From IMG/VR virus record IMGVR_UViG_3300023179_000013, positions 104,947-168,946 of that record: DNA of 64,000 bases. One strand, 5' to 3'. The notes under the pieces were generated by a model. It saw nothing but the letters and a program-made list of their open reading frames with translations, had not been told where the DNA came from and made no database searches. Shown piece after piece: positions 1 through 64,000 of the stretch. The stretch is from a virus. The position numbers and the translations under genes are program-made. The first letter of the stretch is position 1. Every line of letters begins with the position of its first letter.

Positions 1-1766
<1,766 letters not shown>

Positions 1767-1769
1767 TAT

Positions 1770-2450
1770 ATGAAAAAAGGTTATGTTTTACTGGTTATTT
1801 TACTCCTAGCATTTACTAGTTGTAAGAAAGTTCTTGGTATTAGAGATGATCCATACCCATTTGAAAATGGTAAACGATCAAAATTAGCTATGCGCTATCC
1901 TCAAGACGCTAGAGGTTATTATCTAGTTCCAATTGATACAACAACTAATTCAAATCGATTTGACATTTATGTTGAAGCAACTAAACTAATTCCATTCTAC
2001 TGGTACAATGGAACATCAGTAATGAGTGTTAAATTTGATTGTAATTCATATTGGGTATTAGGAGCAGGACAAAATGACCTGGTAGTTAACATTCCATTAT
2101 ATAGCCCATTTACTAGCTTATATAGTAGCCCATACTTTAATACTCCACTTCCAGTAAAAGATACTACTGTAGTATTAAACCAATATAGAAACAGTATTGT
2201 GTCTGTTGTGCAGGAGTCAAGCATATATTTAAAAGAATATTTCCCTGGCAGCATGTATCAACCAGCAGATGAATATCAGCCTGAAAGTGGGATGATGTGG
2301 GGTAAGCGTATTGTAGGTCCTATTCCTAGATATTTTAAGGGAGATACTATAACAGTATATTCTAAAATCTTTTGGGATGCCGGAAATTATACTTATACTC
2401 ACCCTCAAGAGACAACTAAAATTGATAGCGTAAAAGTAATCTTTAAATAA
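1770..2450 (+). CDS. Putative lipoprotein
   Basis: 226 residues with a Lys start, a hydrophobic stretch and a lipobox FTSC at residues 15-18 followed by Lys-Lys, the usual Bacteroidetes lipoprotein pattern. The mature part is rich in Tyr, Thr, Asn and Ser and is probably beta-rich and periplasmic or surface-exposed. No family recognised. The stop overlaps the start of the queD gene by one base (TAATG). A phage lipoprotein could act in superinfection exclusion, but nothing in the sequence shows this. Confidence 0.65.
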   Translation: MKKGYVLLVILLLAFTSCKKVLGIRDDPYPFENGKRSKLAMRYPQDARGYYLVPIDTTTNSNRFDIYVEATKLIPFYWYNGTSVMSVKFDCNSYWVLGAGQNDLVVNIPLYSPFTSLYSSPYFNTPLPVKDTTVVLNQYRNSIVSVVQESSIYLKEYFPGSMYQPADEYQPESGMMWGKRIVGPIPRYFKGDTITVYSKIFWDAGNYTYTHPQETTKIDSVKVIFK

Positions 2451-3046
2451 TGAAAAAACAATACATCACTAGAAAAGGTTCATTTGACTCTGGTCATAGA
2501 GTAATGAATGAACGAATGAAATGCTTTAACATTCATGGACATACTTACCTGTATGAGCTTGAATTTGAATTTAATGAAATGGAAGAAATCGGTTATGCAA
2601 TCGATTTTAAAGAAATTAAACGTGTAGGATGTCAGTGGATTGATGATATTCTAGATCACGGTATGATTTTAAATCCACAAGACACTAAATTAATTGAAAC
2701 TACTAAAGATTATGGTACTAAAATATGGTTAATGTCTTTAAGTGGTGAAGGACAATATTGCAATCCATCAGTAGAAAATATTGCTAAAGAGGTATTCCTA
2801 GCAATGATGGTATTATTTCAACCATATAAGAATCTTAGAATTCATAAAGTAACTATTTATGAAACACCAAATTGCTCCACAATATGTCTTAGAGAATCAA
2901 TCTCAGATATTGAAGCAAATAACTGGATGAAAGTTAGATTCAATGAAGTAAATCAATATGCAACAGATAAAGGAGTAATTGAATATGACGACAGAAAAAT
3001 ATCAGATTCATCAACTGAGCAGATTAATTATCTCGAAAACAAATAA
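2450..3046 (+). CDS. queD: 6-carboxy-tetrahydropterin synthase (QueD/PTPS family)
   Basis: Second step of 7-deazaguanine synthesis, converting dihydroneopterin triphosphate to 6-carboxy-tetrahydropterin. Zinc ligands are visible as His16 (SGH) and the HGH pair His29/His31, with the nucleophile Cys25 just before them. At 198 residues it is much longer than the roughly 120-residue bacterial enzyme, with added residues in the middle and an acidic C-terminal tail. Pathway partners FolE, QueE and QueC are all within 6 kb, which supports the QueD rather than the biopterin role. Confidence 0.88.
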   Translation: MKKQYITRKGSFDSGHRVMNERMKCFNIHGHTYLYELEFEFNEMEEIGYAIDFKEIKRVGCQWIDDILDHGMILNPQDTKLIETTKDYGTKIWLMSLSGEGQYCNPSVENIAKEVFLAMMVLFQPYKNLRIHKVTIYETPNCSTICLRESISDIEANNWMKVRFNEVNQYATDKGVIEYDDRKISDSSTEQINYLENK

Positions 3047-3059
3047 TCTAAATTAATAT

Positions 3060-3845
3060 ATGAAAGTCAGTCACGAACTGCCAATTGAATTATTACATTA
3101 TAGTTATGCATGGAATGATTATGATTATTGTCTTCCCCATCTAATAGACAAATCAGATAGATATAGATTATTCTTTCAAAAAGCTCGTTTAAATAAACGT
3201 TTTATTATCATGGATAATGGTCTGTTTGAAGGAGTAAAACATACAACAGAGGATCTATTTAATAAAATGTTTATTGTTAATCCTAATATCTTTATTGTAC
3301 CTGATGAATGGAATGATTCAGCTGCTACTATTAGAAATGCTAAGCATTGGATGATTAACTATAAAAAAGATTTACCTGATCAAACTAATTTAATGGCAGT
3401 ATGTCAAGGTAAAACCATAGCTGATTTAATTACTACATATCAAACATTAGTTGATTTAGGTTATAAACACATTGCATTTAATCATTCAAGTGAAGCATAC
3501 TCAAACAAATACCCCGAACATACTCCGGTATATGCTAAGATGTATGGTAGAATTGAATTGATTAGAGTGTTAATGGAAAGAGATATTATTAGAAAAGACA
3601 TTTACCATCATTTGCTTGGTGTCTCATTACCTCAAGAGATAATTGCTTATAGTGGATTTGACTGGATTAAATCAGTAGACACTTCTAATCCAATTATTGT
3701 TGGTTATAAAGGAGAACGCTATACAGATAGTGGTATTAATTTCAAACCAACTGAAAAGATAGAAGATCTCTTTGATAAAGACTTGGAAGACAAGATGGAA
3801 GATATTATCTTTAATGTAAACAAATTTAAACAATATGCCAAATAA
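3060..3845 (+). CDS. TGT-fold protein, probable DpdA-like DNA 7-deazaguanine transglycosylase
   Basis: 261 residues with features of a TIM-barrel guanine transglycosylase: a hydrophobic strand into MDNGLFEG near residue 50, IVPDEW near residue 80, AVCQG followed by a helix, and LGYKHIAFN. The AVCQG/LGYKHIAFN pair resembles the QG and GG strands of the tRNA-guanine transglycosylase family. It lies between queD and queC, where phages carry DpdA relatives that swap guanine in DNA for a 7-deazaguanine. It is shorter than bacterial TGT and shows no zinc-binding cysteine set. Family assignment is from pattern memory; DNA rather than tRNA as target is inference from context. Confidence 0.6.
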   Translation: MKVSHELPIELLHYSYAWNDYDYCLPHLIDKSDRYRLFFQKARLNKRFIIMDNGLFEGVKHTTEDLFNKMFIVNPNIFIVPDEWNDSAATIRNAKHWMINYKKDLPDQTNLMAVCQGKTIADLITTYQTLVDLGYKHIAFNHSSEAYSNKYPEHTPVYAKMYGRIELIRVLMERDIIRKDIYHHLLGVSLPQEIIAYSGFDWIKSVDTSNPIIVGYKGERYTDSGINFKPTEKIEDLFDKDLEDKMEDIIFNVNKFKQYAK

Positions 3846-3846
3846 A

Positions 3847-4113
3847 ATGTTATCGTTGTTTGATTATTTAGGCCAACCAGCCGGAAAAGAATTAGGAGCA
3901 CAAGTTGCTGCCTATGCTAAAATTAGAAAAGCAAGTTATAGTTCACGTTACGTAACTAATCCTAAATACAGTGGACCAGTATTGTTGTATACTAAAGAAT
4001 TTCTTGATGAATGTTTTTTAATTAAAAAAATATTCACAGACAATACAGACTATACTGAAATCAACACTCAGTTAGCAGAAGAAGCATTTAATAAAACAGA
4101 AAATATATTTTAA
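3847..4113 (+). CDS. Conserved-looking small protein of unknown function
   Basis: 88 residues from the ATG at 3847; an in-frame ATG at 3835 would overlap the previous gene. Sequence begins MLSLFDYLGQPAGKELG and is mostly helical with mixed charge. No family recognised. It sits between the DpdA-like gene and queC, and its stop overlaps the queC start by one base (TAATG), so it probably belongs to the same transcription unit. Confidence 0.6.
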   Translation: MLSLFDYLGQPAGKELGAQVAAYAKIRKASYSSRYVTNPKYSGPVLLYTKEFLDECFLIKKIFTDNTDYTEINTQLAEEAFNKTENIF

Positions 4114-4961
4114 TGAAAAAAGCAGTATTATCCTTAAGTGGAGGAATGGATAGCTCTACTTTGCTGCTTCATCTACTTGCCCATGGCTATGAAGTAACAG
4201 CATTGTCCTTTGATTATGGACAAAAACATCGCGTTGAACTTGAGCGTGCTAAAGCATTAATAGAATATATTAATGATAGAATGTTCTATAACAAAACAGA
4301 TAATTATGTAAAACATCAAATTATCAAACTAGATGGATTACAACAATTACTCAACTCAGCACTTGTAACAGGTGGTAAAGACGTTCCTGAAGGTCACTAC
4401 GAGCAAGATAATATGAAAGAAACAGTAGTACCTAACCGCAATAAAATCTTTGCTTCATTAATTCAAGCAGTAGCATTATCAGTTGCTACTAAAGGTGAAA
4501 AACAAGAGTGTGTTATTGCGATGGGTATTCATGCTGGTGACCACGCTATTTATCCTGATTGTAGACAAGAGTTTCGCGATGCTGATTTTGAAGCATTTAA
4601 GATTGGTAATTGGGATTCTGAATTAGTATCACATTATACTCCTTACCTTCATACTGACAAGTTAGGCATTTTAAGAGATGGAGAAGTATGTTGTCAAAAA
4701 TTAGATTTAGATTTTGATGAAGTATATAAACGTACTAATACATCTTACAAACCTATTCCTATTATTGGAACATACGATGAAAAAATAGTATGGTACTCTG
4801 ATTATAAATCAGCAGCATCAGTAGAACGTATTGAATCTTTTATTAAACTAGGTCGTAAAGATCCTGTAGCTTATGCTGATGAAACTGGTCCTGTAAAATG
4901 GGAAGTAGCTAAAGCACACGTAGAAAAAGTATTAGAACAACATAGAACAACAAATTTGTAA
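4113..4961 (+). CDS. queC: 7-cyano-7-deazaguanine (preQ0) synthase QueC, zinc site lost
   Basis: ATP-dependent amidation and dehydration of 7-carboxy-7-deazaguanine to preQ0. The PP-loop SGGMDS is at residues 9-14, and FDYGQKH and YPDCRQEF match the family. Length 282 is slightly over the usual 220-240. The C-terminal region that normally reads SCY then CxxCxxC aligns here with TSY and SDYKSAAS, followed by the family-like VERIESFIKLGRKDP; all four zinc-binding cysteines appear replaced. Either the fold is stabilised another way or the activity has shifted. Family identity is clear, exact activity less so. Confidence 0.85.
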   Translation: MKKAVLSLSGGMDSSTLLLHLLAHGYEVTALSFDYGQKHRVELERAKALIEYINDRMFYNKTDNYVKHQIIKLDGLQQLLNSALVTGGKDVPEGHYEQDNMKETVVPNRNKIFASLIQAVALSVATKGEKQECVIAMGIHAGDHAIYPDCRQEFRDADFEAFKIGNWDSELVSHYTPYLHTDKLGILRDGEVCCQKLDLDFDEVYKRTNTSYKPIPIIGTYDEKIVWYSDYKSAASVERIESFIKLGRKDPVAYADETGPVKWEVAKAHVEKVLEQHRTTNL

Positions 4962-4980
4962 ACAAATATCCCTTATAGTT

Positions 4981-5223
4981 ATGAGTTATCAGACAAAGGT
5001 ACGTGCGAATTACCTTAATCGCACAGCAAAATTGAGCTTCTTTAAGAACCGTCAACGTAATGGCGATGTAGCTCGTCTTGCAGACGAAACAGGCTACACA
5101 GAGCGTATGATTTATTACACCCTCACTGGTGAGCGTCGTGTAAACCAAACCATCGCTAACGCAATGTATAATCTTACTCGTCGCCGCATGCGCAACGAAG
5201 ATTATATCGTAGCTACGGCTTAA
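4981..5223 (+). CDS. Small helix-turn-helix DNA-binding protein
   Basis: 80 residues, very basic, with a helix-turn-helix of the form RLADETGYTERMIYYTLTGE in the centre, similar to regulators that read a short operator. Codon use is visibly richer in C and G than neighbouring genes (many CGT, ACC, GCA codons), which suggests high expression or a separate origin. It is followed by a strong terminator, so it ends the queD-queC unit. Target unknown. Confidence 0.65.
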   Translation: MSYQTKVRANYLNRTAKLSFFKNRQRNGDVARLADETGYTERMIYYTLTGERRVNQTIANAMYNLTRRRMRNEDYIVATA

Positions 5224-5240
5224 TAAGCCAACAAACTCAA

Positions 5241-5277
5241 CATCCCCATTTCCTAGAGAGTGGGGATGTTTTATTTT
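5241..5277 (+). terminator. Rho-independent terminator after the HTH gene
   Basis: CATCCCCA (5241-5248) pairs with TGGGGATG (5261-5268) across a 12-base loop, followed by TTTTATTTTA. Perfect 8-bp stem plus U-tract. Confidence 0.85.
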
Positions 5278-5290
5278 AAATTACAAATTT

Positions 5291-6136
5291 ATGAAAATAT
5301 TAGTAACAGGAGGAGCAGGATTTATTGGAACTAATCTTATTAAAAGATTACTTAATAAAGGTCATACTGTTCAATCGTTAGATAATTACGATAGTGGTTT
5401 AAGAGAAAATGAAATTGAGGGATGTACTTATTATTTTGGTGATGTTAGATCAATTGGAACAATGGATAAAGACATTGATTTAATTTATCATTTAGCTGGT
5501 CTAAGTAGAATCCAACCATCATTTCAAAACCCAAATAATACATTTGAAGTTAATACAATCGGAACTCAAGAAGTATGTGATTTTGCAAAACACATTAAAG
5601 CAAAATTAATATATGCTGGTTCATCTTCTCGTTGGCACAATCCATATCAATCACCTTATGCTTGTTATAAACATCTAGGAGAGGAAATATGTAAAATGTA
5701 TCGAACTACTTTTAATACTAATATTGAAATTGCTAGATTTTATAACGTTTATGGTCCTCATGAAATAGTAGATGGAGATTGGGCTGCGGTAACTGGTATT
5801 TGGAGACGTCAAGTAAGAGATGGTCAACCACTTACAATAGTAGGTGATGGAGAACAACGCCGTGATTTTACTCATGTAGATGATATTGTAGATGGATTAT
5901 ATAAAATAGGAACAAGTAAAGAAAAACATGAAGATGCCTGGGAATTAGGAACAGGTAAAAATTATTCTATAAATGAAGTAGCAGACATGTTTGTTGAAAA
6001 ATTTGGATGTAAAAAACAATATATTCCGAATCAAAAAGGCAACTATAGAGAAACATTAAGAGAAAATAATGACGCTATGGAGCGTTTAGGATGGCAACCA
6101 TCAGATAAATTAAAGCAATATATTCAATCACTATAA
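5291..6136 (+). CDS. NAD-dependent nucleotide-sugar epimerase/dehydratase (extended SDR)
   Basis: 281 residues. N-terminal Rossmann motif GGAGFIG at residues 7-13, NAD-ribose Asp in LDNYDSG, and the catalytic YxxxK as YACYK. C-terminal FTHVDDIVDGL and the GWQPS end are typical of UDP-glucose/GlcNAc 4-epimerases and relatives. It is isolated from the main sugar cluster, between two parts of the deazaguanine pathway. Exact sugar cannot be told; active-site serine region is unusual (SSSRWHN instead of the common SSSSVYG). Confidence 0.8.
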   Translation: MKILVTGGAGFIGTNLIKRLLNKGHTVQSLDNYDSGLRENEIEGCTYYFGDVRSIGTMDKDIDLIYHLAGLSRIQPSFQNPNNTFEVNTIGTQEVCDFAKHIKAKLIYAGSSSRWHNPYQSPYACYKHLGEEICKMYRTTFNTNIEIARFYNVYGPHEIVDGDWAAVTGIWRRQVRDGQPLTIVGDGEQRRDFTHVDDIVDGLYKIGTSKEKHEDAWELGTGKNYSINEVADMFVEKFGCKKQYIPNQKGNYRETLRENNDAMERLGWQPSDKLKQYIQSL

Positions 6137-6144
6137 AATAAAAC

Positions 6145-6381
6145 ATGGACAATATGAAGTGTTTAAAAAATACAAAAACAGGAAACATCATCAGAGTAGA
6201 TAATAAACAAGCTAACCAAATGGTTGGCTCTCAATGGTCTTATATAGCGAAATCAGAATGGAAATTAGCTACACGTGTACCAGTGTCAGAAAAACAAACT
6301 GAAGAGGCTGAAAAGAAAGAAGTAACAATCAGTGAAAAAGCTCTTAAGCGTAATAAACTTAAAGAAAAACAAAGACAATGA
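6145..6381 (+). CDS. Small basic protein of unknown function
   Basis: 78 residues; first half contains a beta-type stretch with WSYIAKSEWK, second half is Lys/Glu-rich and ends KLKEKQRQ, probably a charged helix. No family recognised. Its stop overlaps the start of the next tiny gene (ATGA). Confidence 0.55.
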   Translation: MDNMKCLKNTKTGNIIRVDNKQANQMVGSQWSYIAKSEWKLATRVPVSEKQTEEAEKKEVTISEKALKRNKLKEKQRQ

Positions 6382-6503
6382 TACATGAGATAACCCACAT
6401 ATTAGGACTATGTGGTGAAAAACATCTTAATGCTATGGTTATAATGTTTGATTGGCAAAATCTTAGTCCTATATTTAATTATATAAAAACATTATTCAAA
6501 TGA
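6378..6503 (+). CDS. 41-residue peptide coupled to queE
   Basis: Short reading frame of 41 codons joined by ATGA overlaps to both the gene before (stop at 6381) and queE after (start at 6500). The double overlap is the best evidence that it is translated. Product begins MIHEITHILGLCGEKH and is moderately hydrophobic. No function assigned. Confidence 0.5.
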   Translation: MIHEITHILGLCGEKHLNAMVIMFDWQNLSPIFNYIKTLFK

Positions 6504-7393
6504 GTAAAATAGATCCAAATAAACTACTAATCAGTAGTGATTTCTATTCCATCCAAGGTGAAGGAATAAGCAGTGGAGTACCATCATATTTCGTTAGATT
6601 AGGTATCTGTAACCTAACTTGCGGTATGAGCCGTAAGTTTGCCAATCAATTAGAGAAAGATAAGAATCTAGAAGACGGTGAAATATTCGTAGGTGATTTA
6701 CATGCTGAAGGTAAAGCAACTTGGACTTGTGATAGTACATCTCAATGGTTATGGAGAGGTGAAGATAAAGAATTCCAATATTTAATTGATAGATGGAAGG
6801 AACAAGGTATCTATGAAGATATTAAGAATAGTACTATCCATATCATTTGGACTGGTGGTGAACCTACAATTAAAGGGCATCAAGAAGCAATTGTTAACTT
6901 TCATAAGTATTGGAATGATATAGTATACTATGAAACATTGAATAAATTAAAAAATACAACTGTATTAGATGAAGATGTATACGATCACATGGATTTAAAT
7001 CCATTTAATGAAATAGAAACTAATGGTACAGTTGTAATTGAAGATAATTTGTTTGAATTAATTGATCAAATTAACTGCTCACCCAAGTTAGCAAACTCAG
7101 GTATGACTAAGAAGCAACGCTTCAACGAAGAAGCTCTTAAACGCATCATGGAACATCCGAATTATCAATTTAAATTTGTAATATCCAATGAAGAAGACGT
7201 ACAAGAAATTTTTAGCGAATTTGTGTTACCACTTAGCATACCTCTTAAGAATGTAGTCTGCATGCCAGGATTAGATGACGTAGCTAACTTTGAAGAGCGT
7301 ACTCAGTTTTGTTTGGAGATGGCTAAGAAGTATAAGTTCCGTGGATTGACTCGTTTGCATATTGCAGCTTGGAATAAAACGTTGAATGTATAA
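6500..7393 (+). CDS. queE: 7-carboxy-7-deazaguanine synthase QueE (radical SAM), with insertion
   Basis: Radical SAM ring contraction of 6-carboxy-tetrahydropterin. DFYSIQGEG at residues 14-22, FVRLGICNLTC at 31-41 and TGGEP at 118-122 identify the family. The usual C-x3-C-x2-C cluster motif is present as Cys37 and Cys41, but the third cysteine comes only at Cys77 in TWTCDST, so about 33 extra residues lie between the second and third ligands. Total 297 residues is longer than the usual 210-240. Follows the tiny gene by a 4-base overlap and overlaps the Smr gene by one base. Confidence 0.83.
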   Translation: MSKIDPNKLLISSDFYSIQGEGISSGVPSYFVRLGICNLTCGMSRKFANQLEKDKNLEDGEIFVGDLHAEGKATWTCDSTSQWLWRGEDKEFQYLIDRWKEQGIYEDIKNSTIHIIWTGGEPTIKGHQEAIVNFHKYWNDIVYYETLNKLKNTTVLDEDVYDHMDLNPFNEIETNGTVVIEDNLFELIDQINCSPKLANSGMTKKQRFNEEALKRIMEHPNYQFKFVISNEEDVQEIFSEFVLPLSIPLKNVVCMPGLDDVANFEERTQFCLEMAKKYKFRGLTRLHIAAWNKTLNV

Positions 7394-7599
7394 TGAAAGA
7401 GCTAGATCTTCATGGTTTAAAACACTATGATGTTAAGGACACAGTTGAGAACTTTATTCTAATGAATAGTACCCCATTCCGTATTATAACAGGCAGATCA
7501 GACAAAATGAGAGAACTAGTAGAAACAACATTGAAAAAACATCGTTTTGAATTTTATACTCCTGCTCACAACCCAGGAGAAATAATTGTAATAGATTAA
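7393..7599 (+). CDS. Stand-alone Smr domain protein
   Basis: 68 residues; starts with the Smr signature LDLHGL and contains the ITGR strand, corresponding to the LDLHG and TGxG motifs of the MutS2 C-terminal (Smr) nuclease domain. The usual HGxG-like glycine loop is reduced to GRSDKM. Stand-alone Smr domains bind or nick structured nucleic acid. It overlaps the queE stop (TAATG). Confidence 0.75.
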   Translation: MKELDLHGLKHYDVKDTVENFILMNSTPFRIITGRSDKMRELVETTLKKHRFEFYTPAHNPGEIIVID

Positions 7600-7601
7600 T
7601 T

Positions 7602-7775
7602 ATGCTAGACGCAACTGAACAACGTATTGCTAATTTGCTTAGAAGCAACGGAGCAACTGACACACAAATTGAAATGTACTTAGATGATATTTTCTCCTTT
7701 AGTGATCCCAAGCTATATGAGAATTCTGATGATGAAGATATCTTAAGTGACTTTGAAGATTGGTTGGGAGAATAA
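7602..7775 (+). CDS. 57-residue acidic protein
   Basis: Complete frame of 57 codons starting two bases after the Smr gene. Very acidic, with a C-terminal run of Asp/Glu and Trp (DDEDILSDFEDWLGE). No family recognised; acidic small phage proteins often bind host enzymes or mimic DNA, but that is not shown here. Confidence 0.5.
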   Translation: MLDATEQRIANLLRSNGATDTQIEMYLDDIFSFSDPKLYENSDDEDILSDFEDWLGE

Positions 7776-7786
7776 ATTTAAAATCA

Positions 7787-7794
7787 TATATTTA
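7787..7794 (+). promoter_or_regulatory. TATATTTA promoter-like element upstream of folE
   Basis: TATATTTA ends 12 bases before the folE ATG. It is the same octamer that recurs before many operons here; no clear G[GT]CAAA partner is present upstream. Confidence 0.4.
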
Positions 7795-7806
7795 ATAAAA
7801 ATAAAG

Positions 7807-8442
7807 ATGGAACTATTAAAGAAATCAAACGGCAATTTAGCTCGTACACCAGAGCAGGTAGAACAGATGATTGAAAAAGCATCTGAAGCATATGCTCAAT
7901 TCCTTACAGCAGTAGGATTTGATTATAAAGCAGATAGACAAACAGTAGATACTCCTCGTCGTGTAGCTAAAGCATGGCTTAAGGATCTTATTGTAGGTAG
8001 TATTACTGATGAACCTAACATTACAGTATTCCCTAATGATGATGGGTACAAAGGATTAGTAATCCAATCAGGTATTCCTATTGTTAGTATGTGTGCTCAC
8101 CACAACTTAGCATTTACAGGGTATGCTACCTTAGCATATGTTCCAGGTGAACAAGTAATTGGATTAAGTAAGTTGAATCGTATTGTAGAATGGTTCTCAC
8201 GTCGTCCACAGATGCAAGAATCGCTTACACAGCAAATCCACGATTACTTAGCTACCAAAATGGATTGTCCGTCTGTAGCAGTTAGTATTGCTTGTAAACA
8301 CACATGCTGCTCACATCGTGGTATTAAACATCCATCTGTAATGACTACAAATAAATTTAGTGGTGTGTTTATGGAAAAGGATAATTTGATCCGTGAAGAA
8401 TTCCTTCACGCAATTGAAGTTAACGGAACTAAAATGAAATAA
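7807..8442 (+). CDS. folE: GTP cyclohydrolase I
   Basis: Converts GTP to dihydroneopterin triphosphate, the entry to the 7-deazaguanine pathway encoded around it. 211 residues from the ATG at 7807, chosen because it follows the TATATTTA element; an upstream ATG at 7747 lies inside the preceding gene. Zinc ligands are seen in CAHHN and in ACKHTCCSHRG; TPRRVAKAW and GLSKLNRIVEWFSRRPQ are family signatures. Confident. Confidence 0.93.
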   Translation: MELLKKSNGNLARTPEQVEQMIEKASEAYAQFLTAVGFDYKADRQTVDTPRRVAKAWLKDLIVGSITDEPNITVFPNDDGYKGLVIQSGIPIVSMCAHHNLAFTGYATLAYVPGEQVIGLSKLNRIVEWFSRRPQMQESLTQQIHDYLATKMDCPSVAVSIACKHTCCSHRGIKHPSVMTTNKFSGVFMEKDNLIREEFLHAIEVNGTKMK

Positions 8443-8443
8443 T

Positions 8444-8605
8444 ATGCAACCTAAAGAATCAAAATCAAATTGGCATTTCTGGATTAGTTTTGTTAAATCT
8501 TGTATTAGAATATTTGCGGGCTGTGCTATTATAGGTCAAAGCCTAGTAGCAGCAGGTGTTAGCTTAATTCTAGCTGAGTTTTTAGGTATTATTGAAGAAT
8601 TATAA
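8444..8605 (+). CDS. 53-residue membrane peptide
   Basis: Begins one base after the folE stop. Basic, aromatic N-terminus (WHFWISFVK) followed by a long hydrophobic segment (residues about 21-50) ending EEL. One or two membrane passes. No family recognised. Confidence 0.5.
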   Translation: MQPKESKSNWHFWISFVKSCIRIFAGCAIIGQSLVAAGVSLILAEFLGIIEEL

Positions 8606-8614
8606 AATAAAAAT

Positions 8615-9133
8615 ATGTTAAACGCACAACAAATATTAGACGAAGGATTATTGCGCCTTGAACGCGCTCAAGGTAAACCAGCTCAAGTTGGTTATGATCT
8701 TACCTTAAAGCAAGTTAATGCAGTAGGCAATAAAAGAGATATGGCTAGTCATCGTATTGGTAAAGTATTAAAAGATAAAACACAACTTACTAACTATGAA
8801 CCATATGGCTTGATTAATTTAGATGGAGTAACAGGTTGGTTATTATATGAAGGTGTATATGACATCACATTCAATGAAGGATGTAAAATCCCAGATAATC
8901 GTGTAGCATTTATTAAACAACGCTCATCCCTGTACCGCAACGGTGCAATTATTAACAGCCCGGTATTTGATCCAGGGTTTGAAACTGAATTTATGGGCAC
9001 ATTAATGTATGTTCATTGTCCAATATTCATTGAGGAAAATGCCAGAGTAGCCCAAATCTACTTCCACGAATGTACACCAGCTGAAAAGTATGATGGTCAG
9101 TGGCAAAATGATAAGCAACGAGCTTCATTATAA
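8615..9133 (+). CDS. dCTP deaminase / dUTPase superfamily protein
   Basis: 172 residues. The central RSSLYRNGAIINSPVFDPGF matches the dCTP deaminase/dUTPase trimer core (RSSLxRxG and the DPGF/Y strand), and the late NARVAQIYFHEC corresponds to the PGxxIAQLIF strand. Members deaminate dCTP or hydrolyse dUTP, supplying dUMP for thymidylate synthesis. The catalytic Glu of the deaminase is not certain, so dUTPase-like activity is an alternative. Confidence 0.72.
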   Translation: MLNAQQILDEGLLRLERAQGKPAQVGYDLTLKQVNAVGNKRDMASHRIGKVLKDKTQLTNYEPYGLINLDGVTGWLLYEGVYDITFNEGCKIPDNRVAFIKQRSSLYRNGAIINSPVFDPGFETEFMGTLMYVHCPIFIEENARVAQIYFHECTPAEKYDGQWQNDKQRASL

Positions 9134-9150
9134 GAAGCATATTTATATGC

Positions 9151-9885
9151 ATGCCATTAACATTATCAAATACAAGCGGAGCAGGTAATTTTACATTAGT
9201 TAATAATAGCAATAGTGGTAGACTTAGTATGTCTATCACTAATGCTATAGTTACTAACGGACTTACTTTACAATTAGATGCTAATAACTCTACATCATAT
9301 CCTGGCTCAGGAACTACATGGTATGATTTAGCAGGCACACAACAAAACATTACACTTGTTGGTACACCAACATATACGGCCGCAGCGCCATCATATTTTA
9401 CTTTTAATGGCTCAACACAAAGAGGTTCAGGAACAGGTGCTGTATTATCATCAACAAGCTATACTAAATGTGTATGGTTCTATTTAAACTCATATGTTGA
9501 TAATAATATAGTAAGCAGTGATGTAGGTGGACATTATATGTTTTTCCAAGGAGGAAATAAAATGTATAATGGTCATTCTAACTGGACTGGATTTCCAAGT
9601 AACTATCCATCAACAGCTACATTTAGTTTAAATACATGGTACAATGCAGCACTTACATTTAATACAACTGATGGAATGAAACTTTATATTAATGGTGCAT
9701 TAGATAGTTCTTATACTACAATTAAAACAGCATTTACAGGAGATGGCTCAACAAATATAGCAGCTTATGGAGCAGGTAATTTATTAAATGGTAGAATAGC
9801 TAAAGTTTACTGCTATAATGTATCTCTAACAGCCGCTGAAGTTTTACAAAACTATAATGCTGATAAAGCAAAATTTGGATTGTAA
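9151..9885 (+). CDS. LamG/concanavalin-like jelly-roll domain protein
   Basis: 244 residues, Ser/Thr/Asn/Gly-rich. The stretch from residue 30 (VTNGLTLQLDANNSTSYPG, TTWYDLAG) to the end (GRIAKVYCYNVSLTAAEVLQNYNADK) follows the LamG/laminin-G lectin-like pattern common in phage and Bacteroidetes surface proteins. No signal peptide, so it is probably a virion or intracellularly assembled carbohydrate-binding protein rather than secreted. Starts right after a GCATATTTATATGC palindrome at 9137-9150. Confidence 0.7.
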   Translation: MPLTLSNTSGAGNFTLVNNSNSGRLSMSITNAIVTNGLTLQLDANNSTSYPGSGTTWYDLAGTQQNITLVGTPTYTAAAPSYFTFNGSTQRGSGTGAVLSSTSYTKCVWFYLNSYVDNNIVSSDVGGHYMFFQGGNKMYNGHSNWTGFPSNYPSTATFSLNTWYNAALTFNTTDGMKLYINGALDSSYTTIKTAFTGDGSTNIAAYGAGNLLNGRIAKVYCYNVSLTAAEVLQNYNADKAKFGL

Positions 9886-9894
9886 TTTGACTTC

Positions 9895-9917
9895 GTCAAA
9901 ATAAATTCGTATATTTA
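9895..9917 (+). promoter_or_regulatory. Promoter-like motif upstream of DNA polymerase
   Basis: GTCAAA (9895-9900), 9-base spacer, TATATTTA (9910-9917), then the polymerase ATG only 7 bases on. If the octamer is a -10/-7 type box, the mRNA starts at or next to the start codon (leaderless). Confidence 0.5.
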
Positions 9918-9923
9918 AGGGTT

Positions 9924-12497
9924 ATGTATCAAGCAATTTACTACGATAGATCTACTTACACTTATCATCTGCGTGATGATGAAAAAGGATGGCTTGACTT
10001 CAAGTACACTCCTGAATTATATCAGATTACACCTAATGGTCCTTTAAAGACATTAGATGATAAACGTGCTACTCCAACTGAAAAATATAATTGGAAAGAT
10101 ACCTCATTATACGAGCAAGACGTTGATAGATGTACTCGTGTACTGATTGATCTCTATAAGGACAGTGACGATACTGCCAAATATCAAAACATAGTATACT
10201 TCGATATTGAGTGTGAAATTGGTGGAACTCTAACTACTGAGTACATTAAAACAGCTCCTATGAAGATGACCTCAGTAGCTGTATACGATAATACAACTCA
10301 AAAGTATTACTGTTTAATCCTAGATGAAAAGAAACAGCTGAGCTATATAAATGAAAATAATAGGGAAATTAGACCATTCGATACTGAAGCTGAAATGCTA
10401 GCTGATTTCCTTAATCTATGGGAAGAGTTAGATCCAACTATCATCACAGGATGGAATAGTGGATTCTTCGATGTGCCTTACATGTACTATAGAATGTGTA
10501 ATGTATTAGGCAAAGAACAAGCTGCTCGTCTATCACCACTTCGCAAACTAAACTTTACTGAATGGGATACTGCTCAACCAATTGAGCTAGCAGGTATTAA
10601 TCATCTTGATTATATGTTGCTATTTAAAAAGTTCATTGTAAAGCAAGAACCATCCTATAAATTAGATGATATAGGAGAAAAATACGTTAAATTAAATAAG
10701 ATAGAGTACGAGGGATCACTTGATAGATTATTTCAAACTGATATAAATAAATTCATTCAATATAACTTACGAGACGTAGAAATTATACTTGAGTTAGAAA
10801 AGAAACTCAAATTCATTGATTTAACAGTTGCTATCTGTCATCTATGTCACGTACCATATGAACAGATCTATTTATCAACTGTATTAAATGATGGAGCTAT
10901 ATTGACATATCTTAAACGTCAAGACATAGTATCACCAAATAAACCAACTACAATCAACCCATCACTTAAAGAAGCTACTGGTGATGAATATGCTGGTGGG
11001 TACTTAAAAGAACCTACTCCTGGATTATATCAATGGGTTATTGACTTGGACTTTACATCTCTATACCCTTCAATCATCCGTTCACTCAATATTGGTATTG
11101 AAACGTTAGTTGGTAGAATAGTTAATAGTGGTAAATACGATAACCAATGGACATATGCTGAACTAAAGCAAATGGATCCTGATGATGTAGCAGTTATTGA
11201 AAAATTAAATACTAATTTCACTACCTCCAGAACACAAGTATCAGTAGGTAAGTTAGTTCAAATGATTGAAAACAATAATTGGATTACCTCAGCATCAGGT
11301 GCAATATTCAGAACAGATAAATCATCAGTAGTATGTGATGTATTAACTGACTGGTTCAATAAGCGCGTTGAATATAAAAATAAAATGAAACAAGCTTATA
11401 AATCAGGTGATGCGGCTATGGGTGAATTTTACAACCGCAGACAACACGCTTATAAGATTAAACTAAACGACGTTTATGGCTGCTACGCAATCAACGGCTG
11501 GCGCTATACAGATGGACATAAGATCATTTCGTCTGCTATTACGCTTACTGGTCAACGAGTTACTCAAGAATCAATTAAGTTTGTAAATAAATGGATGAAT
11601 GATAAGCTAGGTACTGAAGATAAAGATTACGTTGTAACATCAGATACCGATTCATTATTCATTCAAGTTAAGGATCTATTAACTGCTGATACAAATGATA
11701 AAGCAGCTGTAATTAAAAACATATTAGAGATTGCTACTGAAGTTCAAAAAGCAGCAAATGCATTTATTGGACAATTCGCTATTGAAGCATTTAATCTAAA
11801 TGAGCGTGAGCATTACTTCGAATTAAAGCAAGAGGTAATTATTGAAAGGGGTTATTTTGCTGGTAAACGTCGCTACGCAATGTTGATTGTAAATAAGGAA
11901 GGTGTTGACACTGAAGAGATGATTATGATGGGATTAGATCTAATGAAATCTAATATGCCTCCACTATATAAGAAATTCGGTCAAAATTTACTAACCGAAA
12001 TCATGCGCGGTAAACCTAAAGCTGAAATCGATAAACAAATTATTGATTTTAAAGTATCGCTAGATCAATTACCTTGGGAAGACATTGCTAAACCAACTGG
12101 CGTTAAACAAATTAATTCATATATTGCTAAACGACCATCACCAGGTGAAATATTTAGTGAATTTAAATTAAAAGCCCCAATTAATACAAAATCAGCAGTA
12201 TATTATAATGATTTACTTAAATTTAAAAAATTAGACAAGAAATATTCAAGATTCGTAGAAGGCGATAAGATGAAATATGTATCGTTGAAACCAAATCCCT
12301 ATAACATAGATACACTTGGCTTTAGAGGTAATGGTGAAGATCCTGAATTTATACTTGACTTTATAAACAAATATGTTGATAGAGAAGAAGCATTCAATTC
12401 AGTACTACTAAACAAACTAACAGGTGTATTTAATGACTTAGGATGGGATTTCCCAGTTTTAAACTCAAAAATTAACAAATTCTTTAAATTTATGTAG
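9924..12497 (+). CDS. Family B DNA polymerase (T4 gp43-like)
   Basis: Replicative polymerase, 857 residues. Exonuclease motif I is FDIECE with Asp94 and Glu96. Polymerase motif A is DLDFTSLYPS with Asp374 and Asp376; motif B is KLNDVYGCYA; motif C is TSDTDS with Asp574 and Asp576. Length and order agree with T4-type polymerases, with both proofreading and polymerising domains intact. Clamp and clamp-loader genes follow within 9 kb. Ends with TAG, showing TAG is a normal stop here. Confidence 0.95.
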   Translation: MYQAIYYDRSTYTYHLRDDEKGWLDFKYTPELYQITPNGPLKTLDDKRATPTEKYNWKDTSLYEQDVDRCTRVLIDLYKDSDDTAKYQNIVYFDIECEIGGTLTTEYIKTAPMKMTSVAVYDNTTQKYYCLILDEKKQLSYINENNREIRPFDTEAEMLADFLNLWEELDPTIITGWNSGFFDVPYMYYRMCNVLGKEQAARLSPLRKLNFTEWDTAQPIELAGINHLDYMLLFKKFIVKQEPSYKLDDIGEKYVKLNKIEYEGSLDRLFQTDINKFIQYNLRDVEIILELEKKLKFIDLTVAICHLCHVPYEQIYLSTVLNDGAILTYLKRQDIVSPNKPTTINPSLKEATGDEYAGGYLKEPTPGLYQWVIDLDFTSLYPSIIRSLNIGIETLVGRIVNSGKYDNQWTYAELKQMDPDDVAVIEKLNTNFTTSRTQVSVGKLVQMIENNNWITSASGAIFRTDKSSVVCDVLTDWFNKRVEYKNKMKQAYKSGDAAMGEFYNRRQHAYKIKLNDVYGCYAINGWRYTDGHKIISSAITLTGQRVTQESIKFVNKWMNDKLGTEDKDYVVTSDTDSLFIQVKDLLTADTNDKAAVIKNILEIATEVQKAANAFIGQFAIEAFNLNEREHYFELKQEVIIERGYFAGKRRYAMLIVNKEGVDTEEMIMMGLDLMKSNMPPLYKKFGQNLLTEIMRGKPKAEIDKQIIDFKVSLDQLPWEDIAKPTGVKQINSYIAKRPSPGEIFSEFKLKAPINTKSAVYYNDLLKFKKLDKKYSRFVEGDKMKYVSLKPNPYNIDTLGFRGNGEDPEFILDFINKYVDREEAFNSVLLNKLTGVFNDLGWDFPVLNSKINKFFKFM

Positions 12498-12499
12498 CA

Positions 12500-12736
12500 A
12501 TGATACGCCTAAACCAAAGTCACCATCAAATTAGAATAGACACAACAATTAAAATAATTGAAAAAGATGGTACTGAGGTTACAGCGCCTGTAGTAGTACT
12601 GATAGGACTAAATAAAATTGAAGAAAAAGATCAATATAATTTTTATAAAATAGCTAATAAGTTATTTAATAAAGATTTTACATTAGACAGACGATCAAAA
12701 CCACAACCTACTAAACCCTGGTATAAATTTTGGTAA
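12500..12736 (+). CDS. Small protein of unknown function
   Basis: 78 residues, two bases after the polymerase stop. N-terminal part predicted beta (HQIRIDTTIKII, VTAPVVVLIGL), C-terminal part basic and proline/lysine-rich ending KPWYKFW. Possibly a polymerase-linked accessory protein, by position only. Confidence 0.55.
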   Translation: MIRLNQSHHQIRIDTTIKIIEKDGTEVTAPVVVLIGLNKIEEKDQYNFYKIANKLFNKDFTLDRRSKPQPTKPWYKFW

Positions 12737-12760
12737 GTCAAAATAAAGGTTATATATTCA
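12737..12760 (+). promoter_or_regulatory. Promoter-like motif upstream of membrane protein/clamp genes
   Basis: GTCAAA (12737-12742), 10-base spacer, TATATTCA (12753-12760), with the next ATG 5 bases later. One base off the common octamer. Confidence 0.45.
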
Positions 12761-12764
12761 TTCA

Positions 12765-13103
12765 ATGCATTTATTAAAAGGTTTCATATTCGGATTATTA
12801 GCTCAAATTATTACATTTCTTCAATTACAAGGTCAACTTAAAATTGATTGGATAAAAAATAATATGTGGTTTGGTATATTAATGGGATTACCAATATCCT
12901 TTCTATTCATGATGTCTGTTAAGAATTTCGTAGAAGCATTTGATGGACAAATATGGCCATCACGACTAATTGGATTTGGAATAGGTGTAGTGACATTCAC
13001 TGTTATGTCTCATTATATGTTTAGAGAACCACTAACACCTAAAACACTTATTTGTTTGGGCTTAGGAACCTTAATAGTTTTAATTCAAATACTCTGGAAA
13101 TGA
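12765..13103 (+). CDS. Four-helix membrane protein
   Basis: 112 residues with hydrophobic segments at about 3-20, 31-51, 65-83 and 93-111, so probably four membrane passes. No family recognised. Its stop overlaps the start of the clamp gene by 4 bases (ATGA), an odd partner for a replication protein; a membrane anchor for replication is one possibility, simple gene packing another. Confidence 0.6.
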   Translation: MHLLKGFIFGLLAQIITFLQLQGQLKIDWIKNNMWFGILMGLPISFLFMMSVKNFVEAFDGQIWPSRLIGFGIGVVTFTVMSHYMFREPLTPKTLICLGLGTLIVLIQILWK

Positions 13104-13825
13104 AAAAATTATATTTAGAAGACGTTATTGAAAAATATTACCTGAATGGTTTAGTTGAACGTGTTAAAATCGATGTAGTCGATAAAACACTAACAACTAA
13201 ATTTATCTCTAATCAAAAAAATCTAGTAGGAACACTATGTGCTCCTAACATTGAAATTGATGATTGTGAGTTTGGAGTATATGACACTACTCAATTATTA
13301 AAATTGATTGGCATTACTGACCACTTCCTAACATTAGAGGTTGAAAAACAAGGTAAAATAGCATCAAAGTTACTCATTGCTGACAATGAATATAATCTAG
13401 AATATGCACTAGCAGATACAATGCTAACACCATCAGTACCCAGTATTGATGAACCAGTATACCAATTAGTAGCTGATCTCAGCATGGATTTCGTTATTAA
13501 ATTCCTCAAAGCAGGTAAAGCACTAGGTACCGAAGTGTTTGCTATTGAACAATCAACTGATGTTGATAATAATCCAGCAATTAAATTCACATTAGGTGGC
13601 ACAGAAGGACACACAAATAAAATCAACTTCACAATCCAAGCAGCAGTATCCAGTGTACCAGGTTCAATTATCAAATTCCCTATTGCTGAATTTAGTGCAA
13701 TATTAGCCGCAAATAAAGAATTTGAAAAAGGTACATTGAGTGTAAATGAAGACGGATTATTGAAAATTGAATTCAACAACAAAGAAGGTGTAAATTCTTG
13801 CTACTTGCTTGTCGGGAAGGAATAA
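13100..13825 (+). CDS. Sliding clamp (T4 gp45-like)
   Basis: 241 residues from the ATG at 13100, which overlaps the upstream stop; an earlier in-frame start at 13052 would overlap more and lacks support. Acidic, beta-rich sequence without catalytic motifs; the start MKKLYLEDVIEKYYLNGLVERVKI and repeated strand patterns resemble T4-type processivity clamps (228 residues in T4). Placement between polymerase and clamp-loader genes supports the call. Confidence 0.75.
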   Translation: MKKLYLEDVIEKYYLNGLVERVKIDVVDKTLTTKFISNQKNLVGTLCAPNIEIDDCEFGVYDTTQLLKLIGITDHFLTLEVEKQGKIASKLLIADNEYNLEYALADTMLTPSVPSIDEPVYQLVADLSMDFVIKFLKAGKALGTEVFAIEQSTDVDNNPAIKFTLGGTEGHTNKINFTIQAAVSSVPGSIIKFPIAEFSAILAANKEFEKGTLSVNEDGLLKIEFNNKEGVNSCYLLVGKE

Positions 13826-13834
13826 TTTCACATA

Positions 13835-13921
13835 CGTATATACGACATAACAAAAGGTACGACAGGCCTCAGTTATGTATTAAATAACCGCTCACCTTAG
13901 GGGGGCATAAAATAAAATAAA
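13835..13921 (+). promoter_or_regulatory. Structured leader of hsp20 with palindrome and hairpin
   Basis: 96-base gap before hsp20. It holds a perfect 10-bp palindrome CGTATATACG (13835-13844), then ACATAAC (13844-13850) that can pair with GTTATGT (13872-13878) around a loop containing the 13-base inverted repeat arm, then a G6 run and an A/T-rich stretch up to the ATG. Could be an operator plus an RNA hairpin controlling Hsp20 translation; no experiment or folding was done. Confidence 0.4.
13857..13869 (+). repeat. Left arm of 13-bp inverted repeat flanking hsp20
   Basis: GTACGACAGGCCT, exact reverse complement of 14345-14357. Flanking A-runs are also partly shared (AAAA one base outside). 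Confidence 0.85.
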
Positions 13922-14329
13922 ATGACACAAATTCAACGTTGGGCAATGGACCCATTCGACATCGTTTGGAAAAATTTCTTCGATGCAAATTCACAATTCA
14001 ACACAATTGACAACAAAATCAACTACCCAGTTGACATCTACGAAACAGAAGATGGTTTACGATTCGAGCTTGCCGTAGTTGGCCTCGATAAAGAAGATCT
14101 AGACATTCACACAGACGGAGATACGCTACGTGTATCACACGAAAGACAACAAGAACAAGAACGCTCTTACATCCAAAGAGGAATTGCTAAACGCTCGTTT
14201 GATTTGGCTTGGAAAGTTGCTTTAAAATTTGATTTAAACAAACTTGAAGCTAAATTAGATAAGGGTCTGCTTATTATTGATATCCCTTATGCGGATGAAA
14301 AAGCACCTAAAAAGGTAAAGATTAAATAA
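13922..14329 (+). CDS. Small heat shock protein (Hsp20/alpha-crystallin)
   Basis: 135-residue ATP-independent holdase. The alpha-crystallin domain spans about residues 35-130: YPVDIYETEDGLRFELAVVGLDKEDLDI, DTLRVSHER, and the final KLDKGLLIIDIPY, with the family G-x-L as GLL. Followed by GroES and GroEL, so unfolded clients could pass to a phage-encoded chaperonin. Start and stop are each near one arm of a 13-bp inverted repeat, which suggests the gene is regulated, or was inserted, as a unit. Confidence 0.88.
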   Translation: MTQIQRWAMDPFDIVWKNFFDANSQFNTIDNKINYPVDIYETEDGLRFELAVVGLDKEDLDIHTDGDTLRVSHERQQEQERSYIQRGIAKRSFDLAWKVALKFDLNKLEAKLDKGLLIIDIPYADEKAPKKVKIK

Positions 14330-14344
14330 GTTTTGAAATTAAGA

Positions 14345-14357
14345 AGGCCTGTCGTAC
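14345..14357 (+). repeat. Right arm of 13-bp inverted repeat flanking hsp20
   Basis: AGGCCTGTCGTAC, exact reverse complement of 13857-13869; lies 16 bases after the hsp20 stop and 28 before groES. Followed by an ATTTTATTTAATT run. Confidence 0.85.
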
Positions 14358-14385
14358 ATTTTATTTAATTGAAAAAATACTGAAA

Positions 14386-14676
14386 ATGAAAATAAAACCA
14401 TTACACAATCACGTTGTGATCAAACAACAAGATGAAACTGAAACAATGTATGGAAACATCATTGTACCTGATGCAGGTAAAGAAAAACCACTAATGGGTG
14501 AAGTAATTGCTACTGGACCTGGATTGGTTAACTTTCATGGAAATTTAATTCCAAATGAGGTACCTGTAGGTGCTGTAGTAGTGTTTCCTGCGTTTGGTGG
14601 GCAGCGTATTACAGTTAAGGGCGATGAATATATCGTAATGAAGGAACAAGATTTATTAGCAATAATTGAAGAATAA
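14386..14676 (+). CDS. groES: Co-chaperonin GroES
   Basis: 96 residues, full family length. Signature starts MKIKPLHNHVVIKQ; the mobile-loop region YGNIIVPDAGKEKP and GEVIATGPG are present, as is the terminal DLLAIIEE. Caps GroEL. Its stop overlaps the next start (TAATG) and groEL follows after one small gene. Confidence 0.92.
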   Translation: MKIKPLHNHVVIKQQDETETMYGNIIVPDAGKEKPLMGEVIATGPGLVNFHGNLIPNEVPVGAVVVFPAFGGQRITVKGDEYIVMKEQDLLAIIEE

Positions 14677-14888
14677 TGGCGTTAGTATCTGTAGAATATC
14701 ATCTTGAAACATGGGAGGAATTTGTTGAATTTTGGAAATCAGACAAAATAGTATTCCGTGAAAAAAATATATTTGAGGATGAAAAAGGAAAGAAATGGTA
14801 CAGATTATATAACGAACCTACATTAAAATATCTTAGAGAAAAAATGTTAAGAGACATTGAATATTTAAACAATAAAGTAAATGAGTAA
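14676..14888 (+). CDS. 70-residue protein between groES and groEL
   Basis: Acidic/basic mixed protein with several Trp and a pattern EEFVEFWKSDKIVF; no family recognised. Overlaps groES by one base and groEL by 8 bases, so it is translated within the chaperonin operon and may act on it, by position only. Confidence 0.6.
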   Translation: MALVSVEYHLETWEEFVEFWKSDKIVFREKNIFEDEKGKKWYRLYNEPTLKYLREKMLRDIEYLNNKVNE

Positions 14889-16509
14889 AATAATTAAATT
14901 TGATAGAGAAGCTAAAGAAAAGCTTCAAGCCGGTATTGACAAGGTCAATAATGCCGTTTCTGTTACAATGGGTCCTTATGGCCGTAACGTATTAATTGAA
15001 AAAGAACACGGGCAAGTAGCATCAACTAAAGATGGTGTTACTGTTGCTAAAACAATTGTGTTAGAAGATCCAATTGAAAACATGGCTGCTACTGTTATTA
15101 AGCAAGCAGCTCAAAAAACAGTAGATGCTGCTGGTGATGGTACTACAACATCAACAGTATTAGCTCACGCTATTGCCTCTCAAGCATTGCTAGCAACGTC
15201 TTATGCTTCAACAAATGCCACTCAAATAAAGCGTGGTATTGAAGAGGCTGTTAAGCAAGTAGTAGCTGAGTTGAAAGAAATGTCTACACCTATTACTGAT
15301 GAAAAGCAAATTAAACAAATTGCTACTCTATCAGCTAACGGAGATGAGGAGATTGGTAACTTGGTAGCTACCGCTATTGAAAAAGTGGGCAGGGATGGAG
15401 TTGTTACTGTTGAAGAGTCTCGTACAGGCGAAACATCACTTGAGATTGTGGAAGGTATGCAATTCGATCGTGGTTACAAATCCCCTTACATGGTGACAGA
15501 CAATAATACAATGACAGCAGTATTAGATGAACCATTGTTATTGATTGTAGATAGCCGAATTACCCAAGTAAAAGATTTACTTCCAATCCTCGAATCAGTA
15601 TCTCAGCAGAATAAATCACTCTTTATTGTAGCTGAAGATATCGATGGTGAAGCACTTGCTACATTGATTGTAAATAAAATGAGAGGTGCTCTTAAAGTAG
15701 CTGCTGTTAAAGCACCTGACTTTGGAGATCGCCGAACATTGATTTTAGAAGATATCGCTACATTAACAGGTGGTACTGTAGTATCATCTCAAAAAGGTAT
15801 GCGTTTGGATAAATTCAATAAAGATTGGTTTGGACAAGCTCGTACTATTACTGTAGGTAAAGAAACAACTACTATTGTTGATGGTAGAGGTGATGCTGAT
15901 AAGATTGAAGCTCGTATTGTAGAATTAAAAACACAAATTGATGCTTCAACATCACCATATGAAATTGAGCGTTTGCAAGATCGCTTAGCTAAGATGGTTG
16001 GTGGTGTAGCTATCATTAACGTAGGTGGTGGTACTGAAATCGAAATGAAAGAAAAGAAAGATCGCCTTGATGATGCTTTACAAGCAACTAAAGCAGCACT
16101 TGATGAAGGTATTTTACCTGGTGCTGGTGTTGCTCTATTTAAAGCCAAAGACATTATTACAGGTATAGATAATACAGATTTTGGTAAAGGACGTAAAATA
16201 GTATTCCAGGCGTGCTCCTCACCATTCACTCAAATCTTAACTAATGCTGGTGAAGATGCTAATGAATGGAGTGGTAAATGGAGTAAATTCTTCAAAACTG
16301 AAAACACTGTTCCTGATATTACTAACAACACCATAGTAAATGCATTTGATTCAGGTATTATAGACCCAACCAAAGTAGTACGCTCAGCACTTGAAAATGC
16401 CGCTGCCGCTGCAGTAACATTACTTATGACTGAGTGTGTTATCCATGAAAAAGTAGATAAGGATAAAAAACCTGCCGCTAATGATTTCGGAATGGATTTA
16501 GGAATGTAA
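14881..16509 (+). CDS. groEL: Chaperonin GroEL
   Basis: 542 residues, close to the 548 of E. coli. ATP-site motifs VTMGPYGRNV, STKDGVTVAK and GDGTTTSTVLA are intact; GGG-type turn VGGGTEIEMKEKKDR and the PGAGVA strand are present. The tail ends DFGMDLGM, with only a remnant of the Gly-Met repeat. A complete GroES/GroEL pair implies some phage protein needs a dedicated chamber, probably in virion assembly (inference). Confidence 0.95.
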   Translation: MSKIIKFDREAKEKLQAGIDKVNNAVSVTMGPYGRNVLIEKEHGQVASTKDGVTVAKTIVLEDPIENMAATVIKQAAQKTVDAAGDGTTTSTVLAHAIASQALLATSYASTNATQIKRGIEEAVKQVVAELKEMSTPITDEKQIKQIATLSANGDEEIGNLVATAIEKVGRDGVVTVEESRTGETSLEIVEGMQFDRGYKSPYMVTDNNTMTAVLDEPLLLIVDSRITQVKDLLPILESVSQQNKSLFIVAEDIDGEALATLIVNKMRGALKVAAVKAPDFGDRRTLILEDIATLTGGTVVSSQKGMRLDKFNKDWFGQARTITVGKETTTIVDGRGDADKIEARIVELKTQIDASTSPYEIERLQDRLAKMVGGVAIINVGGGTEIEMKEKKDRLDDALQATKAALDEGILPGAGVALFKAKDIITGIDNTDFGKGRKIVFQACSSPFTQILTNAGEDANEWSGKWSKFFKTENTVPDITNNTIVNAFDSGIIDPTKVVRSALENAAAAAVTLLMTECVIHEKVDKDKKPAANDFGMDLGM

Positions 16510-16510
16510 T

Positions 16511-17122
16511 ATGGATGTACATTATATTTGGATAGGGGGGAGTGAAATACCTAATAACTATTTAGTCAACTATCAAAAATGTGTTCAGTTAAATCCTTAT
16601 TTTAATTTTAAAATATGGAGAAATGAAGAATGCTTACAATTAGTTGAAGAATATGGTTTAATAGAAATTTTCACTCCCTTATCTTTTATATGTAAATATA
16701 ATTTAATAAAATATCTTATATTACATAAATTCGGAGGAATATACACTGATTTTGATATACTATGGAAACAACCATTTTCTTTAATAATTAAAGATTATGA
16801 ATTCCACAACACAGATATTATATTAACTACTGTTCCCCCTATGAATTATTTAGATGATCCGTTTATAATAAGTAAATCTAATATTTTTGGAGGATGTATA
16901 TCATATTGCAAAAATAAAGACAAAAGTAAATGGCAGTATGATGGAGATTTATATATAAAAACAGGAAAACTAGAAATACATAAAGCAGAACCATTTGGGC
17001 CATTTAGCTTATCAGAATGGATTGATTTATATAAAATAAATTTTAAATGTTTTCCACAAAAATCATTTCTAGATAATAACGGATTATATGGTGACCATCA
17101 ACAAGTAAATACTTGGAAATAA
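16511..17122 (+). CDS. Glycosyltransferase family 32-like protein
   Basis: 203 residues. VHYIWIGGSEIPNNY at the start and GGIYTDFDILWKQP near residue 75 (DxD metal site as DFD) match the Och1/DXD sugar-transferase family. More A/T-rich and with different codon preference than the neighbouring groEL, suggesting a later addition. One base after groEL, but functionally linked to the sugar genes further on. Confidence 0.78.
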   Translation: MDVHYIWIGGSEIPNNYLVNYQKCVQLNPYFNFKIWRNEECLQLVEEYGLIEIFTPLSFICKYNLIKYLILHKFGGIYTDFDILWKQPFSLIIKDYEFHNTDIILTTVPPMNYLDDPFIISKSNIFGGCISYCKNKDKSKWQYDGDLYIKTGKLEIHKAEPFGPFSLSEWIDLYKINFKCFPQKSFLDNNGLYGDHQQVNTWK

Positions 17123-17129
17123 TTTGAAA

Positions 17130-17153
17130 GGCATAATAAAAGTCATATATTTA
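17130..17153 (+). promoter_or_regulatory. Promoter-like motif upstream of clamp loader
   Basis: GGCATA (17130-17135), 10-base spacer, TATATTTA (17146-17153), ATG 5 bases later. Implies a leaderless clamp-loader mRNA. Confidence 0.5.
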
Positions 17154-17157
17154 AGTT

Positions 17158-18078
17158 ATGAAAAAACATACACTCTGGATTGAAAAATATCGTAGCCAAA
17201 CGCTAGAACAGTACATCGGAAATGATGCTGTTAAAGATCGCATCTCCAATTGTATTGATAAAAACGATATTCCCCATTTTATCTTTAGCGGTACAGCAGG
17301 TACTGGTAAAACAACATTAGCTAAACTAATAGTTAATAACATTAAATGTGATTACCTCTATCTTAACGCTAGTGATGAGAATGGTATTGACATGATTAGG
17401 GAAAAGGTAAAGGGATTCGCTTCATCAGCTACATTTAATCCAATTAAAGTAGTAATATTGGACGAGGCTGATTTCTTGACTCAACCAGCACAAGCTGCAC
17501 TTCGTAATATTATCGAAGAATATTCAATTAATACACGCTTTATCTTAACATGTAATTATATTGAGCGTTTAATTGAACCGCTTACATCACGTTGTGAAAT
17601 TCATATCTTAAAACCACCATCAATGCCTGATGTTGCAAGACATATTTGCACAAATATTCTTGATGTTGAAGGTGTAGAATATGATTTGAAAAACGTAGCA
17701 ATGTTAGTTAAAGAATATTATCCTGATATTCGCTCAGTAATCAAAAATCTACAAGCAGGAGTTAAAGATAATAAATATCAATGGATTGCTCTTAGCACTG
17801 ATTGGCTATCTAAAGTAGTAGAAGTATTAAAATCTAGAGATAAAAAAGCATGGTACACTATCAGACAAATTGTAGCTGATGCCCAAATAGATGATTTTCA
17901 AATAGCATATCGCTATATGTTTGATAATCTAGAAAAATATAGTCATGGACATGATGCTGAAATATCAGTAGTATTGGATGATCATATCTGGAGAGCAGGT
18001 GTAGTACCTGATAAAGAAATTAATTTTGCAGCTGCAATAGCTAAAATATTAGAACTAAATAAAAAACAAGTATTATGA
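17158..18078 (+). CDS. Clamp loader large subunit (gp44/RFC-like AAA+ ATPase)
   Basis: 306 residues. Walker A GTAGTGKT at 45-52, Walker B ILDEAD, sensor TCNY and the arginine finger SRCEIH are all present. Opens and loads the sliding clamp. Length fits T4 gp44 (319). The small subunit gene lies 500 bases downstream, and the clamp gene is 4 kb upstream. Confidence 0.92.
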   Translation: MKKHTLWIEKYRSQTLEQYIGNDAVKDRISNCIDKNDIPHFIFSGTAGTGKTTLAKLIVNNIKCDYLYLNASDENGIDMIREKVKGFASSATFNPIKVVILDEADFLTQPAQAALRNIIEEYSINTRFILTCNYIERLIEPLTSRCEIHILKPPSMPDVARHICTNILDVEGVEYDLKNVAMLVKEYYPDIRSVIKNLQAGVKDNKYQWIALSTDWLSKVVEVLKSRDKKAWYTIRQIVADAQIDDFQIAYRYMFDNLEKYSHGHDAEISVVLDDHIWRAGVVPDKEINFAAAIAKILELNKKQVL

Positions 18079-18311
18079 GTCAAGAACAAATGAACTTAAA
18101 TATCAGTTTAGATAAAACAACTGAATTAGTATGTGATGAATGTGGTAATCCTGCTTTTCAAGAGGTAGTATTGCTTCGTAAAGCATCTCGCTTCATTACA
18201 GGAACAGCACAAGATGCTATGATTCCAATTCCAGTATTTGCTTGTAGCAAATGTGGACACGTAAATGAAGAATTTCTTCCAATGCAACTTAGAAAACAAA
18301 CAGAACAATAA
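18075..18311 (+). CDS. Small zinc-ribbon protein
   Basis: 78 residues with two CxxC pairs (CDECG near residue 20 and CSKCGH near residue 56), a classic zinc ribbon. Overlaps the clamp-loader stop by 4 bases. Similar small zinc ribbons sit between clamp-loader genes in other T4-like phages as far as I recall; role unknown. Confidence 0.7.
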   Translation: MSQEQMNLNISLDKTTELVCDECGNPAFQEVVLLRKASRFITGTAQDAMIPIPVFACSKCGHVNEEFLPMQLRKQTEQ

Positions 18312-18583
18312 TGTTCAATTTATTTAAAAAATTATTTAAAATGTCAACTAAACAAGAACTAGAACAGCAACTTGCTGGTGCTATTGATGTAGCTCAACGT
18401 TTAAATGAAGAAATTAAAACATTAAGAACAGCTAATGAAACACTAGCAATTGAAAATGAATCATTAAAAAATGATTTCAATGCAGCTGCTGATAGAGTGA
18501 GATATTTAGATGGTCAAGTAAGAATGCTAGAAGCACAGCGCCAAGCTAAAAACCAATATTCAGATAACGATAGAAACTATTAA
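18311..18583 (+). CDS. Coiled-coil protein
   Basis: 90 residues, Leu/Glu/Gln heptads from about residue 14 to 78, no catalytic motif. Overlaps both neighbours by one base (TAATG). Possibly a scaffold or complex partner; unknown. Confidence 0.6.
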   Translation: MFNLFKKLFKMSTKQELEQQLAGAIDVAQRLNEEIKTLRTANETLAIENESLKNDFNAAADRVRYLDGQVRMLEAQRQAKNQYSDNDRNY

Positions 18584-18966
18584 TGCCTAATATCTTCGAC
18601 CATATTAAAAATATTACCACGTCTAAGGGTCCATATCTAGGTGACGAGGGATGGAACAATTGGATGATCAATCGTTACCTAAGTATGGATCCCGACTATT
18701 GTGAAGTAGTTAATATAGTACAGAAGAATACTTGGCAAATGAAAGGAGAGTACTTATATAACCTATATAAGGACCTGATTCCCCAACAGTATAAGTTTCT
18801 AAAGTATATTAAAGCATCTAAAAAATCAAACTATGAAAAGGATGATATTAATGCTGTTAAACAATACTTTGAAATATCCGAAAAACAAGCCAAGGAATAT
18901 ATTGATATGCTCCCTGAAGAAGAATTGGAAACAATAAAACAACAAATAAATGGCGTTTGCAGTTAA
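18583..18966 (+). CDS. Clamp loader small subunit (gp62-like, phage clamp loader A)
   Basis: 127 residues. The pattern IFDHIKNITTSKG, then NRYLSMDPDYCEVVN, then QYKFLKYIKASKKS and YFEISEKQAKEYIDMLPEEEL follows the phage clamp-loader A family. It completes the gp44-gp62 pentamer that loads the clamp. Good match to family length and motif order. Confidence 0.75.
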   Translation: MPNIFDHIKNITTSKGPYLGDEGWNNWMINRYLSMDPDYCEVVNIVQKNTWQMKGEYLYNLYKDLIPQQYKFLKYIKASKKSNYEKDDINAVKQYFEISEKQAKEYIDMLPEEELETIKQQINGVCS

Positions 18967-19207
18967 ATTTATATTGGTAATGTTAGCTATGATTGTAGCT
19001 GATATTTGCTGGACTATGTATTTTATTGAAGTAGATAAACGTAGACCAGTCCCGGCAGGTATATGGGGTTCTGCTATTATGATATTTGGAGCATTCACCA
19101 CAGTTCATTATGTTGATGATCATAGATTATTAGTAGCTGCTATATTAGGTTCTTTTATAGGCACAGCAGGAACAGTATATTATAAAAATAAAAAAGAACA
19201 AAAATGA
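18950..19207 (+). CDS. Small membrane protein
   Basis: 85 residues with three hydrophobic segments (about 3-25, 36-52 and 59-75) and a basic end YKNKKEQK. Overlaps the gp62-like gene by 17 bases. No family recognised. Confidence 0.6.
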   Translation: MAFAVKFILVMLAMIVADICWTMYFIEVDKRRPVPAGIWGSAIMIFGAFTTVHYVDDHRLLVAAILGSFIGTAGTVYYKNKKEQK

Positions 19208-19557
19208 CAATAAATAGCTACGAAGACTACCAACGTTTTATGCGTGATACTGAACTGCATTGTATTGATAATAAAATGAAAAAATCAGAAGACTATTTCG
19301 TTAAGGATGAAATTACTAAATCTGTAATATTAGATTTATCATCCCGTGCTGCACGTGGTGTTAAAAAATATAATACAACATTAGGTGAAAACAATCACCA
19401 AAATATGCTTCAACATGCTTATGAAGAAGCACTTGATTTAGCTCAGTACCTCAAAAAAGAAATTACTACACTTAATACCATCCAAGATATGGTTAAAAAG
19501 TATCCTAATGATGCTGATTTAGGCGAACAGATAAGACTAATATATGACCAAAAGTAA
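19204..19557 (+). CDS. Phage protein, possible MazG-like/DUF5664-type
   Basis: 117 residues, helical. The segment RAARGVKKYNTTLGENNHQNMLQHAYEEALDLAQYLKK resembles phage proteins related to all-alpha NTP pyrophosphatases, with the acidic EEALDLAQYL helix. A nucleotide-pool role is plausible but unproven. Confidence 0.5.
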   Translation: MTINSYEDYQRFMRDTELHCIDNKMKKSEDYFVKDEITKSVILDLSSRAARGVKKYNTTLGENNHQNMLQHAYEEALDLAQYLKKEITTLNTIQDMVKKYPNDADLGEQIRLIYDQK

Positions 19558-20476
19558 ATTAACTGAAGTTGAACTGAAAGTTAAGAACTTTACCCCACCA
19601 GAAATCAATCACGCATTTCAGCGTACTGTATCTTACTCTCAATTTTCAATGTACTCAACATGTCCACATCAGTGGTATTTAAGCTACGTTGAAAATAAAC
19701 AACCATATCAAGCTAGCATCCACACTGTGTTTGGAACTTCATTCCATGAAACACTCCAAGAATATATTAATACAATGTATAATGTGAGTGGAGTAGCCGC
19801 TGATAAAATGGATCTAGAAGCTTTATTCACTGAACGCTTTAGGGAAGTATACAGAAGAGAATATGAAAAAACAGGAGAGCATTTTAGCAATCCATTTGAA
19901 ATGAGAGCATTTTTTGAAGATGGAATAGCAATTCTGAGTTGGATTAAAGCAAGACGAAATAAATTATTTACAATACGTAAAGTAAAACTACTAGGTATAG
20001 AGTTACCTCTGCTAGTAGGAGTAAGTAAAAACATATTCCTAAAAGGATTTATTGATTTTATCTTATACGACACCGAACTAAATAAAGTTTACATTTATGA
20101 CATCAAAACCTCGACGCGTGGATGGGGCGAAAGAGAAAAGAAGGACGATACTAAACTCTCTCAAATCCTCCTTTATAAAGAGTACTTTGCAAAACAATTC
20201 GGACTCGACGTTGATCGAATCGAAGTTGAATACTTTATTGTCAAACGAAAAATTTGGGAAGAGTCTGAATACCCAATTCCCAGGGTTCAATCCTTCAAGC
20301 CCGCTAGTGGAAAATCCAAAAGACGACAAGCAGTAGATAATTTTAATGCTTTTGTACAAGATTGCTTTGATGAAAGTGGTAAACCTAAAATTAAGTCGTA
20401 CATTAAAAATGTAGGTGAAAGCAGCTGCAAATGGTGTCCCTATGCAGATAAACCAGAACTTTGTAATAAACAGTGA
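19544..20476 (+). CDS. PD-(D/E)XK exonuclease, Cas4/RecB type with iron-sulfur cysteines
   Basis: 310 residues. The N-terminal SYSQFSMYSTCPHQWYL and GTSFHETLQ, the central KGFIDFILYD and YIYDIKTS (D then D-x-K), and the C-terminal CKWCPYADKPELC cysteines match the Cas4/AddB nuclease group, where one N-terminal and three C-terminal Cys hold an Fe-S cluster. Probably processes DNA ends in replication or recombination. No Cas1/Cas2 or CRISPR array nearby. Confidence 0.8.
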   Translation: MTKSKLTEVELKVKNFTPPEINHAFQRTVSYSQFSMYSTCPHQWYLSYVENKQPYQASIHTVFGTSFHETLQEYINTMYNVSGVAADKMDLEALFTERFREVYRREYEKTGEHFSNPFEMRAFFEDGIAILSWIKARRNKLFTIRKVKLLGIELPLLVGVSKNIFLKGFIDFILYDTELNKVYIYDIKTSTRGWGEREKKDDTKLSQILLYKEYFAKQFGLDVDRIEVEYFIVKRKIWEESEYPIPRVQSFKPASGKSKRRQAVDNFNAFVQDCFDESGKPKIKSYIKNVGESSCKWCPYADKPELCNKQ

Positions 20477-20748
20477 GAACAGCAATATACGTTTTAAAAA
20501 GAAATAATGAAATAGTTTATTTGGGTAAAAGTACAAACCCATATGAACGTTGGAAATTCCATCGCCGTAGCCGTAAATTTGGTAAAGAATTAGTAATGGA
20601 AATAGTAGATGAATTTAATGATATGGAGCTAGAATGGATATTAAAATTACAAGCAAATGGTACATTGCTGGAAAATAAAACACTAAACACCAATTCTAAT
20701 AATGATTGGAAAATTGGTGATTCTTATTCAAAACTTAAAACAAAATAA
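20473..20748 (+). CDS. GIY-YIG-like domain protein
   Basis: 91 residues starting at GTG 20473, overlapping the exonuclease stop (GTGA). IYVLKRNNEIVYLGKSTNPYERWKFHRR is a GIY-YIG nuclease N-terminus with IYVL and VYLG in place of GIY and YIG; the conserved Arg and a C-terminal ELEWILKLQ (acidic helix) are present. May be a small nicking or homing-type nuclease. Confidence 0.65.
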   Translation: MRTAIYVLKRNNEIVYLGKSTNPYERWKFHRRSRKFGKELVMEIVDEFNDMELEWILKLQANGTLLENKTLNTNSNNDWKIGDSYSKLKTK

Positions 20749-20768
20749 CGCGTTTTCGTATCTTCGTA

Positions 20769-20776
20769 TATATTTA
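20769..20776 (+). promoter_or_regulatory. TATATTTA element upstream of RHH gene
   Basis: TATATTTA ends 16 bases before the next ATG; upstream sequence is CGCGTTTTCGTATCTTCG, without the usual G[GT]CAAA, so it may be a different promoter class. Confidence 0.4.
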
Positions 20777-20792
20777 TATCAAAATATAATAT

Positions 20793-20990
20793 ATGGCAAA
20801 ATCAAATATGCAATTAACAAGCGTAAAGATTCCTGAAGACTTATTTGAACAATTCAAAATTGCATGTGTAAAGTACAAATTCAGCGTACAAAAATTAACA
20901 GAACGTTGTATGTTTATGTATTTAACAGATGAAGAATTTAGAAAACAAGTTCACAATCAATTAGACACTAATTTTACAGGAAGCATTTAA
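20793..20990 (+). CDS. Ribbon-helix-helix-like small regulator
   Basis: 65 residues. A short beta strand LTSVKIPEDLFEQF followed by two helices is the ribbon-helix-helix pattern (Arc/CopG). It has its own promoter-like element and stands at the head of the glycan island, so it may regulate it (inference). Confidence 0.55.
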   Translation: MAKSNMQLTSVKIPEDLFEQFKIACVKYKFSVQKLTERCMFMYLTDEEFRKQVHNQLDTNFTGSI

Positions 20991-20999
20991 AAAACAATT

Positions 21000-22457
21000 A
21001 TGAAAGAAGGTTATATTGAACAATCAAAACGTAAGAAAATCTTACTGTTATGTGATGATATCAGAATGACTTCTGGTATTTCTACAATGGCTCGTGAAAT
21101 CGTAGTAGGTACATCACATCATTACAACTGGGTTAACGTTGGTGGAGCTATTAACCATCCTGATCAGGGCAAACGCTTTGATTTAAATGAGGATACTAAT
21201 AGACATGCTGGTATTAACGATGCTAGTGTTATATTATATCCGATTAATGGTTATGGTGATCCAATGTTTTTAAAGCAAATGATTGCCCTGGAAAAACCAG
21301 ATGCATTGATGATGTTTACCGATCCTCGCTATTGGGTTTGGTTATTTCAGATGGAACATGAAATCAGAAAAACTATTCCTATTATTTATCTTAATATTTG
21401 GGATGACTTACCTTATCCAATGTACAATAAGTCATTCTACGAATCATGTGATGCATTACTTGCAATCAGTAAACAAACAGAAAATCTAAACAGAGCAGTA
21501 TTAGGAGCAGAATTATCAACTGAAAAAGTAATCAAATATGTTCCTCATGGTATTAATGAGAATATATTCTTCCCTATTACTAAAGAACATCCCGAATACT
21601 TAGCATTACAAGATTTTAAGAAACAATTATTTAAAGAAAAAGAATACGATTTTGTATTACACTATAATGCTAGAAACATTCGTCGTAAGTCGGTTCCCGA
21701 TTTGATGTTAGCTTGGAAAATATTCATGGATAAATTATCTGATGATGCTAAAAAGAAATGTGCCTTTGTACTCCACACTCAACCAGTAGATGAAAATGGA
21801 ACAGATTTATATGCTGTAAAAGATATGTTATTTGGTAATTATGAATATAATATTATATTTGAACAGGGTCGTTATTCATCAAATGTAATGAATTTACTTT
21901 ATAATGCTACTGATATTACAGCATTAATTTCATCTAACGAAGGTTGGGGATTATCACTTACAGAAGCAATGATGTGTGGTAAGCCAATTATTGGTACTGT
22001 AACAGGTGGTATGCAAGACCAAATGCGCTTTGAAGATGAAAATGGTGAATGGATTAAATTCACTGAAGAATTTGGATCTAACCATAGAGGTAAATATAAA
22101 AAACACGGAAAATGGGCCTACCCAGTATTCCCATCTAACCTCTCCCTTGTAGGTTCTATTCCAACTCCTTATATCTTTGATGATAGAGCAGAACCATTTG
22201 ATATTGCAGATCAAATTAGTCGCGCTTATATTGATAAAATGAGTGACCCTAAAGAATGGGAAGAAAAAGGAAAAGCAGCTCGTGAGTGGGTTACCTCAGA
22301 TGAATCTATGCAATCTGCAAGATGGATGTGTAAAAATACCATCGATGGTATAGATGCTACTTTTGAAAAGTGGACTCCTCGTCATAGATTTGAACTCATT
22401 CAAGTAGAAACTCGTAAACAACCTAAACATTTCGTTAAACACGTTATCGCAAAATAA
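21000..22457 (+). CDS. GT-B glycosyltransferase (family 4-like)
   Basis: 485 residues. The C-terminal donor-binding motif SNEGWGLSLTEAMMCGKPIIGT (E-x7-E type) identifies a GT4-like retaining transferase; FVLHYNARNIRRKSVPDLM is the usual start of the second Rossmann domain. First large gene of the sugar island, paired with another GT4-like gene directly after. Acceptor and sugar unknown. Confidence 0.83.
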   Translation: MKEGYIEQSKRKKILLLCDDIRMTSGISTMAREIVVGTSHHYNWVNVGGAINHPDQGKRFDLNEDTNRHAGINDASVILYPINGYGDPMFLKQMIALEKPDALMMFTDPRYWVWLFQMEHEIRKTIPIIYLNIWDDLPYPMYNKSFYESCDALLAISKQTENLNRAVLGAELSTEKVIKYVPHGINENIFFPITKEHPEYLALQDFKKQLFKEKEYDFVLHYNARNIRRKSVPDLMLAWKIFMDKLSDDAKKKCAFVLHTQPVDENGTDLYAVKDMLFGNYEYNIIFEQGRYSSNVMNLLYNATDITALISSNEGWGLSLTEAMMCGKPIIGTVTGGMQDQMRFEDENGEWIKFTEEFGSNHRGKYKKHGKWAYPVFPSNLSLVGSIPTPYIFDDRAEPFDIADQISRAYIDKMSDPKEWEEKGKAAREWVTSDESMQSARWMCKNTIDGIDATFEKWTPRHRFELIQVETRKQPKHFVKHVIAK

Positions 22458-22458
22458 T

Positions 22459-23769
22459 ATGAAACAATTAATAATAGTAAGTTGTCCTATTGACACATAT
22501 TCTGGTTATGGTGCTCGCTCAAGAGATATTGTAAAAGCGCTTTTAAAAGCTAATAAATACGATGTCAAAATCCTCCCACAGAGATGGGGTAATACACCTT
22601 TTGGATTTTTACAAGCAGATAATCCTGAGCATAAGCAAATTCTAGATTGTTTCCTTCAGCAACCACAACTACCACGCCAACCAGATTGCTGGATTCAAAT
22701 CACAGTACCAAATGAATTCCAGCCAATAGGTAAATTTAACATTGGTATTACAGCAGGTATTGAAACAACGGTATGTGCTCCTGAATGGATTGATGGTGTT
22801 AATAGAATGAATTTAACATTAGTATCGTCTGAACATGCTAAGAAAGTATTTGAACAATCAGCATTTGAACAACGTGACCAACAATCAGGTCAAGTTATAA
22901 GAAATATTAAACTTGAAAAACCAGTAGAGGTATTATTTGAAGGTGTTGATACTAGCATTTATGAAAAAATAGATGCTGTTAATGATAGTGAAGTATGGGA
23001 TGTATTAGATTCAATCGATGAAGAATTTAATTTCCTATATGTTGGTCATTGGTTGCAAGGTGAATTAGGACAAGATAGAAAAGATACAGGTATGTTAGTT
23101 AAAACGTTCCTTGAAACGTTTAAAGGTAAAAAAACAAAACCGGGTCTTATTATGAAAACATCTTCTGCTACTTATTCAATTATGGATAGAGAAGAGATTA
23201 TTGATAAAATTAATAGAATTCGTGAGGCAGTAGGAGATGAAAATTTACCTAACATCTATGTATTACATGGTGAATTAACAGATAATGAAGTAAATGAATT
23301 ATATAATCACCCTAAAGTAAAAGCACACGTTACATTTACTAAAGGTGAAGGATTCGGTCGCCCATTACTTGAAGCATCAGTTAGTCAAAAACCAGTAATT
23401 GCCCCCAATTGGAGTGGACATGTTGATTTTCTTGGCCCTGAACTGTCAATATTACTGCCTGGCCAAATTACCCAGATTCATCCTTCAGCAGTAGTACAAA
23501 ATATGCTTATTCCTGAATCAGGATGGTTTACAGTTGATTATAAAATAGCTTCTGAAACACTAGAAAGCGTTTATAAGAACTATAAAAAATATCTTGATGG
23601 AGCAAAACGCCAAGCATATATTTCCCGTACTGAATTCAATTTAGACAAAATGGCTGAAAAATTGAATGACATTATTGAGGAAAAAGTACCTAAACAAGTA
23701 GCACTTAAATTGCCTACATTAAAGAAAATCGAGTTACCTAAACTTAAAAAGGTAGATGATGCAAAATAA
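22459..23769 (+). CDS. GT-B glycosyltransferase (family 4-like)
   Basis: 436 residues; KGEGFGRPLLEASVSQKPVIAP is the E-x7-E donor motif and FLYVGHWLQGELGQDRKD marks the second domain. N-terminal SCPIDTYSGYGARSRDIVKAL resembles the acceptor-domain glycine loop. Ends with a Lys/Leu/Pro repeat-like tail (LPTLKKIELPKLKK). Probably works with the preceding transferase. Confidence 0.83.
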   Translation: MKQLIIVSCPIDTYSGYGARSRDIVKALLKANKYDVKILPQRWGNTPFGFLQADNPEHKQILDCFLQQPQLPRQPDCWIQITVPNEFQPIGKFNIGITAGIETTVCAPEWIDGVNRMNLTLVSSEHAKKVFEQSAFEQRDQQSGQVIRNIKLEKPVEVLFEGVDTSIYEKIDAVNDSEVWDVLDSIDEEFNFLYVGHWLQGELGQDRKDTGMLVKTFLETFKGKKTKPGLIMKTSSATYSIMDREEIIDKINRIREAVGDENLPNIYVLHGELTDNEVNELYNHPKVKAHVTFTKGEGFGRPLLEASVSQKPVIAPNWSGHVDFLGPELSILLPGQITQIHPSAVVQNMLIPESGWFTVDYKIASETLESVYKNYKKYLDGAKRQAYISRTEFNLDKMAEKLNDIIEEKVPKQVALKLPTLKKIELPKLKKVDDAK

Positions 23770-23813
23770 TACAGGTGCTATAATCTATACTTTTCAAAAT
23801 AATACATTAAGTT

Positions 23814-24206
23814 ATGAAAGAATCACTTATCGTTTGTCCTAGATGCGGCTCAAATGCTTGTCACGAAGCATCAAATGAAAAATTCACAATGTGGAGTTGC
23901 TTTGGATGTGGGTTTACTTCAAATTCAACAATGATTGAAGAAAACATTGAACAAACAGAAGAAGTACTTCCTGAATTGTATAAAGCACTTCGATTTAAAG
24001 ATGAAAAAGGATATCATTGGTATCCAATTGCTTTAACATTTGATGATAAATCAATGGTATTTGCTGAAGGCACATCTGTTGAAACATGGAAATGGTCCGC
24101 AGTACAAGCCAAAGAAGGCAAACCAGATATGACAACTAAAAAAGAATTTGAAGAGCGTGACTTTATGGAAGCGCTTGATTATGTAGGTTATTTTAATCAA
24201 AAGTAA
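23814..24206 (+). CDS. Zinc-ribbon protein of unknown function
   Basis: 130 residues. CPRCGSNACHE and CFGCGF at the N-terminus form a zinc ribbon; the rest is a WYPIALTFDDKS-type beta region. Similar zinc-ribbon proteins are common in large phages. Function unknown. Confidence 0.6.
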   Translation: MKESLIVCPRCGSNACHEASNEKFTMWSCFGCGFTSNSTMIEENIEQTEEVLPELYKALRFKDEKGYHWYPIALTFDDKSMVFAEGTSVETWKWSAVQAKEGKPDMTTKKEFEERDFMEALDYVGYFNQK

Positions 24207-24207
24207 T

Positions 24208-24834
24208 ATGTCTACAATTAGCTTTGCTATTACAGCACACAACGAACACGTTGAATTAAAACGTTTATTAGATCAAATTGTATCATTTATTCGTCCTGAA
24301 GATGAAATTTTAGTTCAATTAGATTCTAATTCAACTACTGAGGTACAAAACGTAGCTCAAAGTTATGGAATAGGAACCAAATATGAATATCATAGAGTAT
24401 TTGCTTCATTAAATGGTGATTTTGCTTCGTTTAAAAATAATTTAAAATCACTTTGTACTCGTGATTGGGTATTTTTTATTGATGCTGATGAATATTTAAG
24501 TGATGATTTAAAAGATAATATCTATGAAATCTTGAATATGAATAAAGGACTGGTAGATGTTATTGCATTACCTCGTATTAACACAGTTGAAGGATTAACT
24601 CGCGACCACATTGATAAGTGGCGTTGGTTTGTAGACGATAATGGTTGGGTTAATTACCCTGATTATCAGACTCGTATCTGCGCTAATAAAAAAGAAATAA
24701 CGTGGATTAATAAAGTACACGAGCGTCTTACAGGTTGGAAGACAATAGCAAATTTACCTTCAGGATATGATTTAATGCATCCTAAAACGATTGATAGACA
24801 AGAAAAACAAAATAAACTTTACGAAACATTATGA
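24208..24834 (+). CDS. Family 2-like glycosyltransferase
   Basis: 208 residues. ISFAITAHNEHVELKRLLDQI and FFIDADEYLSDDL (DxD motif) are the GT2 signatures; it lacks the long C-terminal part of larger members. Its stop overlaps the next start (ATGA). Confidence 0.78.
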   Translation: MSTISFAITAHNEHVELKRLLDQIVSFIRPEDEILVQLDSNSTTEVQNVAQSYGIGTKYEYHRVFASLNGDFASFKNNLKSLCTRDWVFFIDADEYLSDDLKDNIYEILNMNKGLVDVIALPRINTVEGLTRDHIDKWRWFVDDNGWVNYPDYQTRICANKKEITWINKVHERLTGWKTIANLPSGYDLMHPKTIDRQEKQNKLYETL

Positions 24835-25235
24835 GTAACAGAAAGTATCTCCCCACATTAAGTGAATTAGTTGATCGCTTAAGTATTGTTCAACTTAAAG
24901 AAGTATTTATTCCTGAACATAAAGCAGAATATGCTGAAGAAATCAAAGCAATTGTGCATGACATTCAGTTATACTTAGATGAAAGTAAAGAACCAGTTAC
25001 AGCAGAAACAATTCGAGCCGTTGTAGTATTATCCCAAATGAATCTTCATATTTGGCACAATGAATCTAACTACCGCAAAGGAATTAAAGATGGTAATAAC
25101 CTTGAATTAACCCACGGTTTAAATGGTATTCGTAATACTGCCAAAAACAAGATTCAAGAAGTAATGGGTGGTCGTAAAGATTATAAAATTGACTGCTTGG
25201 CCGCTGAATTTAAAGATTGGGATATATCATGGTAA
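24831..25235 (+). CDS. Phage protein of unknown function
   Basis: 134 residues; LPTLSELVDRLSIVQLKEVFIPEHKAEY is followed by helical repeats and a final KDWDISW. All-helical, no catalytic motif I know. Overlaps the heptose adenylyltransferase gene by 7 bases. Confidence 0.55.
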   Translation: MSNRKYLPTLSELVDRLSIVQLKEVFIPEHKAEYAEEIKAIVHDIQLYLDESKEPVTAETIRAVVVLSQMNLHIWHNESNYRKGIKDGNNLELTHGLNGIRNTAKNKIQEVMGGRKDYKIDCLAAEFKDWDISW

Positions 25236-25630
25236 AAGTATGGGTAAATGGTTCCTTTGATGTTCTTCATTTAGGGCATCTTAAACTATTAGAATACGCT
25301 AATTCATTTGGTCGTGTTCGAGTAGGAATTGATACTGATGAACGAATCCGAGAAAAGAAAGGACCCTCTCGCCCATACAATACACTAAAAGATAGAGTAG
25401 AATTTTTATATTCTTTAAGAAGTGTAGAAGATGTTGTTATATTTGGTTCAGATGATGAATTAATCCAACAAATTAAAGAATATAAACCTAAAATTATGGT
25501 TATAGGAAATGACTATAATTTAGAAGCAGTTATAGGAAAAGAATATATCCCTGAAATTAAATTTTTTAATAAATTACCTGGTAAATCAACCAGCAAAATT
25601 TTAAGTTATGGAAAAACCAACGGTTTGTGA
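25229..25630 (+). CDS. HldE C-terminal-like nucleotidyltransferase (heptose-1-phosphate adenylyltransferase type)
   Basis: 133 residues from the ATG at 25229; a TTG at 25217 is less likely. GSFDVLHLGH carries the HxGH nucleotide-binding motif and GKSTSKIL corresponds to the SST-type motif. In bacteria this domain is fused to a sugar kinase in HldE; here the kinase-like half is separate at 42769. Could make ADP-heptose or a related NDP-sugar. Confidence 0.75.
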   Translation: MVKVWVNGSFDVLHLGHLKLLEYANSFGRVRVGIDTDERIREKKGPSRPYNTLKDRVEFLYSLRSVEDVVIFGSDDELIQQIKEYKPKIMVIGNDYNLEAVIGKEYIPEIKFFNKLPGKSTSKILSYGKTNGL

Positions 25631-25979
25631 AGGTTGCAAAGTACCCAAAGGGTGGGGTGAAGAACTAATTATTGAAAATAATGAAAAATACTGTGGTAAG
25701 CTTCTTATATTCAAAGCAGGATGCAAATTCAGTATGCATTATCATTTAATTAAAGATGAAACATGGTATGTAGACAAAGGTACTTTTCTGTATAGATGGA
25801 TTGATACTGAAACAGCAGAAGTACATGAAGAACATCTTAAACCAGGAAATATAGTTAGACAACGCCCTGGTCAACCACATCAGTTGGAAGCCTTAGAAGA
25901 AGGTACTATATTTGAAGTATCAACTCAACACTTTGACTCTGATTCATACCGTGTATGGAAAGGAGATTCACAAAAATAA
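25608..25979 (+). CDS. Cupin-fold protein (sugar isomerase type)
   Basis: 123 residues with a cupin barrel: the first motif MHYHLIKDETWYVDKG gives His-x-His and Glu metal ligands, the second is PGQPHQLEA. Related to the mannose-6-phosphate isomerase type II cupin. A second cupin of the same kind is at 34672. Overlaps the nucleotidyltransferase gene by 23 bases. Confidence 0.68.
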   Translation: MEKPTVCEGCKVPKGWGEELIIENNEKYCGKLLIFKAGCKFSMHYHLIKDETWYVDKGTFLYRWIDTETAEVHEEHLKPGNIVRQRPGQPHQLEALEEGTIFEVSTQHFDSDSYRVWKGDSQK

Positions 25980-25986
25980 ATTAATA

Positions 25987-26943
25987 ATGAAAGTAGTATA
26001 CGTAACAGGCTGTTTAGGATTTATAGGCTCATATGTTACTAGGGCTTGTCTTGAAAAGGGATGGTATGTTAAAGGTATAGATAAAATAACATATGCCGCT
26101 AATAAAGAATTACTTGATGAATTTAAACAATACTCTAATTTTTCATTTGTTCATTGCGACATCAATGATTTAAAATTTCTTTATGAATGTGACTATATCA
26201 TCAATACAGCAGCTGAAACACACGTAGGTAACTCAATTGCTAATAGTGATGAATTTGTCCATTCCAATATCAATGGTGTTCACCATTTATTAGAATTAAT
26301 CAAAAATTACAGACAAGAAACATCAAAAACACCAATTCTTCTTCACTTTAGTACAGATGAAGTATATGGTGATATTGAAGAAGGGGCTCATACTGAAACA
26401 GACCTACTCAAACCAAGCAATCCATACTCAGCAACTAAAGCTGCTGCTGATATGTTAGTATTAGCTTGGAGTAGAACATATAATTTGCCTTATATTATTG
26501 TTAGACCAACTAACAATTATGGTGTTGGGCAGTATGTTGAAAAATTAATTCCCAAAGCATGCAAATATCTTAAATTAGGAAAGAAAATTCCATTACATGA
26601 TAATGGAACACCAATTCGTAACTGGTTACATGCTGCCGACACTGCTGAGGCAGTAATTGCTATTGTTGAAAGTGGGGTTAAAAACGAAATATACAATATT
26701 GCTGGTGGGTTTGAACAATCAAACTGGGATACTGTAAATAAAGTAGTAAAAGTATATAATAATTATCTTTATTCTTATTCTGTAGAACCCTATTTAGATT
26801 TATCTTTTTCAAGGGCAGGACAAGATGTTCGTTATGCTTTAGATGATTCTAAACTAAGAGCATTAGGTTGGAAGCCAAGAAAACAATTTGATAATGAATT
26901 ACCAAGCATTATAGAATATTACAAAGAAAAATTCATTTGGTAA
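25987..26943 (+). CDS. rmlB: dTDP-glucose 4,6-dehydratase-like (RmlB)
   Basis: 318 residues from the ATG at 25987; an earlier in-frame ATG at 25912 lies inside the cupin gene. TGCLGFIGS is the NAD loop, STDEVYGD is the RmlB active-site strand (with Asp-Glu for the dehydration), YSATKAAAD is YxxxK, and RPTNNYG is the family strand. First committed step toward 6-deoxy sugars such as rhamnose. Adjacent RmlC-like and RmlD-like genes support this. Confidence 0.85.
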   Translation: MKVVYVTGCLGFIGSYVTRACLEKGWYVKGIDKITYAANKELLDEFKQYSNFSFVHCDINDLKFLYECDYIINTAAETHVGNSIANSDEFVHSNINGVHHLLELIKNYRQETSKTPILLHFSTDEVYGDIEEGAHTETDLLKPSNPYSATKAAADMLVLAWSRTYNLPYIIVRPTNNYGVGQYVEKLIPKACKYLKLGKKIPLHDNGTPIRNWLHAADTAEAVIAIVESGVKNEIYNIAGGFEQSNWDTVNKVVKVYNNYLYSYSVEPYLDLSFSRAGQDVRYALDDSKLRALGWKPRKQFDNELPSIIEYYKEKFIW

Positions 26944-27494
26944 TGAAATATCAATCCCATCCTATATTTCCAGAAGTAATAATTTTTACTCCAAATGTAT
27001 ATTTTGATGAACGTGGATATTTTTTAGAATCATTCAATCAAAACATAAAGGATATTCTTAAGGTTGATTTCCCTCAGGATAATCATTCAAAATCTCACAG
27101 ATATGTTTTTAGAGGTTTACACTACCATTATAACAAACCAATGGGTAAACTTTTAAGAGTGGTGAGTGGAAATGGAATTGGTGTAATATTAGATATTAGA
27201 AAAAATTCCCCAACATATTCTAAATATGCTTTGATTGGATTAAATGATACTGATAATAATATATTATGGACACCCCCCGGATTTGCTCAGGGGTTTTTAT
27301 CTTTAGAAAATAATACCCATTTGTGTTATAAATGTACCACTGTTAGAAATGCTCAATATGAAGGAACAATTCATGTATTTGATCCAGAATTAAAAATAGA
27401 TTTGGGATTAAACAGAAATAGTATTATATTGTCAGATAAAGATAAAAACGCTGATTCTTTCGAAACGTATAACAATAATCCTAAATTTATATGA
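26943..27494 (+). CDS. rmlC: dTDP-4-dehydrorhamnose 3,5-epimerase (RmlC)
   Basis: 183 residues from the ATG at 26943, overlapping the rmlB stop by one base. DERGYFLESFN, FRGLHYH and WTPPGFAQGFLSLE are the RmlC signatures including the catalytic His in LHYH. Epimerises the 4-keto sugar made by RmlB. Confidence 0.87.
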   Translation: MKYQSHPIFPEVIIFTPNVYFDERGYFLESFNQNIKDILKVDFPQDNHSKSHRYVFRGLHYHYNKPMGKLLRVVSGNGIGVILDIRKNSPTYSKYALIGLNDTDNNILWTPPGFAQGFLSLENNTHLCYKCTTVRNAQYEGTIHVFDPELKIDLGLNRNSIILSDKDKNADSFETYNNNPKFI

Positions 27495-28012
27495 TAAAAT
27501 TATCAAACGGAAAAGGACAATTAGGTGATAAATTAAAAGAAAAATTTAAAGATTACAATGTAGAAACAGATGTAACTATTTATCATACCTGGAAAGTCCC
27601 TCATTTGTATGAACCTAAACCGGGAGAAGAGGAATCAATACAGAAAAATGAATATTTAAAATTAGTTGAGTTTTCAAAAAACAATCCTGATACTAAAATT
27701 ATTTTTATTTCAACTAACTCAAATAGGCCTACTATCTATACTTACTACAAAGAATTAGCAGAAGCTTATCTTTTATTAAATCATAAGTCTTGTGTTATAT
27801 TAAAATTTCCTGTTTTTATAGGAAAAGGAATATTACCTAAATTAAAATCAGGTGAATTAAAACCATATGGGGTAACAGAAATAATTACTTTAGATAAAGT
27901 AGTAAACGCTATTGAAGAATTCATATCATATGATGGTTTAAAAAGAGTATTTACAATAGAAGGAGAAAAAATAGAGGCAAAAACTATAGTAGAAATATTA
28001 AAAGTACAATGA
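27491..28012 (+). CDS. Short RmlD-like SDR protein
   Basis: 173 residues. Opens with LSNGKGQLGDKL, like the GxNGQLG loop of dTDP-4-dehydrorhamnose reductase, and has YTYYKELAEA (YxxxK). It is much shorter than RmlD (about 290), lacking most of the substrate domain. Position after rmlB-rmlC supports a role in reducing the 4-keto group, but activity of such a short form is uncertain. Confidence 0.6.
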   Translation: MIKLSNGKGQLGDKLKEKFKDYNVETDVTIYHTWKVPHLYEPKPGEEESIQKNEYLKLVEFSKNNPDTKIIFISTNSNRPTIYTYYKELAEAYLLLNHKSCVILKFPVFIGKGILPKLKSGELKPYGVTEIITLDKVVNAIEEFISYDGLKRVFTIEGEKIEAKTIVEILKVQ

Positions 28013-28923
28013 TTACTAAAGTTACATATCATATAATGCCGTGGGAAATTGATTATGCTCTTACGTCATTTATTCAATTTAAAAAGTCTAAATATTATCT
28101 TCAAAAAGAAGATAAAGTTAAAATAGATTCATTCCTTAATTTATCTAATTATCTGATTGATTGGGATAAAAGTAAATTACCTAAAGAATTTTTTATTCAA
28201 AAATATAAAGACTTATCTAATCTACTTATTGATTATGATCACACTCCTTTCATATATGAAGGAGATGAAGTGTTTGGTATATTAGATAAGCAAAGAATGG
28301 CATATGATTCTGAAGTAGATTACTACGTTGAATTATGCCCAGACATGTATTTCAGCGAGACATTACTTGCTTCATTAATAGAGGCAGCTAAAGTAATACC
28401 TAATAAATATTTTGCAATAACCCCACAATTATACAAAATGTGGGACTGGACGTGGGATGTATTGGTAGCTGATAGACACATGAATGTACCTTATGATCAA
28501 TGGGATAAAGCAGATTTATTCGATATTAGATGGGATTTTAAAAACACCGGACTAGAAAGACAACTTAAAACATCCCCAGTAAGTAAATGGTGTAATTGGT
28601 TTGATTTATACAACAAAGCATTTTATGAAGAAATGATTCCAGTACATGATGATTGGCATGGATATGGCCCTGGAGACACATATGGAATGATAATATCTGA
28701 ATATGCTAAAAGCAAAGGAGCCGACTTTCAGCAATATATCTTAGAAGGTGAACTTATATTCGAATACCCAATAGGGCCACTTAAACAACGAAATTGGACT
28801 AGTGTTTATAGAGATATGATTGTAACCAAAGATGTTCCTAATCAAAGACAAGCATTTGAGGCAAAGTTTAATCATTATATTAATAAAGGAATTCAACAAT
28901 TAATTGATAAAAAGATTATCTGA
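28009..28923 (+). CDS. Putative glycosyltransferase-like protein
   Basis: 304 residues, no clear family. DSEVDYYVELCPDMYF near residue 100 and the later HDDWHGYGPGDTYGM have the look of a GT-A fold acceptor and metal region. Joined by 4-base overlaps to both neighbours in the sugar operon. Treat the function as a guess from context. Confidence 0.5.
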   Translation: MITKVTYHIMPWEIDYALTSFIQFKKSKYYLQKEDKVKIDSFLNLSNYLIDWDKSKLPKEFFIQKYKDLSNLLIDYDHTPFIYEGDEVFGILDKQRMAYDSEVDYYVELCPDMYFSETLLASLIEAAKVIPNKYFAITPQLYKMWDWTWDVLVADRHMNVPYDQWDKADLFDIRWDFKNTGLERQLKTSPVSKWCNWFDLYNKAFYEEMIPVHDDWHGYGPGDTYGMIISEYAKSKGADFQQYILEGELIFEYPIGPLKQRNWTSVYRDMIVTKDVPNQRQAFEAKFNHYINKGIQQLIDKKII

Positions 28924-29792
28924 TGAAAATATTTTCTAATTTTAGACCTGAAGATAGTCCTGTATATGATGGGTTAAAGGCATTAAATAAACCTATTACC
29001 TTTTTTTATGATTATGTTCCTCAAAATATAGAACAACTTCAAATTAATCCTTATAATTTCATAATGCTCCATGAACCCAATGAATTCTTTGGAATGCATA
29101 CCTGGGTTCTCAATAATTATCATTTATTTAATGGAGTATTAACATGGAATGAAGAATTATTAAATAAATGCCCTAATGCTATCTTATTTCACCATATTGG
29201 AGAAGGAGGATGTGGAATGAAAGCAAATAACTATTTAGAAGAATTTAATATAGAATATCCTAATAAATCATTTAACGTAAGTTATTTAAGCGGAGCTAAA
29301 TCATTAGTTGAGGGACACAAATTAAGACAAGAAATATATAAAATAGGAGACCAAATTAGTATTCCTAAAAAATGGTTCTATACGTTAGATGATTTTAATA
29401 AAGAAAATTTTGAAAAAGGAGGAGTTGGACGCCCTGATAATATTTGGCCCTCTAAAAAAATATGTTATATTGATACCATGTTTAGCATTAGTGTAGAGAA
29501 TATTAAAGCAAACAATTGGTACACAGAAAAAATCACAGATGCCTTTGCTACTAAAACAGTTCCTATTTTTTGGGGATGTCCCAATTTGGGGGAATTAGGA
29601 TATGATGAAAGAGGAATTTTAAGATTTGAAACTATCCCTGAACTTATATCCATGATAAATTCTCTCACCCCAGAAATGTATTATGATAGAATACCTTATA
29701 TAGAACACAATTGTGAAATTATAAAACACCATCGAGTTAAAGATAAATTGGAAAATTTCTTTAAAGAAATAATTGAACTCAACAATCTTTAA
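28923..29792 (+). CDS. Family 10-like (fucosyltransferase-type) glycosyltransferase
   Basis: 289 residues. The C-terminal SISVENIKANNWYTEKITDAFATKTVPIFWGCPNL matches the GT10 donor site (FENS...YVTEK...G.VPVYWG). The N-terminal half is diverged. Would transfer a 6-deoxy-hexose such as fucose or a relative; donors of this chemical type are made by nearby genes. Confidence 0.75.
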   Translation: MKIFSNFRPEDSPVYDGLKALNKPITFFYDYVPQNIEQLQINPYNFIMLHEPNEFFGMHTWVLNNYHLFNGVLTWNEELLNKCPNAILFHHIGEGGCGMKANNYLEEFNIEYPNKSFNVSYLSGAKSLVEGHKLRQEIYKIGDQISIPKKWFYTLDDFNKENFEKGGVGRPDNIWPSKKICYIDTMFSISVENIKANNWYTEKITDAFATKTVPIFWGCPNLGELGYDERGILRFETIPELISMINSLTPEMYYDRIPYIEHNCEIIKHHRVKDKLENFFKEIIELNNL

Positions 29793-29802
29793 TAGATACT
29801 TA

Positions 29803-29810
29803 TATATTTA
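29803..29810 (+). promoter_or_regulatory. TATATTTA element inside the glycan island
   Basis: TATATTTA ends 21 bases before the epimerase ATG at 29832, in one of the few intergenic gaps of the island. No clear G[GT]CAAA partner. Confidence 0.4.
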
Positions 29811-29831
29811 TATCAAACAATTAAATAGACT

Positions 29832-30770
29832 ATGAAAAAAGTTTTGATCACTGGTGGGGCCGGTTACTTAGGCTCCGTTTTAACAGAAGTATTAATTAAT
29901 AAAGGGTATAAGGTTACAGTAATAGATAACCTTATTTATAAGCAAACATCTGTTGCTCCCTTTACGTACCATCCTAATTTTGAATTTGTGTTAGGTGATG
30001 TAACTAATGAATCACAACTCAAATCATTAGTAGAAAAACATGACGTAATTATTCCATTAGCTGCTATTGTGGGTATGCCTGCTTGTAAAGCGCAACCTGA
30101 ATTAACAATTAAAGTCAACTATGAGCAAGTAAGAAATATTACTCAGTGGGTTACTAAAGACCAAATGGTATTAATTCCTAATACTAATAGCCAATACGGT
30201 TCATCAACAGAAATCATTACTGAAGATTCACCATTTAAACCACTTTCATTATATGCTGAAACAAAATGTGATGCTGAAAAAGCAGTATTAGATTCAGGTA
30301 ATGGTATTGCATTGCGTTTGGCAACAGTATTTGGTATGTCGTATCGTATGAGAATGGATTTATTAGTTAATGACTTTGTTTATAAAGCAGTAACAGATGG
30401 TTATTTAGTATTATTTGAATCGCATTTTATTCGTAACTATATTCACGTTAGAGACATTGCTAATACATTTTTATTCATGATTGAAAATTATGATAGGTGT
30501 AATAACAATGCATTTAATGTTGGTTTAACATCTGCTAATTGCACTAAATTAGAATTAGCTAAAAAAATTCAGCAGTTTGTTCCTGATTTGGTTATTGTAG
30601 AAAATAATTTCAAACAAGATTTCGATCAGAGAAACTATATGGTTTCAAATGCTAAATTAGAATCATTTGGTTGGCAACCTCAATATACACTTGAAGATGG
30701 TATTCAAGAATTAGTTAAAGGATACCAATTGATTACTAAATTTAAAAATAAAGATTTTACAAACCTATGA
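29832..30770 (+). CDS. NAD-dependent epimerase/dehydratase
   Basis: 312 residues. ITGGAGYLGS is the NAD loop, PNTNSQYGS the active-site strand and YAETKCDAE the YxxxK. FIRNYIHVRDIANTF and GWQPQYTLEDGI are extended-SDR features. Substrate unknown; it overlaps the radical SAM gene by 4 bases. Confidence 0.82.
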   Translation: MKKVLITGGAGYLGSVLTEVLINKGYKVTVIDNLIYKQTSVAPFTYHPNFEFVLGDVTNESQLKSLVEKHDVIIPLAAIVGMPACKAQPELTIKVNYEQVRNITQWVTKDQMVLIPNTNSQYGSSTEIITEDSPFKPLSLYAETKCDAEKAVLDSGNGIALRLATVFGMSYRMRMDLLVNDFVYKAVTDGYLVLFESHFIRNYIHVRDIANTFLFMIENYDRCNNNAFNVGLTSANCTKLELAKKIQQFVPDLVIVENNFKQDFDQRNYMVSNAKLESFGWQPQYTLEDGIQELVKGYQLITKFKNKDFTNL

Positions 30771-32293
30771 TAGACATTTTATTTATATCACCAGGCAATG
30801 CTGAAGGTATTTATCAAAATTTAGCTGATAATTATGCTGCTATTGAACCACCTACTTGGGCATTATTGTTAGCCCAATCATGTCGTTCAATAGGACATAC
30901 TGTTGCTCTTATAGATGCTAATGCTGAACAATTAGGTAAAGAGGAAGTAGAAAGAAGAATAAAAGAATTAAATCCACGTTTAATTTGCTTTGTAGTTTAT
31001 GGACAAAACGTAAATGCAGGTACAGTTAATATGGGAGGAGCTACTTACTTATCTAAACACTTAAAAGAAATAGGTATTACTACTCCTATTGCTTATATAG
31101 GTTCTTATGTTCAAGCTGTTCCTATTAAGGCACTTAAAGATGAATCTTCAATTGATTTCTTATTTACAAATGAAGGTGTGTATGCTTTAAGAAATGTATT
31201 AGCATTAGATAATATTGATATTAATAATTTATCTGATATTAAAGGCATTGCTTGGAGAAAAGAAGGAGTACCTACAATCAATAAAGCAGAAAAAGTAGTA
31301 CCAAACGAGAGAATGGATATTGACCTCCCAGGTTATGCTTGGGACTTACTTCCAATAAAAGAAAAACCACTTGATTTATATCGTGCTCCTATGTGGCATG
31401 CCGAATACGATCAAAATAAACGCTCCCCTTATGCTGCAATCCAAACATCATTAGGTTGTCAATTTGGATGTGAGTTCTGTATGATTAACATTCTAAATAG
31501 AAATGATGAAGATGAAATTGGGGTAGCAGGAAATTATAGTAATATGCGTTATTGGTCTCCTGAATTTATTATTGGTGAATTTGATAAATTAGTAGAATTA
31601 GGAGTTCATACAATTAAGATTACGGATGAAATGTTCTTATTGAATAGAAAATATTATGTTCCATTCTGTGAATTACTTAGAGATAGAGGATATGGTAAAT
31701 TCCTTAGAATGTGGGCTTATTCAAGAGTAGATACTGTTCGTCGCCCTGATTTACTTAAATTAGTAAGAGAAGCCGGTATTAAATGGTTAGCCTTAGGAAT
31801 TGAAAGTGCTGATAAGTTAGTTCGTCTTGAAGTATCTAAAGGTAAATTTGAAGATGTAGATATTACTCAAGTAATTCAACAAGTACATGATGCTGATATT
31901 GAGGTAATGGCTAATTACATCTTTGGCCTACCAGGAGATACACAAGAATCAATGCAAAAAACTTTGGAATTTTCAAAAGAACTATGTACCTTCGGATGGA
32001 ATGCATATGCAGCAATGGCGCTGCCTGGTAGTCAGTTATATAAAAATGCTGTTATGAATGGAATCCCATTACCTGATACTTATGAAGGTTATTCATTTCA
32101 TGGTTATGATACATTACCATTACCTACTGATACCTTAAGTGCTGCTGAAATATTAACGTTTAGAGATAAAGCGTTTAATGAATATCATTCATATCCTCCA
32201 TTTTTAGAAAAAGTAAAAACTAAGTTTGGTCAAATAGCAGTTGATAATATTAATGAAATGTTGAAAGTCAAACTGAAAAGAAAAATTTTATGA
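30767..32293 (+). CDS. B12-binding-type radical SAM enzyme
   Basis: 508 residues. N-terminal Rossmann-like domain (about 1-150) as in cobalamin-binding radical SAM proteins, then TSLGCQFGCEFC with the C-x3-C-x2-C cluster motif, then a TIM-barrel with GIESADKLVRLEVSKG and ANYIFGLPGDT. Members methylate or rearrange unreactive carbons. In a sugar operon it may make a C- or P-methylated or rearranged sugar; substrate unknown. The DxHxxG cobalamin motif is not seen, so cobalamin use is uncertain. Confidence 0.8.
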   Translation: MIDILFISPGNAEGIYQNLADNYAAIEPPTWALLLAQSCRSIGHTVALIDANAEQLGKEEVERRIKELNPRLICFVVYGQNVNAGTVNMGGATYLSKHLKEIGITTPIAYIGSYVQAVPIKALKDESSIDFLFTNEGVYALRNVLALDNIDINNLSDIKGIAWRKEGVPTINKAEKVVPNERMDIDLPGYAWDLLPIKEKPLDLYRAPMWHAEYDQNKRSPYAAIQTSLGCQFGCEFCMINILNRNDEDEIGVAGNYSNMRYWSPEFIIGEFDKLVELGVHTIKITDEMFLLNRKYYVPFCELLRDRGYGKFLRMWAYSRVDTVRRPDLLKLVREAGIKWLALGIESADKLVRLEVSKGKFEDVDITQVIQQVHDADIEVMANYIFGLPGDTQESMQKTLEFSKELCTFGWNAYAAMALPGSQLYKNAVMNGIPLPDTYEGYSFHGYDTLPLPTDTLSAAEILTFRDKAFNEYHSYPPFLEKVKTKFGQIAVDNINEMLKVKLKRKIL

Positions 32294-33516
32294 AACTAAA
32301 TATATTTCCTAATACCCACCCAAATAATCCAAATACTTGGGCTTATCATCCATACTATAAAAATATGTATAATGATTCCCCAGAAGATATTGACTTTGTT
32401 GAAGAATATGATGACAAGCAGGATTTATCTAAATATGATGAATTTATCCAAGAATTTAAATCTAGATGTATTAAAAGTGGAATTTCAGAGGAAAACATTA
32501 ATACATATTTAAATTCTACTAATATAGAACTTAGTAAAAAGATGAAAAACGGAATACCTGTTTGGGTATCTACTATTCCTCTTTATTTTGGTCCGAATGA
32601 TTGGATAATTGAAATAGAAGACTGTTGGAGTTTATTTTATCCGTTTCATGGAAATGCCGAAAATGCGGATTATGACTTAACTGATTCTAATTGGTTGGTA
32701 AAAATATTAAGAGTTTTATTTGAAATGGATAATTGTAAACAAATATTAACCCACATAAAAGATTCAATTAATTTTATCGATGTAGTATTTGGAGAAAAAG
32801 TATTAGGAAAAACAAGTTTCTTACAACAGTCTGTAGATATTCCTGATGAAGAAGTAAAACTATATAAAAAAACAGATAAACATACTGTGTTTTTATTTCA
32901 TGGGGGATCTGTTCACACACCTGAACACTTTTTTCTTAGAGGTGGCTTAGAAACACTACAGGCTTTTATAAACGCATATGAAATAAATAAAAATATACAT
33001 TTAAACGTAGTTTATGATGTTAATGTATTACATGATAGTATTACATCACTCATGAGAAAACATCCGGGTATTACCTATTTTGACCAATGGCAAACAGATG
33101 AACAAATGAAAATTCATAGACAACAAGCAGATGTGTTTGTAGTACCAGCATATAGAATACATTGTATGTCAACCCTAATGTCTATGGCAAGAGGAAATCC
33201 TGTAATTTGTTCAGATGGATGGGGATTTGCTGAATATATATATGATAATTATACAGGCATTATTACTAAAGGACAAAAATGCTCATGGAATGACGAAAAA
33301 GGAATTTTTAGAGAAAGTTATAAATTAGGAAGAGGAATTATCCAGCAAGATCTAATGAAAAATATAGAAAAAGCAATGTTAAAATTATCTACAAATTTAA
33401 ATTTGTATAATAATATGAGAATGAATTGTATTAATGAATATTACAAAAACTATACAAATAATACAAGAAATCAAGTTCTATCTAGTATCATAAATAATCT
33501 AACTTTTACAAAATAA
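32290..33516 (+). CDS. GT-B-type glycosyltransferase
   Basis: 408 residues; HGGSVHTPEHFFLRGGLETL and the C-terminal HCMSTLMSMARGNPVICSDGWGFAEYI resemble the donor half of GT4-like enzymes. N-terminal 150 residues are unlike any family I know. Overlaps the radical SAM gene by 4 bases. Confidence 0.68.
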   Translation: MKLNIFPNTHPNNPNTWAYHPYYKNMYNDSPEDIDFVEEYDDKQDLSKYDEFIQEFKSRCIKSGISEENINTYLNSTNIELSKKMKNGIPVWVSTIPLYFGPNDWIIEIEDCWSLFYPFHGNAENADYDLTDSNWLVKILRVLFEMDNCKQILTHIKDSINFIDVVFGEKVLGKTSFLQQSVDIPDEEVKLYKKTDKHTVFLFHGGSVHTPEHFFLRGGLETLQAFINAYEINKNIHLNVVYDVNVLHDSITSLMRKHPGITYFDQWQTDEQMKIHRQQADVFVVPAYRIHCMSTLMSMARGNPVICSDGWGFAEYIYDNYTGIITKGQKCSWNDEKGIFRESYKLGRGIIQQDLMKNIEKAMLKLSTNLNLYNNMRMNCINEYYKNYTNNTRNQVLSSIINNLTFTK

Positions 33517-33523
33517 TAAAAAC

Positions 33524-34126
33524 ATGGCTAAATATACTGCAGATGAATTGATCACTTTTGAAGAAGACATAGCAGATTGTTTTAATAATGCTATGATTAA
33601 AGCTCCTATCCATTTATATTATGGAAATGAAGAGCAAATGATCAATATATTTGAAAAAGTACAACCTGAAGACTGGGTATTTTGTACTTGGCGCTCACAT
33701 TATCAATGTTTACTCAAAGGTGTACCTCAAGAACAGGTAAAAAAAGATATATTAGAAGGTAAATCTATTACTCTTTGTTATCCTGAATATAATGTATACT
33801 CTTCAGCTATTGTAACAGGTAATATTCCTATTGCAACAGGTACGGCGTTGGATATTAAACGTAAAGGTCAAACTAATCATGTTTGGTGTTTTGTAGGTGA
33901 TATGACATCTGAAACAGGTACTTTCTTTGAAAACTGGAAGTATGCAATCAATCATGATTTGCCTATTACCTATGTAATTGAAGATAATAGCAAATCAGTT
34001 TGTACTGTTACTAGAGAAGTATGGAATAGTGAGTTATACTTTAAAAACGAAACAAGAAAAATAATTTATTATCAATACGAAACCAAGTATCCTCATGCTG
34101 GTGCCGGTAAACGAATTCAATTTTAA
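33524..34126 (+). CDS. Thiamine diphosphate enzyme, E1-alpha/transketolase N-domain-like subunit
   Basis: 200 residues. GDMTSETGTFFENWKYAINHDLPITYVIEDN is the ThDP-binding GDG...N motif (GDM in place of GDG, ending EDN), and GNIPIATGTALDIKR precedes it as in E1-alpha subunits. Only the ThDP pyrophosphate-binding domain is present. Works with the next gene as a split enzyme. The carbon-transfer reaction is unknown. Confidence 0.75.
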   Translation: MAKYTADELITFEEDIADCFNNAMIKAPIHLYYGNEEQMINIFEKVQPEDWVFCTWRSHYQCLLKGVPQEQVKKDILEGKSITLCYPEYNVYSSAIVTGNIPIATGTALDIKRKGQTNHVWCFVGDMTSETGTFFENWKYAINHDLPITYVIEDNSKSVCTVTREVWNSELYFKNETRKIIYYQYETKYPHAGAGKRIQF

Positions 34127-34129
34127 TAT

Positions 34130-34666
34130 ATGAAGTATTTTGATGAATTAAAACGCTCAATGGATTGGCTTAATGAAAAGCCAGATACATTTTTTCTAGG
34201 ACAAGCAGTAACATATGCTGGTACAGCTATGACTAATACAGTTAAAGATGTTAATCCTTCTAAAATGTTAGAAATGCCAGTAAATGAGGATATGCAAATG
34301 GGAATGACGATTGGAATGGCATTAAATGGTACTGTACCTATTTCAATTTATCCTCGTTGGAATTTCTTATTGTTAGCTGCTAATCAGGTAGTTAATCATT
34401 TGGATAAAATAAAAATAATGTCTGGTGGTGGATACACACCTAAAGTAATTATTAGAACATCAATTGGCTCACAACGTCCCTTACATCCACAACATCAACA
34501 CATTGCTGATTTTACTGCTGGATTCAAGGCAATGTGTGATTGGGTTGATATCATTAGATTAGATGAACCACACCAAATCTTTGAAGCATTTCAATATGCT
34601 TATGAAAGAACAGACAACCGCCCTACAATTTTAGTTGAATGGGGTGATTATTATGGAGAAAAATAA
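34130..34666 (+). CDS. Thiamine diphosphate enzyme, pyrimidine-binding (E1-beta-like) subunit
   Basis: 178 residues, three bases after its partner. EMPVNEDMQMGMTIGMALNG carries the conserved Glu that activates the ThDP pyrimidine ring, followed by PISIYPRWNFLL and a QHQHIADF loop. The C-terminal third domain of E1-beta/transketolase is absent. Together the two genes give the minimal two-domain ThDP catalyst, here placed among sugar-modifying genes. Confidence 0.72.
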   Translation: MKYFDELKRSMDWLNEKPDTFFLGQAVTYAGTAMTNTVKDVNPSKMLEMPVNEDMQMGMTIGMALNGTVPISIYPRWNFLLLAANQVVNHLDKIKIMSGGGYTPKVIIRTSIGSQRPLHPQHQHIADFTAGFKAMCDWVDIIRLDEPHQIFEAFQYAYERTDNRPTILVEWGDYYGEK

Positions 34667-34671
34667 AAACA

Positions 34672-35016
34672 ATGAATTATAAAGAAACAAGACCTTGGGG
34701 TGAATTTGAAAATTTATTAGATGCAGAATATTGCAAAGTAAAACAAATCATCATTAAACCAGGACAAGCTCCTAGTTATCAATACCATTTTAAACGTAGT
34801 GAAGTATGGGTTGTAGTTCAGGGAGAAGGAGAATTGAAAATAAATGATGAAATACAATCTGTAAGAAAATGGGATGCTATTATAGTTCCTGTAGAAGCAA
34901 AACACCAAATTAAAAACACAGGTACTGAGGATCTTATTTTTATTGAAGTACAATTAGGTGAATATTTTGGAGAAGATGATATAGTACGTTTAGAAGATAA
35001 TTATGGCAGAGTATAA
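34672..35016 (+). CDS. Cupin protein, mannose-6-phosphate isomerase type II-like
   Basis: 114 residues. RPWGEFENLL is the family opening; YQYHFKRSEVWVVVQGEGE and PVEAKHQIKNTG are the two cupin motifs with metal ligands. Could interconvert a hexose phosphate or 4-keto sugar. Overlaps the following fusion gene by 14 bases. Confidence 0.75.
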   Translation: MNYKETRPWGEFENLLDAEYCKVKQIIIKPGQAPSYQYHFKRSEVWVVVQGEGELKINDEIQSVRKWDAIIVPVEAKHQIKNTGTEDLIFIEVQLGEYFGEDDIVRLEDNYGRV

Positions 35017-36550
35017 AGTATTAATAACAACAAGTGGTCTAGGTAGCAGATTAGGTAATCTTACTGATTATACTAATAAAGCATTAATACGAGTAGCAGA
35101 TAAACCTGCTATTTCGTATATTATAGAGTCATACCCAACCGATGCTGAGTTTATAATAACATTAGGTCATTTTGGATCTCATGTAAAGCAATTCCTTCAG
35201 TTAGCTTACCCTGATCATAAATTTACTTTTATAGAGGTAGATAAATATAAAGGTGAAGGTAGTAGTTTAGGATATTCAATATTACAATGTAAACATGCTA
35301 TCAATAGTCCTTTTATATTCCATGCCTCAGATACTATTGTAAAAGATTTAACAATCCCTTCTCCTGATCATAATTGGGTAATGGGTTCATATAAAGAAGA
35401 TTCATCTCAATATAGAACAGTAAATATACGTGATGGAAAGTTAATTAAAATTAATGAAAAGGGAGAAATAGGGTTTGATTATTCATACATTGGAGTTGCT
35501 CTTATAAAAGACTTTGAACTATTCTTCTATAATTTAGAAAAATTAGTTTACAACGAACACAAAGACACTTCTGATGTTCATGTTATAAATAATATGTTAT
35601 CTGATGTTGATTTTCACTACAAACATATTAACTTTGGAGATTGGTTTGATATTGGTAATACATCAGAATTAATTAAAACTAGAAAAAAATTTAGTTCAAG
35701 TATTGAAGTACTAGATAAAAAAGATGAATCTATATTTTTCTTTGATGATTTTGTAATTAAGTTCTTTGCTGATTCTATTATTAATCAAAATAGAGTAACT
35801 AGAGCTAATAATTTAAAAGGATTAGTACCTGAAATTATAGGTTCAACTGAAAACTTCTATAAATACAAAAAAGCAGAAGGTAAGTTATTTGCCAAATCTG
35901 CTAATAGAAGTAAATTCTTAACATTTTTAGAATGGACAAATAAAAATCTTTGGATTAGTAAATCAGACCCTAATTTTAAATCTAAATGTTATGATTTTTA
36001 TATTATCAAAACTAAGAAACGTATTAATCAATACCTAGAAAATAAACCGGATAAAGAGGAGTACATCAATGGAGAATTAATCCCATCAGTATATGATATG
36101 TTAGATCAATTAGATATTGAATGGTTAATTGAAGGTATTCCATCTCAATTCCATGGTGATTTTATTTTAGATAATATTATTGAAACTAAAGATGGTTTTT
36201 GTTTAATTGATTGGAGACAAGACTTTGCCGGTGATTTAGAGGTTGGAGACTTATATTATGATTTGGCTAAATTAAACCACAATTTAAATATAAACCATGA
36301 TATAGTTAATAGAGATTTGTTTGATTCTTCTAAAGATAATTGTTATATTTTAATAAATAGTAAATTAAATGAATGTAAAGGTGTGCTGCATTCTTTCATT
36401 ACAGAAAACGGATATGATCTGAAAAAAGTAAAAGTATTAACCTCTATTATATGGTTAAATATGGCTCCTCTTCACGAACATCCTTTTAATAATTTTTTAT
36501 TTAATTTTGGAAAATATAATTTATATAAAAGTTTAAAAATATGGAACTAA
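35003..36550 (+). CDS. Bifunctional sugar nucleotidyltransferase / APH-like kinase
   Basis: 515 residues in two parts. Residues 1 to about 230 are an NTP-transferase (TTSGLGSRLGNLTDYTNKALIRVADKPA, with the final FGDWFDIGN). Residues about 240-515 are an aminoglycoside-phosphotransferase/choline-kinase fold with the catalytic loop FHGDFILDNII and the metal Asp in LIDWRQ. The pair could phosphorylate a sugar and then activate it to an NDP-sugar. Overlaps the next gene by 10 bases. Confidence 0.8.
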   Translation: MAEYKVLITTSGLGSRLGNLTDYTNKALIRVADKPAISYIIESYPTDAEFIITLGHFGSHVKQFLQLAYPDHKFTFIEVDKYKGEGSSLGYSILQCKHAINSPFIFHASDTIVKDLTIPSPDHNWVMGSYKEDSSQYRTVNIRDGKLIKINEKGEIGFDYSYIGVALIKDFELFFYNLEKLVYNEHKDTSDVHVINNMLSDVDFHYKHINFGDWFDIGNTSELIKTRKKFSSSIEVLDKKDESIFFFDDFVIKFFADSIINQNRVTRANNLKGLVPEIIGSTENFYKYKKAEGKLFAKSANRSKFLTFLEWTNKNLWISKSDPNFKSKCYDFYIIKTKKRINQYLENKPDKEEYINGELIPSVYDMLDQLDIEWLIEGIPSQFHGDFILDNIIETKDGFCLIDWRQDFAGDLEVGDLYYDLAKLNHNLNINHDIVNRDLFDSSKDNCYILINSKLNECKGVLHSFITENGYDLKKVKVLTSIIWLNMAPLHEHPFNNFLFNFGKYNLYKSLKIWN

Positions 36551-37512
36551 AATATTTTATAGGACCTATGTCTAAAAACATAGTAGACGCTATACTTGAA
36601 TTTTGTAAAGAAACAAAAAACGAGATTGCTTTAATTCCTTCTCGTCGTCAAATAGAATGGGATGGAGGATATGTAAATAACTGGACTACTAAAGAATTTA
36701 GCTTACATGCTCTACCTCTTACACTACAGCGTGACCATGCAGGACCAGGACAAGGAGCTACAGATGATGATGGGTACGAGTCATTAAAACACGATTGTGA
36801 ATATTTAGATTTGATTCATATCGACCCCTGGAAAAAATACCCTGTATTTGCTGATGGATTAGAAGAAACAATCAAAATGATTGAGTATTGTTATAAATTA
36901 AACCCAGAAATCCAATATGAGGTAGGAACAGAAGAAGCAATTAGACGATTTGAATCGTATGAATTGGCCGACTTAATGCATCAACTCCAACACAGACTAC
37001 CTTCAGAAGCATATAAACAAATTAAATATCTGGTAATTCAATCAGGAACATCTTTAAAAGGAACCAACCAAACTGGCACTTATGATTCAGAGCGATTGAA
37101 AGAAATGGTAGGGGTTTGTAAACAATTTAATGTGTTATCTAAAGAACATAATGGTGATTACATACCAGTATCAGTTATTCATGAAAAGTTCAATTTAGGG
37201 TTAGATGCAATTAACATAGCACCTGAATTTGGATTAATTGAAACTCAGACGTACCTTGATGAAATAGGATCTGATGAAAAAACATTTGATCGTTTTTGGC
37301 AGATATGTTATGATTCTAAAAAATGGGTAAAATGGGTTAATCCTGGATTTGATCCTTATTATAATAAAAAAGAATTAGTTAAAATATGTGGACATTATGT
37401 TTTATCCAATCCTGATTTCTTAAGTGAAATTAAAAATCAATTTCCTGGGATTGATGAAACAGTAAAAACTAATGTTAAAAATAAACTAAATGAATTATAT
37501 AAGCAGGGATAA
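36541..37512 (+). CDS. Aldolase-like TIM-barrel (GatZ/KbaZ-type)
   Basis: 323 residues. PSRRQIEWDGGYVNNWTTKEF followed by QRDHAGPGQG resembles the tagatose-bisphosphate aldolase accessory family (NQVNQ.GGYT, GGDHLGP), and YEVGTEEAIRRFE resembles its EVGTD strand. Possibly a true aldolase or isomerase on a phosphorylated sugar. Its neighbours (ThDP pair, kinase-nucleotidyltransferase) suggest a role in building an unusual NDP-sugar. Confidence 0.6.
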   Translation: MELKYFIGPMSKNIVDAILEFCKETKNEIALIPSRRQIEWDGGYVNNWTTKEFSLHALPLTLQRDHAGPGQGATDDDGYESLKHDCEYLDLIHIDPWKKYPVFADGLEETIKMIEYCYKLNPEIQYEVGTEEAIRRFESYELADLMHQLQHRLPSEAYKQIKYLVIQSGTSLKGTNQTGTYDSERLKEMVGVCKQFNVLSKEHNGDYIPVSVIHEKFNLGLDAINIAPEFGLIETQTYLDEIGSDEKTFDRFWQICYDSKKWVKWVNPGFDPYYNKKELVKICGHYVLSNPDFLSEIKNQFPGIDETVKTNVKNKLNELYKQG

Positions 37513-38626
37513 TGATGTTGTTCTAGGTAATAATGATCTAGAAGATCTATATACATTCAAAAATACCCCTGTGTTTATGGGATGTGTTGGCCATGACTCT
37601 TCTAAAGATTTATTGGTAGATATGAGTTGGAAGATAAGCAAAAAATCAGGAATGATTCAACTTAATCCTCTTCTTCCTTTAGACGTGGTATATAATACTG
37701 AACATGGATCTGGGACTGTTGGGAAAATATGGGATGAACACCATAAATCCTTTGCTCAGTTTATAAGTAAATACAGTATAAAAAATATATTAGAAATAGG
37801 AGGATTACACGGCATTTTATCTCAAAAATACTTTGATTTAGAAGGTAAAGCAAAATGGACTATTATTGAACCAAATCCTATTGTCCCGGAATCAGTTCCT
37901 GTAAAAGTAATTACAGGATTCTTTGATAATAATTTCAAATCAGAAGAAAAATTTGATGCTATTATTCATTCTCATGTATTAGAGCATATCTATAATCCAA
38001 ATGAGTTTATGGAGCATCAGTCTTCATTTATGAAGGAAGGAGATTTATTGATATTTTCTATTCCTAATATGGAGATGATGTTAAAAAATAAATATACTAA
38101 CTGTATTAATTTTGAACATACTGTATTTCTTAGTGAACCATATGTTGAGTATTTCTTAAATAAACATAGTTTTAAATTAATTGATAAACAATATTTTAGA
38201 AACGACCATAGCATATTTTATTGTGCTAAAAAAACATCTAATAATTTTAAAATAGATTTGTCTAAAAATTTATATGAAATAAATAAAAATATATTTCAAG
38301 AATATGTTGATTACTACATTAATGAAGTAAAGAAAATAAATGAAATAATAAATAACATTAATATTCCTGTTTATTTATTTGGTGCCCATGTTTTTTCTCA
38401 GTATTTAATTGTGTTTGGTTTAGATACATCCAACATTATTTGTTTATTAGATAATGACATTAAAAAAGAAAATAAAAGATTGTATGGTACATCTTTAGTA
38501 TCAAAAAGTCCTAAAGTACTAAAAGATATTCCTGAAGCTTTAGTAATATTAAAAGCAGGGGTATATAACGATGAAATAAAAAATGACATATTAAGTAATA
38601 TTAATCCCAATATTAAATTCATCTAA
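37490..38626 (+). CDS. NDP-sugar C-methyltransferase-like protein
   Basis: 378 residues. NTEHGSGTVGKIWDEHHKSFAQFI, then NILEIGGLHG (SAM site), HSHVLEHIYNP, and a C-terminal Rossmann-like part (VYLFGAHVFSQYLI...ICLLDNDIKKENK) give the three-part layout of sugar 3-C-methyltransferases such as TylC3/NovU. The usual N-terminal zinc cysteines are missing, so the N-terminus is shortened. Overlaps the previous gene by 23 bases. Confidence 0.75.
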   Translation: MNYISRDNDVVLGNNDLEDLYTFKNTPVFMGCVGHDSSKDLLVDMSWKISKKSGMIQLNPLLPLDVVYNTEHGSGTVGKIWDEHHKSFAQFISKYSIKNILEIGGLHGILSQKYFDLEGKAKWTIIEPNPIVPESVPVKVITGFFDNNFKSEEKFDAIIHSHVLEHIYNPNEFMEHQSSFMKEGDLLIFSIPNMEMMLKNKYTNCINFEHTVFLSEPYVEYFLNKHSFKLIDKQYFRNDHSIFYCAKKTSNNFKIDLSKNLYEINKNIFQEYVDYYINEVKKINEIINNINIPVYLFGAHVFSQYLIVFGLDTSNIICLLDNDIKKENKRLYGTSLVSKSPKVLKDIPEALVILKAGVYNDEIKNDILSNINPNIKFI

Positions 38627-38985
38627 TGGATACCAGACCCAAAACAATCATTTGTGATATTGATGGTACATTAATTGTTCACCATGCTCCTCATATATCA
38701 GCTAATGAATCATATGTTCCTGAGTTATTAGAGGGTACACTTGATAAATTGAATGAATGGGAAAGAAAAGGATACAATATTGTACTTTTAACTGGTAGGA
38801 AAGAATCAATGAGAAAGGTAACAGAACAGCAACTTTCTAAATTAGGAATATATTATGATCAATTAATAATGGGAGTTGGTGGTGGACCTAGATATCTTAT
38901 AAATGATTGTAAACCAGAAGGAACAGAAGCAGCCTTTGCTATTAATATTATTCGTAATAAAGGAATAAAGAATATTGAGATATGA
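38626..38985 (+). CDS. HAD-family phosphatase
   Basis: 119 residues. ICDIDGTLI is the DxDGT nucleophile motif, LLTGRK the second motif, and LINDCKP the late Asp motif. Small capless HAD of the kind found in polysaccharide loci; may dephosphorylate a sugar phosphate. Confidence 0.78.
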   Translation: MDTRPKTIICDIDGTLIVHHAPHISANESYVPELLEGTLDKLNEWERKGYNIVLLTGRKESMRKVTEQQLSKLGIYYDQLIMGVGGGPRYLINDCKPEGTEAAFAINIIRNKGIKNIEI

Positions 38986-40109
38986 TTTTATTATACAATG
39001 TTTATTTAGATGATAAAATAAGAATACCAGGATTCTTTTATAGGGGTAATTATGGAAATAATACTAACTCAATTGATGTATTTAAATATGCCCTAAGTAG
39101 TGTTGTAGATATATACCCGTGGACTAGAGTAATAATCAATGTAGAATTAAACCCAACACTGTCCCATAGAGAAGAAGAACTCAATAATTATATTAAAGAT
39201 TTATTTAAAAATTACGACTTAATCTTAACAAACAAAAGATGTGAACGCCAATCAGAATGGAAACAACTATATGAACAATTAAATGATGAAATAATTTATT
39301 TCTGTTGTAATCACGATCATGTTTTTATAGATAAAGATCCTAAAGACTTCATTAAAGATATAGAAAGTTTTAGAGAATATTTTTCTGATAATGAAGCTTC
39401 TTTTTATTTTAGCCACTGGCAAGAAATATTGAATTTATTTATCCAAAACAAGCAAAATACAGACTCAGAATACATTTCAAATAACTCATATGCTTTATCA
39501 GATAGGTTTATAATTCTTTTAGATAATAATATAGATAGTATTCAAATTATTACTAAAAAACTTTATCATACATGGTGGTTTACAGGTGAATTTGAAGATA
39601 TGGTATTGCCTAGAACAGATTACGCTAATTTTAATGGGTGTGTTTTTCCTAATCAACCTATTAAATTTCAAGTAGCCCCATATAAAGAATATTTTAGACA
39701 TTTTGATGGATATTCTCATTTTGCTGATCCTTCTTATAAACCTATTATTAGTAATTTAGTATGTCCTTTATTTATTCCCTCTGGGTTTTTTGAGAATGAC
39801 ATTAAGTTAAAAATAGGATATGATGTAAATGATACTAATTACATTAACATAAATTTATCTAAAAATAACTATACTGTTGCAGATGATCAGGGAACTGATA
39901 TGAAGTGTTTTATAGAAGAGATACCATATTTTTGGAAAAACAAAATATCTCAAGTAGATTCCAATCCCGAGTATAAAGAATTAGATTTTATATCTCAAAG
40001 AAATTCTAACATAATTGATCCTTTAGTATGTGGTTTATTCCATGGAAAAATAAAAGATCAATTTGTTATTGATAAAATAAAACAAGCTAATAATATAAAC
40101 AATGAATAA
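38982..40109 (+). CDS. Uncharacterised protein, possibly glycosyltransferase-like
   Basis: 375 residues, unrecognised. Early FKYALSSVVDIYPWTRVIINVELNP and IIYFCCNHDHVFIDKDP (DHD, like a DxD metal site) suggest a GT-A fold. Strong A/T codon bias, as in the rest of this sub-cluster. Linked by overlaps on both sides. Confidence 0.5.
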   Translation: MILLYNVYLDDKIRIPGFFYRGNYGNNTNSIDVFKYALSSVVDIYPWTRVIINVELNPTLSHREEELNNYIKDLFKNYDLILTNKRCERQSEWKQLYEQLNDEIIYFCCNHDHVFIDKDPKDFIKDIESFREYFSDNEASFYFSHWQEILNLFIQNKQNTDSEYISNNSYALSDRFIILLDNNIDSIQIITKKLYHTWWFTGEFEDMVLPRTDYANFNGCVFPNQPIKFQVAPYKEYFRHFDGYSHFADPSYKPIISNLVCPLFIPSGFFENDIKLKIGYDVNDTNYININLSKNNYTVADDQGTDMKCFIEEIPYFWKNKISQVDSNPEYKELDFISQRNSNIIDPLVCGLFHGKIKDQFVIDKIKQANNINNE

Positions 40110-41274
40110 TTTTTATTTACCTTTAATGAGTGATAATATCGATAGAGAAGATATTAATGCACTTGTTGATTTTTTAAATCAAAACCCAATTCCAAAATTA
40201 ACTAACGGTCCTAAAGTAGTTGAATTTGAAAATGCTTGGGGACAATGGTTAGGTACAAAATATAACTTAATGCTCAATTCAGGAGCATCAGCTAACGAAT
40301 TAACAATGTTAGCTTTAAATTACATTCATGGTGAAGGGGAAATTATAGTACCCCCATTAACATGGATTTCAGATGTATCATCTGTATTATTTAGTGGTTT
40401 TAAACCTGTATTTGTAGATATCAACTTGAAAAACTTATCCTTTGATATTGACAAATTAAAAGCAGCTATTACCCCTAAAACTAAAGCAATATTCCTTACT
40501 CACGTATTAGGTATTAATGGTCTAACGGATGAATTGATTCAATTGTGTAAAGATAATGATATATTGTTGATTGAAGATGTTTGTGAATCACATGGTACAA
40601 CATTTAAAGGACAAAAAGCAGGATCAATTGGATTTGCTTCTAACTTTAGTTTCTATTTTGCTCACCACATGTCAACTATTGAAGGTGGAATGATTTGTAC
40701 TAACGATGAATATTTCTATCAAGTATGTAGAGCTTTACGTTCACATGGGATGATAAGAGAAATGACTAATGAAAAATTAAAACAGCAAATCATAGATGAG
40801 AATCCTGATTTGAATAAAGATTTTATTTTCCTTTGTCCTGCTCATAACTTTAGAAGTACAGAAATGAATGCTGTTATTGGATTATCTCAACTTAAAAAAT
40901 TAGATTCTAATAATATCAACAGGATAAATAATTTTAAATATTTCATAGAACGCCTTGATCCAAACAAATATATCACTGATTTAGAAATAGAAGGACAGTG
41001 TAATTATGCTTTTATTATTATATTAAAAGAAGGTTCACTTAAAGTAAGAAATAAAGTAGAAAAAGTTCTAGCAGAACGAGGCATTGAATTTAGAAGAGGA
41101 TTGTCTGGAGGTGGTAATCAATTAAGACAACCCTTCTTAAAAGATAGATATGATCAAAGAGATTTCAAAAATGTTGATCATGTCCATTATTATAGTTGGT
41201 ATGTTGGAAATTATCCTACATTAGAACAAGAAAAAATTGATACTCTACTTAATATCTTGAATAATGAGATTTAA
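40102..41274 (+). CDS. ColD/E1-type PLP-dependent sugar 3-dehydratase (DegT/DnrJ fold)
   Basis: 390 residues of the DegT/DnrJ/EryC1/StrS fold. IEDVCESHG is the PLP-phosphate region. Where aminotransferases have SFYPTK with the Schiff-base Lys, this protein reads SFYFAHHMSTIEGGM with His188. That Lys-to-His change, with IEGGM following, marks the ColD and RfbH (E1) 3-dehydratases, which remove the 3-hydroxyl to make 3,6-dideoxy sugars (colitose, abequose type). The nucleotide carrier cannot be told. Confidence 0.82.
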   Translation: MNNFYLPLMSDNIDREDINALVDFLNQNPIPKLTNGPKVVEFENAWGQWLGTKYNLMLNSGASANELTMLALNYIHGEGEIIVPPLTWISDVSSVLFSGFKPVFVDINLKNLSFDIDKLKAAITPKTKAIFLTHVLGINGLTDELIQLCKDNDILLIEDVCESHGTTFKGQKAGSIGFASNFSFYFAHHMSTIEGGMICTNDEYFYQVCRALRSHGMIREMTNEKLKQQIIDENPDLNKDFIFLCPAHNFRSTEMNAVIGLSQLKKLDSNNINRINNFKYFIERLDPNKYITDLEIEGQCNYAFIIILKEGSLKVRNKVEKVLAERGIEFRRGLSGGGNQLRQPFLKDRYDQRDFKNVDHVHYYSWYVGNYPTLEQEKIDTLLNILNNEI

Positions 41275-41749
41275 TGAAGTAAAGATATACCAACCAGATT
41301 CTTTTGAAGATTATAGAGGTGAATTATATACTCTATATAAACAAGAGGATCATGAATTAAAATTTAACCACGATAAAGTATCTGTTTCCAAACAACACGT
41401 GTTAAGAGGATTGCACGGTGATTCTAAAGCATGGAAATTAATTACCTGTCTATCAGGTGAAGTATATTTAGTAGTTGTTGATAATAGACCATCTTCTATC
41501 AATTATTTAAAATGGGATTCTATTGTATTAACAGCCAAAAACAAAAAACTGGTGTTGGTACCTCCAATGTTTGCTAATGGACATCTAGTATTAAGTCCAG
41601 AAGCAGTATTTTTCTATAAATGGTCATATCCAGGAGACTATCCGGATGTAAAAGATCAGTTTAGTTTAAATTGGAAAGATCCAAGAATTAACATACATTG
41701 GCCTATAGATAATCCAATATTATCAGAACGAGATAAAAATTCACATTAA
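41264..41749 (+). CDS. RmlC-like sugar epimerase
   Basis: 161 residues. DYRGELYTLYK, VLRGLHGD and LVPPMFANGHLVLS follow the RmlC pattern (FRGLHxH, PxGFAHGF) in diverged form. Likely 3- or 3,5-epimerase acting with the adjacent dehydratase; overlaps it by 11 bases. Confidence 0.78.
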   Translation: MRFNEVKIYQPDSFEDYRGELYTLYKQEDHELKFNHDKVSVSKQHVLRGLHGDSKAWKLITCLSGEVYLVVVDNRPSSINYLKWDSIVLTAKNKKLVLVPPMFANGHLVLSPEAVFFYKWSYPGDYPDVKDQFSLNWKDPRINIHWPIDNPILSERDKNSH

Positions 41750-42226
41750 ATGAACTGGAAGAACCTTATTAATGAAATTCCTGATTTTCCTGTTTCTGGT
41801 GTTTCATTTAAAGATATTTCACCCTTGTTAAAGTCAATATATTTCCCTGCTGCTATAAAGGAAATGAAAAATCAAGTTAAACAACCTGATTATTGGGTGG
41901 GAATAGATGCTAGGGGATTTATATTTGCCTCGGCATTATCTATGTTGAATGGAGGATTAATACTGTGCAGAAAAAAAGGCAAATTGCCTCCTCCTGTAAT
42001 CAGCCAAGAATATATTCTGGAGTATGGAAATGATACTTTAGAAATTCAACCAGGAAAGGGTACAGTAATAATTGTAGATGACGTTTATGCTACTGGTGGG
42101 ACAATGAACGCTGTAGAACAACTATGTACTAAAGCAGGTTATACTGTTATTGATAAATTAGTTTTAGTTGATTTATTATTTTTACATGAACCAAATAACG
42201 TTAAAAGTTTAATTCAATATGAGTAA
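41750..42226 (+). CDS. apt: Adenine phosphoribosyltransferase
   Basis: 158 residues. FPVSGVSFKDISPLL at the start, VGIDARGFIFASALS, RKKGKLPPPVISQEY and the PRPP motif VIIVDDVYATGGTM all match APRT. Recycles adenine to AMP. It immediately precedes a nucleosidase that would release adenine; overlap of 8 bases suggests coupled expression. Confidence 0.9.
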   Translation: MNWKNLINEIPDFPVSGVSFKDISPLLKSIYFPAAIKEMKNQVKQPDYWVGIDARGFIFASALSMLNGGLILCRKKGKLPPPVISQEYILEYGNDTLEIQPGKGTVIIVDDVYATGGTMNAVEQLCTKAGYTVIDKLVLVDLLFLHEPNNVKSLIQYE

Positions 42227-42797
42227 AAAAGTATTCATAGTAGCGGTTCCTAATGAAGTAGAAATTCAAGGTAAAATACTAGGATATCCCGTTATGTTTA
42301 GTGGTATTGGTAAAATTAATGCTGCTATGACAGCCACAATGGCTTTTAGTTTAGGATACGATGAAGTAATTAATATTGGTTCTTGTGGCTCATTAACAAT
42401 ACCTGTAGGAGAAATAGTTAAGGTAGGTCAAGTATTTCAAGATATAGACGCTACCCCCCTATCTGAGTATGGTGAGGTACCTTTTGAAGCTAATAGCAAA
42501 CAAATTGTTTTAGATGTAAAATCACCTTATACTTGCTTTACTACAGATTATTTCTATGATCAAGCTCAACAATCAAAATATTCTAAATACTATTTGGATA
42601 TGATAAATAAATGTAGTATACTTGATATGGAATGCTACGCTCTTGCTAAAGTATGTAAACGCTATAATATAAAATTTAGCTCATATAAATGGATTTCAGA
42701 CAGCGGAGAGAGTGGAAGTTGGGAAGAAAATTGTAAAATAGGATTTGAAAAAGTAAAAAATATATTAAATGAGCAATTTAAAAAAGAAAGAGTTTAA
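42219..42797 (+). CDS. MTA/SAH nucleosidase-like (PNP/UDP phosphorylase family)
   Basis: 192 residues. FSGIGKINAAMTAT, NIGSCGSL and the late DMECYALAKVC (nucleoside ribose Glu in MEC/MEG type motif) are features of 5-methylthioadenosine/S-adenosylhomocysteine nucleosidase. SDSGESGSWEE is the catalytic Asp region. Would remove SAH or 5-deoxyadenosine and feed adenine to APRT. Shorter than the usual 230. Confidence 0.8.
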   Translation: MSKKVFIVAVPNEVEIQGKILGYPVMFSGIGKINAAMTATMAFSLGYDEVINIGSCGSLTIPVGEIVKVGQVFQDIDATPLSEYGEVPFEANSKQIVLDVKSPYTCFTTDYFYDQAQQSKYSKYYLDMINKCSILDMECYALAKVCKRYNIKFSSYKWISDSGESGSWEENCKIGFEKVKNILNEQFKKERV

Positions 42798-43551
42798 ACA
42801 ATTTAACATATTAGTTATAGGAGACTCATGTGTAGATAGATTTGTGTATGGTACTGCTGTTAGATTAGCCCCTGAAGCCCCCGTTCCTGTGTTTAACCCA
42901 TCAAATGAAACTACTAATGATGGAATGGCAGGTAATGTAGTTGCCAATTTACAAGCACTAGGATCAGATGTTATTTTTATCTACAACGATGAAAATGTTT
43001 TAAAGACACGTTATGTTGATGATAGATCTGGTCAAATATTGTTACGTGTTGATGAAAACGATAAAGTAAAACGAATTGATGTTAATTTATTAAAACAAAT
43101 AAATAATAACCAATTTAGTGGTACTAAAATAGATGCTATTGTGGTTAGTGACTATGATAAAGGATTTTTAGATGAAGAAGATATAGAATTCATCTGTAAG
43201 AATAATTCTAATGTTTTTATTGATACTAAAAAGATATTAGGTGGGTGGTGTAAACACGCTTCATTTATAAAAATTAACCACGTTGAGTATCAACGTACTG
43301 AATACACAATTCACGAATTAGGGATTGAAAATAAAATGATTGTTACTTTATCAAGTAAAGGATGCCAACATGATGGTAAAATATATCCTGTTGAAAAAGT
43401 ACAAATCAGAGATGTGTCAGGTGCAGGTGATACATTCTTATCAGGATTAGTGGTTGAATATATTTTAACTAAAAATATAGAAAAAGCTATCCTATTTGCT
43501 CAGCAATGTGCCACAGTAGTAGTCCAAAAACCAGGAGTATCAACAGTATAA
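42769..43551 (+). CDS. HldE N-terminal-like sugar kinase (PfkB/ribokinase family)
   Basis: 260 residues. ILVIGDSCVDRFVYG and VRLAPEAPVPVF match the start of the heptose-7-phosphate kinase half of HldE; GMAGNVVANLQALG and SGAGDTFLSGL are the two ribokinase signatures with the catalytic Asp. It is shorter than the usual 320 residues. Its usual fusion partner, the adenylyltransferase, is a separate gene at 25229. Confidence 0.8.
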   Translation: MSNLKKKEFKQFNILVIGDSCVDRFVYGTAVRLAPEAPVPVFNPSNETTNDGMAGNVVANLQALGSDVIFIYNDENVLKTRYVDDRSGQILLRVDENDKVKRIDVNLLKQINNNQFSGTKIDAIVVSDYDKGFLDEEDIEFICKNNSNVFIDTKKILGGWCKHASFIKINHVEYQRTEYTIHELGIENKMIVTLSSKGCQHDGKIYPVEKVQIRDVSGAGDTFLSGLVVEYILTKNIEKAILFAQQCATVVVQKPGVSTV

Positions 43552-43552
43552 T

Positions 43553-44641
43553 ATGTACGATTATTTAATAGTTGGTTCTGGTTTCTTCGGTTCAATATGT
43601 GCTCGTGAATTAACTAATGCTGGTTATAAGTGTTTAGTTTTAGAAAAACGAAACCACATTGGGGGAAATTGTTATACTGAAAATAAAGACGGAATTAATA
43701 TTCACACTTATGGTCCTCATATATTTCATACATCAAATGAGGAAGTATGGAATTGGATTAATCGATACACTACATTTAATAATTTTAGTTTAAGGCCACT
43801 AGCAATTTACAAGGGTGAATCTTATTCTTTACCTTTTAGCATGTGGACATTTAATAAACTATGGGGAGTAACCCATCCACATCAAGCTAAACTTATAATT
43901 GAACAACAAAGTAAACATATTGGTGAACCTAAAAACCTAGAAGAACAAGCTATTAAATTAGTAGGTACTGATGTGTATGAAAAACTAATTAAAGGTTATA
44001 CTGCTAAACAATGGAGAAAACCATGTGACCAGTTACCTAAAGAAATTATTAAGCGCCTCCCAGTTAGATTTACTTATGATAACAATTATTTCAATGACAA
44101 GTATCAAGGCATTCCCGTTGGTGGATACACTCAGATATTTGAAAAATTATTAGATGGTATAGAAGTAAAATTAGGAGTAGATTATTTAAAAGATAAAGAA
44201 TACTGGAATAACCAAGCTACCAAAGTAATATATACTGGCCCTATTGATGCTTATTATAATTATCAATTCGGAGAATTAGAATATAAAACAACCAAATTTA
44301 AACACACCAAGAAAAATACAGATAATTGGCAAGGTGTTGCTATGGTAAACTATACTGATAGTAATATTGAACATACTAGAATTATAGAACATAAGCATTT
44401 TGAATTTGGTAATCAACCATACACTTGGATTACACACGAATACCCAACTGAATATAAAGCAGGAATAACTGAACCTTACTATCCAGTAAATGATACTGAG
44501 AATAATAGTAAGTACCAACAATATAAACAGTTGGCTACTCAAGAGAAAAATATTATATTCGGTGGACGACTTGCTGAATACAAGTATTATGATATGCACC
44601 AAGTAATTGAATCTGCTTTAAATTGTATTAAATCATTATGA
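43553..44641 (+). CDS. glf: UDP-galactopyranose mutase
   Basis: 362 residues, full length. IVGSGFFGSICARELTNAG is the FAD loop, NHIGGNCYTE and YGPHIFHTSNEEVW are Glf hallmarks, and GYTAKQWRKPCDQLPKEI and GRLAEYKYYDMHQ complete the active site. Converts UDP-Galp to UDP-Galf for galactofuranose-containing glycans. Confidence 0.94.
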   Translation: MYDYLIVGSGFFGSICARELTNAGYKCLVLEKRNHIGGNCYTENKDGINIHTYGPHIFHTSNEEVWNWINRYTTFNNFSLRPLAIYKGESYSLPFSMWTFNKLWGVTHPHQAKLIIEQQSKHIGEPKNLEEQAIKLVGTDVYEKLIKGYTAKQWRKPCDQLPKEIIKRLPVRFTYDNNYFNDKYQGIPVGGYTQIFEKLLDGIEVKLGVDYLKDKEYWNNQATKVIYTGPIDAYYNYQFGELEYKTTKFKHTKKNTDNWQGVAMVNYTDSNIEHTRIIEHKHFEFGNQPYTWITHEYPTEYKAGITEPYYPVNDTENNSKYQQYKQLATQEKNIIFGGRLAEYKYYDMHQVIESALNCIKSL

Positions 44642-45621
44642 ATATATTATACATAACAGATGTAAATCATATAGGTAAATTTCCTCCTGATTTTTCCTTT
44701 GGATATAGACCTTTTATGAGTTGGGTTCCTGCTCTTGATGCTACCCACTGCTCTTATTACCGTTTGAATGAATTAGACGTTAATTCTCAATTTGACGTAG
44801 CCATAATAGGTTCATTAAACAGTACACTACTTAATCCAAATAAAATAGATTTAAAAACATTAATTTTAGATAAAGTTAAAAAAATATCTAAAAAAATAAT
44901 TTTCCATCAAGAATCTTACCATAGGAGCTTTACTCATGACGTTGGTGTATTTAAGAAAACAAATCAAGAAATTAATAATTATTATTTTGATTTTCTTACC
45001 CAATGTGATGCTTTCTTAGTTCATAATGAAATTGATGCAAAATATTTTGGGGAACTATATAACAAACCAGCTTTTGTTCATCCTCAATTAATTATACCAA
45101 TAGAAGAAATTCCTAATTCTGGTTTTGATAAGCCTAATAATTTCTGTTTATCTTCTTTTGGAGGATTACAAGATAAAGGAGGATCACTAGATGGTTATCT
45201 ATTAGTTAAAGATTTTAACTATCCTATCTATTGCTTTGGTGGAGGTGAGTTTAATTTACCTTTATTAGAATCTGTCCCTTATGACCCTGACTATGGAGGA
45301 TTTAATCAGAAATTAAGTGCACAAATGAAGATAGGAATAAATGTACCCCATTTACCTATTGGGGGTTCATTCCCTCTCCAGTGTGCTATGAATAAGGTTC
45401 CCTGTGTTGGGTGGAGTAATGGTGACCCTCAACAAGACTGCTTTCCAGATTTGACAGCAGATTATCCTAATTTTAATAAATTAAAGACAATTATAAAGAA
45501 ACTTTTAAATGAAAGAGATTTTTATGTAGAACAAGTAGAAAAGGGATATGAAAATTTTACAAATAAATATTCTTTTGAACATTACATTAATCAGATAAAT
45601 AATATATTTAATTCAATATGA
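44638..45621 (+). CDS. Putative GT-B-like glycosyltransferase
   Basis: 327 residues. No clear family; QCDAFLVHNEIDAKYFGELYNKP and SSFGGLQDKGGSLDGYLL, with a final NKYSFEHYINQI, resemble the domain boundary and end of GT-B transferases. The E-x7-E motif is missing. Placed just after glf, so a galactofuranosyltransferase is a reasonable guess only. Confidence 0.55.
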   Translation: MNILYITDVNHIGKFPPDFSFGYRPFMSWVPALDATHCSYYRLNELDVNSQFDVAIIGSLNSTLLNPNKIDLKTLILDKVKKISKKIIFHQESYHRSFTHDVGVFKKTNQEINNYYFDFLTQCDAFLVHNEIDAKYFGELYNKPAFVHPQLIIPIEEIPNSGFDKPNNFCLSSFGGLQDKGGSLDGYLLVKDFNYPIYCFGGGEFNLPLLESVPYDPDYGGFNQKLSAQMKIGINVPHLPIGGSFPLQCAMNKVPCVGWSNGDPQQDCFPDLTADYPNFNKLKTIIKKLLNERDFYVEQVEKGYENFTNKYSFEHYINQINNIFNSI

Positions 45622-46493
45622 AAACATCAATTGTAACTTTTGGAAGAAATGATGGATATAAAGAAAAAGAACGTTTTCTAATTCATATGAAGGTATTATT
45701 AGATACCTTTGATGAAGTGAATTATGTTGACTGGAATTCAGATGTAGATAAGGGTAGTTTTTTATATGAAATAATAGATGACTTACCTAAAACAGGTAAA
45801 ATAAAACACTTTGTTGTTCCTCCGGATGCTCATAATTTTTTATTTAACGGAATAAAAGGAGTACCTAAAGTAGTAAATAATCTAGCTTTTAATCTTGCTT
45901 TAAAAAGAACAGATGCTGATTGGGTTGCTTCAACAACATTAGATAATATCCCACCATTAAGAGAAGAACTGGAGGAATTTATAAAAAATAGCAAGAAAGA
46001 TACATTCTATACATTTAGTAGAAGGGATGCGGACTATGATGAAGTAGTAAAACATCAAGATAATCTAATCGAATATAGAAAATATCTAGGAACAATAACA
46101 GAACCTAGATATTTCCCAGCAAGAGTAACCCCAAATGATGAATATAGTATTATTAATTGCTGTGGTGATTTTCAATTTGCTCCTAGAAAAATATGGCATG
46201 ATATTAAAGGGATAGAAGAGAGAATGGTATTTAACTGCTTTATAGACACCAACACACAGAAAAAAGTGGTATTGAATGGTTATAATTTAGAAGTAATATA
46301 TGATATTCCTATGTATCATATGTCTCATGTAAATAAATTACCACAAGGAAATAACGGGGTTGTTCATGAAGCTGCTGAAAAAGAACCACCTGTTTACAAT
46401 GATGCTTGGTATTGGGTTGAGGAATTTAAAGAATCTGAGAATGAAAATTCATGGGGATTTGGAGATACAGAAATTGAATTTGAGATTTTTTAA
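45618..46493 (+). CDS. Putative GT-A-like glycosyltransferase
   Basis: 291 residues. TSIVTFGRNDGYKEKERFLIHM and ADWVASTTLDNIPPLREELEEF look like the nucleotide-binding start and metal region of family 2 transferases (DNI in place of DxD). Last gene of the glycan island. Confidence 0.6.
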   Translation: MKTSIVTFGRNDGYKEKERFLIHMKVLLDTFDEVNYVDWNSDVDKGSFLYEIIDDLPKTGKIKHFVVPPDAHNFLFNGIKGVPKVVNNLAFNLALKRTDADWVASTTLDNIPPLREELEEFIKNSKKDTFYTFSRRDADYDEVVKHQDNLIEYRKYLGTITEPRYFPARVTPNDEYSIINCCGDFQFAPRKIWHDIKGIEERMVFNCFIDTNTQKKVVLNGYNLEVIYDIPMYHMSHVNKLPQGNNGVVHEAAEKEPPVYNDAWYWVEEFKESENENSWGFGDTEIEFEIF

Positions 46494-46517
46494 AATATTT
46501 ATAAGAAACCTCCGTCT

Positions 46518-47057
46518 ATGCCTCGCCTCCGTCGCTCCAAATTAGACCCATTAAGTAGAATCATGACTCTCGGTGATATAGAAACCGATATAGTGAATGA
46601 ATTAATTCACAACATATATGAGATAAATGAGGAGGACGCAAAAAAACAAACTACAGAACCAATAAGGCTCATTATCAATTCATCTGGTGGGGAAATATAT
46701 AGTGGACTTGCTTTAATTGATGTAATTAGTACTTCGTTGACTCCAATCCACACAATGTGTCATGGTGCTGCCATGTCTATGGGATTGATAGTATTTGCTG
46801 CTGGTCATCACAGAACAGCGAGCCCTAATGCTACATTCATGTATCATGAAGCTATGTATGGTCTTGAGGGAAAAACAGCATACCATAGGCAAGAAATGAA
46901 AGAAGCAAATCGCATTGATAAGATATGTGATGATTACTTATTATCTCGCACTAAATTGACACAAAAATTATTAGATAACGTTAAAAATACACAAGCAGAA
47001 TGGTATTTCGATGCGAAAACAGCGTTGAAATATAATGTGGTAAATGAAATTCTGTAA
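46518..47057 (+). CDS. clpP: ClpP-like serine protease
   Basis: 179 residues. INSSGGEIYSGLALID is the oxyanion glycine strand; the nucleophile is Ser87 in GAAMSMG, and His110 lies in FMYHEAM. Aligning TQAEWYFDAKTAL with the bacterial TERDRFLSAPEA places Glu161 at the usual catalytic Asp. No Clp ATPase is in the window, so it would use a host unfoldase or act in prohead processing. Begins 24 bases after the glycan island. Confidence 0.87.
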   Translation: MPRLRRSKLDPLSRIMTLGDIETDIVNELIHNIYEINEEDAKKQTTEPIRLIINSSGGEIYSGLALIDVISTSLTPIHTMCHGAAMSMGLIVFAAGHHRTASPNATFMYHEAMYGLEGKTAYHRQEMKEANRIDKICDDYLLSRTKLTQKLLDNVKNTQAEWYFDAKTALKYNVVNEIL

Positions 47058-47065
47058 CCCTTTCA

Positions 47066-47073
47066 TATATTTA
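47066..47073 (+). promoter_or_regulatory. TATATTTA element directly before a start codon
   Basis: TATATTTA ends one base before the ATG at 47075. As a promoter box it would place the transcript start inside the gene, so the true start may be a later codon or the element may not be a promoter here. Confidence 0.3.
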
Positions 47074-47074
47074 T

Positions 47075-47473
47075 ATGTATAAAACCATACTAAAAGTGAA
47101 ACAATACATTAACGAAGCAAAAAGAATGCAGCAATTAGCTGGATTATTAAAAGAAAATCAAAATTCTCCTCGAATTTATGATGAAGCTATTAATTATGCA
47201 TATGAAATGACCCCAGAAATGATGTACGAGGATGGGGAGTTTGGAGATGATGTAGAAAGCATACTTCAAGCAGAAGATGAATTTAAATCCCTCTTACGAG
47301 CAGAACAAATCAACCCTGCTAGTACTTTAGCTTATCGCAGATATTGGGAAAATGCACTCAAACATGCTAAAGGACAGGGAGATATTGAAGTAGCAGACTT
47401 TATGATTTGGTTTAAAGATGTAGCAGTTGAATCCTCAGCTTATTATGATGCTTTTAATGATATTATAGGCTGA
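47075..47473 (+). CDS. Small phage protein of unknown function
   Basis: 132 residues. Starts with a basic helix containing INEAKRMQQLAGLLKENQ, a type of short segment I recall from several large phages, followed by an acidic helical domain. No catalytic motif. Confidence 0.55.
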   Translation: MYKTILKVKQYINEAKRMQQLAGLLKENQNSPRIYDEAINYAYEMTPEMMYEDGEFGDDVESILQAEDEFKSLLRAEQINPASTLAYRRYWENALKHAKGQGDIEVADFMIWFKDVAVESSAYYDAFNDIIG

Positions 47474-47502
47474 TCACAAAGAAATATAAAAATAAAATAA
47501 AA

Positions 47503-47790
47503 ATGGCAAATCCAAAACTTAGAGTAGACGTAAATCATAACCCAACTAAAAAGGGTATTAAAGTTCAATTCGTAATGCCTGAAACATTAGAGGGTGATGC
47601 TAAAGCTGAGATTACTCAGAAATTGCAATCTAAGTTAAATCAAGGATTGGCTCAATATAACTTAACAGTTAGCCAAGACACAGACGTGCCTTATGCTAAC
47701 GTAATTGGCTTCTTAATCCCAATTGCTGATGTTAAATTAATGATTAAGAATGCTATTTCAGGTGGTGGCAGCAGCGCACCAACAGTTTAA
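47503..47790 (+). CDS. Small phage protein of unknown function
   Basis: 95 residues; predicted strands GIKVQFVMPE and PYANVIGFLIPIADV with a helix between, and a flexible end SGGGSSAPTV. Fold suggests a small alpha/beta protein, possibly structural. A-rich leader (AAAATAAAATAAAA) before the ATG. Confidence 0.55.
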   Translation: MANPKLRVDVNHNPTKKGIKVQFVMPETLEGDAKAEITQKLQSKLNQGLAQYNLTVSQDTDVPYANVIGFLIPIADVKLMIKNAISGGGSSAPTV

Positions 47791-47807
47791 TTACCCAAAA
47801 AACGGTT

Positions 47808-48128
47808 ATGGCTAAAATAAAACGTAAAATGAGGAGAAAAATCCCTGTGCTTCGCGTTAAAATAGAGCCAGGAGCAAATTATTCTCAGTTAGCAGAAATA
47901 CCAGAAGTTCAAAAAGTAGTTATAGAAGAAGCAATATATGCTATTAAAGATGGTCTTGCTCGAAATAAATCTTCCATCTCTCTATTTGAAGTAGCCTATT
48001 CAGATTATTATATTGAGTTAGAAAAACCAAAATGGAAACCTACTCTTGAAAAGGTACTTGAATACTACGTCGAGAAAGAGGAGTATGATAAGTGTATCGA
48101 AACAAGAGATTTAATTAGTAAATTATGA
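47808..48128 (+). CDS. Small protein, possible paralogue of the gene at 50657
   Basis: 106 residues. The second half (KSSISLFEVAYSDYYIELEK...VEKEEYDKCIETRDLISKL) has the same order of features as the protein at 50657 (DKIDIFDITFKSMDELTFTIDK...ITAEEYELCAEIKKVL), ending in an EEY-x-x-C-x-E helix. Looks like a duplicated family of unknown role. Confidence 0.55.
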   Translation: MAKIKRKMRRKIPVLRVKIEPGANYSQLAEIPEVQKVVIEEAIYAIKDGLARNKSSISLFEVAYSDYYIELEKPKWKPTLEKVLEYYVEKEEYDKCIETRDLISKL

Positions 48129-48559
48129 ATGACGGAGAAAAACACGCTGAAGGAATTAAAAACTCCATTGATGGCATTATAGGTGTTGATACAACACTCA
48201 AATTAAAGAAGAAAACAGAAGACGACATTCAAAGAGAAAAATTTGAACAAGTTATCCGTTTAGTACAAGAAATAGAAACACGTGGTGTATTAATGGCTGA
48301 AGAATTACAAGTTGATTTTTCAACATATGATGAGAAATTCTACAACGCTATTGATATAATGTTTGAATTACATTTTGGAAAGGAAGCAGCCGAAATTATA
48401 TTTTTTTACTTATACGAACGAACCAATCCAGATGGCTCCACTAATGATATATTAGATGCTAATGATTATGCTATTCCATTAGATACAGTTGCTGACCTAT
48501 GGTCAGTAGTTAAATTAGCCCAATCCAAACAAAAGCTTGGAAGGCAAAAAAAGAAGTAG
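48125..48559 (+). CDS. Small phage protein of unknown function
   Basis: 144 residues, helical and acidic with Lys-rich ends (final KLGRQKKK). Overlaps the previous gene by 4 bases. The promoter-like element for the next gene lies inside its last codons. Confidence 0.55.
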   Translation: MNDGEKHAEGIKNSIDGIIGVDTTLKLKKKTEDDIQREKFEQVIRLVQEIETRGVLMAEELQVDFSTYDEKFYNAIDIMFELHFGKEAAEIIFFYLYERTNPDGSTNDILDANDYAIPLDTVADLWSVVKLAQSKQKLGRQKKK

Positions 48560-48567
48560 TATATTTA
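48543..48567 (+). promoter_or_regulatory. Promoter-like motif before a small lipoprotein gene
   Basis: GGCAAA (48543-48548), 11-base spacer, TATATTTA (48560-48567); ATG 10 bases later. Partly inside the preceding gene. Confidence 0.5.
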
Positions 48568-48577
48568 CCTAAACAAA

Positions 48578-48748
48578 ATGAAGTATATGAAAAAGATGAT
48601 CGCAGTTGCAATGATTGCAACATTTGTAGTAGCTTGTACAAACGGTACAACTAACACATCAACCACTACAACTGATTCAACTAAAGTTGACAGCACTGTA
48701 GTAACCAAAGACACTACTGTAGTAGCTGATACTACTAGTGCAAAGTAA
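48578..48748 (+). CDS. 56-residue lipoprotein with Thr-rich tail
   Basis: A signal sequence MKKMIAVAMIATFVVAC (lipobox VVAC, Cys20) is followed by a low-complexity tail of Thr, Asp, Ser and Val. It has its own promoter-like motif and terminator, so it is a single-gene unit, probably strongly expressed. Lipidated, surface- or periplasm-facing; may be a receptor blocker or superinfection-exclusion protein, by analogy only. Confidence 0.75.
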   Translation: MKYMKKMIAVAMIATFVVACTNGTTNTSTTTTDSTKVDSTVVTKDTTVVADTTSAK

Positions 48749-48750
48749 TT

Positions 48751-48781
48751 ATTAGTGGGGCTTCGGCCCCCTAATTTTATT
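48751..48781 (+). terminator. Rho-independent terminator after the small lipoprotein
   Basis: ATTAG-T-GGGGC, TTCG tetraloop, GCCCC-CTAAT, then TTTATTTTA. Very stable GC stem with UUCG loop and one bulged T. Confidence 0.9.
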
Positions 48782-48783
48782 TT

Positions 48784-49386
48784 ATGCCTGCACCTAAACC
48801 ACTTACTAAAGACGATATTTTAAAAGCAATGCGATTCACAAAATCGAATCGTGCTGCGGCTAGATATTTAGGTTGCTCGTATCAACACTACAAACCATTC
48901 GCTAAATTATTTCGAGTAGATGAGGGTGATCCAAATTCACCTACACTATTCGACTCCCATAAAAACCAATCAGGCAAAGGCATTCCCAAGTTCCTACCTA
49001 ATCGAAGAAAAGAACCAAACGTCAAACTTATCTTCGAAACAGGTACAGGTTGGGAATCCTTTACACCTGAAAAAATTAAAGCAAGAGGTGTAGCTGAGGG
49101 TTATTTGAAGGAAGAATGTTATCAATGTGGGTTCTGTGAGCGTAGAGTAACTGATTATAAAACACCTCTACTACTCAATTTCAAGGATGGTAATAAAAAT
49201 AACTATCTGCTTAATAATCTAGAATTATTATGCTATAATGATTATTTTCTACTTGTAGCTGACCCATTAACACCAGATCAAGTACGCCATATTGAAGATA
49301 ACCAAACACCTAAAGCAACAGCACATGAATGGGATTTAGATGAAGCACATTTAGAAAACATGAGAGCATTAGGATTATTGGATTAG
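48784..49386 (+). CDS. HTH plus degenerate HNH-like protein
   Basis: 200 residues. N-terminal helix-turn-helix SNRAAARYLGCSYQHYKPFA, then CYQCGFCERR with LLLNFKDGNKNNYLLNNLELLCYN, which follows an HNH/zinc-finger endonuclease layout (CxxC, N-x-x-DGN, NL-x-LLC) but lacks the usual catalytic His. Could bind DNA or be a homing-type nuclease that has lost activity. Confidence 0.6.
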   Translation: MPAPKPLTKDDILKAMRFTKSNRAAARYLGCSYQHYKPFAKLFRVDEGDPNSPTLFDSHKNQSGKGIPKFLPNRRKEPNVKLIFETGTGWESFTPEKIKARGVAEGYLKEECYQCGFCERRVTDYKTPLLLNFKDGNKNNYLLNNLELLCYNDYFLLVADPLTPDQVRHIEDNQTPKATAHEWDLDEAHLENMRALGLLD

Positions 49387-49408
49387 TCAAAATAAAATCT
49401 TATATTTA
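49386..49408 (+). promoter_or_regulatory. Promoter-like motif upstream of 49424 gene
   Basis: GTCAAA (49386-49391), 9-base spacer, TATATTTA (49401-49408); ATG 15 bases later. Confidence 0.5.
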
Positions 49409-49423
49409 ACTAAATAAAATAAA

Positions 49424-49717
49424 ATGAACGGTTTACACAATCAATTTGCTGGGTTTGAATTGCCCGAAGAAATGAAACAAATGTATCGAGCAGGTTTCCA
49501 ACCATTTGGACCTAAAAACATAGCTAAATTAGCTCTATTCCTCCAGGAAAGTAAAGTAGATAACTTCAATGAAGTATATGACTACTATTTATCCCTCAAA
49601 CCACAACGTTTGGAAGGTGAATCAGATGCTGAATTGAAAAACCGCTCCAACTTCACTAAAGCGCTTCAGAAAAATAAACAATATTTCTACAATTATTCAG
49701 TATACGAAAACAAATAA
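49424..49717 (+). CDS. Small phage protein of unknown function
   Basis: 97 residues, helical, with Gln/Lys/Tyr-rich C-terminus. No family recognised. Preceded by a promoter-like motif, so it probably heads a unit with the DUF4494-like gene and the tRNA block. Confidence 0.55.
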   Translation: MNGLHNQFAGFELPEEMKQMYRAGFQPFGPKNIAKLALFLQESKVDNFNEVYDYYLSLKPQRLEGESDAELKNRSNFTKALQKNKQYFYNYSVYENK

Positions 49718-49721
49718 AGTT

Positions 49722-49940
49722 ATGGCAAATTTCTTTCAAGTAAAAGTACAGTTTACTGTTGAAGACAGTAAAGGTAAAGTAAAAAAACAAAACGTATTGT
49801 ATCTGGTAGACGCTCAGTCAGTGACTGAAGCTGAAGCCCGTACCGTTCAATTCTTAACCGCTAATGGCGAACAAGAATTTGAAGTGAAAGCCGCTTCGGA
49901 ATCTCCCATTGTACAGGTAGTTACATCAACACAGAAGTAA
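49722..49940 (+). CDS. DUF4494-like protein
   Basis: 72 residues; KVQFTVEDSKGKVKKQNVLYLVDAQSVTEAEART resembles the DUF4494 family (K-x-x-x-x-YLVDALSFTEAEAR) found in Bacteroidetes and their phages. Function unknown. Confidence 0.65.
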   Translation: MANFFQVKVQFTVEDSKGKVKKQNVLYLVDAQSVTEAEARTVQFLTANGEQEFEVKAASESPIVQVVTSTQK

Positions 49941-49949
49941 TTACTGGAT

Positions 49950-50023
49950 CGGGATTTAGTACAGTCCGGTAGTATGCTTGGTTTGGGACCAAGAGGTCGT
50001 AGGTTCGAATCCTGCAATCCCGA
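49950..50023 (+). tRNA. tRNA-Pro(TGG)
   Basis: Acceptor CGGGATT/AATCCCG, anticodon stem CTTGG/CCAAG with loop TTTGGGA (anticodon TGG), T-arm with TTCGAAT. 74 bases, no encoded CCA. Confidence 0.92.
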
Positions 50024-50028
50024 CATAA

Positions 50029-50128
50029 TGAGAGGAGTAGACGAAAATCCTACACATAGTAAGGTGTACAACTTGCTGTTGATGGAGAAGTAGAAACATT
50101 GGAGGAAGTAATTAATTCTCCCCTCTCA
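50029..50128 (+). ncRNA. Unknown 100-base structured RNA candidate
   Basis: Ends TGAGAGG and CCTCTCA form a 7-bp closing stem like a tRNA acceptor. Inside are short inverted repeats: GTAG/CTAC, CAC/GTG and CAAC/GTTG. No T-loop TTCGA sequence and no normal anticodon arm, so it is not a standard tRNA. It may be a decayed tRNA or a new small RNA between tRNA-Pro and tRNA-Glu. Confidence 0.3.
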
Positions 50129-50132
50129 ACAT

Positions 50133-50204
50133 GCTCTGTTCGAATAAGGGTTAGTTCACCTCCCTTTCACGGAGGTAATACGGGTTCGAATCCCGTACAG
50201 AGTA
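50133..50204 (+). tRNA. tRNA-Glu(TTC)
   Basis: Acceptor GCTCTGT/ACAGAGT (first pair G-U), anticodon stem CCTCC/GGAGG with loop CTTTCAC (anticodon TTC), T-arm CGGGTTCGAATCCCG. 72 bases. Confidence 0.9.
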
Positions 50205-50239
50205 CCTGAAGACGGTGCGATAAGCATTGATGCCACGTC

Positions 50240-50340
50240 TGACCCTTAGCTCAGTAGGTTAGAGCAAACTTATAGTACTCACGCCACTACAAGCGTCGAG
50301 GAAATAAGTCGTGCCGCTGGTTCGATTCCAGCAGGGTCAG
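50240..50340 (+). tRNA. tRNA-like gene with enlarged anticodon arm (about 27 extra bases)
   Basis: Acceptor TGACCCT/AGGGTCA, D-arm GCTC/GAGC and T-arm GCTGG-TTCGATT-CCAGC are all normal. Bases AACTT (50267-50271) and AAGTC (50306-50310) would form the anticodon stem with one end mismatch, but the loop between them is 34 bases rather than 7. The extra bases fold as CTCACGC...GCGT-C-GAG with a CACTACAA loop. No anticodon can be assigned. Either an intron-like insertion, an extended functional RNA, or a broken tRNA. Confidence 0.6.
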
Positions 50341-50359
50341 CAAATTGATCTTTGAAATT

Positions 50360-50434
50360 GGACCCTTAGCTCAGTTGGTTAGCAGCGGCGCGCTCATAAC
50401 GCGAAGGTCGTAGGTTCAAGTCCTACAGGGTCCA
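50360..50434 (+). tRNA. tRNA with CAT anticodon (Met or Ile2)
   Basis: Acceptor GGACCCT/AGGGTCC, anticodon loop CTCATAA in stem CGCG/CGCG, T-arm GTAGG-TTCAAGT-CCTAC. 75 bases. Whether it is elongator Met or a lysidine-modified Ile tRNA cannot be told. The D-stem is short (GCT/AGC). The first 20 bases closely match the tRNA-like gene just upstream. Confidence 0.87.
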
Positions 50435-50439
50435 CGTTC

Positions 50440-50511
50440 GGTCCTGTAGTTCAACGGATAGAACAGCTGCCTTCTAAGCAGCGGATACAAGTTCGATTCT
50501 TGTCGGGACTA
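50440..50511 (+). tRNA. tRNA-Arg(TCT)
   Basis: Acceptor GGTCCTG/CGGGACT, anticodon stem GCTGC/GCAGC with loop CTTCTAA (anticodon TCT, reads AGA), T-arm ACAAG-TTCGATT-CTTGT. AGA is frequent in the A/T-rich phage genes here. Confidence 0.9.
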
Positions 50512-50524
50512 CAAAAATTTGGAA

Positions 50525-50549
50525 GGCAAATATATAGTTCTTACATTTA
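50525..50549 (+). promoter_or_regulatory. Promoter-like motif upstream of tRNA-Leu
   Basis: GGCAAA (50525-50530), 11-base spacer, TACATTTA (50542-50549); the tRNA begins 7 bases later, which fixes the likely start point of transcription relative to the motif. Confidence 0.5.
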
Positions 50550-50555
50550 ATGTAT

Positions 50556-50644
50556 GCCCTGGTGGTGAAATAGGTAGACACGCAAGACTTAAAATCTTGT
50601 GACCCGCAACGGTCGTGCCGGTTCGATTCCGGCCTAGGGCACCA
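50556..50644 (+). tRNA. tRNA-Leu(TAA), CCA encoded
   Basis: Acceptor GCCCTGG/CTAGGGC, anticodon loop CTTAAAA in stem CAAGA/TCTTG (anticodon TAA), long variable arm, T-arm GCCGG-TTCGATT-CCGGC. Unlike the other tRNAs here it carries an encoded CCA (50642-50644). Confidence 0.92.
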
Positions 50645-50656
50645 ATATTTATAAGT

Positions 50657-50983
50657 ATGGCCTGTCATTGTTTACATTTAAGAGACGCTACTGAATTTTA
50701 CTCGTTACTTAAACAACGTGACCCTGACTTAATCTCAAAGATGGTCAGATGTGTACTCAGTGCTGCCAAGCGAAATAAAGATAAAATAGACATATTTGAT
50801 ATCACGTTTAAATCAATGGATGAATTAACATTCACTATTGATAAGTCTCAATACAGAGAAATGTTAAGTAACTGTATGGCAGACATGATTACAGCTGAGG
50901 AATATGAATTATGTGCTGAAATCAAAAAGGTATTAGATAAGAAACCTCGCAAGTCGAGAAAGAAAAAAACAGAAGTTCTTTAA
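50657..50983 (+). CDS. Small protein, possible paralogue of the gene at 47808
   Basis: 108 residues from the ATG at 50657; earlier codons lie inside tRNA-Leu. MACHCLHLRDATEFYSLLKQ at the start, then DIFDITFKSMDELTFTID and ITAEEYELCAEIKKVL, and a very basic tail KKPRKSRKKKTEVL. Shares feature order with the protein at 47808. Sits between the last tRNA and the tmRNA. Confidence 0.6.
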   Translation: MACHCLHLRDATEFYSLLKQRDPDLISKMVRCVLSAAKRNKDKIDIFDITFKSMDELTFTIDKSQYREMLSNCMADMITAEEYELCAEIKKVLDKKPRKSRKKKTEVL

Positions 50984-50988
50984 TTTAT

Positions 50989-51350
50989 GGGGGAGCCAGG
51001 TATTGCTCCGTAATGTGAAGGTACCACTACATGCAGACGGTTGGTAGAAGTCGTCTTTAAACAAACTGCAAACAACAACTGACGAAATGTCAACAATGAC
51101 CTTCGACGACCTTATGGCGTTCGTAGGTGCCGATTACGCTGTAGCAGCCTAATCCGCAAGGGGCAGCTGATAGCCTTGCAACAGAACAGCACTATAGGTT
51201 TCCTGTTTTTCCTAAAAAATAGGTGGTGGATGGCACGTTAACCAAAACTAGCGGCCCCAAATTACTGATCAGTTAATTCAGATCTAAGCATGTGATACGC
51301 TGGTGTTATTGTTCCTTACGGATACACGGGTTCGATTCCCGTCTCCTCCA
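50989..51350 (+). ncRNA. ssrA: tmRNA (transfer-messenger RNA)
   Basis: 5' GGGGGAG (50989-50995) pairs with 3' CTCCTCC (51343-51349) as the acceptor stem, with discriminator A; the T-arm ACGGG-TTCGATT-CCCGT lies just before. The 5' part CTACATGCAGACGGTTGG resembles the GTGCATGCCGAG...GCGGTTGG region of bacterial tmRNA, with an AGACG/CGTCT stem where pseudoknot 1 begins. A tag frame ends GADYAVAA then TAA at 51150-51152. After it, GCAAGG/CCTTGC and later repeats suit pseudoknots. 362 bases, typical length. CCA not encoded. Rescues stalled ribosomes and tags the nascent chain. Confidence 0.9.
51084..51152 (+). other. Predicted tmRNA tag frame
   Basis: Frame ending GGT GCC GAT TAC GCT GTA GCA GCC TAA. 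By position (95 bases from the RNA 5' end, compared with 89 before the resume codon in E. coli) and by the preceding AACTGAC (compare AATAGTC), the resume codon is probably GAA at 51084, giving a tag of about 22 residues starting EMST. A short 8-residue tag GADYAVAA starting at 51126 is the alternative. The frame is open back to about 51045. Confidence 0.5.
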
Positions 51351-51355
51351 CAAGT

Positions 51356-51400
51356 ACTTACTCCCCTTCCCATAAAACAGGGCGCTTAGAGTAAGTCTTT
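51356..51400 (+). terminator. Terminator-like hairpin after tmRNA
   Basis: ACTTACTC (51356-51363) pairs with GAGTAAGT (51389-51396), with inner CCC/GGG, followed by CTTTT. Confidence 0.7.
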
Positions 51401-51404
51401 TCTT

Positions 51405-51435
51405 AAGGGTGGTTCGCTAGCGAACCGCCCTTTTT
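51405..51435 (+). terminator. Strong terminator, end of RNA block
   Basis: AAGGG-T-GGTTCGCTAGCGAACC-G-CCC followed by TTTTT. The core GGTTCGCTAGCGAACC is a perfect palindrome. Second of two tandem terminators. Confidence 0.88.
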
Positions 51436-51436
51436 G

Positions 51437-51444
51437 TATATTTA
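51437..51444 (+). promoter_or_regulatory. TATATTTA element before the envelope island
   Basis: TATATTTA lies directly after the tandem terminators and 19 bases before the ATG at 51464, a good position for the promoter of the secreted-protein operon. Confidence 0.45.
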
Positions 51445-51463
51445 TCCCTGATTAATTAAAAGT

Positions 51464-51979
51464 ATGAGAACTTTATTTACAACAATATTGATATCATTAT
51501 ATACGGTACTAGCCGCTCAAAAAGCTGTTCCTGAGGGAGAAATAAATTCACCCACATCTCCCTTCACCACAGTACATATTGGTACTGTTACTAATAAAGT
51601 TAAAATAGGCCCACTTACTGGAAATAAAAACTTAGCATTTGGTGTTAAAAACATAACTGAAGAAGCTATACTAGATAAAGGATATGATTTGACTGATAGC
51701 TCAGAACTTAGATTAGATTTAGAGATAATTTATCTTGACATTCAACAAACATCAACTGGTGTAAGTGTGTTTCATAAAACAGAAAACGAAACAATAATTA
51801 GAATAAAAGGTATTCTTTATATAAACAATAAAAAATCAAAAGAATACGTTGCAACAGGCAAGTCCTCCGAAATATCTACATCTACAATGATTATTGATGA
51901 AGGTGGTGGTTTTAATCAAGCTTCGGCTCGTTCTGCTTTGAAAAAAACCATTATTAACCTAATCGAAAAACTCCTATGA
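51464..51979 (+). CDS. Secreted/periplasmic protein of unknown function
   Basis: 171 residues with a signal peptide (about 1-18, ending LAA) and a mature part containing SELRLDLEIIYLDIQQTSTGVSVFHKTENETIIRIKGILY, alternating strands as in CsgG- or lipoprotein-associated domains. The GGGFNQASARSALKKTIINLIEKLL end is helical and resembles the last helix of CsgG-type subunits. First gene of the envelope island, overlapping the next by 4 bases. Confidence 0.6.
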   Translation: MRTLFTTILISLYTVLAAQKAVPEGEINSPTSPFTTVHIGTVTNKVKIGPLTGNKNLAFGVKNITEEAILDKGYDLTDSSELRLDLEIIYLDIQQTSTGVSVFHKTENETIIRIKGILYINNKKSKEYVATGKSSEISTSTMIIDEGGGFNQASARSALKKTIINLIEKLL

Positions 51980-53865
51980 AAAAACTATTATTAGCAATTG
52001 CGCTTTTAATCAGTTATGTAACCACATTCGCTCAAACACCTCAAATTGGACATTTCCAAACACTAGCCACTGTTAGAAGAGGTGATACATTAGATGTTAC
52101 CTGGTATTATAGACCTGGTGCTCCTGACATTCGTACATTCCAAGTTGATTGGCAGTACAAGAAAACATTATTAACTTATTTATCTACCACGGTAGATGCT
52201 TCAGTTAATGGTATGTCTCCATCTGTAAGTTATAAAACTTGGGATAACTACAAGTATAATAACTATTCAAATGGTACTTATACTTATTCATCAAATACAG
52301 ATTGGACAGTAGGACGTAACTATTTAGTATTATCAAGTGGTAATACAATTGGTTCAAACGGCTACATAATCCACAACAAATATAAGATTAATGCTGTAGC
52401 TCCAAACTACGTATCAGATACAATTACTGTAAACTGGGCTCGTATGTTTGACGTGAATGGTAATACTATTGGTGATAACGTAGCTCAACTTACAAACCAA
52501 AAATTAGCTATTAAATTATTAGGTAACTTAACATTATCAGGTAAAGTATGGTTAGGACCAAATATGGCTTTAAAACCTGTAGTTATCTGTACTCAAGCTA
52601 ATAACGGTGCTTTTATAGATTCAATCACAGTAAATACTGATGGTACTTATACTTTAGATAATATAGATGAAAATACAAGGTATAAATTAACAGTTAAATT
52701 CCCATCTGCTTTAGCAACTATTAGAGATAATGCTGTAACAATTGCTGATGCTGTTAAAACATATGATGAATATACAGTAACAGACGTTAACCAAACATTC
52801 AGTCGTCAGTACTTAAAATATGGTTTATCTTATTTGATTGCTGATGTTAACAAAACAGGTGCATTAGATGGTGGTGATGCTTATTCAATCTATGCTTCAG
52901 TATCAGGATTAAAACCAATTGATACAACTAAAGTATTAAACGTATTTAAAAAAGATGTATATGATTCATTAGTATTAGGTGCTAACCAATGGAATGATTG
53001 GGTTACTTATATTAACGGAGTAACTTACATTTACGATAGTGTAGGTACAGTTAACTTAACTGGGGTTGATATTAAGTATTTCATCTTAGGTGACGTTGAT
53101 AGAAGCCATTCATCTCCAGTATACGATGCAGGTGGTGGATTAATCGTAGGTGCTAGATATATTGGTAATTTAGATATTAGCATTCCAAATGTATCTGCTC
53201 CAACAGGTCAAGCAATGTATGCTTCATTTAATATGAATACAAACGGTATTAAAAATGATGGTCTACAGTTTGAAATGAGATACGATCCAACTAAAGTTAA
53301 ATTTGAAGAAATTGTATCTAATATTCAAGGTCCTTGGTTACAATATTTAACACATGATGAAGCAAATGGTATTATCCGTTTTGGTGGAATGAATAATCAA
53401 ACTGCGGGTTCATTAGTTAATAATGTAACTCCATTTAGATTAAAATTCTCTCCAATTGGAACAGGTGATGTATTAACTAACGTATATGTTAGACAATTAA
53501 TGGATGCTTCTGATAAAAACGGAGATCACTTTAACATCAATTTACAATCTGATTATGTAGTATTAGCTACAAGACCAGCTCCAATTGCAACACCTGAGAA
53601 AGAAATAACTGCTATGATTCGTCCAAATCCAACAAGTGGATTTTTTGAATTGGTAGTTACTTTCCCAAACAACAATATGGCAATGAATGCTAGAGTATAT
53701 GATGTACAAGGTAGATTAGTAAAAGAAATAGGTAAAGTAGCTAGTGATAATTACTATACAACTGTAATTAAACAAGTTGATTTAACGCAAGCTAGAGATG
53801 GTCACTATTTATTAGTGTTAGATAACGAAAGTAAAAAATTAACTAAACAATTTATAAAAGCATAA
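51976..53865 (+). CDS. T9SS-exported protein with dockerin-like repeats
   Basis: 629 residues. Signal peptide about 1-19 (ending FAQT). Middle region is beta-rich. A dockerin-like calcium repeat ADVNKTGALDGGDAYSIYAS occurs near residue 290 and a second LGDVDRSHSS near 372, followed by a cohesin-like domain (LQFEMRYDPTKVKFEEI). From about residue 545 (IRPNPTSGFFELVV) to the end KKLTKQFIKA is a Por-type C-terminal sorting domain, which directs export through the Bacteroidetes type IX system. So the phage appears to use the host T9SS to place a protein on or outside the cell. Confidence 0.82.
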   Translation: MKKLLLAIALLISYVTTFAQTPQIGHFQTLATVRRGDTLDVTWYYRPGAPDIRTFQVDWQYKKTLLTYLSTTVDASVNGMSPSVSYKTWDNYKYNNYSNGTYTYSSNTDWTVGRNYLVLSSGNTIGSNGYIIHNKYKINAVAPNYVSDTITVNWARMFDVNGNTIGDNVAQLTNQKLAIKLLGNLTLSGKVWLGPNMALKPVVICTQANNGAFIDSITVNTDGTYTLDNIDENTRYKLTVKFPSALATIRDNAVTIADAVKTYDEYTVTDVNQTFSRQYLKYGLSYLIADVNKTGALDGGDAYSIYASVSGLKPIDTTKVLNVFKKDVYDSLVLGANQWNDWVTYINGVTYIYDSVGTVNLTGVDIKYFILGDVDRSHSSPVYDAGGGLIVGARYIGNLDISIPNVSAPTGQAMYASFNMNTNGIKNDGLQFEMRYDPTKVKFEEIVSNIQGPWLQYLTHDEANGIIRFGGMNNQTAGSLVNNVTPFRLKFSPIGTGDVLTNVYVRQLMDASDKNGDHFNINLQSDYVVLATRPAPIATPEKEITAMIRPNPTSGFFELVVTFPNNNMAMNARVYDVQGRLVKEIGKVASDNYYTTVIKQVDLTQARDGHYLLVLDNESKKLTKQFIKA

Positions 53866-53868
53866 TTT

Positions 53869-54201
53869 ATGTCAGAAGAAACAAACGTACAAGACCATAA
53901 CGACGGAACTTGGTCAGGTCTTAAAAAAACAATCATTGGTACTATAAGTACAGCTATATTAGGTGCTGGTACTTGGTTTATGACTACTTTCTTTGGTGGC
54001 CATAAAGAAGATAAAGAAGAACCTAAAACAGAACAAGCTACTCCAGCTGCTCAACCTACTATTGTTATTAATAATACTCAACAGCAACAACAAGCTGCTG
54101 GTGGAACAAAAGTAATCGAACGCGTAGTTGAAAAACCAGCTGCTAAACCAGCTGAGCCAGCTAAGCCTAAGAAGGAGTTTTCGGAAGAACCAAAATGGTA
54201 A
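53869..54201 (+). CDS. Small single-pass membrane protein with Ala/Pro/Lys tail
   Basis: 110 residues. One hydrophobic segment (IIGTISTAILGAGTWFMTTFFGG, about 21-43), then Gln-rich and Ala/Pro/Lys-rich low-complexity stretches (KPAAKPAEPAKPKK). TonB-like or spanin-like in composition. No family assigned. Confidence 0.6.
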   Translation: MSEETNVQDHNDGTWSGLKKTIIGTISTAILGAGTWFMTTFFGGHKEDKEEPKTEQATPAAQPTIVINNTQQQQQAAGGTKVIERVVEKPAAKPAEPAKPKKEFSEEPKW

Positions 54202-54223
54202 TTAACAATTAAAATTTAAAAGT

Positions 54224-54490
54224 ATGAAATGGTTTAAATCGTTGTTCGATGATAACAACACAATCAATGAAAAATCAGTTGTAGGATTTTTAGCTTTCTT
54301 TATGATGGTAATTGCTTTAGGCGTTGACATCATTACTGGATGGCTTGGAAGAGAATTCATGATTAATGAATTTATCTTTGATGGCTTTATGGTAATTGTA
54401 TTAGGTTCATTTGGTATTGGATCTATTGACAAGTTTATCAATGCTAAGCATAATAAAAAACCAGAAGAAGAAACTCCAACTGAAGAATAA
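54224..54490 (+). CDS. Holin-like two-helix membrane protein
   Basis: 88 residues with hydrophobic segments at about 20-41 and 52-70 and a charged tail KKPEEETPTEE. Size and topology fit a small phage holin, but the endolysin is 6 kb away and no holin family signature is certain. Confidence 0.5.
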   Translation: MKWFKSLFDDNNTINEKSVVGFLAFFMMVIALGVDIITGWLGREFMINEFIFDGFMVIVLGSFGIGSIDKFINAKHNKKPEEETPTEE

Positions 54491-55245
54491 TGGAAAAAAA
54501 GTCTAATATGATTAAAGCAATTATTGGTATAATTACGTACTTCATATTGATGTTTACACTAGCTACTAAGTGTAATGCTCAAGTAGTAGGTAAAACTACA
54601 ACTGAAGATTATAAAGCATCATTTGAAAAAAAATCAAATATTGATAGTCTATTAGATTATGACGGCCCTAAAATCCCAATTCAGATACTTAGCTTAGGCA
54701 TCAGTGATGATGTCTATGCTATGTATCCTGAATTAAAGGATAAGCGTGTTGGGTTAGGTGTAACTAACATTGTAGTTGAATTTTTAGAAGAAACTAACCA
54801 CTTTACTTTTACTGAAGATAAAACTGAAATTAAAAATAGAATGGTTAAGCAATTCCAAGCGTCACAATCTGGAATTACTGAAGATAAATTAGATGGTAGA
54901 GGTAAAATTAGATTAGCTCATTACTTCGCTTATATAGAAGTATATGACTTTTCAGTTTCAGAAGATGAAACAGTAAATATGAAAGATGGAGTTAAAAATA
55001 CTGTTGTGACTCGTCTTGGTTTACAAGTTAAATTTGTTGATGCTGAAACAGGTGAATACTTCACTGGTTCGGGTTTAGGTGAAGCTAAAACAGTTAGAGA
55101 GTTAACATTAATGAATGATGATAACTTTAGTGAAGTTAAATTTAATCAATCAACAATAGGTACCTCAACTAAAAAAGCACTTGAAATAGCGGCGGGTAAA
55201 ATATTACTTCGTATGCATAAGAAAGGTATATTTAAATTACAATAA
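54490..55245 (+). CDS. CsgG-like curli-type secretion protein
   Basis: 251 residues with an N-terminal signal (about 8-30). LGVTNIVVEFLEETNHFTFTEDKTEIKNRMVKQFQ, RLAHYFAYIEVYDFSV, LGLQVKFVDAETGEYFTGSGLGEAK and the last helix match the CsgG family layout (nucleotide-like alpha/beta domain with two barrel strands). CsgG forms an outer-membrane channel in bacteria. The lipidation Cys is not clearly placed (TLATKC), so membrane anchoring differs from CsgG or is absent. Confidence 0.7.
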   Translation: MEKKSNMIKAIIGIITYFILMFTLATKCNAQVVGKTTTEDYKASFEKKSNIDSLLDYDGPKIPIQILSLGISDDVYAMYPELKDKRVGLGVTNIVVEFLEETNHFTFTEDKTEIKNRMVKQFQASQSGITEDKLDGRGKIRLAHYFAYIEVYDFSVSEDETVNMKDGVKNTVVTRLGLQVKFVDAETGEYFTGSGLGEAKTVRELTLMNDDNFSEVKFNQSTIGTSTKKALEIAAGKILLRMHKKGIFKLQ

Positions 55246-55246
55246 C

Positions 55247-55354
55247 ATGGCACGCTCTAAAAAGAAACATTACAATCAACGCAGTATAAAAGCTGGTCGT
55301 AAAACAGCTAAACGCATAGCAGCAAATCATAAGGTTTTAAAATCATTAAAATAA
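55247..55354 (+). CDS. 35-residue highly basic peptide
   Basis: Starts ARSKKKHYNQRS and is almost half Lys/Arg/His/Gln, with no acidic residue. Placed one base after the CsgG-like gene. Ribosomal-protein-like or nucleic-acid binding in composition; translation is not certain. Confidence 0.45.
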   Translation: MARSKKKHYNQRSIKAGRKTAKRIAANHKVLKSLK

Positions 55355-55365
55355 AACTCAAATGA

Positions 55366-56808
55366 TTGAAAAAATTAAGAACATATTTAATATTATTAAG
55401 CTTATTGCTGATAAGCTATTTAAAAAGTAACGGACAAACTCTTACTTATCAATTTATTGATCCGTGTACTAAGGTTGTAACATTTTTCTCTGTACCAGCA
55501 ACAGGAACAACAATATTTTTTCTAGGCAAATCAGCACAGTTTACTTCAGCAGATGTCGCATCAGGGGCATTTGCTGCTTGGATAAACCAAGCTTATACTG
55601 ATTATAGAAAAGTATCACCTTGTGGAGTACAACAAGGACAAATAACACAAAATCAAATTACATCACAAATTATTGGAAACACGGTTCAAAGTGTTGTAAG
55701 TAGTATTATGTCTTCAGCTCAATCCGTTGCTGGTGGAACAATTAGTGCTGGTGGAACAGATGCTGCTTCAAAAGGTAAAACCGAATCCGATAGCAAAAAG
55801 AAAGATAACAATGGAAATAATAACGGCAATAATGGCACTACTTCTAATGGTAGTAGTGGCACTGGGAGCAATACAAATGGCTCAGGAAATACGCAGAATG
55901 GGAGCAATACTTCTGGGGGCTCTAGTAGTAGCGGGACAGGGAATAATGGTAGTGGTGGTACTAGCGGGGGCGGTAATAATGGCAATAACTCAAATGGCAA
56001 TCAACAAAATCAAACAGAAAATAAAAACGGTGAAGAAGTAGGAGCTACAACAACAATAAATGTTGATGCTCAAAACCAAAAAAGTGAAACTAGTGGTGAT
56101 AATGGAGGAGGAGGTGGGGGAGGTAAAGGTGGAGGTAAAAGTAATAGCAAAAGTAGCTCTTCAAACCCAGTAATAGTATCATCTGACTTTACTACAGCAC
56201 AAAATCTAGACAAATCATTTACTCCAATACTTAATTTAAGTATGTCTCAATCATCAATGACAGGAATGTCAAGTTGGGGTACTACAGCCATGATATGGTT
56301 TAATTTTAAACAATTTGCCTTATCAGGTAAATACACTAAAATTAACTTTAGTAAAAATGGTAAATTAAAATGGGTACATAATATTAATTTAACTGCGGTT
56401 TACTCATATGGCAATATACTTGGGTTCGTTGGCTATAGCGGCATTTTAAACGCAGGTAAATGGGGTGTTACGGGCTTTAATACAAGCGCAGCAGCAACAT
56501 TAATGACTGAAGATAAAACAACGTTTATTTCCCCTTCAATTACTGCTTTTTATACTAGACCATTTAAAAGTGGTAAACGTTTAACCATATCTCCTGAGTT
56601 ATATGTTATGTCAACTCCGTTGATATATTCTACTAAGGAGAAAGTAACAACAACAGATAGAACATTTAGTGCGTTTATAGGTAGTGGGTTTGATTATCAA
56701 ATAACAAAACGCTTTAAAATGAACATGAATTATAAAGCAAATTTGTCTACTAACCCTGATTTCCCTATATTGTCATTTTTCCTAATTGGAAGTAAAGTTA
56801 ACCTATGA
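55366..56808 (+). CDS. Outer-membrane beta-barrel-like protein with Gly/Asn/Ser-rich region
   Basis: 480 residues starting at TTG 55366, with a signal peptide about 1-23 (ending NGQT). Residues about 120-260 are a low-complexity run of Gly, Asn, Ser and Thr. Residues about 285-480 show repeated amphipathic strands ending in SKVNL, as in outer-membrane barrels. An ATG four bases before the TTG is in another frame. Placed after CsgG-like gene; could change the host surface or form an adhesive layer. No family recognised. Confidence 0.65.
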   Translation: MKKLRTYLILLSLLLISYLKSNGQTLTYQFIDPCTKVVTFFSVPATGTTIFFLGKSAQFTSADVASGAFAAWINQAYTDYRKVSPCGVQQGQITQNQITSQIIGNTVQSVVSSIMSSAQSVAGGTISAGGTDAASKGKTESDSKKKDNNGNNNGNNGTTSNGSSGTGSNTNGSGNTQNGSNTSGGSSSSGTGNNGSGGTSGGGNNGNNSNGNQQNQTENKNGEEVGATTTINVDAQNQKSETSGDNGGGGGGGKGGGKSNSKSSSSNPVIVSSDFTTAQNLDKSFTPILNLSMSQSSMTGMSSWGTTAMIWFNFKQFALSGKYTKINFSKNGKLKWVHNINLTAVYSYGNILGFVGYSGILNAGKWGVTGFNTSAAATLMTEDKTTFISPSITAFYTRPFKSGKRLTISPELYVMSTPLIYSTKEKVTTTDRTFSAFIGSGFDYQITKRFKMNMNYKANLSTNPDFPILSFFLIGSKVNL

Positions 56809-57428
56809 GAACATTATTATTATTTTTATTGTTGAGTGTAAATGTGTTTGGTCAAGACACTATCACTATTCAACACAAAGCCTATTCAACTACATTTAGT
56901 AAATCAAAACATTATCCTGTTAAGGTAGAATGGTGGGTAACTAAAAACAGTTTAGTTTGTGATAACAAAATTAAACGTGGTGATAAATTTATACCTGATC
57001 CTAAATTAGCAACTGAAACTGATTTACAATCAAGTTATACAGGCCAAGGATTTGACCGCGGACATAATTTCCCAGCAGCTGATGCCGTTTGTGATCAAGT
57101 ATCAAACGATGAATCGTTTTACTTTAGTAACATGACTGCTCAATACCCAGCTTTAAACAGAGGTGATTGGAAATCTTTAGAATCATTTATTCGTGATTTA
57201 GCTTTACAAAACGATTCAACTAAAGTATGGTGTGGATCAGTTGGTGAAGATAAAAAGATAGGTATTGTTTCTGTACCTAAACAATGTTGGAAAGTTATTT
57301 ATGTAAAAAAAACAAATGAATGGTTAGCTTATTTATTTAATAATGACCTAAGTAAAGCTGATGGAATTGAAAATAATAAAGTAAAAGTGTCTGATATAGA
57401 AAAATTAACAGGATTCAAGTTTAAGTGA
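56805..57428 (+). CDS. Secreted DNA/RNA non-specific endonuclease (DRGH family)
   Basis: 207 residues. Signal peptide about 1-15 (ending VFGQ). GFDRGHNFPAADA contains the DRGH catalytic His, and YFSNMTAQYPALNRGDWKSLE is the NMxPQ...N-x-G-x-W metal motif with its Asn. Cuts DNA and RNA without sequence choice. Export suggests destruction of extracellular or periplasmic DNA, for example from competing phages. Confidence 0.88.
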   Translation: MRTLLLFLLLSVNVFGQDTITIQHKAYSTTFSKSKHYPVKVEWWVTKNSLVCDNKIKRGDKFIPDPKLATETDLQSSYTGQGFDRGHNFPAADAVCDQVSNDESFYFSNMTAQYPALNRGDWKSLESFIRDLALQNDSTKVWCGSVGEDKKIGIVSVPKQCWKVIYVKKTNEWLAYLFNNDLSKADGIENNKVKVSDIEKLTGFKFK

Positions 57429-58858
57429 GAAAACTACTAACCATATTATTACTATTCCCACTATTGGTATTTGGGCAGTCTATTACTGCACCACCAGGTA
57501 GAACCTACCAGGTGAATGTTAGTGGACAAGACGCTAGTGGATTTGTGATTAGTGGTTTTACTACAGAAACATTATTAACATCAATTGGTTTTGTTAACCC
57601 ACCAGCAGGTGTAACATTTAGTGTTACTACAACTACTGGTTTAACATTTGCTACTGGTTATAGCTCTTGGACAAACCAAACACGTTTAAGTTTTACAGGT
57701 ACTCAAGCTAATGTGAATAACGCTTTAGCATCATTGAAAGTAAATACAGGTGCTACTACAGGTAATGTTCAAATATCAATATCAACAACAGTAAACCCAT
57801 CAGGTTACTATTACAATGCTATTAATGGTCACTTTTATTTACCTGTATCAACGGGCCAGTATTACACAACAGCTAGATCATTAGCCACTCAACAAACATT
57901 TAAAGGACAAACAGGTTATCTTGTAACAGTTACTTCGGCAAATGAAGAAAATTTCATTATTGCTAATGTACCACAAAGTAATATTTGGATCGCGTTAACG
58001 GATGAAGTAACAGAAGGATATTGGAAAATAGATGCTGGACCTGAAGCAGGTACTTTAATTAAAACATCTAATGGGCAAACAACGGGTAATATAGCAGGCC
58101 AATATAATAACTGGTGTGGCGGCGAACCTAATAACTCTGGTAATGAAGACTATGCTGTAACTAAATGGAGTGGAGGTTCATGTTGGAATGACTTACCTAA
58201 TACATACGCTTGCGCTTATATAGTTGAATTTGGTACTTGGTCTAATCCAGCAGATGCTACATTTACAGGTTTTTATACAGCTAATACTACTAATACAGTA
58301 GCAATAACTAATAAATTAAGTGGAACAGTAACTGTACCAACATTAACGTCATATCCAGTACTTACATTATATAAAGTAGTGAATGGAGTTGAAACATTAG
58401 TTGATTATAAGACAGTAGCATCAAATGGTACTTATACATTTGTATTACCAAATCAAAATACAACTTATAAATTAGTACCATCATTAACAGTACAAGGTGT
58501 AACATCGACTGATTTTAATTTGGGTTGGGGTGAAGCACAAAATATAAACACACCTAATAATTTAACACCTGGGTTAGTAATGACAGGAACTAAACAATGG
58601 AAAGCGGCTGATGTAAATCAAAATGGAGTATTAGATTTAGGAGATGCTTTTTTAATTGCGGCTCATATTAGTGGATACAAACCTATAACACAGGTATTAT
58701 GGTTTAATGCTACTGATTATGATTTAATAACCAATTCTAATTTTGCTACAATTACCCCTGTAACATCATTTACAATCAATGTTACAACTAGTGATGTTAC
58801 TCAAAACATCAAATATTGTATATTAGGTGATATTAATTTATCTCATTCGTCGAATTAA
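57425..58858 (+). CDS. Secreted C-type-lectin protein with dockerin-like end
   Basis: 477 residues from GTG 57425, overlapping the nuclease by 4 bases. Signal peptide about 1-17 (ending VFGQ). Residues about 130-285 are a C-type lectin domain: HFYLPVSTGQYYTTARSLA, NIWIALTDEVTEGYWK and WCGGEPNNSGNEDYAV (the EPN sugar/calcium motif) and CWNDLPN. The end carries ADVNQNGVLDLGDAFLIAA and stops after LGDINLSHSSN, the same module found inside the protein at 51976 but without its T9SS tail. Confidence 0.78.
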   Translation: MRKLLTILLLFPLLVFGQSITAPPGRTYQVNVSGQDASGFVISGFTTETLLTSIGFVNPPAGVTFSVTTTTGLTFATGYSSWTNQTRLSFTGTQANVNNALASLKVNTGATTGNVQISISTTVNPSGYYYNAINGHFYLPVSTGQYYTTARSLATQQTFKGQTGYLVTVTSANEENFIIANVPQSNIWIALTDEVTEGYWKIDAGPEAGTLIKTSNGQTTGNIAGQYNNWCGGEPNNSGNEDYAVTKWSGGSCWNDLPNTYACAYIVEFGTWSNPADATFTGFYTANTTNTVAITNKLSGTVTVPTLTSYPVLTLYKVVNGVETLVDYKTVASNGTYTFVLPNQNTTYKLVPSLTVQGVTSTDFNLGWGEAQNINTPNNLTPGLVMTGTKQWKAADVNQNGVLDLGDAFLIAAHISGYKPITQVLWFNATDYDLITNSNFATITPVTSFTINVTTSDVTQNIKYCILGDINLSHSSN

Positions 58859-58868
58859 ATAGGTGAGT

Positions 58869-58901
58869 GATTGGGATAACTTGGTTGTCCCAATCCTTTT
58901 T
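58869..58901 (+). terminator. Rho-independent terminator, end of envelope island
   Basis: GATTGGGA (58869-58876) pairs perfectly with TCCCAATC (58888-58895) around an 11-base loop, followed by CTTTTT. Confidence 0.88.
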
Positions 58902-58915
58902 CATATCTTGAGGTT

Positions 58916-59380
58916 ATGACGTTACAAGAAAAATTAGCATCATTCACCCCAGCAAAATACAACCAATTTTATTGGTGGCGTCGTTTTAAGGCGCGTGAAA
59001 CGCTCCATCCTTATAAACCACTGTTTGAAAAAATTAAAAACGGTGATTATGAAATGAGTGACTATTTTTACCAACTACAGTGGGAAAAACAATTAACACA
59101 AGAGAAAATATCCACTATTACTAATCTTGATGAAAGACTTGAGGCAACTAAGTTATGTATGGAGCGTCAAAGACGACTTGCTACTGACTATGAAAAGGAT
59201 GAAGAACAAATAATGAAAAATCTTAAAAAAGATTTTAAACAAACATTTGGTACGTCAGAGGAAGAATTAGAACGTTATATGGAACAGTGTGAAGGTACAT
59301 TGATTGATTTATATAATATGGTTAAACAAGACTATATTAAAAAACGTCCTGATAAGGCATTCATATATGAGAAAGATTAA
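58916..59380 (+). CDS. Phage protein of unknown function
   Basis: 154 residues; aromatic-rich start (KYNQFYWWRRFKARETLH) then long charged helices with Lys/Glu. No family recognised. Overlaps the next gene by 14 bases. Confidence 0.55.
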   Translation: MTLQEKLASFTPAKYNQFYWWRRFKARETLHPYKPLFEKIKNGDYEMSDYFYQLQWEKQLTQEKISTITNLDERLEATKLCMERQRRLATDYEKDEEQIMKNLKKDFKQTFGTSEEELERYMEQCEGTLIDLYNMVKQDYIKKRPDKAFIYEKD

Positions 59381-59867
59381 GCGATTCATAAAGCGTATTA
59401 AAAATCTAGTTCGTTGGTTTCCAATTATATGGAAGGACCAGGATTGGGACCATCACTTTATTTTTGAGATACTTAAATTCAAACTTAAGAATCAAGCTGA
59501 ATATATTGGTTACCATGATAGACACGTTAGTGCTAAACGCGATGCTGAGATAATGATGCTATGTGTTCGTTTAATTGAAAAGGTACAAAGCGAATATTAC
59601 CAGCTTGAATATATGGACTATCATAAGTCTGATTATAATTGGATAGATAGCGAAAGCTTTCCAGGAATGTATGAGTTACAGATAGTAGAGAAATCAGAGC
59701 GATTTGATGAATATTTTAAGAAGTACCCACTTATTTATAGATGTGTTCCTGATTTGAATGTTCCTAAAACTGCTATAGCATATTATATAGCACAGACTAA
59801 CCATACTAGAGCACGTAAACTATTATTTAACATACTTGAAAAAAACATTGAAAGATGGTGGGATTAA
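59367..59867 (+). CDS. Phage protein of unknown function
   Basis: 166 residues from ATG 59367; an earlier in-frame start at 59304 overlaps the upstream gene more. Basic N-terminus (MRKIKRFIKRIKN), then DQDWDHHFIFEILKFKL and a His/Asp-rich region, ending RKLLFNILEKNIERWWD. All-helical in appearance. Unknown role. Confidence 0.6.
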   Translation: MRKIKRFIKRIKNLVRWFPIIWKDQDWDHHFIFEILKFKLKNQAEYIGYHDRHVSAKRDAEIMMLCVRLIEKVQSEYYQLEYMDYHKSDYNWIDSESFPGMYELQIVEKSERFDEYFKKYPLIYRCVPDLNVPKTAIAYYIAQTNHTRARKLLFNILEKNIERWWD

Positions 59868-60010
59868 TTATTTTAGGCATACTGGTGCTAGTGGTATCCT
59901 ATGCTTGGGTTAAAGGTATTTCTGATATGAAAGAAAAACATCCTGAATATAAGGGTGAGGACTTTCTTAATTGGGATGATGATAAAAGCCATACTGAAGG
60001 AGGATTCTAA
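59855..60010 (+). CDS. 51-residue single-pass membrane peptide
   Basis: Overlaps the previous gene by 13 bases. Hydrophobic segment from residue 3 to 18 (LIILGILVLVVSYAWV), then an acidic soluble tail. Signal-anchor topology with outside or inside tail undecided. Confidence 0.5.
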   Translation: MVGLIILGILVLVVSYAWVKGISDMKEKHPEYKGEDFLNWDDDKSHTEGGF

Positions 60011-60021
60011 AAACAAAATAT

Positions 60022-60279
60022 ATGATACAGTTCATCAAAAACAACTCTAAGTATTTAACTGTAGCTGGGGCATTTAGTTTGCTTGTCATTAGCTATTTTC
60101 AACGTAAAGAAAACGCTAAGTTGCGATTAGATACTAAAGTAAAACAAGCCACTATTGATTCCCTCAATAATGAAATATCTGTTAAGGATATTGATTTGGG
60201 TAGATATGAAGTAATGTGGGGTAGAGTTACAGAATTACATCCGGAGTCTGTAAAGCAAATCGAACATGAGGTTGAATAA
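60022..60279 (+). CDS. Spanin-like membrane-anchored coiled-coil protein
   Basis: 85 residues. N-terminal membrane segment (about 11-27), then a charged coiled coil (KENAKLRLDTKVKQATIDSLNNEIS). This is the layout of inner-membrane spanins (Rz type). The endolysin gene is 88 bases downstream, supporting a lysis role. Confidence 0.55.
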   Translation: MIQFIKNNSKYLTVAGAFSLLVISYFQRKENAKLRLDTKVKQATIDSLNNEISVKDIDLGRYEVMWGRVTELHPESVKQIEHEVE

Positions 60280-60370
60280 ATTTGTCATATTTATTGGTGG
60301 TGCTGCACTGTTAGCCGTATTATTCTATTATTTAGTAGATATATTTAAAACATTAATAGCAAACCAATGA
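60266..60370 (+). CDS. 34-residue membrane peptide in lysis cassette
   Basis: Frame of 34 codons overlapping the spanin-like gene by 14 bases and the endolysin start by 4 bases (ATGA). One hydrophobic segment FVIFIGGAALLAVLFYYLV. Could be a tiny holin or outer spanin precursor; translation coupling is the main evidence that it is real. Confidence 0.5.
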   Translation: MRLNKFVIFIGGAALLAVLFYYLVDIFKTLIANQ

Positions 60371-60810
60371 TAAAGAAATTCATCCTAACCCTGTGTTTAT
60401 CGTTAATAATCAATATGGCCTCTAGTTTCACTACAGACCCTATTAAAGAGGAAGTGGAAGCATTCATTAATAAATGGTGGAACGTACCTTATGTTTACGG
60501 AGGCACAACAATGCGTGGAATTGATTGTTCAGCATTTACACAACGCTTCTATAAAGAGATATTTGATAAGAAATTACCTCGTACTGCTCGTGAACAATTC
60601 AAATACACTGATAGAATAGATAAGGACAGTTTGCAAATGGGTGATTTAGTATTCTTTAGTAGTAAATTAAGCCCAAGTGGATGGCACGTTGGTGTTTATT
60701 TATGGAATGGTGAATTTGTACATGCCGCTAATAGAAAAGATGATATTAAAATAAGTTACTTATCTGATTCCACTTATCAGAAGTCATTTAAGGGGGCAGG
60801 ACGAATTTAA
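60367..60810 (+). CDS. NlpC/P60 family peptidase, probable endolysin
   Basis: 147 residues with a signal peptide (about 1-20). PYVYGGTTMRGIDCSAFTQRFY holds the nucleophile Cys54, WHVGVYLWNGEFVHAA gives His107 and the third polar residue His119. Cleaves peptide cross-links in peptidoglycan. The signal peptide means it may cross the membrane by the host Sec route and be released by membrane damage. Confidence 0.88.
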   Translation: MIKKFILTLCLSLIINMASSFTTDPIKEEVEAFINKWWNVPYVYGGTTMRGIDCSAFTQRFYKEIFDKKLPRTAREQFKYTDRIDKDSLQMGDLVFFSSKLSPSGWHVGVYLWNGEFVHAANRKDDIKISYLSDSTYQKSFKGAGRI

Positions 60811-60818
60811 TATATTTA
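60795..60818 (+). promoter_or_regulatory. Promoter-like motif downstream of endolysin
   Basis: GGCAGG (60795-60800), 10-base spacer, TATATTTA (60811-60818), at the end of the endolysin gene and 16 bases before the next ATG. Confidence 0.45.
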
Positions 60819-60834
60819 AGTCTAAATAAATGTT

Positions 60835-60954
60835 ATGGATGATTATCAAGGCAAACGACCTAAACAGGTAGAAGACAGTGAAAAAATAGTTACTTGGGCT
60901 CTAATTTGTTTTATTATATCAGTTATAGCTTCGGCTATTGCTAGCTTATTATGA
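60835..60954 (+). CDS. 39-residue membrane peptide coupled to phosphoesterase
   Basis: Polar, charged N-terminal half (MDDYQGKRPKQVEDSEKI) and a hydrophobic C-terminal helix ending in SLL. ATGA overlap with the phosphoesterase gene. Tail-anchored type peptide. Confidence 0.5.
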   Translation: MDDYQGKRPKQVEDSEKIVTWALICFIISVIASAIASLL

Positions 60955-61706
60955 AAACAGTAGTCATAGGAGATATTCACGGGAGATCAATCTGGAAATT
61001 GATTGTCCATATGGAGAACCCGGACAGGGTTATCTTTATAGGTGACTACTTTGATTCATTTGATATCTCAGGTGTTGAACAGATTTATAATTTTAAAGAA
61101 ATAATTGAATATAAAGAAACATCATTCACAAACGTTGGTACCGATACTCAACATAAAACAGAAGTTATTATGTTAATCGGTAATCACGATCATCACTACT
61201 ACCCTGAAATAGGAGATAATGGTACTAGCGGTTATCAAAGAGGAATTGCTCCAAACATTATTCAGGTTATAGATGAAAATAGAAAACATCTACAAATAGC
61301 TTATCAAATGGATGAGTTTCTATTTAGCCACGCTGGTGTTAGTAGTGTGTTTATGGATGAAGTGTTTGGGGTTAATGGTTGGCAAGTAGAAACTCTCACT
61401 GACCAACTCAATGAAATGTTTATGTATCGCCCAGGGGTATTCTCATTTAATGGACTTGACCCTTATGGTGATGATGAATATCAAACACCAATTTGGATTA
61501 GACCTCGTTCATTAATGAGAGCCAATCGCAATACATTACGCACACGATTTATTCAAGTAACAGGCCATACTCAAGTAAATAAACTTGATTTAGCAGGCGC
61601 TCAAAAAGCAGCTGGTGGTAGATATTATTTGATTGATTGTTTAGGAACTAGTGGTGAATACTTGGTTATTCAAGATGGAGATCTTACCGTTGGACAAACA
61701 AGATAA
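60951..61706 (+). CDS. Calcineurin-like metallophosphoesterase
   Basis: 251 residues. GDIHGR at residues 7-12, GDYFDS, IGNHDHH and a late GHTQ are the metal-binding motifs of protein phosphatase/diadenosine-tetraphosphatase-like enzymes. May cleave nucleotides, RNA ends or signalling molecules, or act on phosphoproteins; T4-like phages often carry such phosphatases. Confidence 0.85.
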   Translation: MKTVVIGDIHGRSIWKLIVHMENPDRVIFIGDYFDSFDISGVEQIYNFKEIIEYKETSFTNVGTDTQHKTEVIMLIGNHDHHYYPEIGDNGTSGYQRGIAPNIIQVIDENRKHLQIAYQMDEFLFSHAGVSSVFMDEVFGVNGWQVETLTDQLNEMFMYRPGVFSFNGLDPYGDDEYQTPIWIRPRSLMRANRNTLRTRFIQVTGHTQVNKLDLAGAQKAAGGRYYLIDCLGTSGEYLVIQDGDLTVGQTR

Positions 61707-61708
61707 GT

Positions 61709-61915
61709 ATGCTAACAGGTAAAAAACAACCTAAACGTAAGGAATTCATTGTGATGAATTCTAAATTAGAATACTTTAGTGGACTAATGTATGGTGGTCA
61801 GTTAGTATGGTGTAGTGATTATAAAGAAGCTAAGCCATTAGATGACGAACGTAAGTTTAAAACACTACAGTATATGTGTTATGGCGAAGAACTCTTATTA
61901 GATTACATATCATGA
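61709..61915 (+). CDS. Small phage protein of unknown function
   Basis: 68 residues, basic start (KKQPKRKEF) then a mixed alpha/beta part with WCSDYKEAKPL. Overlaps the next gene (ATGA). Confidence 0.55.
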   Translation: MLTGKKQPKRKEFIVMNSKLEYFSGLMYGGQLVWCSDYKEAKPLDDERKFKTLQYMCYGEELLLDYIS

Positions 61916-62136
61916 AATCAACATTAGAAGAACGTTTAGCCGGTTATAAAGCATCATTGCTTGAAAAGATAAAGCGTACTAATTGGGATAATGATGAATG
62001 TGAGTATCAAGGTAAACCTAGGGGACGTAAAGCAAAACCCATAACACGTTTAGAATCACGTCCTAGAACAGCAGGAGAAAAACGAGCTTGGGAGCAACAA
62101 TCATTAACCAAAAAACAAAAATATAACTGGTTCTAA
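61912..62136 (+). CDS. Small basic protein of unknown function
   Basis: 74 residues from ATG 61912, chosen for the 4-base overlap; an earlier start at 61876 is in the previous gene. Rich in Lys, Arg and Glu (GRKAKPITRLESRPRTAGEK). Likely nucleic-acid or protein-binding; unknown. Confidence 0.55.
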   Translation: MKSTLEERLAGYKASLLEKIKRTNWDNDECEYQGKPRGRKAKPITRLESRPRTAGEKRAWEQQSLTKKQKYNWF

Positions 62137-62137
62137 T

Positions 62138-62500
62138 ATGGAAGATATAAAATCAGGAGCAGAATATGCTCAGCTATTGATAGATGATATTATTGAAGGT
62201 GAGAAGGAATTACCTACTGACCAACAACTGCCAATCAATCTACTTACTTATTGGTGTGAAGAAATTGAAATATATGCTGATAAAACCTGGGTTGATTATA
62301 TAACAGGTAAACGTGAACATTTTTCATTTGATGAAAATGAATTTAGGGGGTTATTTGAAAAAGCAGGAATGCGTTATACAGGTGATATATTAGATGGATT
62401 AGTTGATAAGGAAATGGTGCAAGTGAGTATTAGGGAGGATGGTGAAATAGTTTATAGTGCAACAGATAAAGGAAAAGACGAATTAGGAAGGCAAAGTTAA
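62138..62500 (+). CDS. Small acidic protein of unknown function
   Basis: 120 residues. Strongly acidic N-terminal half, then a winged-helix-like end (RGLFEKAGMRYTGDILDGLVDKEMVQVSI...YSATDKGKDELG), as in MarR-type DNA-binding proteins. No firm family. The next promoter-like motif overlaps its last codons. Confidence 0.55.
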   Translation: MEDIKSGAEYAQLLIDDIIEGEKELPTDQQLPINLLTYWCEEIEIYADKTWVDYITGKREHFSFDENEFRGLFEKAGMRYTGDILDGLVDKEMVQVSIREDGEIVYSATDKGKDELGRQS

Positions 62501-62513
62501 AGTCATATATTTA
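62490..62513 (+). promoter_or_regulatory. Promoter-like motif upstream of 62530 gene
   Basis: GGCAAA (62490-62495), 10-base spacer, TATATTTA (62506-62513); ATG 16 bases later. Confidence 0.52.
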
Positions 62514-62529
62514 TTTTAAATAAAACAGT

Positions 62530-62730
62530 ATGACCAGAAAAACAAGCGCAGAAATACAGTTAAACTGTATAATGATTGAGGAAATAGTTAAAACATTGTT
62601 GATGAAAGGAATAAGTGATAATGAAAATCTGGTTGCCGCTGTAGATAAAGCATTTCAACCTCAAGATGAATGGGAAATGGAAATGTATTCTGAAACTATA
62701 TTATATGCTAAATTTGCTGTCCTAAATTAG
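62530..62730 (+). CDS. 66-residue protein of unknown function
   Basis: Acidic/hydrophobic helical protein, ends TAG. It has its own promoter-like motif before it and another right after it, so it is a single-gene unit. Confidence 0.55.
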   Translation: MTRKTSAEIQLNCIMIEEIVKTLLMKGISDNENLVAAVDKAFQPQDEWEMEMYSETILYAKFAVLN

Positions 62731-62733
62731 GAG

Positions 62734-62758
62734 GGCAAAGTAAAAAGTTGTAAATTTA
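62734..62758 (+). promoter_or_regulatory. Promoter-like motif upstream of DUF932-like gene
   Basis: GGCAAA (62734-62739), 11-base spacer, TAAATTTA (62751-62758); ATG at 62787. Confidence 0.5.
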
Positions 62759-62786
62759 AGTATTAAATAATTAAAAAATCAAGGTT

Positions 62787-63575
62787 ATGTCAAACGAATT
62801 GAACACAAACAGCATGATGTCAAATAATGCACTCACGCTAGATCAAATTAAACAAATTGCTCCTTCAGTATTCACTGAAGCCAAAGCATCTCACCTCACA
62901 GACAAGTATATTCAAACTCCAACATCACGTGTTGTAGAGGACTTGATGAATTTGGGATGGCAAGTAACTAAAGCCCAAGAGGTTAAATCTCGTAAGTATA
63001 AGGGATTCCAAAAACACATCGTTGTATTCCGAAACCCGGACATTATGATTAAGGGTAAAGATGGTGATGATGCGTTTCCTCAGATCCTACTTACCAACTC
63101 ACATGATGGTAAATGTGCATTTAATTTCCGAGTAGGTATCTATCGCTTAGTATGTTCTAATGGATTGGTAATTGCTGATGCTGAATTTAGCGATGTATCT
63201 ATTCGCCACGTGAATTATACATTTGAATCACTACAAGCTAAAGTTGCTGATTTGATCTCTAAATTGCCTGGATTGGTTCAGAAGATTAATCTGTTCAAAT
63301 CAACAACACTGACTGAAGACCAAATGCGTGATTTTGCTACTAAAGCAGCTGCGCTGCGAACTAAAGCACACGTTGATGTAGATGGATTGCTTACCTCAAC
63401 CCGTACACAAGACGAAGGTAGTGACTTGTGGGTTGTATTTAATCGTATTCAAGAGAAACTAGTGGGTGGAGGTTACACCTACAATAGAGGACGTAAAGCA
63501 CGATCAGTGAAATCGTTCCAAAAAGATATTGAACTTAATGAGCAGCTATTCGAGCTGGCTGGTTCTTACCTTTAA
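62787..63575 (+). CDS. DUF932-like phage protein
   Basis: 262 residues. YIQTPTSRVVEDLMNLGWQVTKAQE, KGFQKHIVVFRNPD, PQILLTNSHDGKCAFNFRVGIYRLVCSNGLVI match the phage/plasmid DUF932 family, which is widespread but of unknown role. It has its own promoter-like motif and a hairpin after it, suggesting strong independent expression. Confidence 0.8.
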   Translation: MSNELNTNSMMSNNALTLDQIKQIAPSVFTEAKASHLTDKYIQTPTSRVVEDLMNLGWQVTKAQEVKSRKYKGFQKHIVVFRNPDIMIKGKDGDDAFPQILLTNSHDGKCAFNFRVGIYRLVCSNGLVIADAEFSDVSIRHVNYTFESLQAKVADLISKLPGLVQKINLFKSTTLTEDQMRDFATKAAALRTKAHVDVDGLLTSTRTQDEGSDLWVVFNRIQEKLVGGGYTYNRGRKARSVKSFQKDIELNEQLFELAGSYL

Positions 63576-63594
63576 CCTTTGATTTATAGGAGTT

Positions 63595-63611
63595 GGGGAC
63601 GTCAAGTCCCC
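63595..63611 (+). terminator. Hairpin, possible terminator after DUF932-like gene
   Basis: GGGGAC (63595-63600) pairs with GTCCCC (63606-63611) with a 5-base loop; the following TCTCTTATATT is a weak U-tract. Confidence 0.55.
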
Positions 63612-63642
63612 TCTCTTATATTCAATCTGAATAAAATAAATA

Positions 63643-63891
63643 ATGGCGAAAGCAATTCTTGAATTTGATTTAAATGAACATGATGATGTTGAAGCTCATA
63701 AACGAGCTGTTAAATCATTAGATTTAGTTATAGCACTTTGGGATATTGATCAATATCTAAGATCATTACTCAAGTATGGTGATGAATGTAGTATAACAGA
63801 GGAACAGTATAAGATATTAGATGAAACGAGAGAAAAACTTCACGACATATTAAGAGAAAAAAACATATCATTCGACGAACTATTAAGTTAA
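63643..63891 (+). CDS. Small acidic protein of unknown function
   Basis: 82 residues, helical and acidic (LWDIDQYLRSLLKYGDECSITEEQYKILDETREKLHDIL). Leader AATAAAATAAATA before the ATG. No family recognised, though the WDIDQYLR...LHDIL layout is seen in small T4-like phage proteins. Confidence 0.55.
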   Translation: MAKAILEFDLNEHDDVEAHKRAVKSLDLVIALWDIDQYLRSLLKYGDECSITEEQYKILDETREKLHDILREKNISFDELLS

Positions 63892-63895
63892 ATTT

Positions 63896-64000
63896 ATGGC
63901 ATATAGCAGATGGAGTAACAGTTATTGGTATACATTTTGGAGTGGCAATTCAGCTAAAACCAAATTCAAATGGCCAACTAAAAAACTTAAACGAAAACAG
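63896..64000 (+). CDS. Small protein, cut by the window end
   Basis: At least 35 residues, starting MAYSRWSNSYWYTFWSG, very aromatic and ending basic (KKLKRKQ) at the edge. Start lies five bases after the previous stop. Remainder lies outside the window. Confidence 0.5.
   Translation, partial: MAYSRWSNSYWYTFWSGNSAKTKFKWPTKKLKRKQ

Follow-up and report, generated by a model that had tools for sequence, protein, structure and literature searches.

The window, a 64,000-nucleotide stretch of viral DNA, contains an eight-gene operon (51464 to 58858) bounded by two 12-pair terminator-like hairpins. Most of the related loci keep six of the eight genes in the order seen here. The features of the operon, including the domains of the type IX secretion system (T9SS) cargo encoded by its second gene, are as follows.

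51405–51432, plus strand: terminator-like hairpin 5' of the operon, 12 pairs
51464–51979, plus strand: YajG-like secreted protein, 171 aa (Pfam Lipoprotein_16, E = 0.009, under the cut-off)
51976–53865, plus strand: T9SS cargo gene, 629 aa, with a signal peptide, an N-terminal beta domain, a CarboxypepD_reg/dockerin-like module, a cohesin and a type A C-terminal domain (CTD)
51976–52035, plus strand: signal peptide of the cargo, residues 1–20, present in every full-length homologue
52534–53121, plus strand: CarboxypepD_reg and dockerin-like module of the cargo, residues 187–382, also present in the lectin protein
53173–53580, plus strand: cohesin domain of the cargo, residues 400–535 (Foldseek; Pfam in homologues)
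53620–53859, plus strand: type A T9SS sorting domain of the cargo, residues 549–628
53869–54201, plus strand: small protein with a single transmembrane (TM) segment judged by eye, 110 aa, conserved in the operon
54224–54490, plus strand: holin-like small membrane protein, 88 aa, with a putative function assigned from its sequence and a homologue in 24 loci
54490–55245, plus strand: CsgG-like envelope protein, 251 aa (Foldseek, low-confidence model)
55366–56808, plus strand: secreted protein, 480 aa, with a conserved N-terminal TYxFxDPC segment, a low-complexity N/G/S middle and a beta-barrel-like C-terminus
56805–57428, plus strand: secreted DNA/RNA non-specific endonuclease (Pfam Endonuclease_NS, E = 3.8e-40; signal peptide by eye)
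57425–58858, plus strand: C-type lectin protein (Pfam Lectin_C, E = 2.8e-6, 28.5 bits against a cut-off of 22.6) ending in a dockerin-like module
58869–58895, plus strand: terminator-like hairpin at the 3' end of the operon, 12 pairs

The initial annotation had described the product of 51976–53865 as a phage protein with a signal peptide and a Por-type C-terminal domain, and both features were borne out at these exact coordinates. The N-terminus, MKKLLLAIALLISYVTTFAQ, is a typical Sec signal peptide as judged by eye. The hidden Markov search with the type A sorting domain that had been suggested as a check matched the C-terminus to Pfam PF18962 (Por_Secre_tail) over residues 550–627 (E = 1e-7, 32.5 bits) and to NCBIfam TIGR04183 over residues 549–628 (30.9 bits), both above the curated cut-offs of 27 and 23 bits, respectively. 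No second domain of this type occurs anywhere in the viral record from which the window is taken (168,946 bases).

A scan of IMG/VR with the cargo protein identified 57 homologous loci. All 35 different full-length sequences, that of the window included, have the signal peptide at the start and the CTD at the end. Por_Secre_tail was matched by 29 of 29 aligned homologues, and 15 phage records, the longest being 321 kb, had exactly one TIGR04183 match apiece, always above the cut-off. The match is more than chance, and the claim of a T9SS-type cargo in a phage is supported. The type A motifs PNP, YDxxG and GxY and the basic C-terminus are retained across the family, and the preceding linker drifts. 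Since the motifs are retained and the dN/dS ratio among ten close relatives is 0.20 in the CTD compared to 0.56 in the linker before it (0.07–0.12 in the other cargo domains), the tail is under purifying selection. At the level of sequence, the cargo is confirmed as a phage-encoded protein whose type A sorting domain for the T9SS is genuine. Among viral proteins, the best structural match to the cargo came from an uncultured Caudovirales phage and already bore the annotation "Secretion system C-terminal sorting domain". In two relatives (L115 and L107), a frame of 89 codons that matches the T9SS tail lies 5' of the CsgG-like gene at the position expected for the cargo, and appears to be a degenerate or rearranged version of it.

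Among isolates in the phage collection, the sole relative is Flavobacterium phage immuto (NC_055915), which carries the tail as well. Its growth on Flavobacterium supports the earlier assignment of the host group to the Bacteroidota. Its genes gp012–gp019 resemble the window operon in content with a partly different order. Unlike in the window, the protein is split in two, with the N-terminal and dockerin-like parts in gp014 and the cohesin and T9SS tail in gp015, and both halves start with a separate signal peptide. The gp015 protein scores above the Pfam cut-offs for both Cohesin and Por_Secre_tail; the immuto record annotates only cohesin domain-containing and hypothetical proteins. Since immuto was isolated on Flavobacterium sp. 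LMO8 and has the operon, the question of a surface role is directly testable.

The central part of the cargo was assigned from structure and from its homologues. In an AlphaFold model of the cargo (pLDDT = 78), the cohesin region matched solved cohesins in Foldseek with a probability of 1.00 and a TMt of up to 0.79. Pfam Cohesin was matched in 9 of 29 homologues, and the window cargo itself had no Pfam Cohesin match. The dockerin-like module contains a Ca-loop-like segment, DVNKTGALDGGD, at residues 290–301. A 12-residue pattern, DxNxxGxLDGGD, is conserved as in dockerin calcium loops, with a weaker second loop. The Dockerin_1 profile gave a weak match (E = 0.024) in one relative only, in a protein that also matches lectin and cohesin. 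A related dockerin-like module forms the C-terminal end of the downstream lectin protein (~32% identity among relatives). The N-terminal domain of the cargo was also considered as a second cohesin, which was unsupported. Cellulosome scaffolds share the cohesin fold and the presence of dockerin-like Ca-loop modules on partner proteins; in contrast to these, the present proteins are phage-encoded, include no enzyme scaffold and match the dockerin profile weakly. No earlier work on phage cohesin/dockerin systems was found in the literature searched. In a divergent relative (L078, 819–5505), a single 768 aa chain has lectin, dockerin-like and cohesin matches, and the sister-phage lipoprotein described below is also present, at another position.

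The genes around the cargo mostly encode envelope proteins. The stop of the YajG-like gene overlaps the start of the cargo gene, and it sits before the cargo in nearly all loci. For the CsgG-like protein, the Foldseek matches at E ≤ 0.001 were mostly to CsgG, with FlgT and other envelope lipoproteins also present, at low TM-scores and from a model with a pLDDT of 56. A PDB sequence search gave no match, PF03783 (CsgG) had no match among 25 members of the family, and hhalign comparisons to pelagiphage or Flavobacteriaceae CsgG were not significant. As a result, identity with CsgG by sequence was rejected and the term CsgG-like refers to structure only. The 480 aa protein may combine a barrel with a CsgF-like peptide; its identification as CsgF was rejected since there was no significant match and the TYxFxDPC segment is merely reminiscent. 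Curli-like (CsgG/CsgF) modules are known in pelagimyophages (PMC7029224) and in the methylophage Melnitz (PMC9004378), which likewise have a phage operon with a CsgG-like envelope protein. The window operon differs from these in having no significant CsgG sequence match and no curlin-like repeats that could be seen, and in having a T9SS cargo, cohesin and dockerin-like modules and a lectin.

The composition of the operon also raises the possibility of a role in lysis, in which the operon would serve as an outer-membrane disruption module and the tailed protein would link or open the outer membrane late in infection. A holin-like gene lies within the operon, an NlpC/P60 enzyme and a small TM protein are encoded just 3' of it in the window, and endolysin genes adjoin it in the window and some relatives, with a PG-binding/GH19 endolysin immediately 5' in two of them (L104 and L110). 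The structural matches of the CsgG-like protein point the same way, and a CsgG/CsgF pore has been proposed as a lysis timer in Melnitz (PMC9004378). However, homology to CsgG is unproven, and breakage of the outer membrane needs no cohesin, dockerin, lectin or export tag. In immuto, the operon comes after nucleotide metabolism genes and the annotated endolysin is several kb distant. A dedicated lysis module is considered unlikely, though not negligible.

The last two genes of the operon encode the nuclease, which few loci have, and the lectin protein. The latter has a signal peptide and no T9SS tail; to leave the cell it would have to ride on another protein or depend on lysis, which counts against the surface assembly proposed below. 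Since a C-type lectin protein is encoded in the same operon as the cargo, glycan binding by a putative assembly of these proteins is plausible.

An indication of a location for the cargo comes from sister phages. A search with the CsgG-like protein gave relatives in at least 503 stretches of viral DNA, and 80 of these loci were examined. In about half of the 80, the cohesin/dockerin protein has no CTD and its gene stops right after the cohesin, followed within a few bases by a gene for a lipoprotein of ~120 aa. Among 82 distinct proteins, 46 had the tail and no lipoprotein, 35 had the lipoprotein and no tail, and none had both; the remaining protein is that of immuto, whose tail was missed by the family profile and found by Pfam and NCBIfam. 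In a profile comparison, the C-terminal half of the lipoprotein aligned with the CTD (81%, E = 1.2e-5; controls at or below 8%), a weak likeness, and two of the lipoproteins match TIGR04183 under the cut-off. The lipoproteins are without the PNP motif. A lipobox-like motif was present in 33 of 33, and the lipobox cysteine is followed by polar and then acidic residues (acidic at +3 in 28 of 33 and at +5 in 21 of 33, counted without a control set). These residues resemble the export signal of Bacteroidetes surface lipoproteins (PMC5080379). The tail and the lipoprotein may therefore be two alternative Bacteroidota surface routes for one protein, and their exchange suggests that infected cells carry a surface structure made by these viruses.

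The best tree of the CsgG-like proteins requires four changes between tail and lipoprotein, and strong branch support extends to only one independent pair. The lectin/dockerin gene follows the form of the cargo: present and absent in 35 and 2 loci, respectively, with the tailed form, and in 2 and 25 with the lipoprotein form (immuto counted in the latter). The independent pairs behind this association are few (three overall, one of them on supported branches) and do not suffice for a sign test.

The exchange bears on two other readings of the cargo. One is that the complex is released onto capsule, matrix, extracellular DNA or neighbouring cells, where the nuclease and lectin would do the work. 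Both are secreted proteins of the operon, and T9SS substrates include a significant subset that is released instead of anchored (PMC10202324). Against this, the lipoprotein of the sister phages argues for anchoring, the nuclease is confined to few loci and a depolymerase domain was not found, which makes an extracellular product quite unlikely. The other is that the cargo is a virion protein, either a decoration or a fibre tip, whose CTD-like Ig domain would serve assembly and not secretion. Phages do reuse Ig-like folds on their virions, and in L104 and L110 the operon is bordered by tail-fibre-like genes; virion proteomics of immuto was not found in the literature searched. Since the signal peptide is conserved, the type A motif set is complete, the neighbouring genes encode envelope proteins and a lipoprotein stands in for the tail in relatives, a place on the virion is very improbable.

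The dependence of the cargo on its host was considered from the distribution of the translocon. Five related phage records other than the window's own were searched and had no SprA, and it was found in two Bacteroidota MAGs that contain related contigs. With no SprA in these five records, the cargo would rely on the translocon of the host. As Bacteroidota commonly have T9SS cargos, the gene might also be bacterial, arising from a misassigned contig or as a recent accessory cargo of the host. This origin was rejected and has scarcely any probability: the window has a phage DNA polymerase, clamp loader and head maturation protease, the operon is conserved in dozens of viral contigs and one isolated phage, and 100 Flavobacteriaceae genomes had no chromosomal homologue, with only a single phage-like MAG contig bearing the same operon.

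Type A cargos of the T9SS (TIGR04183/PF18962), such as RgpB and RemA, likewise have a signal peptide and a type A domain with its motifs. Unlike these, the window cargo is phage-encoded, lies among phage envelope genes and belongs to a group in which the related phage records searched are without the translocon. The initial annotation regarded the use of T9SS by a phage as new, which does not stand since T9SS-tailed BACON open reading frames were noted in crAss-like gut phage contigs in 2019 (PMC6949934) and three variable type A T9SS cargo genes were described in Cryophage in 2020 (PMC7468147). The former share the T9SS domain in phage contigs and differ in architecture and in their location beside head genes. 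The latter are variable accessory genes (endoglucanase, GH39 and PA14) as opposed to the one conserved cohesin/dockerin gene in a fixed operon described here. Three things are new, and the first reading of the sequence had missed all of them: one conserved cargo that combines a cohesin and a dockerin-like module, the fixed operon around it, and a lipoprotein that takes the place of the tail in sister phages. No earlier description of these features was found in a literature search that excluded most subscription journals and preprints.

Taken together, the favoured reading, which is slightly more probable than not, is that the phage-encoded type A T9SS cargo acts on the outside of infected Bacteroidota cells as part of a predicted surface assembly. 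Since both signals are present and Sec export followed by T9SS translocation is the established behaviour of type A CTD proteins (PMC10202324), the cargo would be exported by Sec and carried over the outer membrane by the host T9SS (PorV/SprA), which would then anchor or release it. From the domains, the cohesin is predicted to bind dockerin-like modules. The likeliest partner is the module of the nearby lectin protein, with that of the cargo itself as a further possibility, and binding would result in a surface assembly that bears the lectin. The CsgG-like, YajG-like and barrel-like proteins would form a periplasmic or outer-membrane base. The most likely use of such an assembly would be a change of the infected-cell surface, either for superinfection exclusion or for binding to glycans or neighbouring cells, and it may also help lysis.

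A broader and more speculative reading, which is doubtful at present, is that large Bacteroidota phages have a dedicated surface machine resembling a cellulosome or curli organelle with interchangeable anchoring. In this scheme, a cohesin/dockerin protein, either exported by T9SS or paired with a lipoprotein according to lineage, would sit on a CsgG-like outer-membrane base and display the C-type lectin, perhaps as a fibre formed through its own cohesin and dockerin. If the favoured reading is right, a widespread group of large phages would use the host T9SS as a fixed strategy and not through a chance acquisition, and these phages could swap T9SS for another Bacteroidota surface route.

Several other features of the window were observed. 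A phage-encoded GroEL-type chaperonin is present at 14881–16509 (phrog_5725, E = 1.5e-151). Two adjacent glycosyltransferases at 21000–23769 are related to phrog_2170 and perhaps change host surface glycans. A guessed pattern, TATATTT-N7-TA, occurs at 15 places in the window compared to 6.5 expected from shuffles, and these sites are possibly promoters. A phage tmRNA lies at 50989–51353 after a cluster of six tRNAs (tag ADYAVAA; Rfam RF00023, 61 bits); phages of the Melnitz type that have curli genes likewise encode a tmRNA (PMC9004378).
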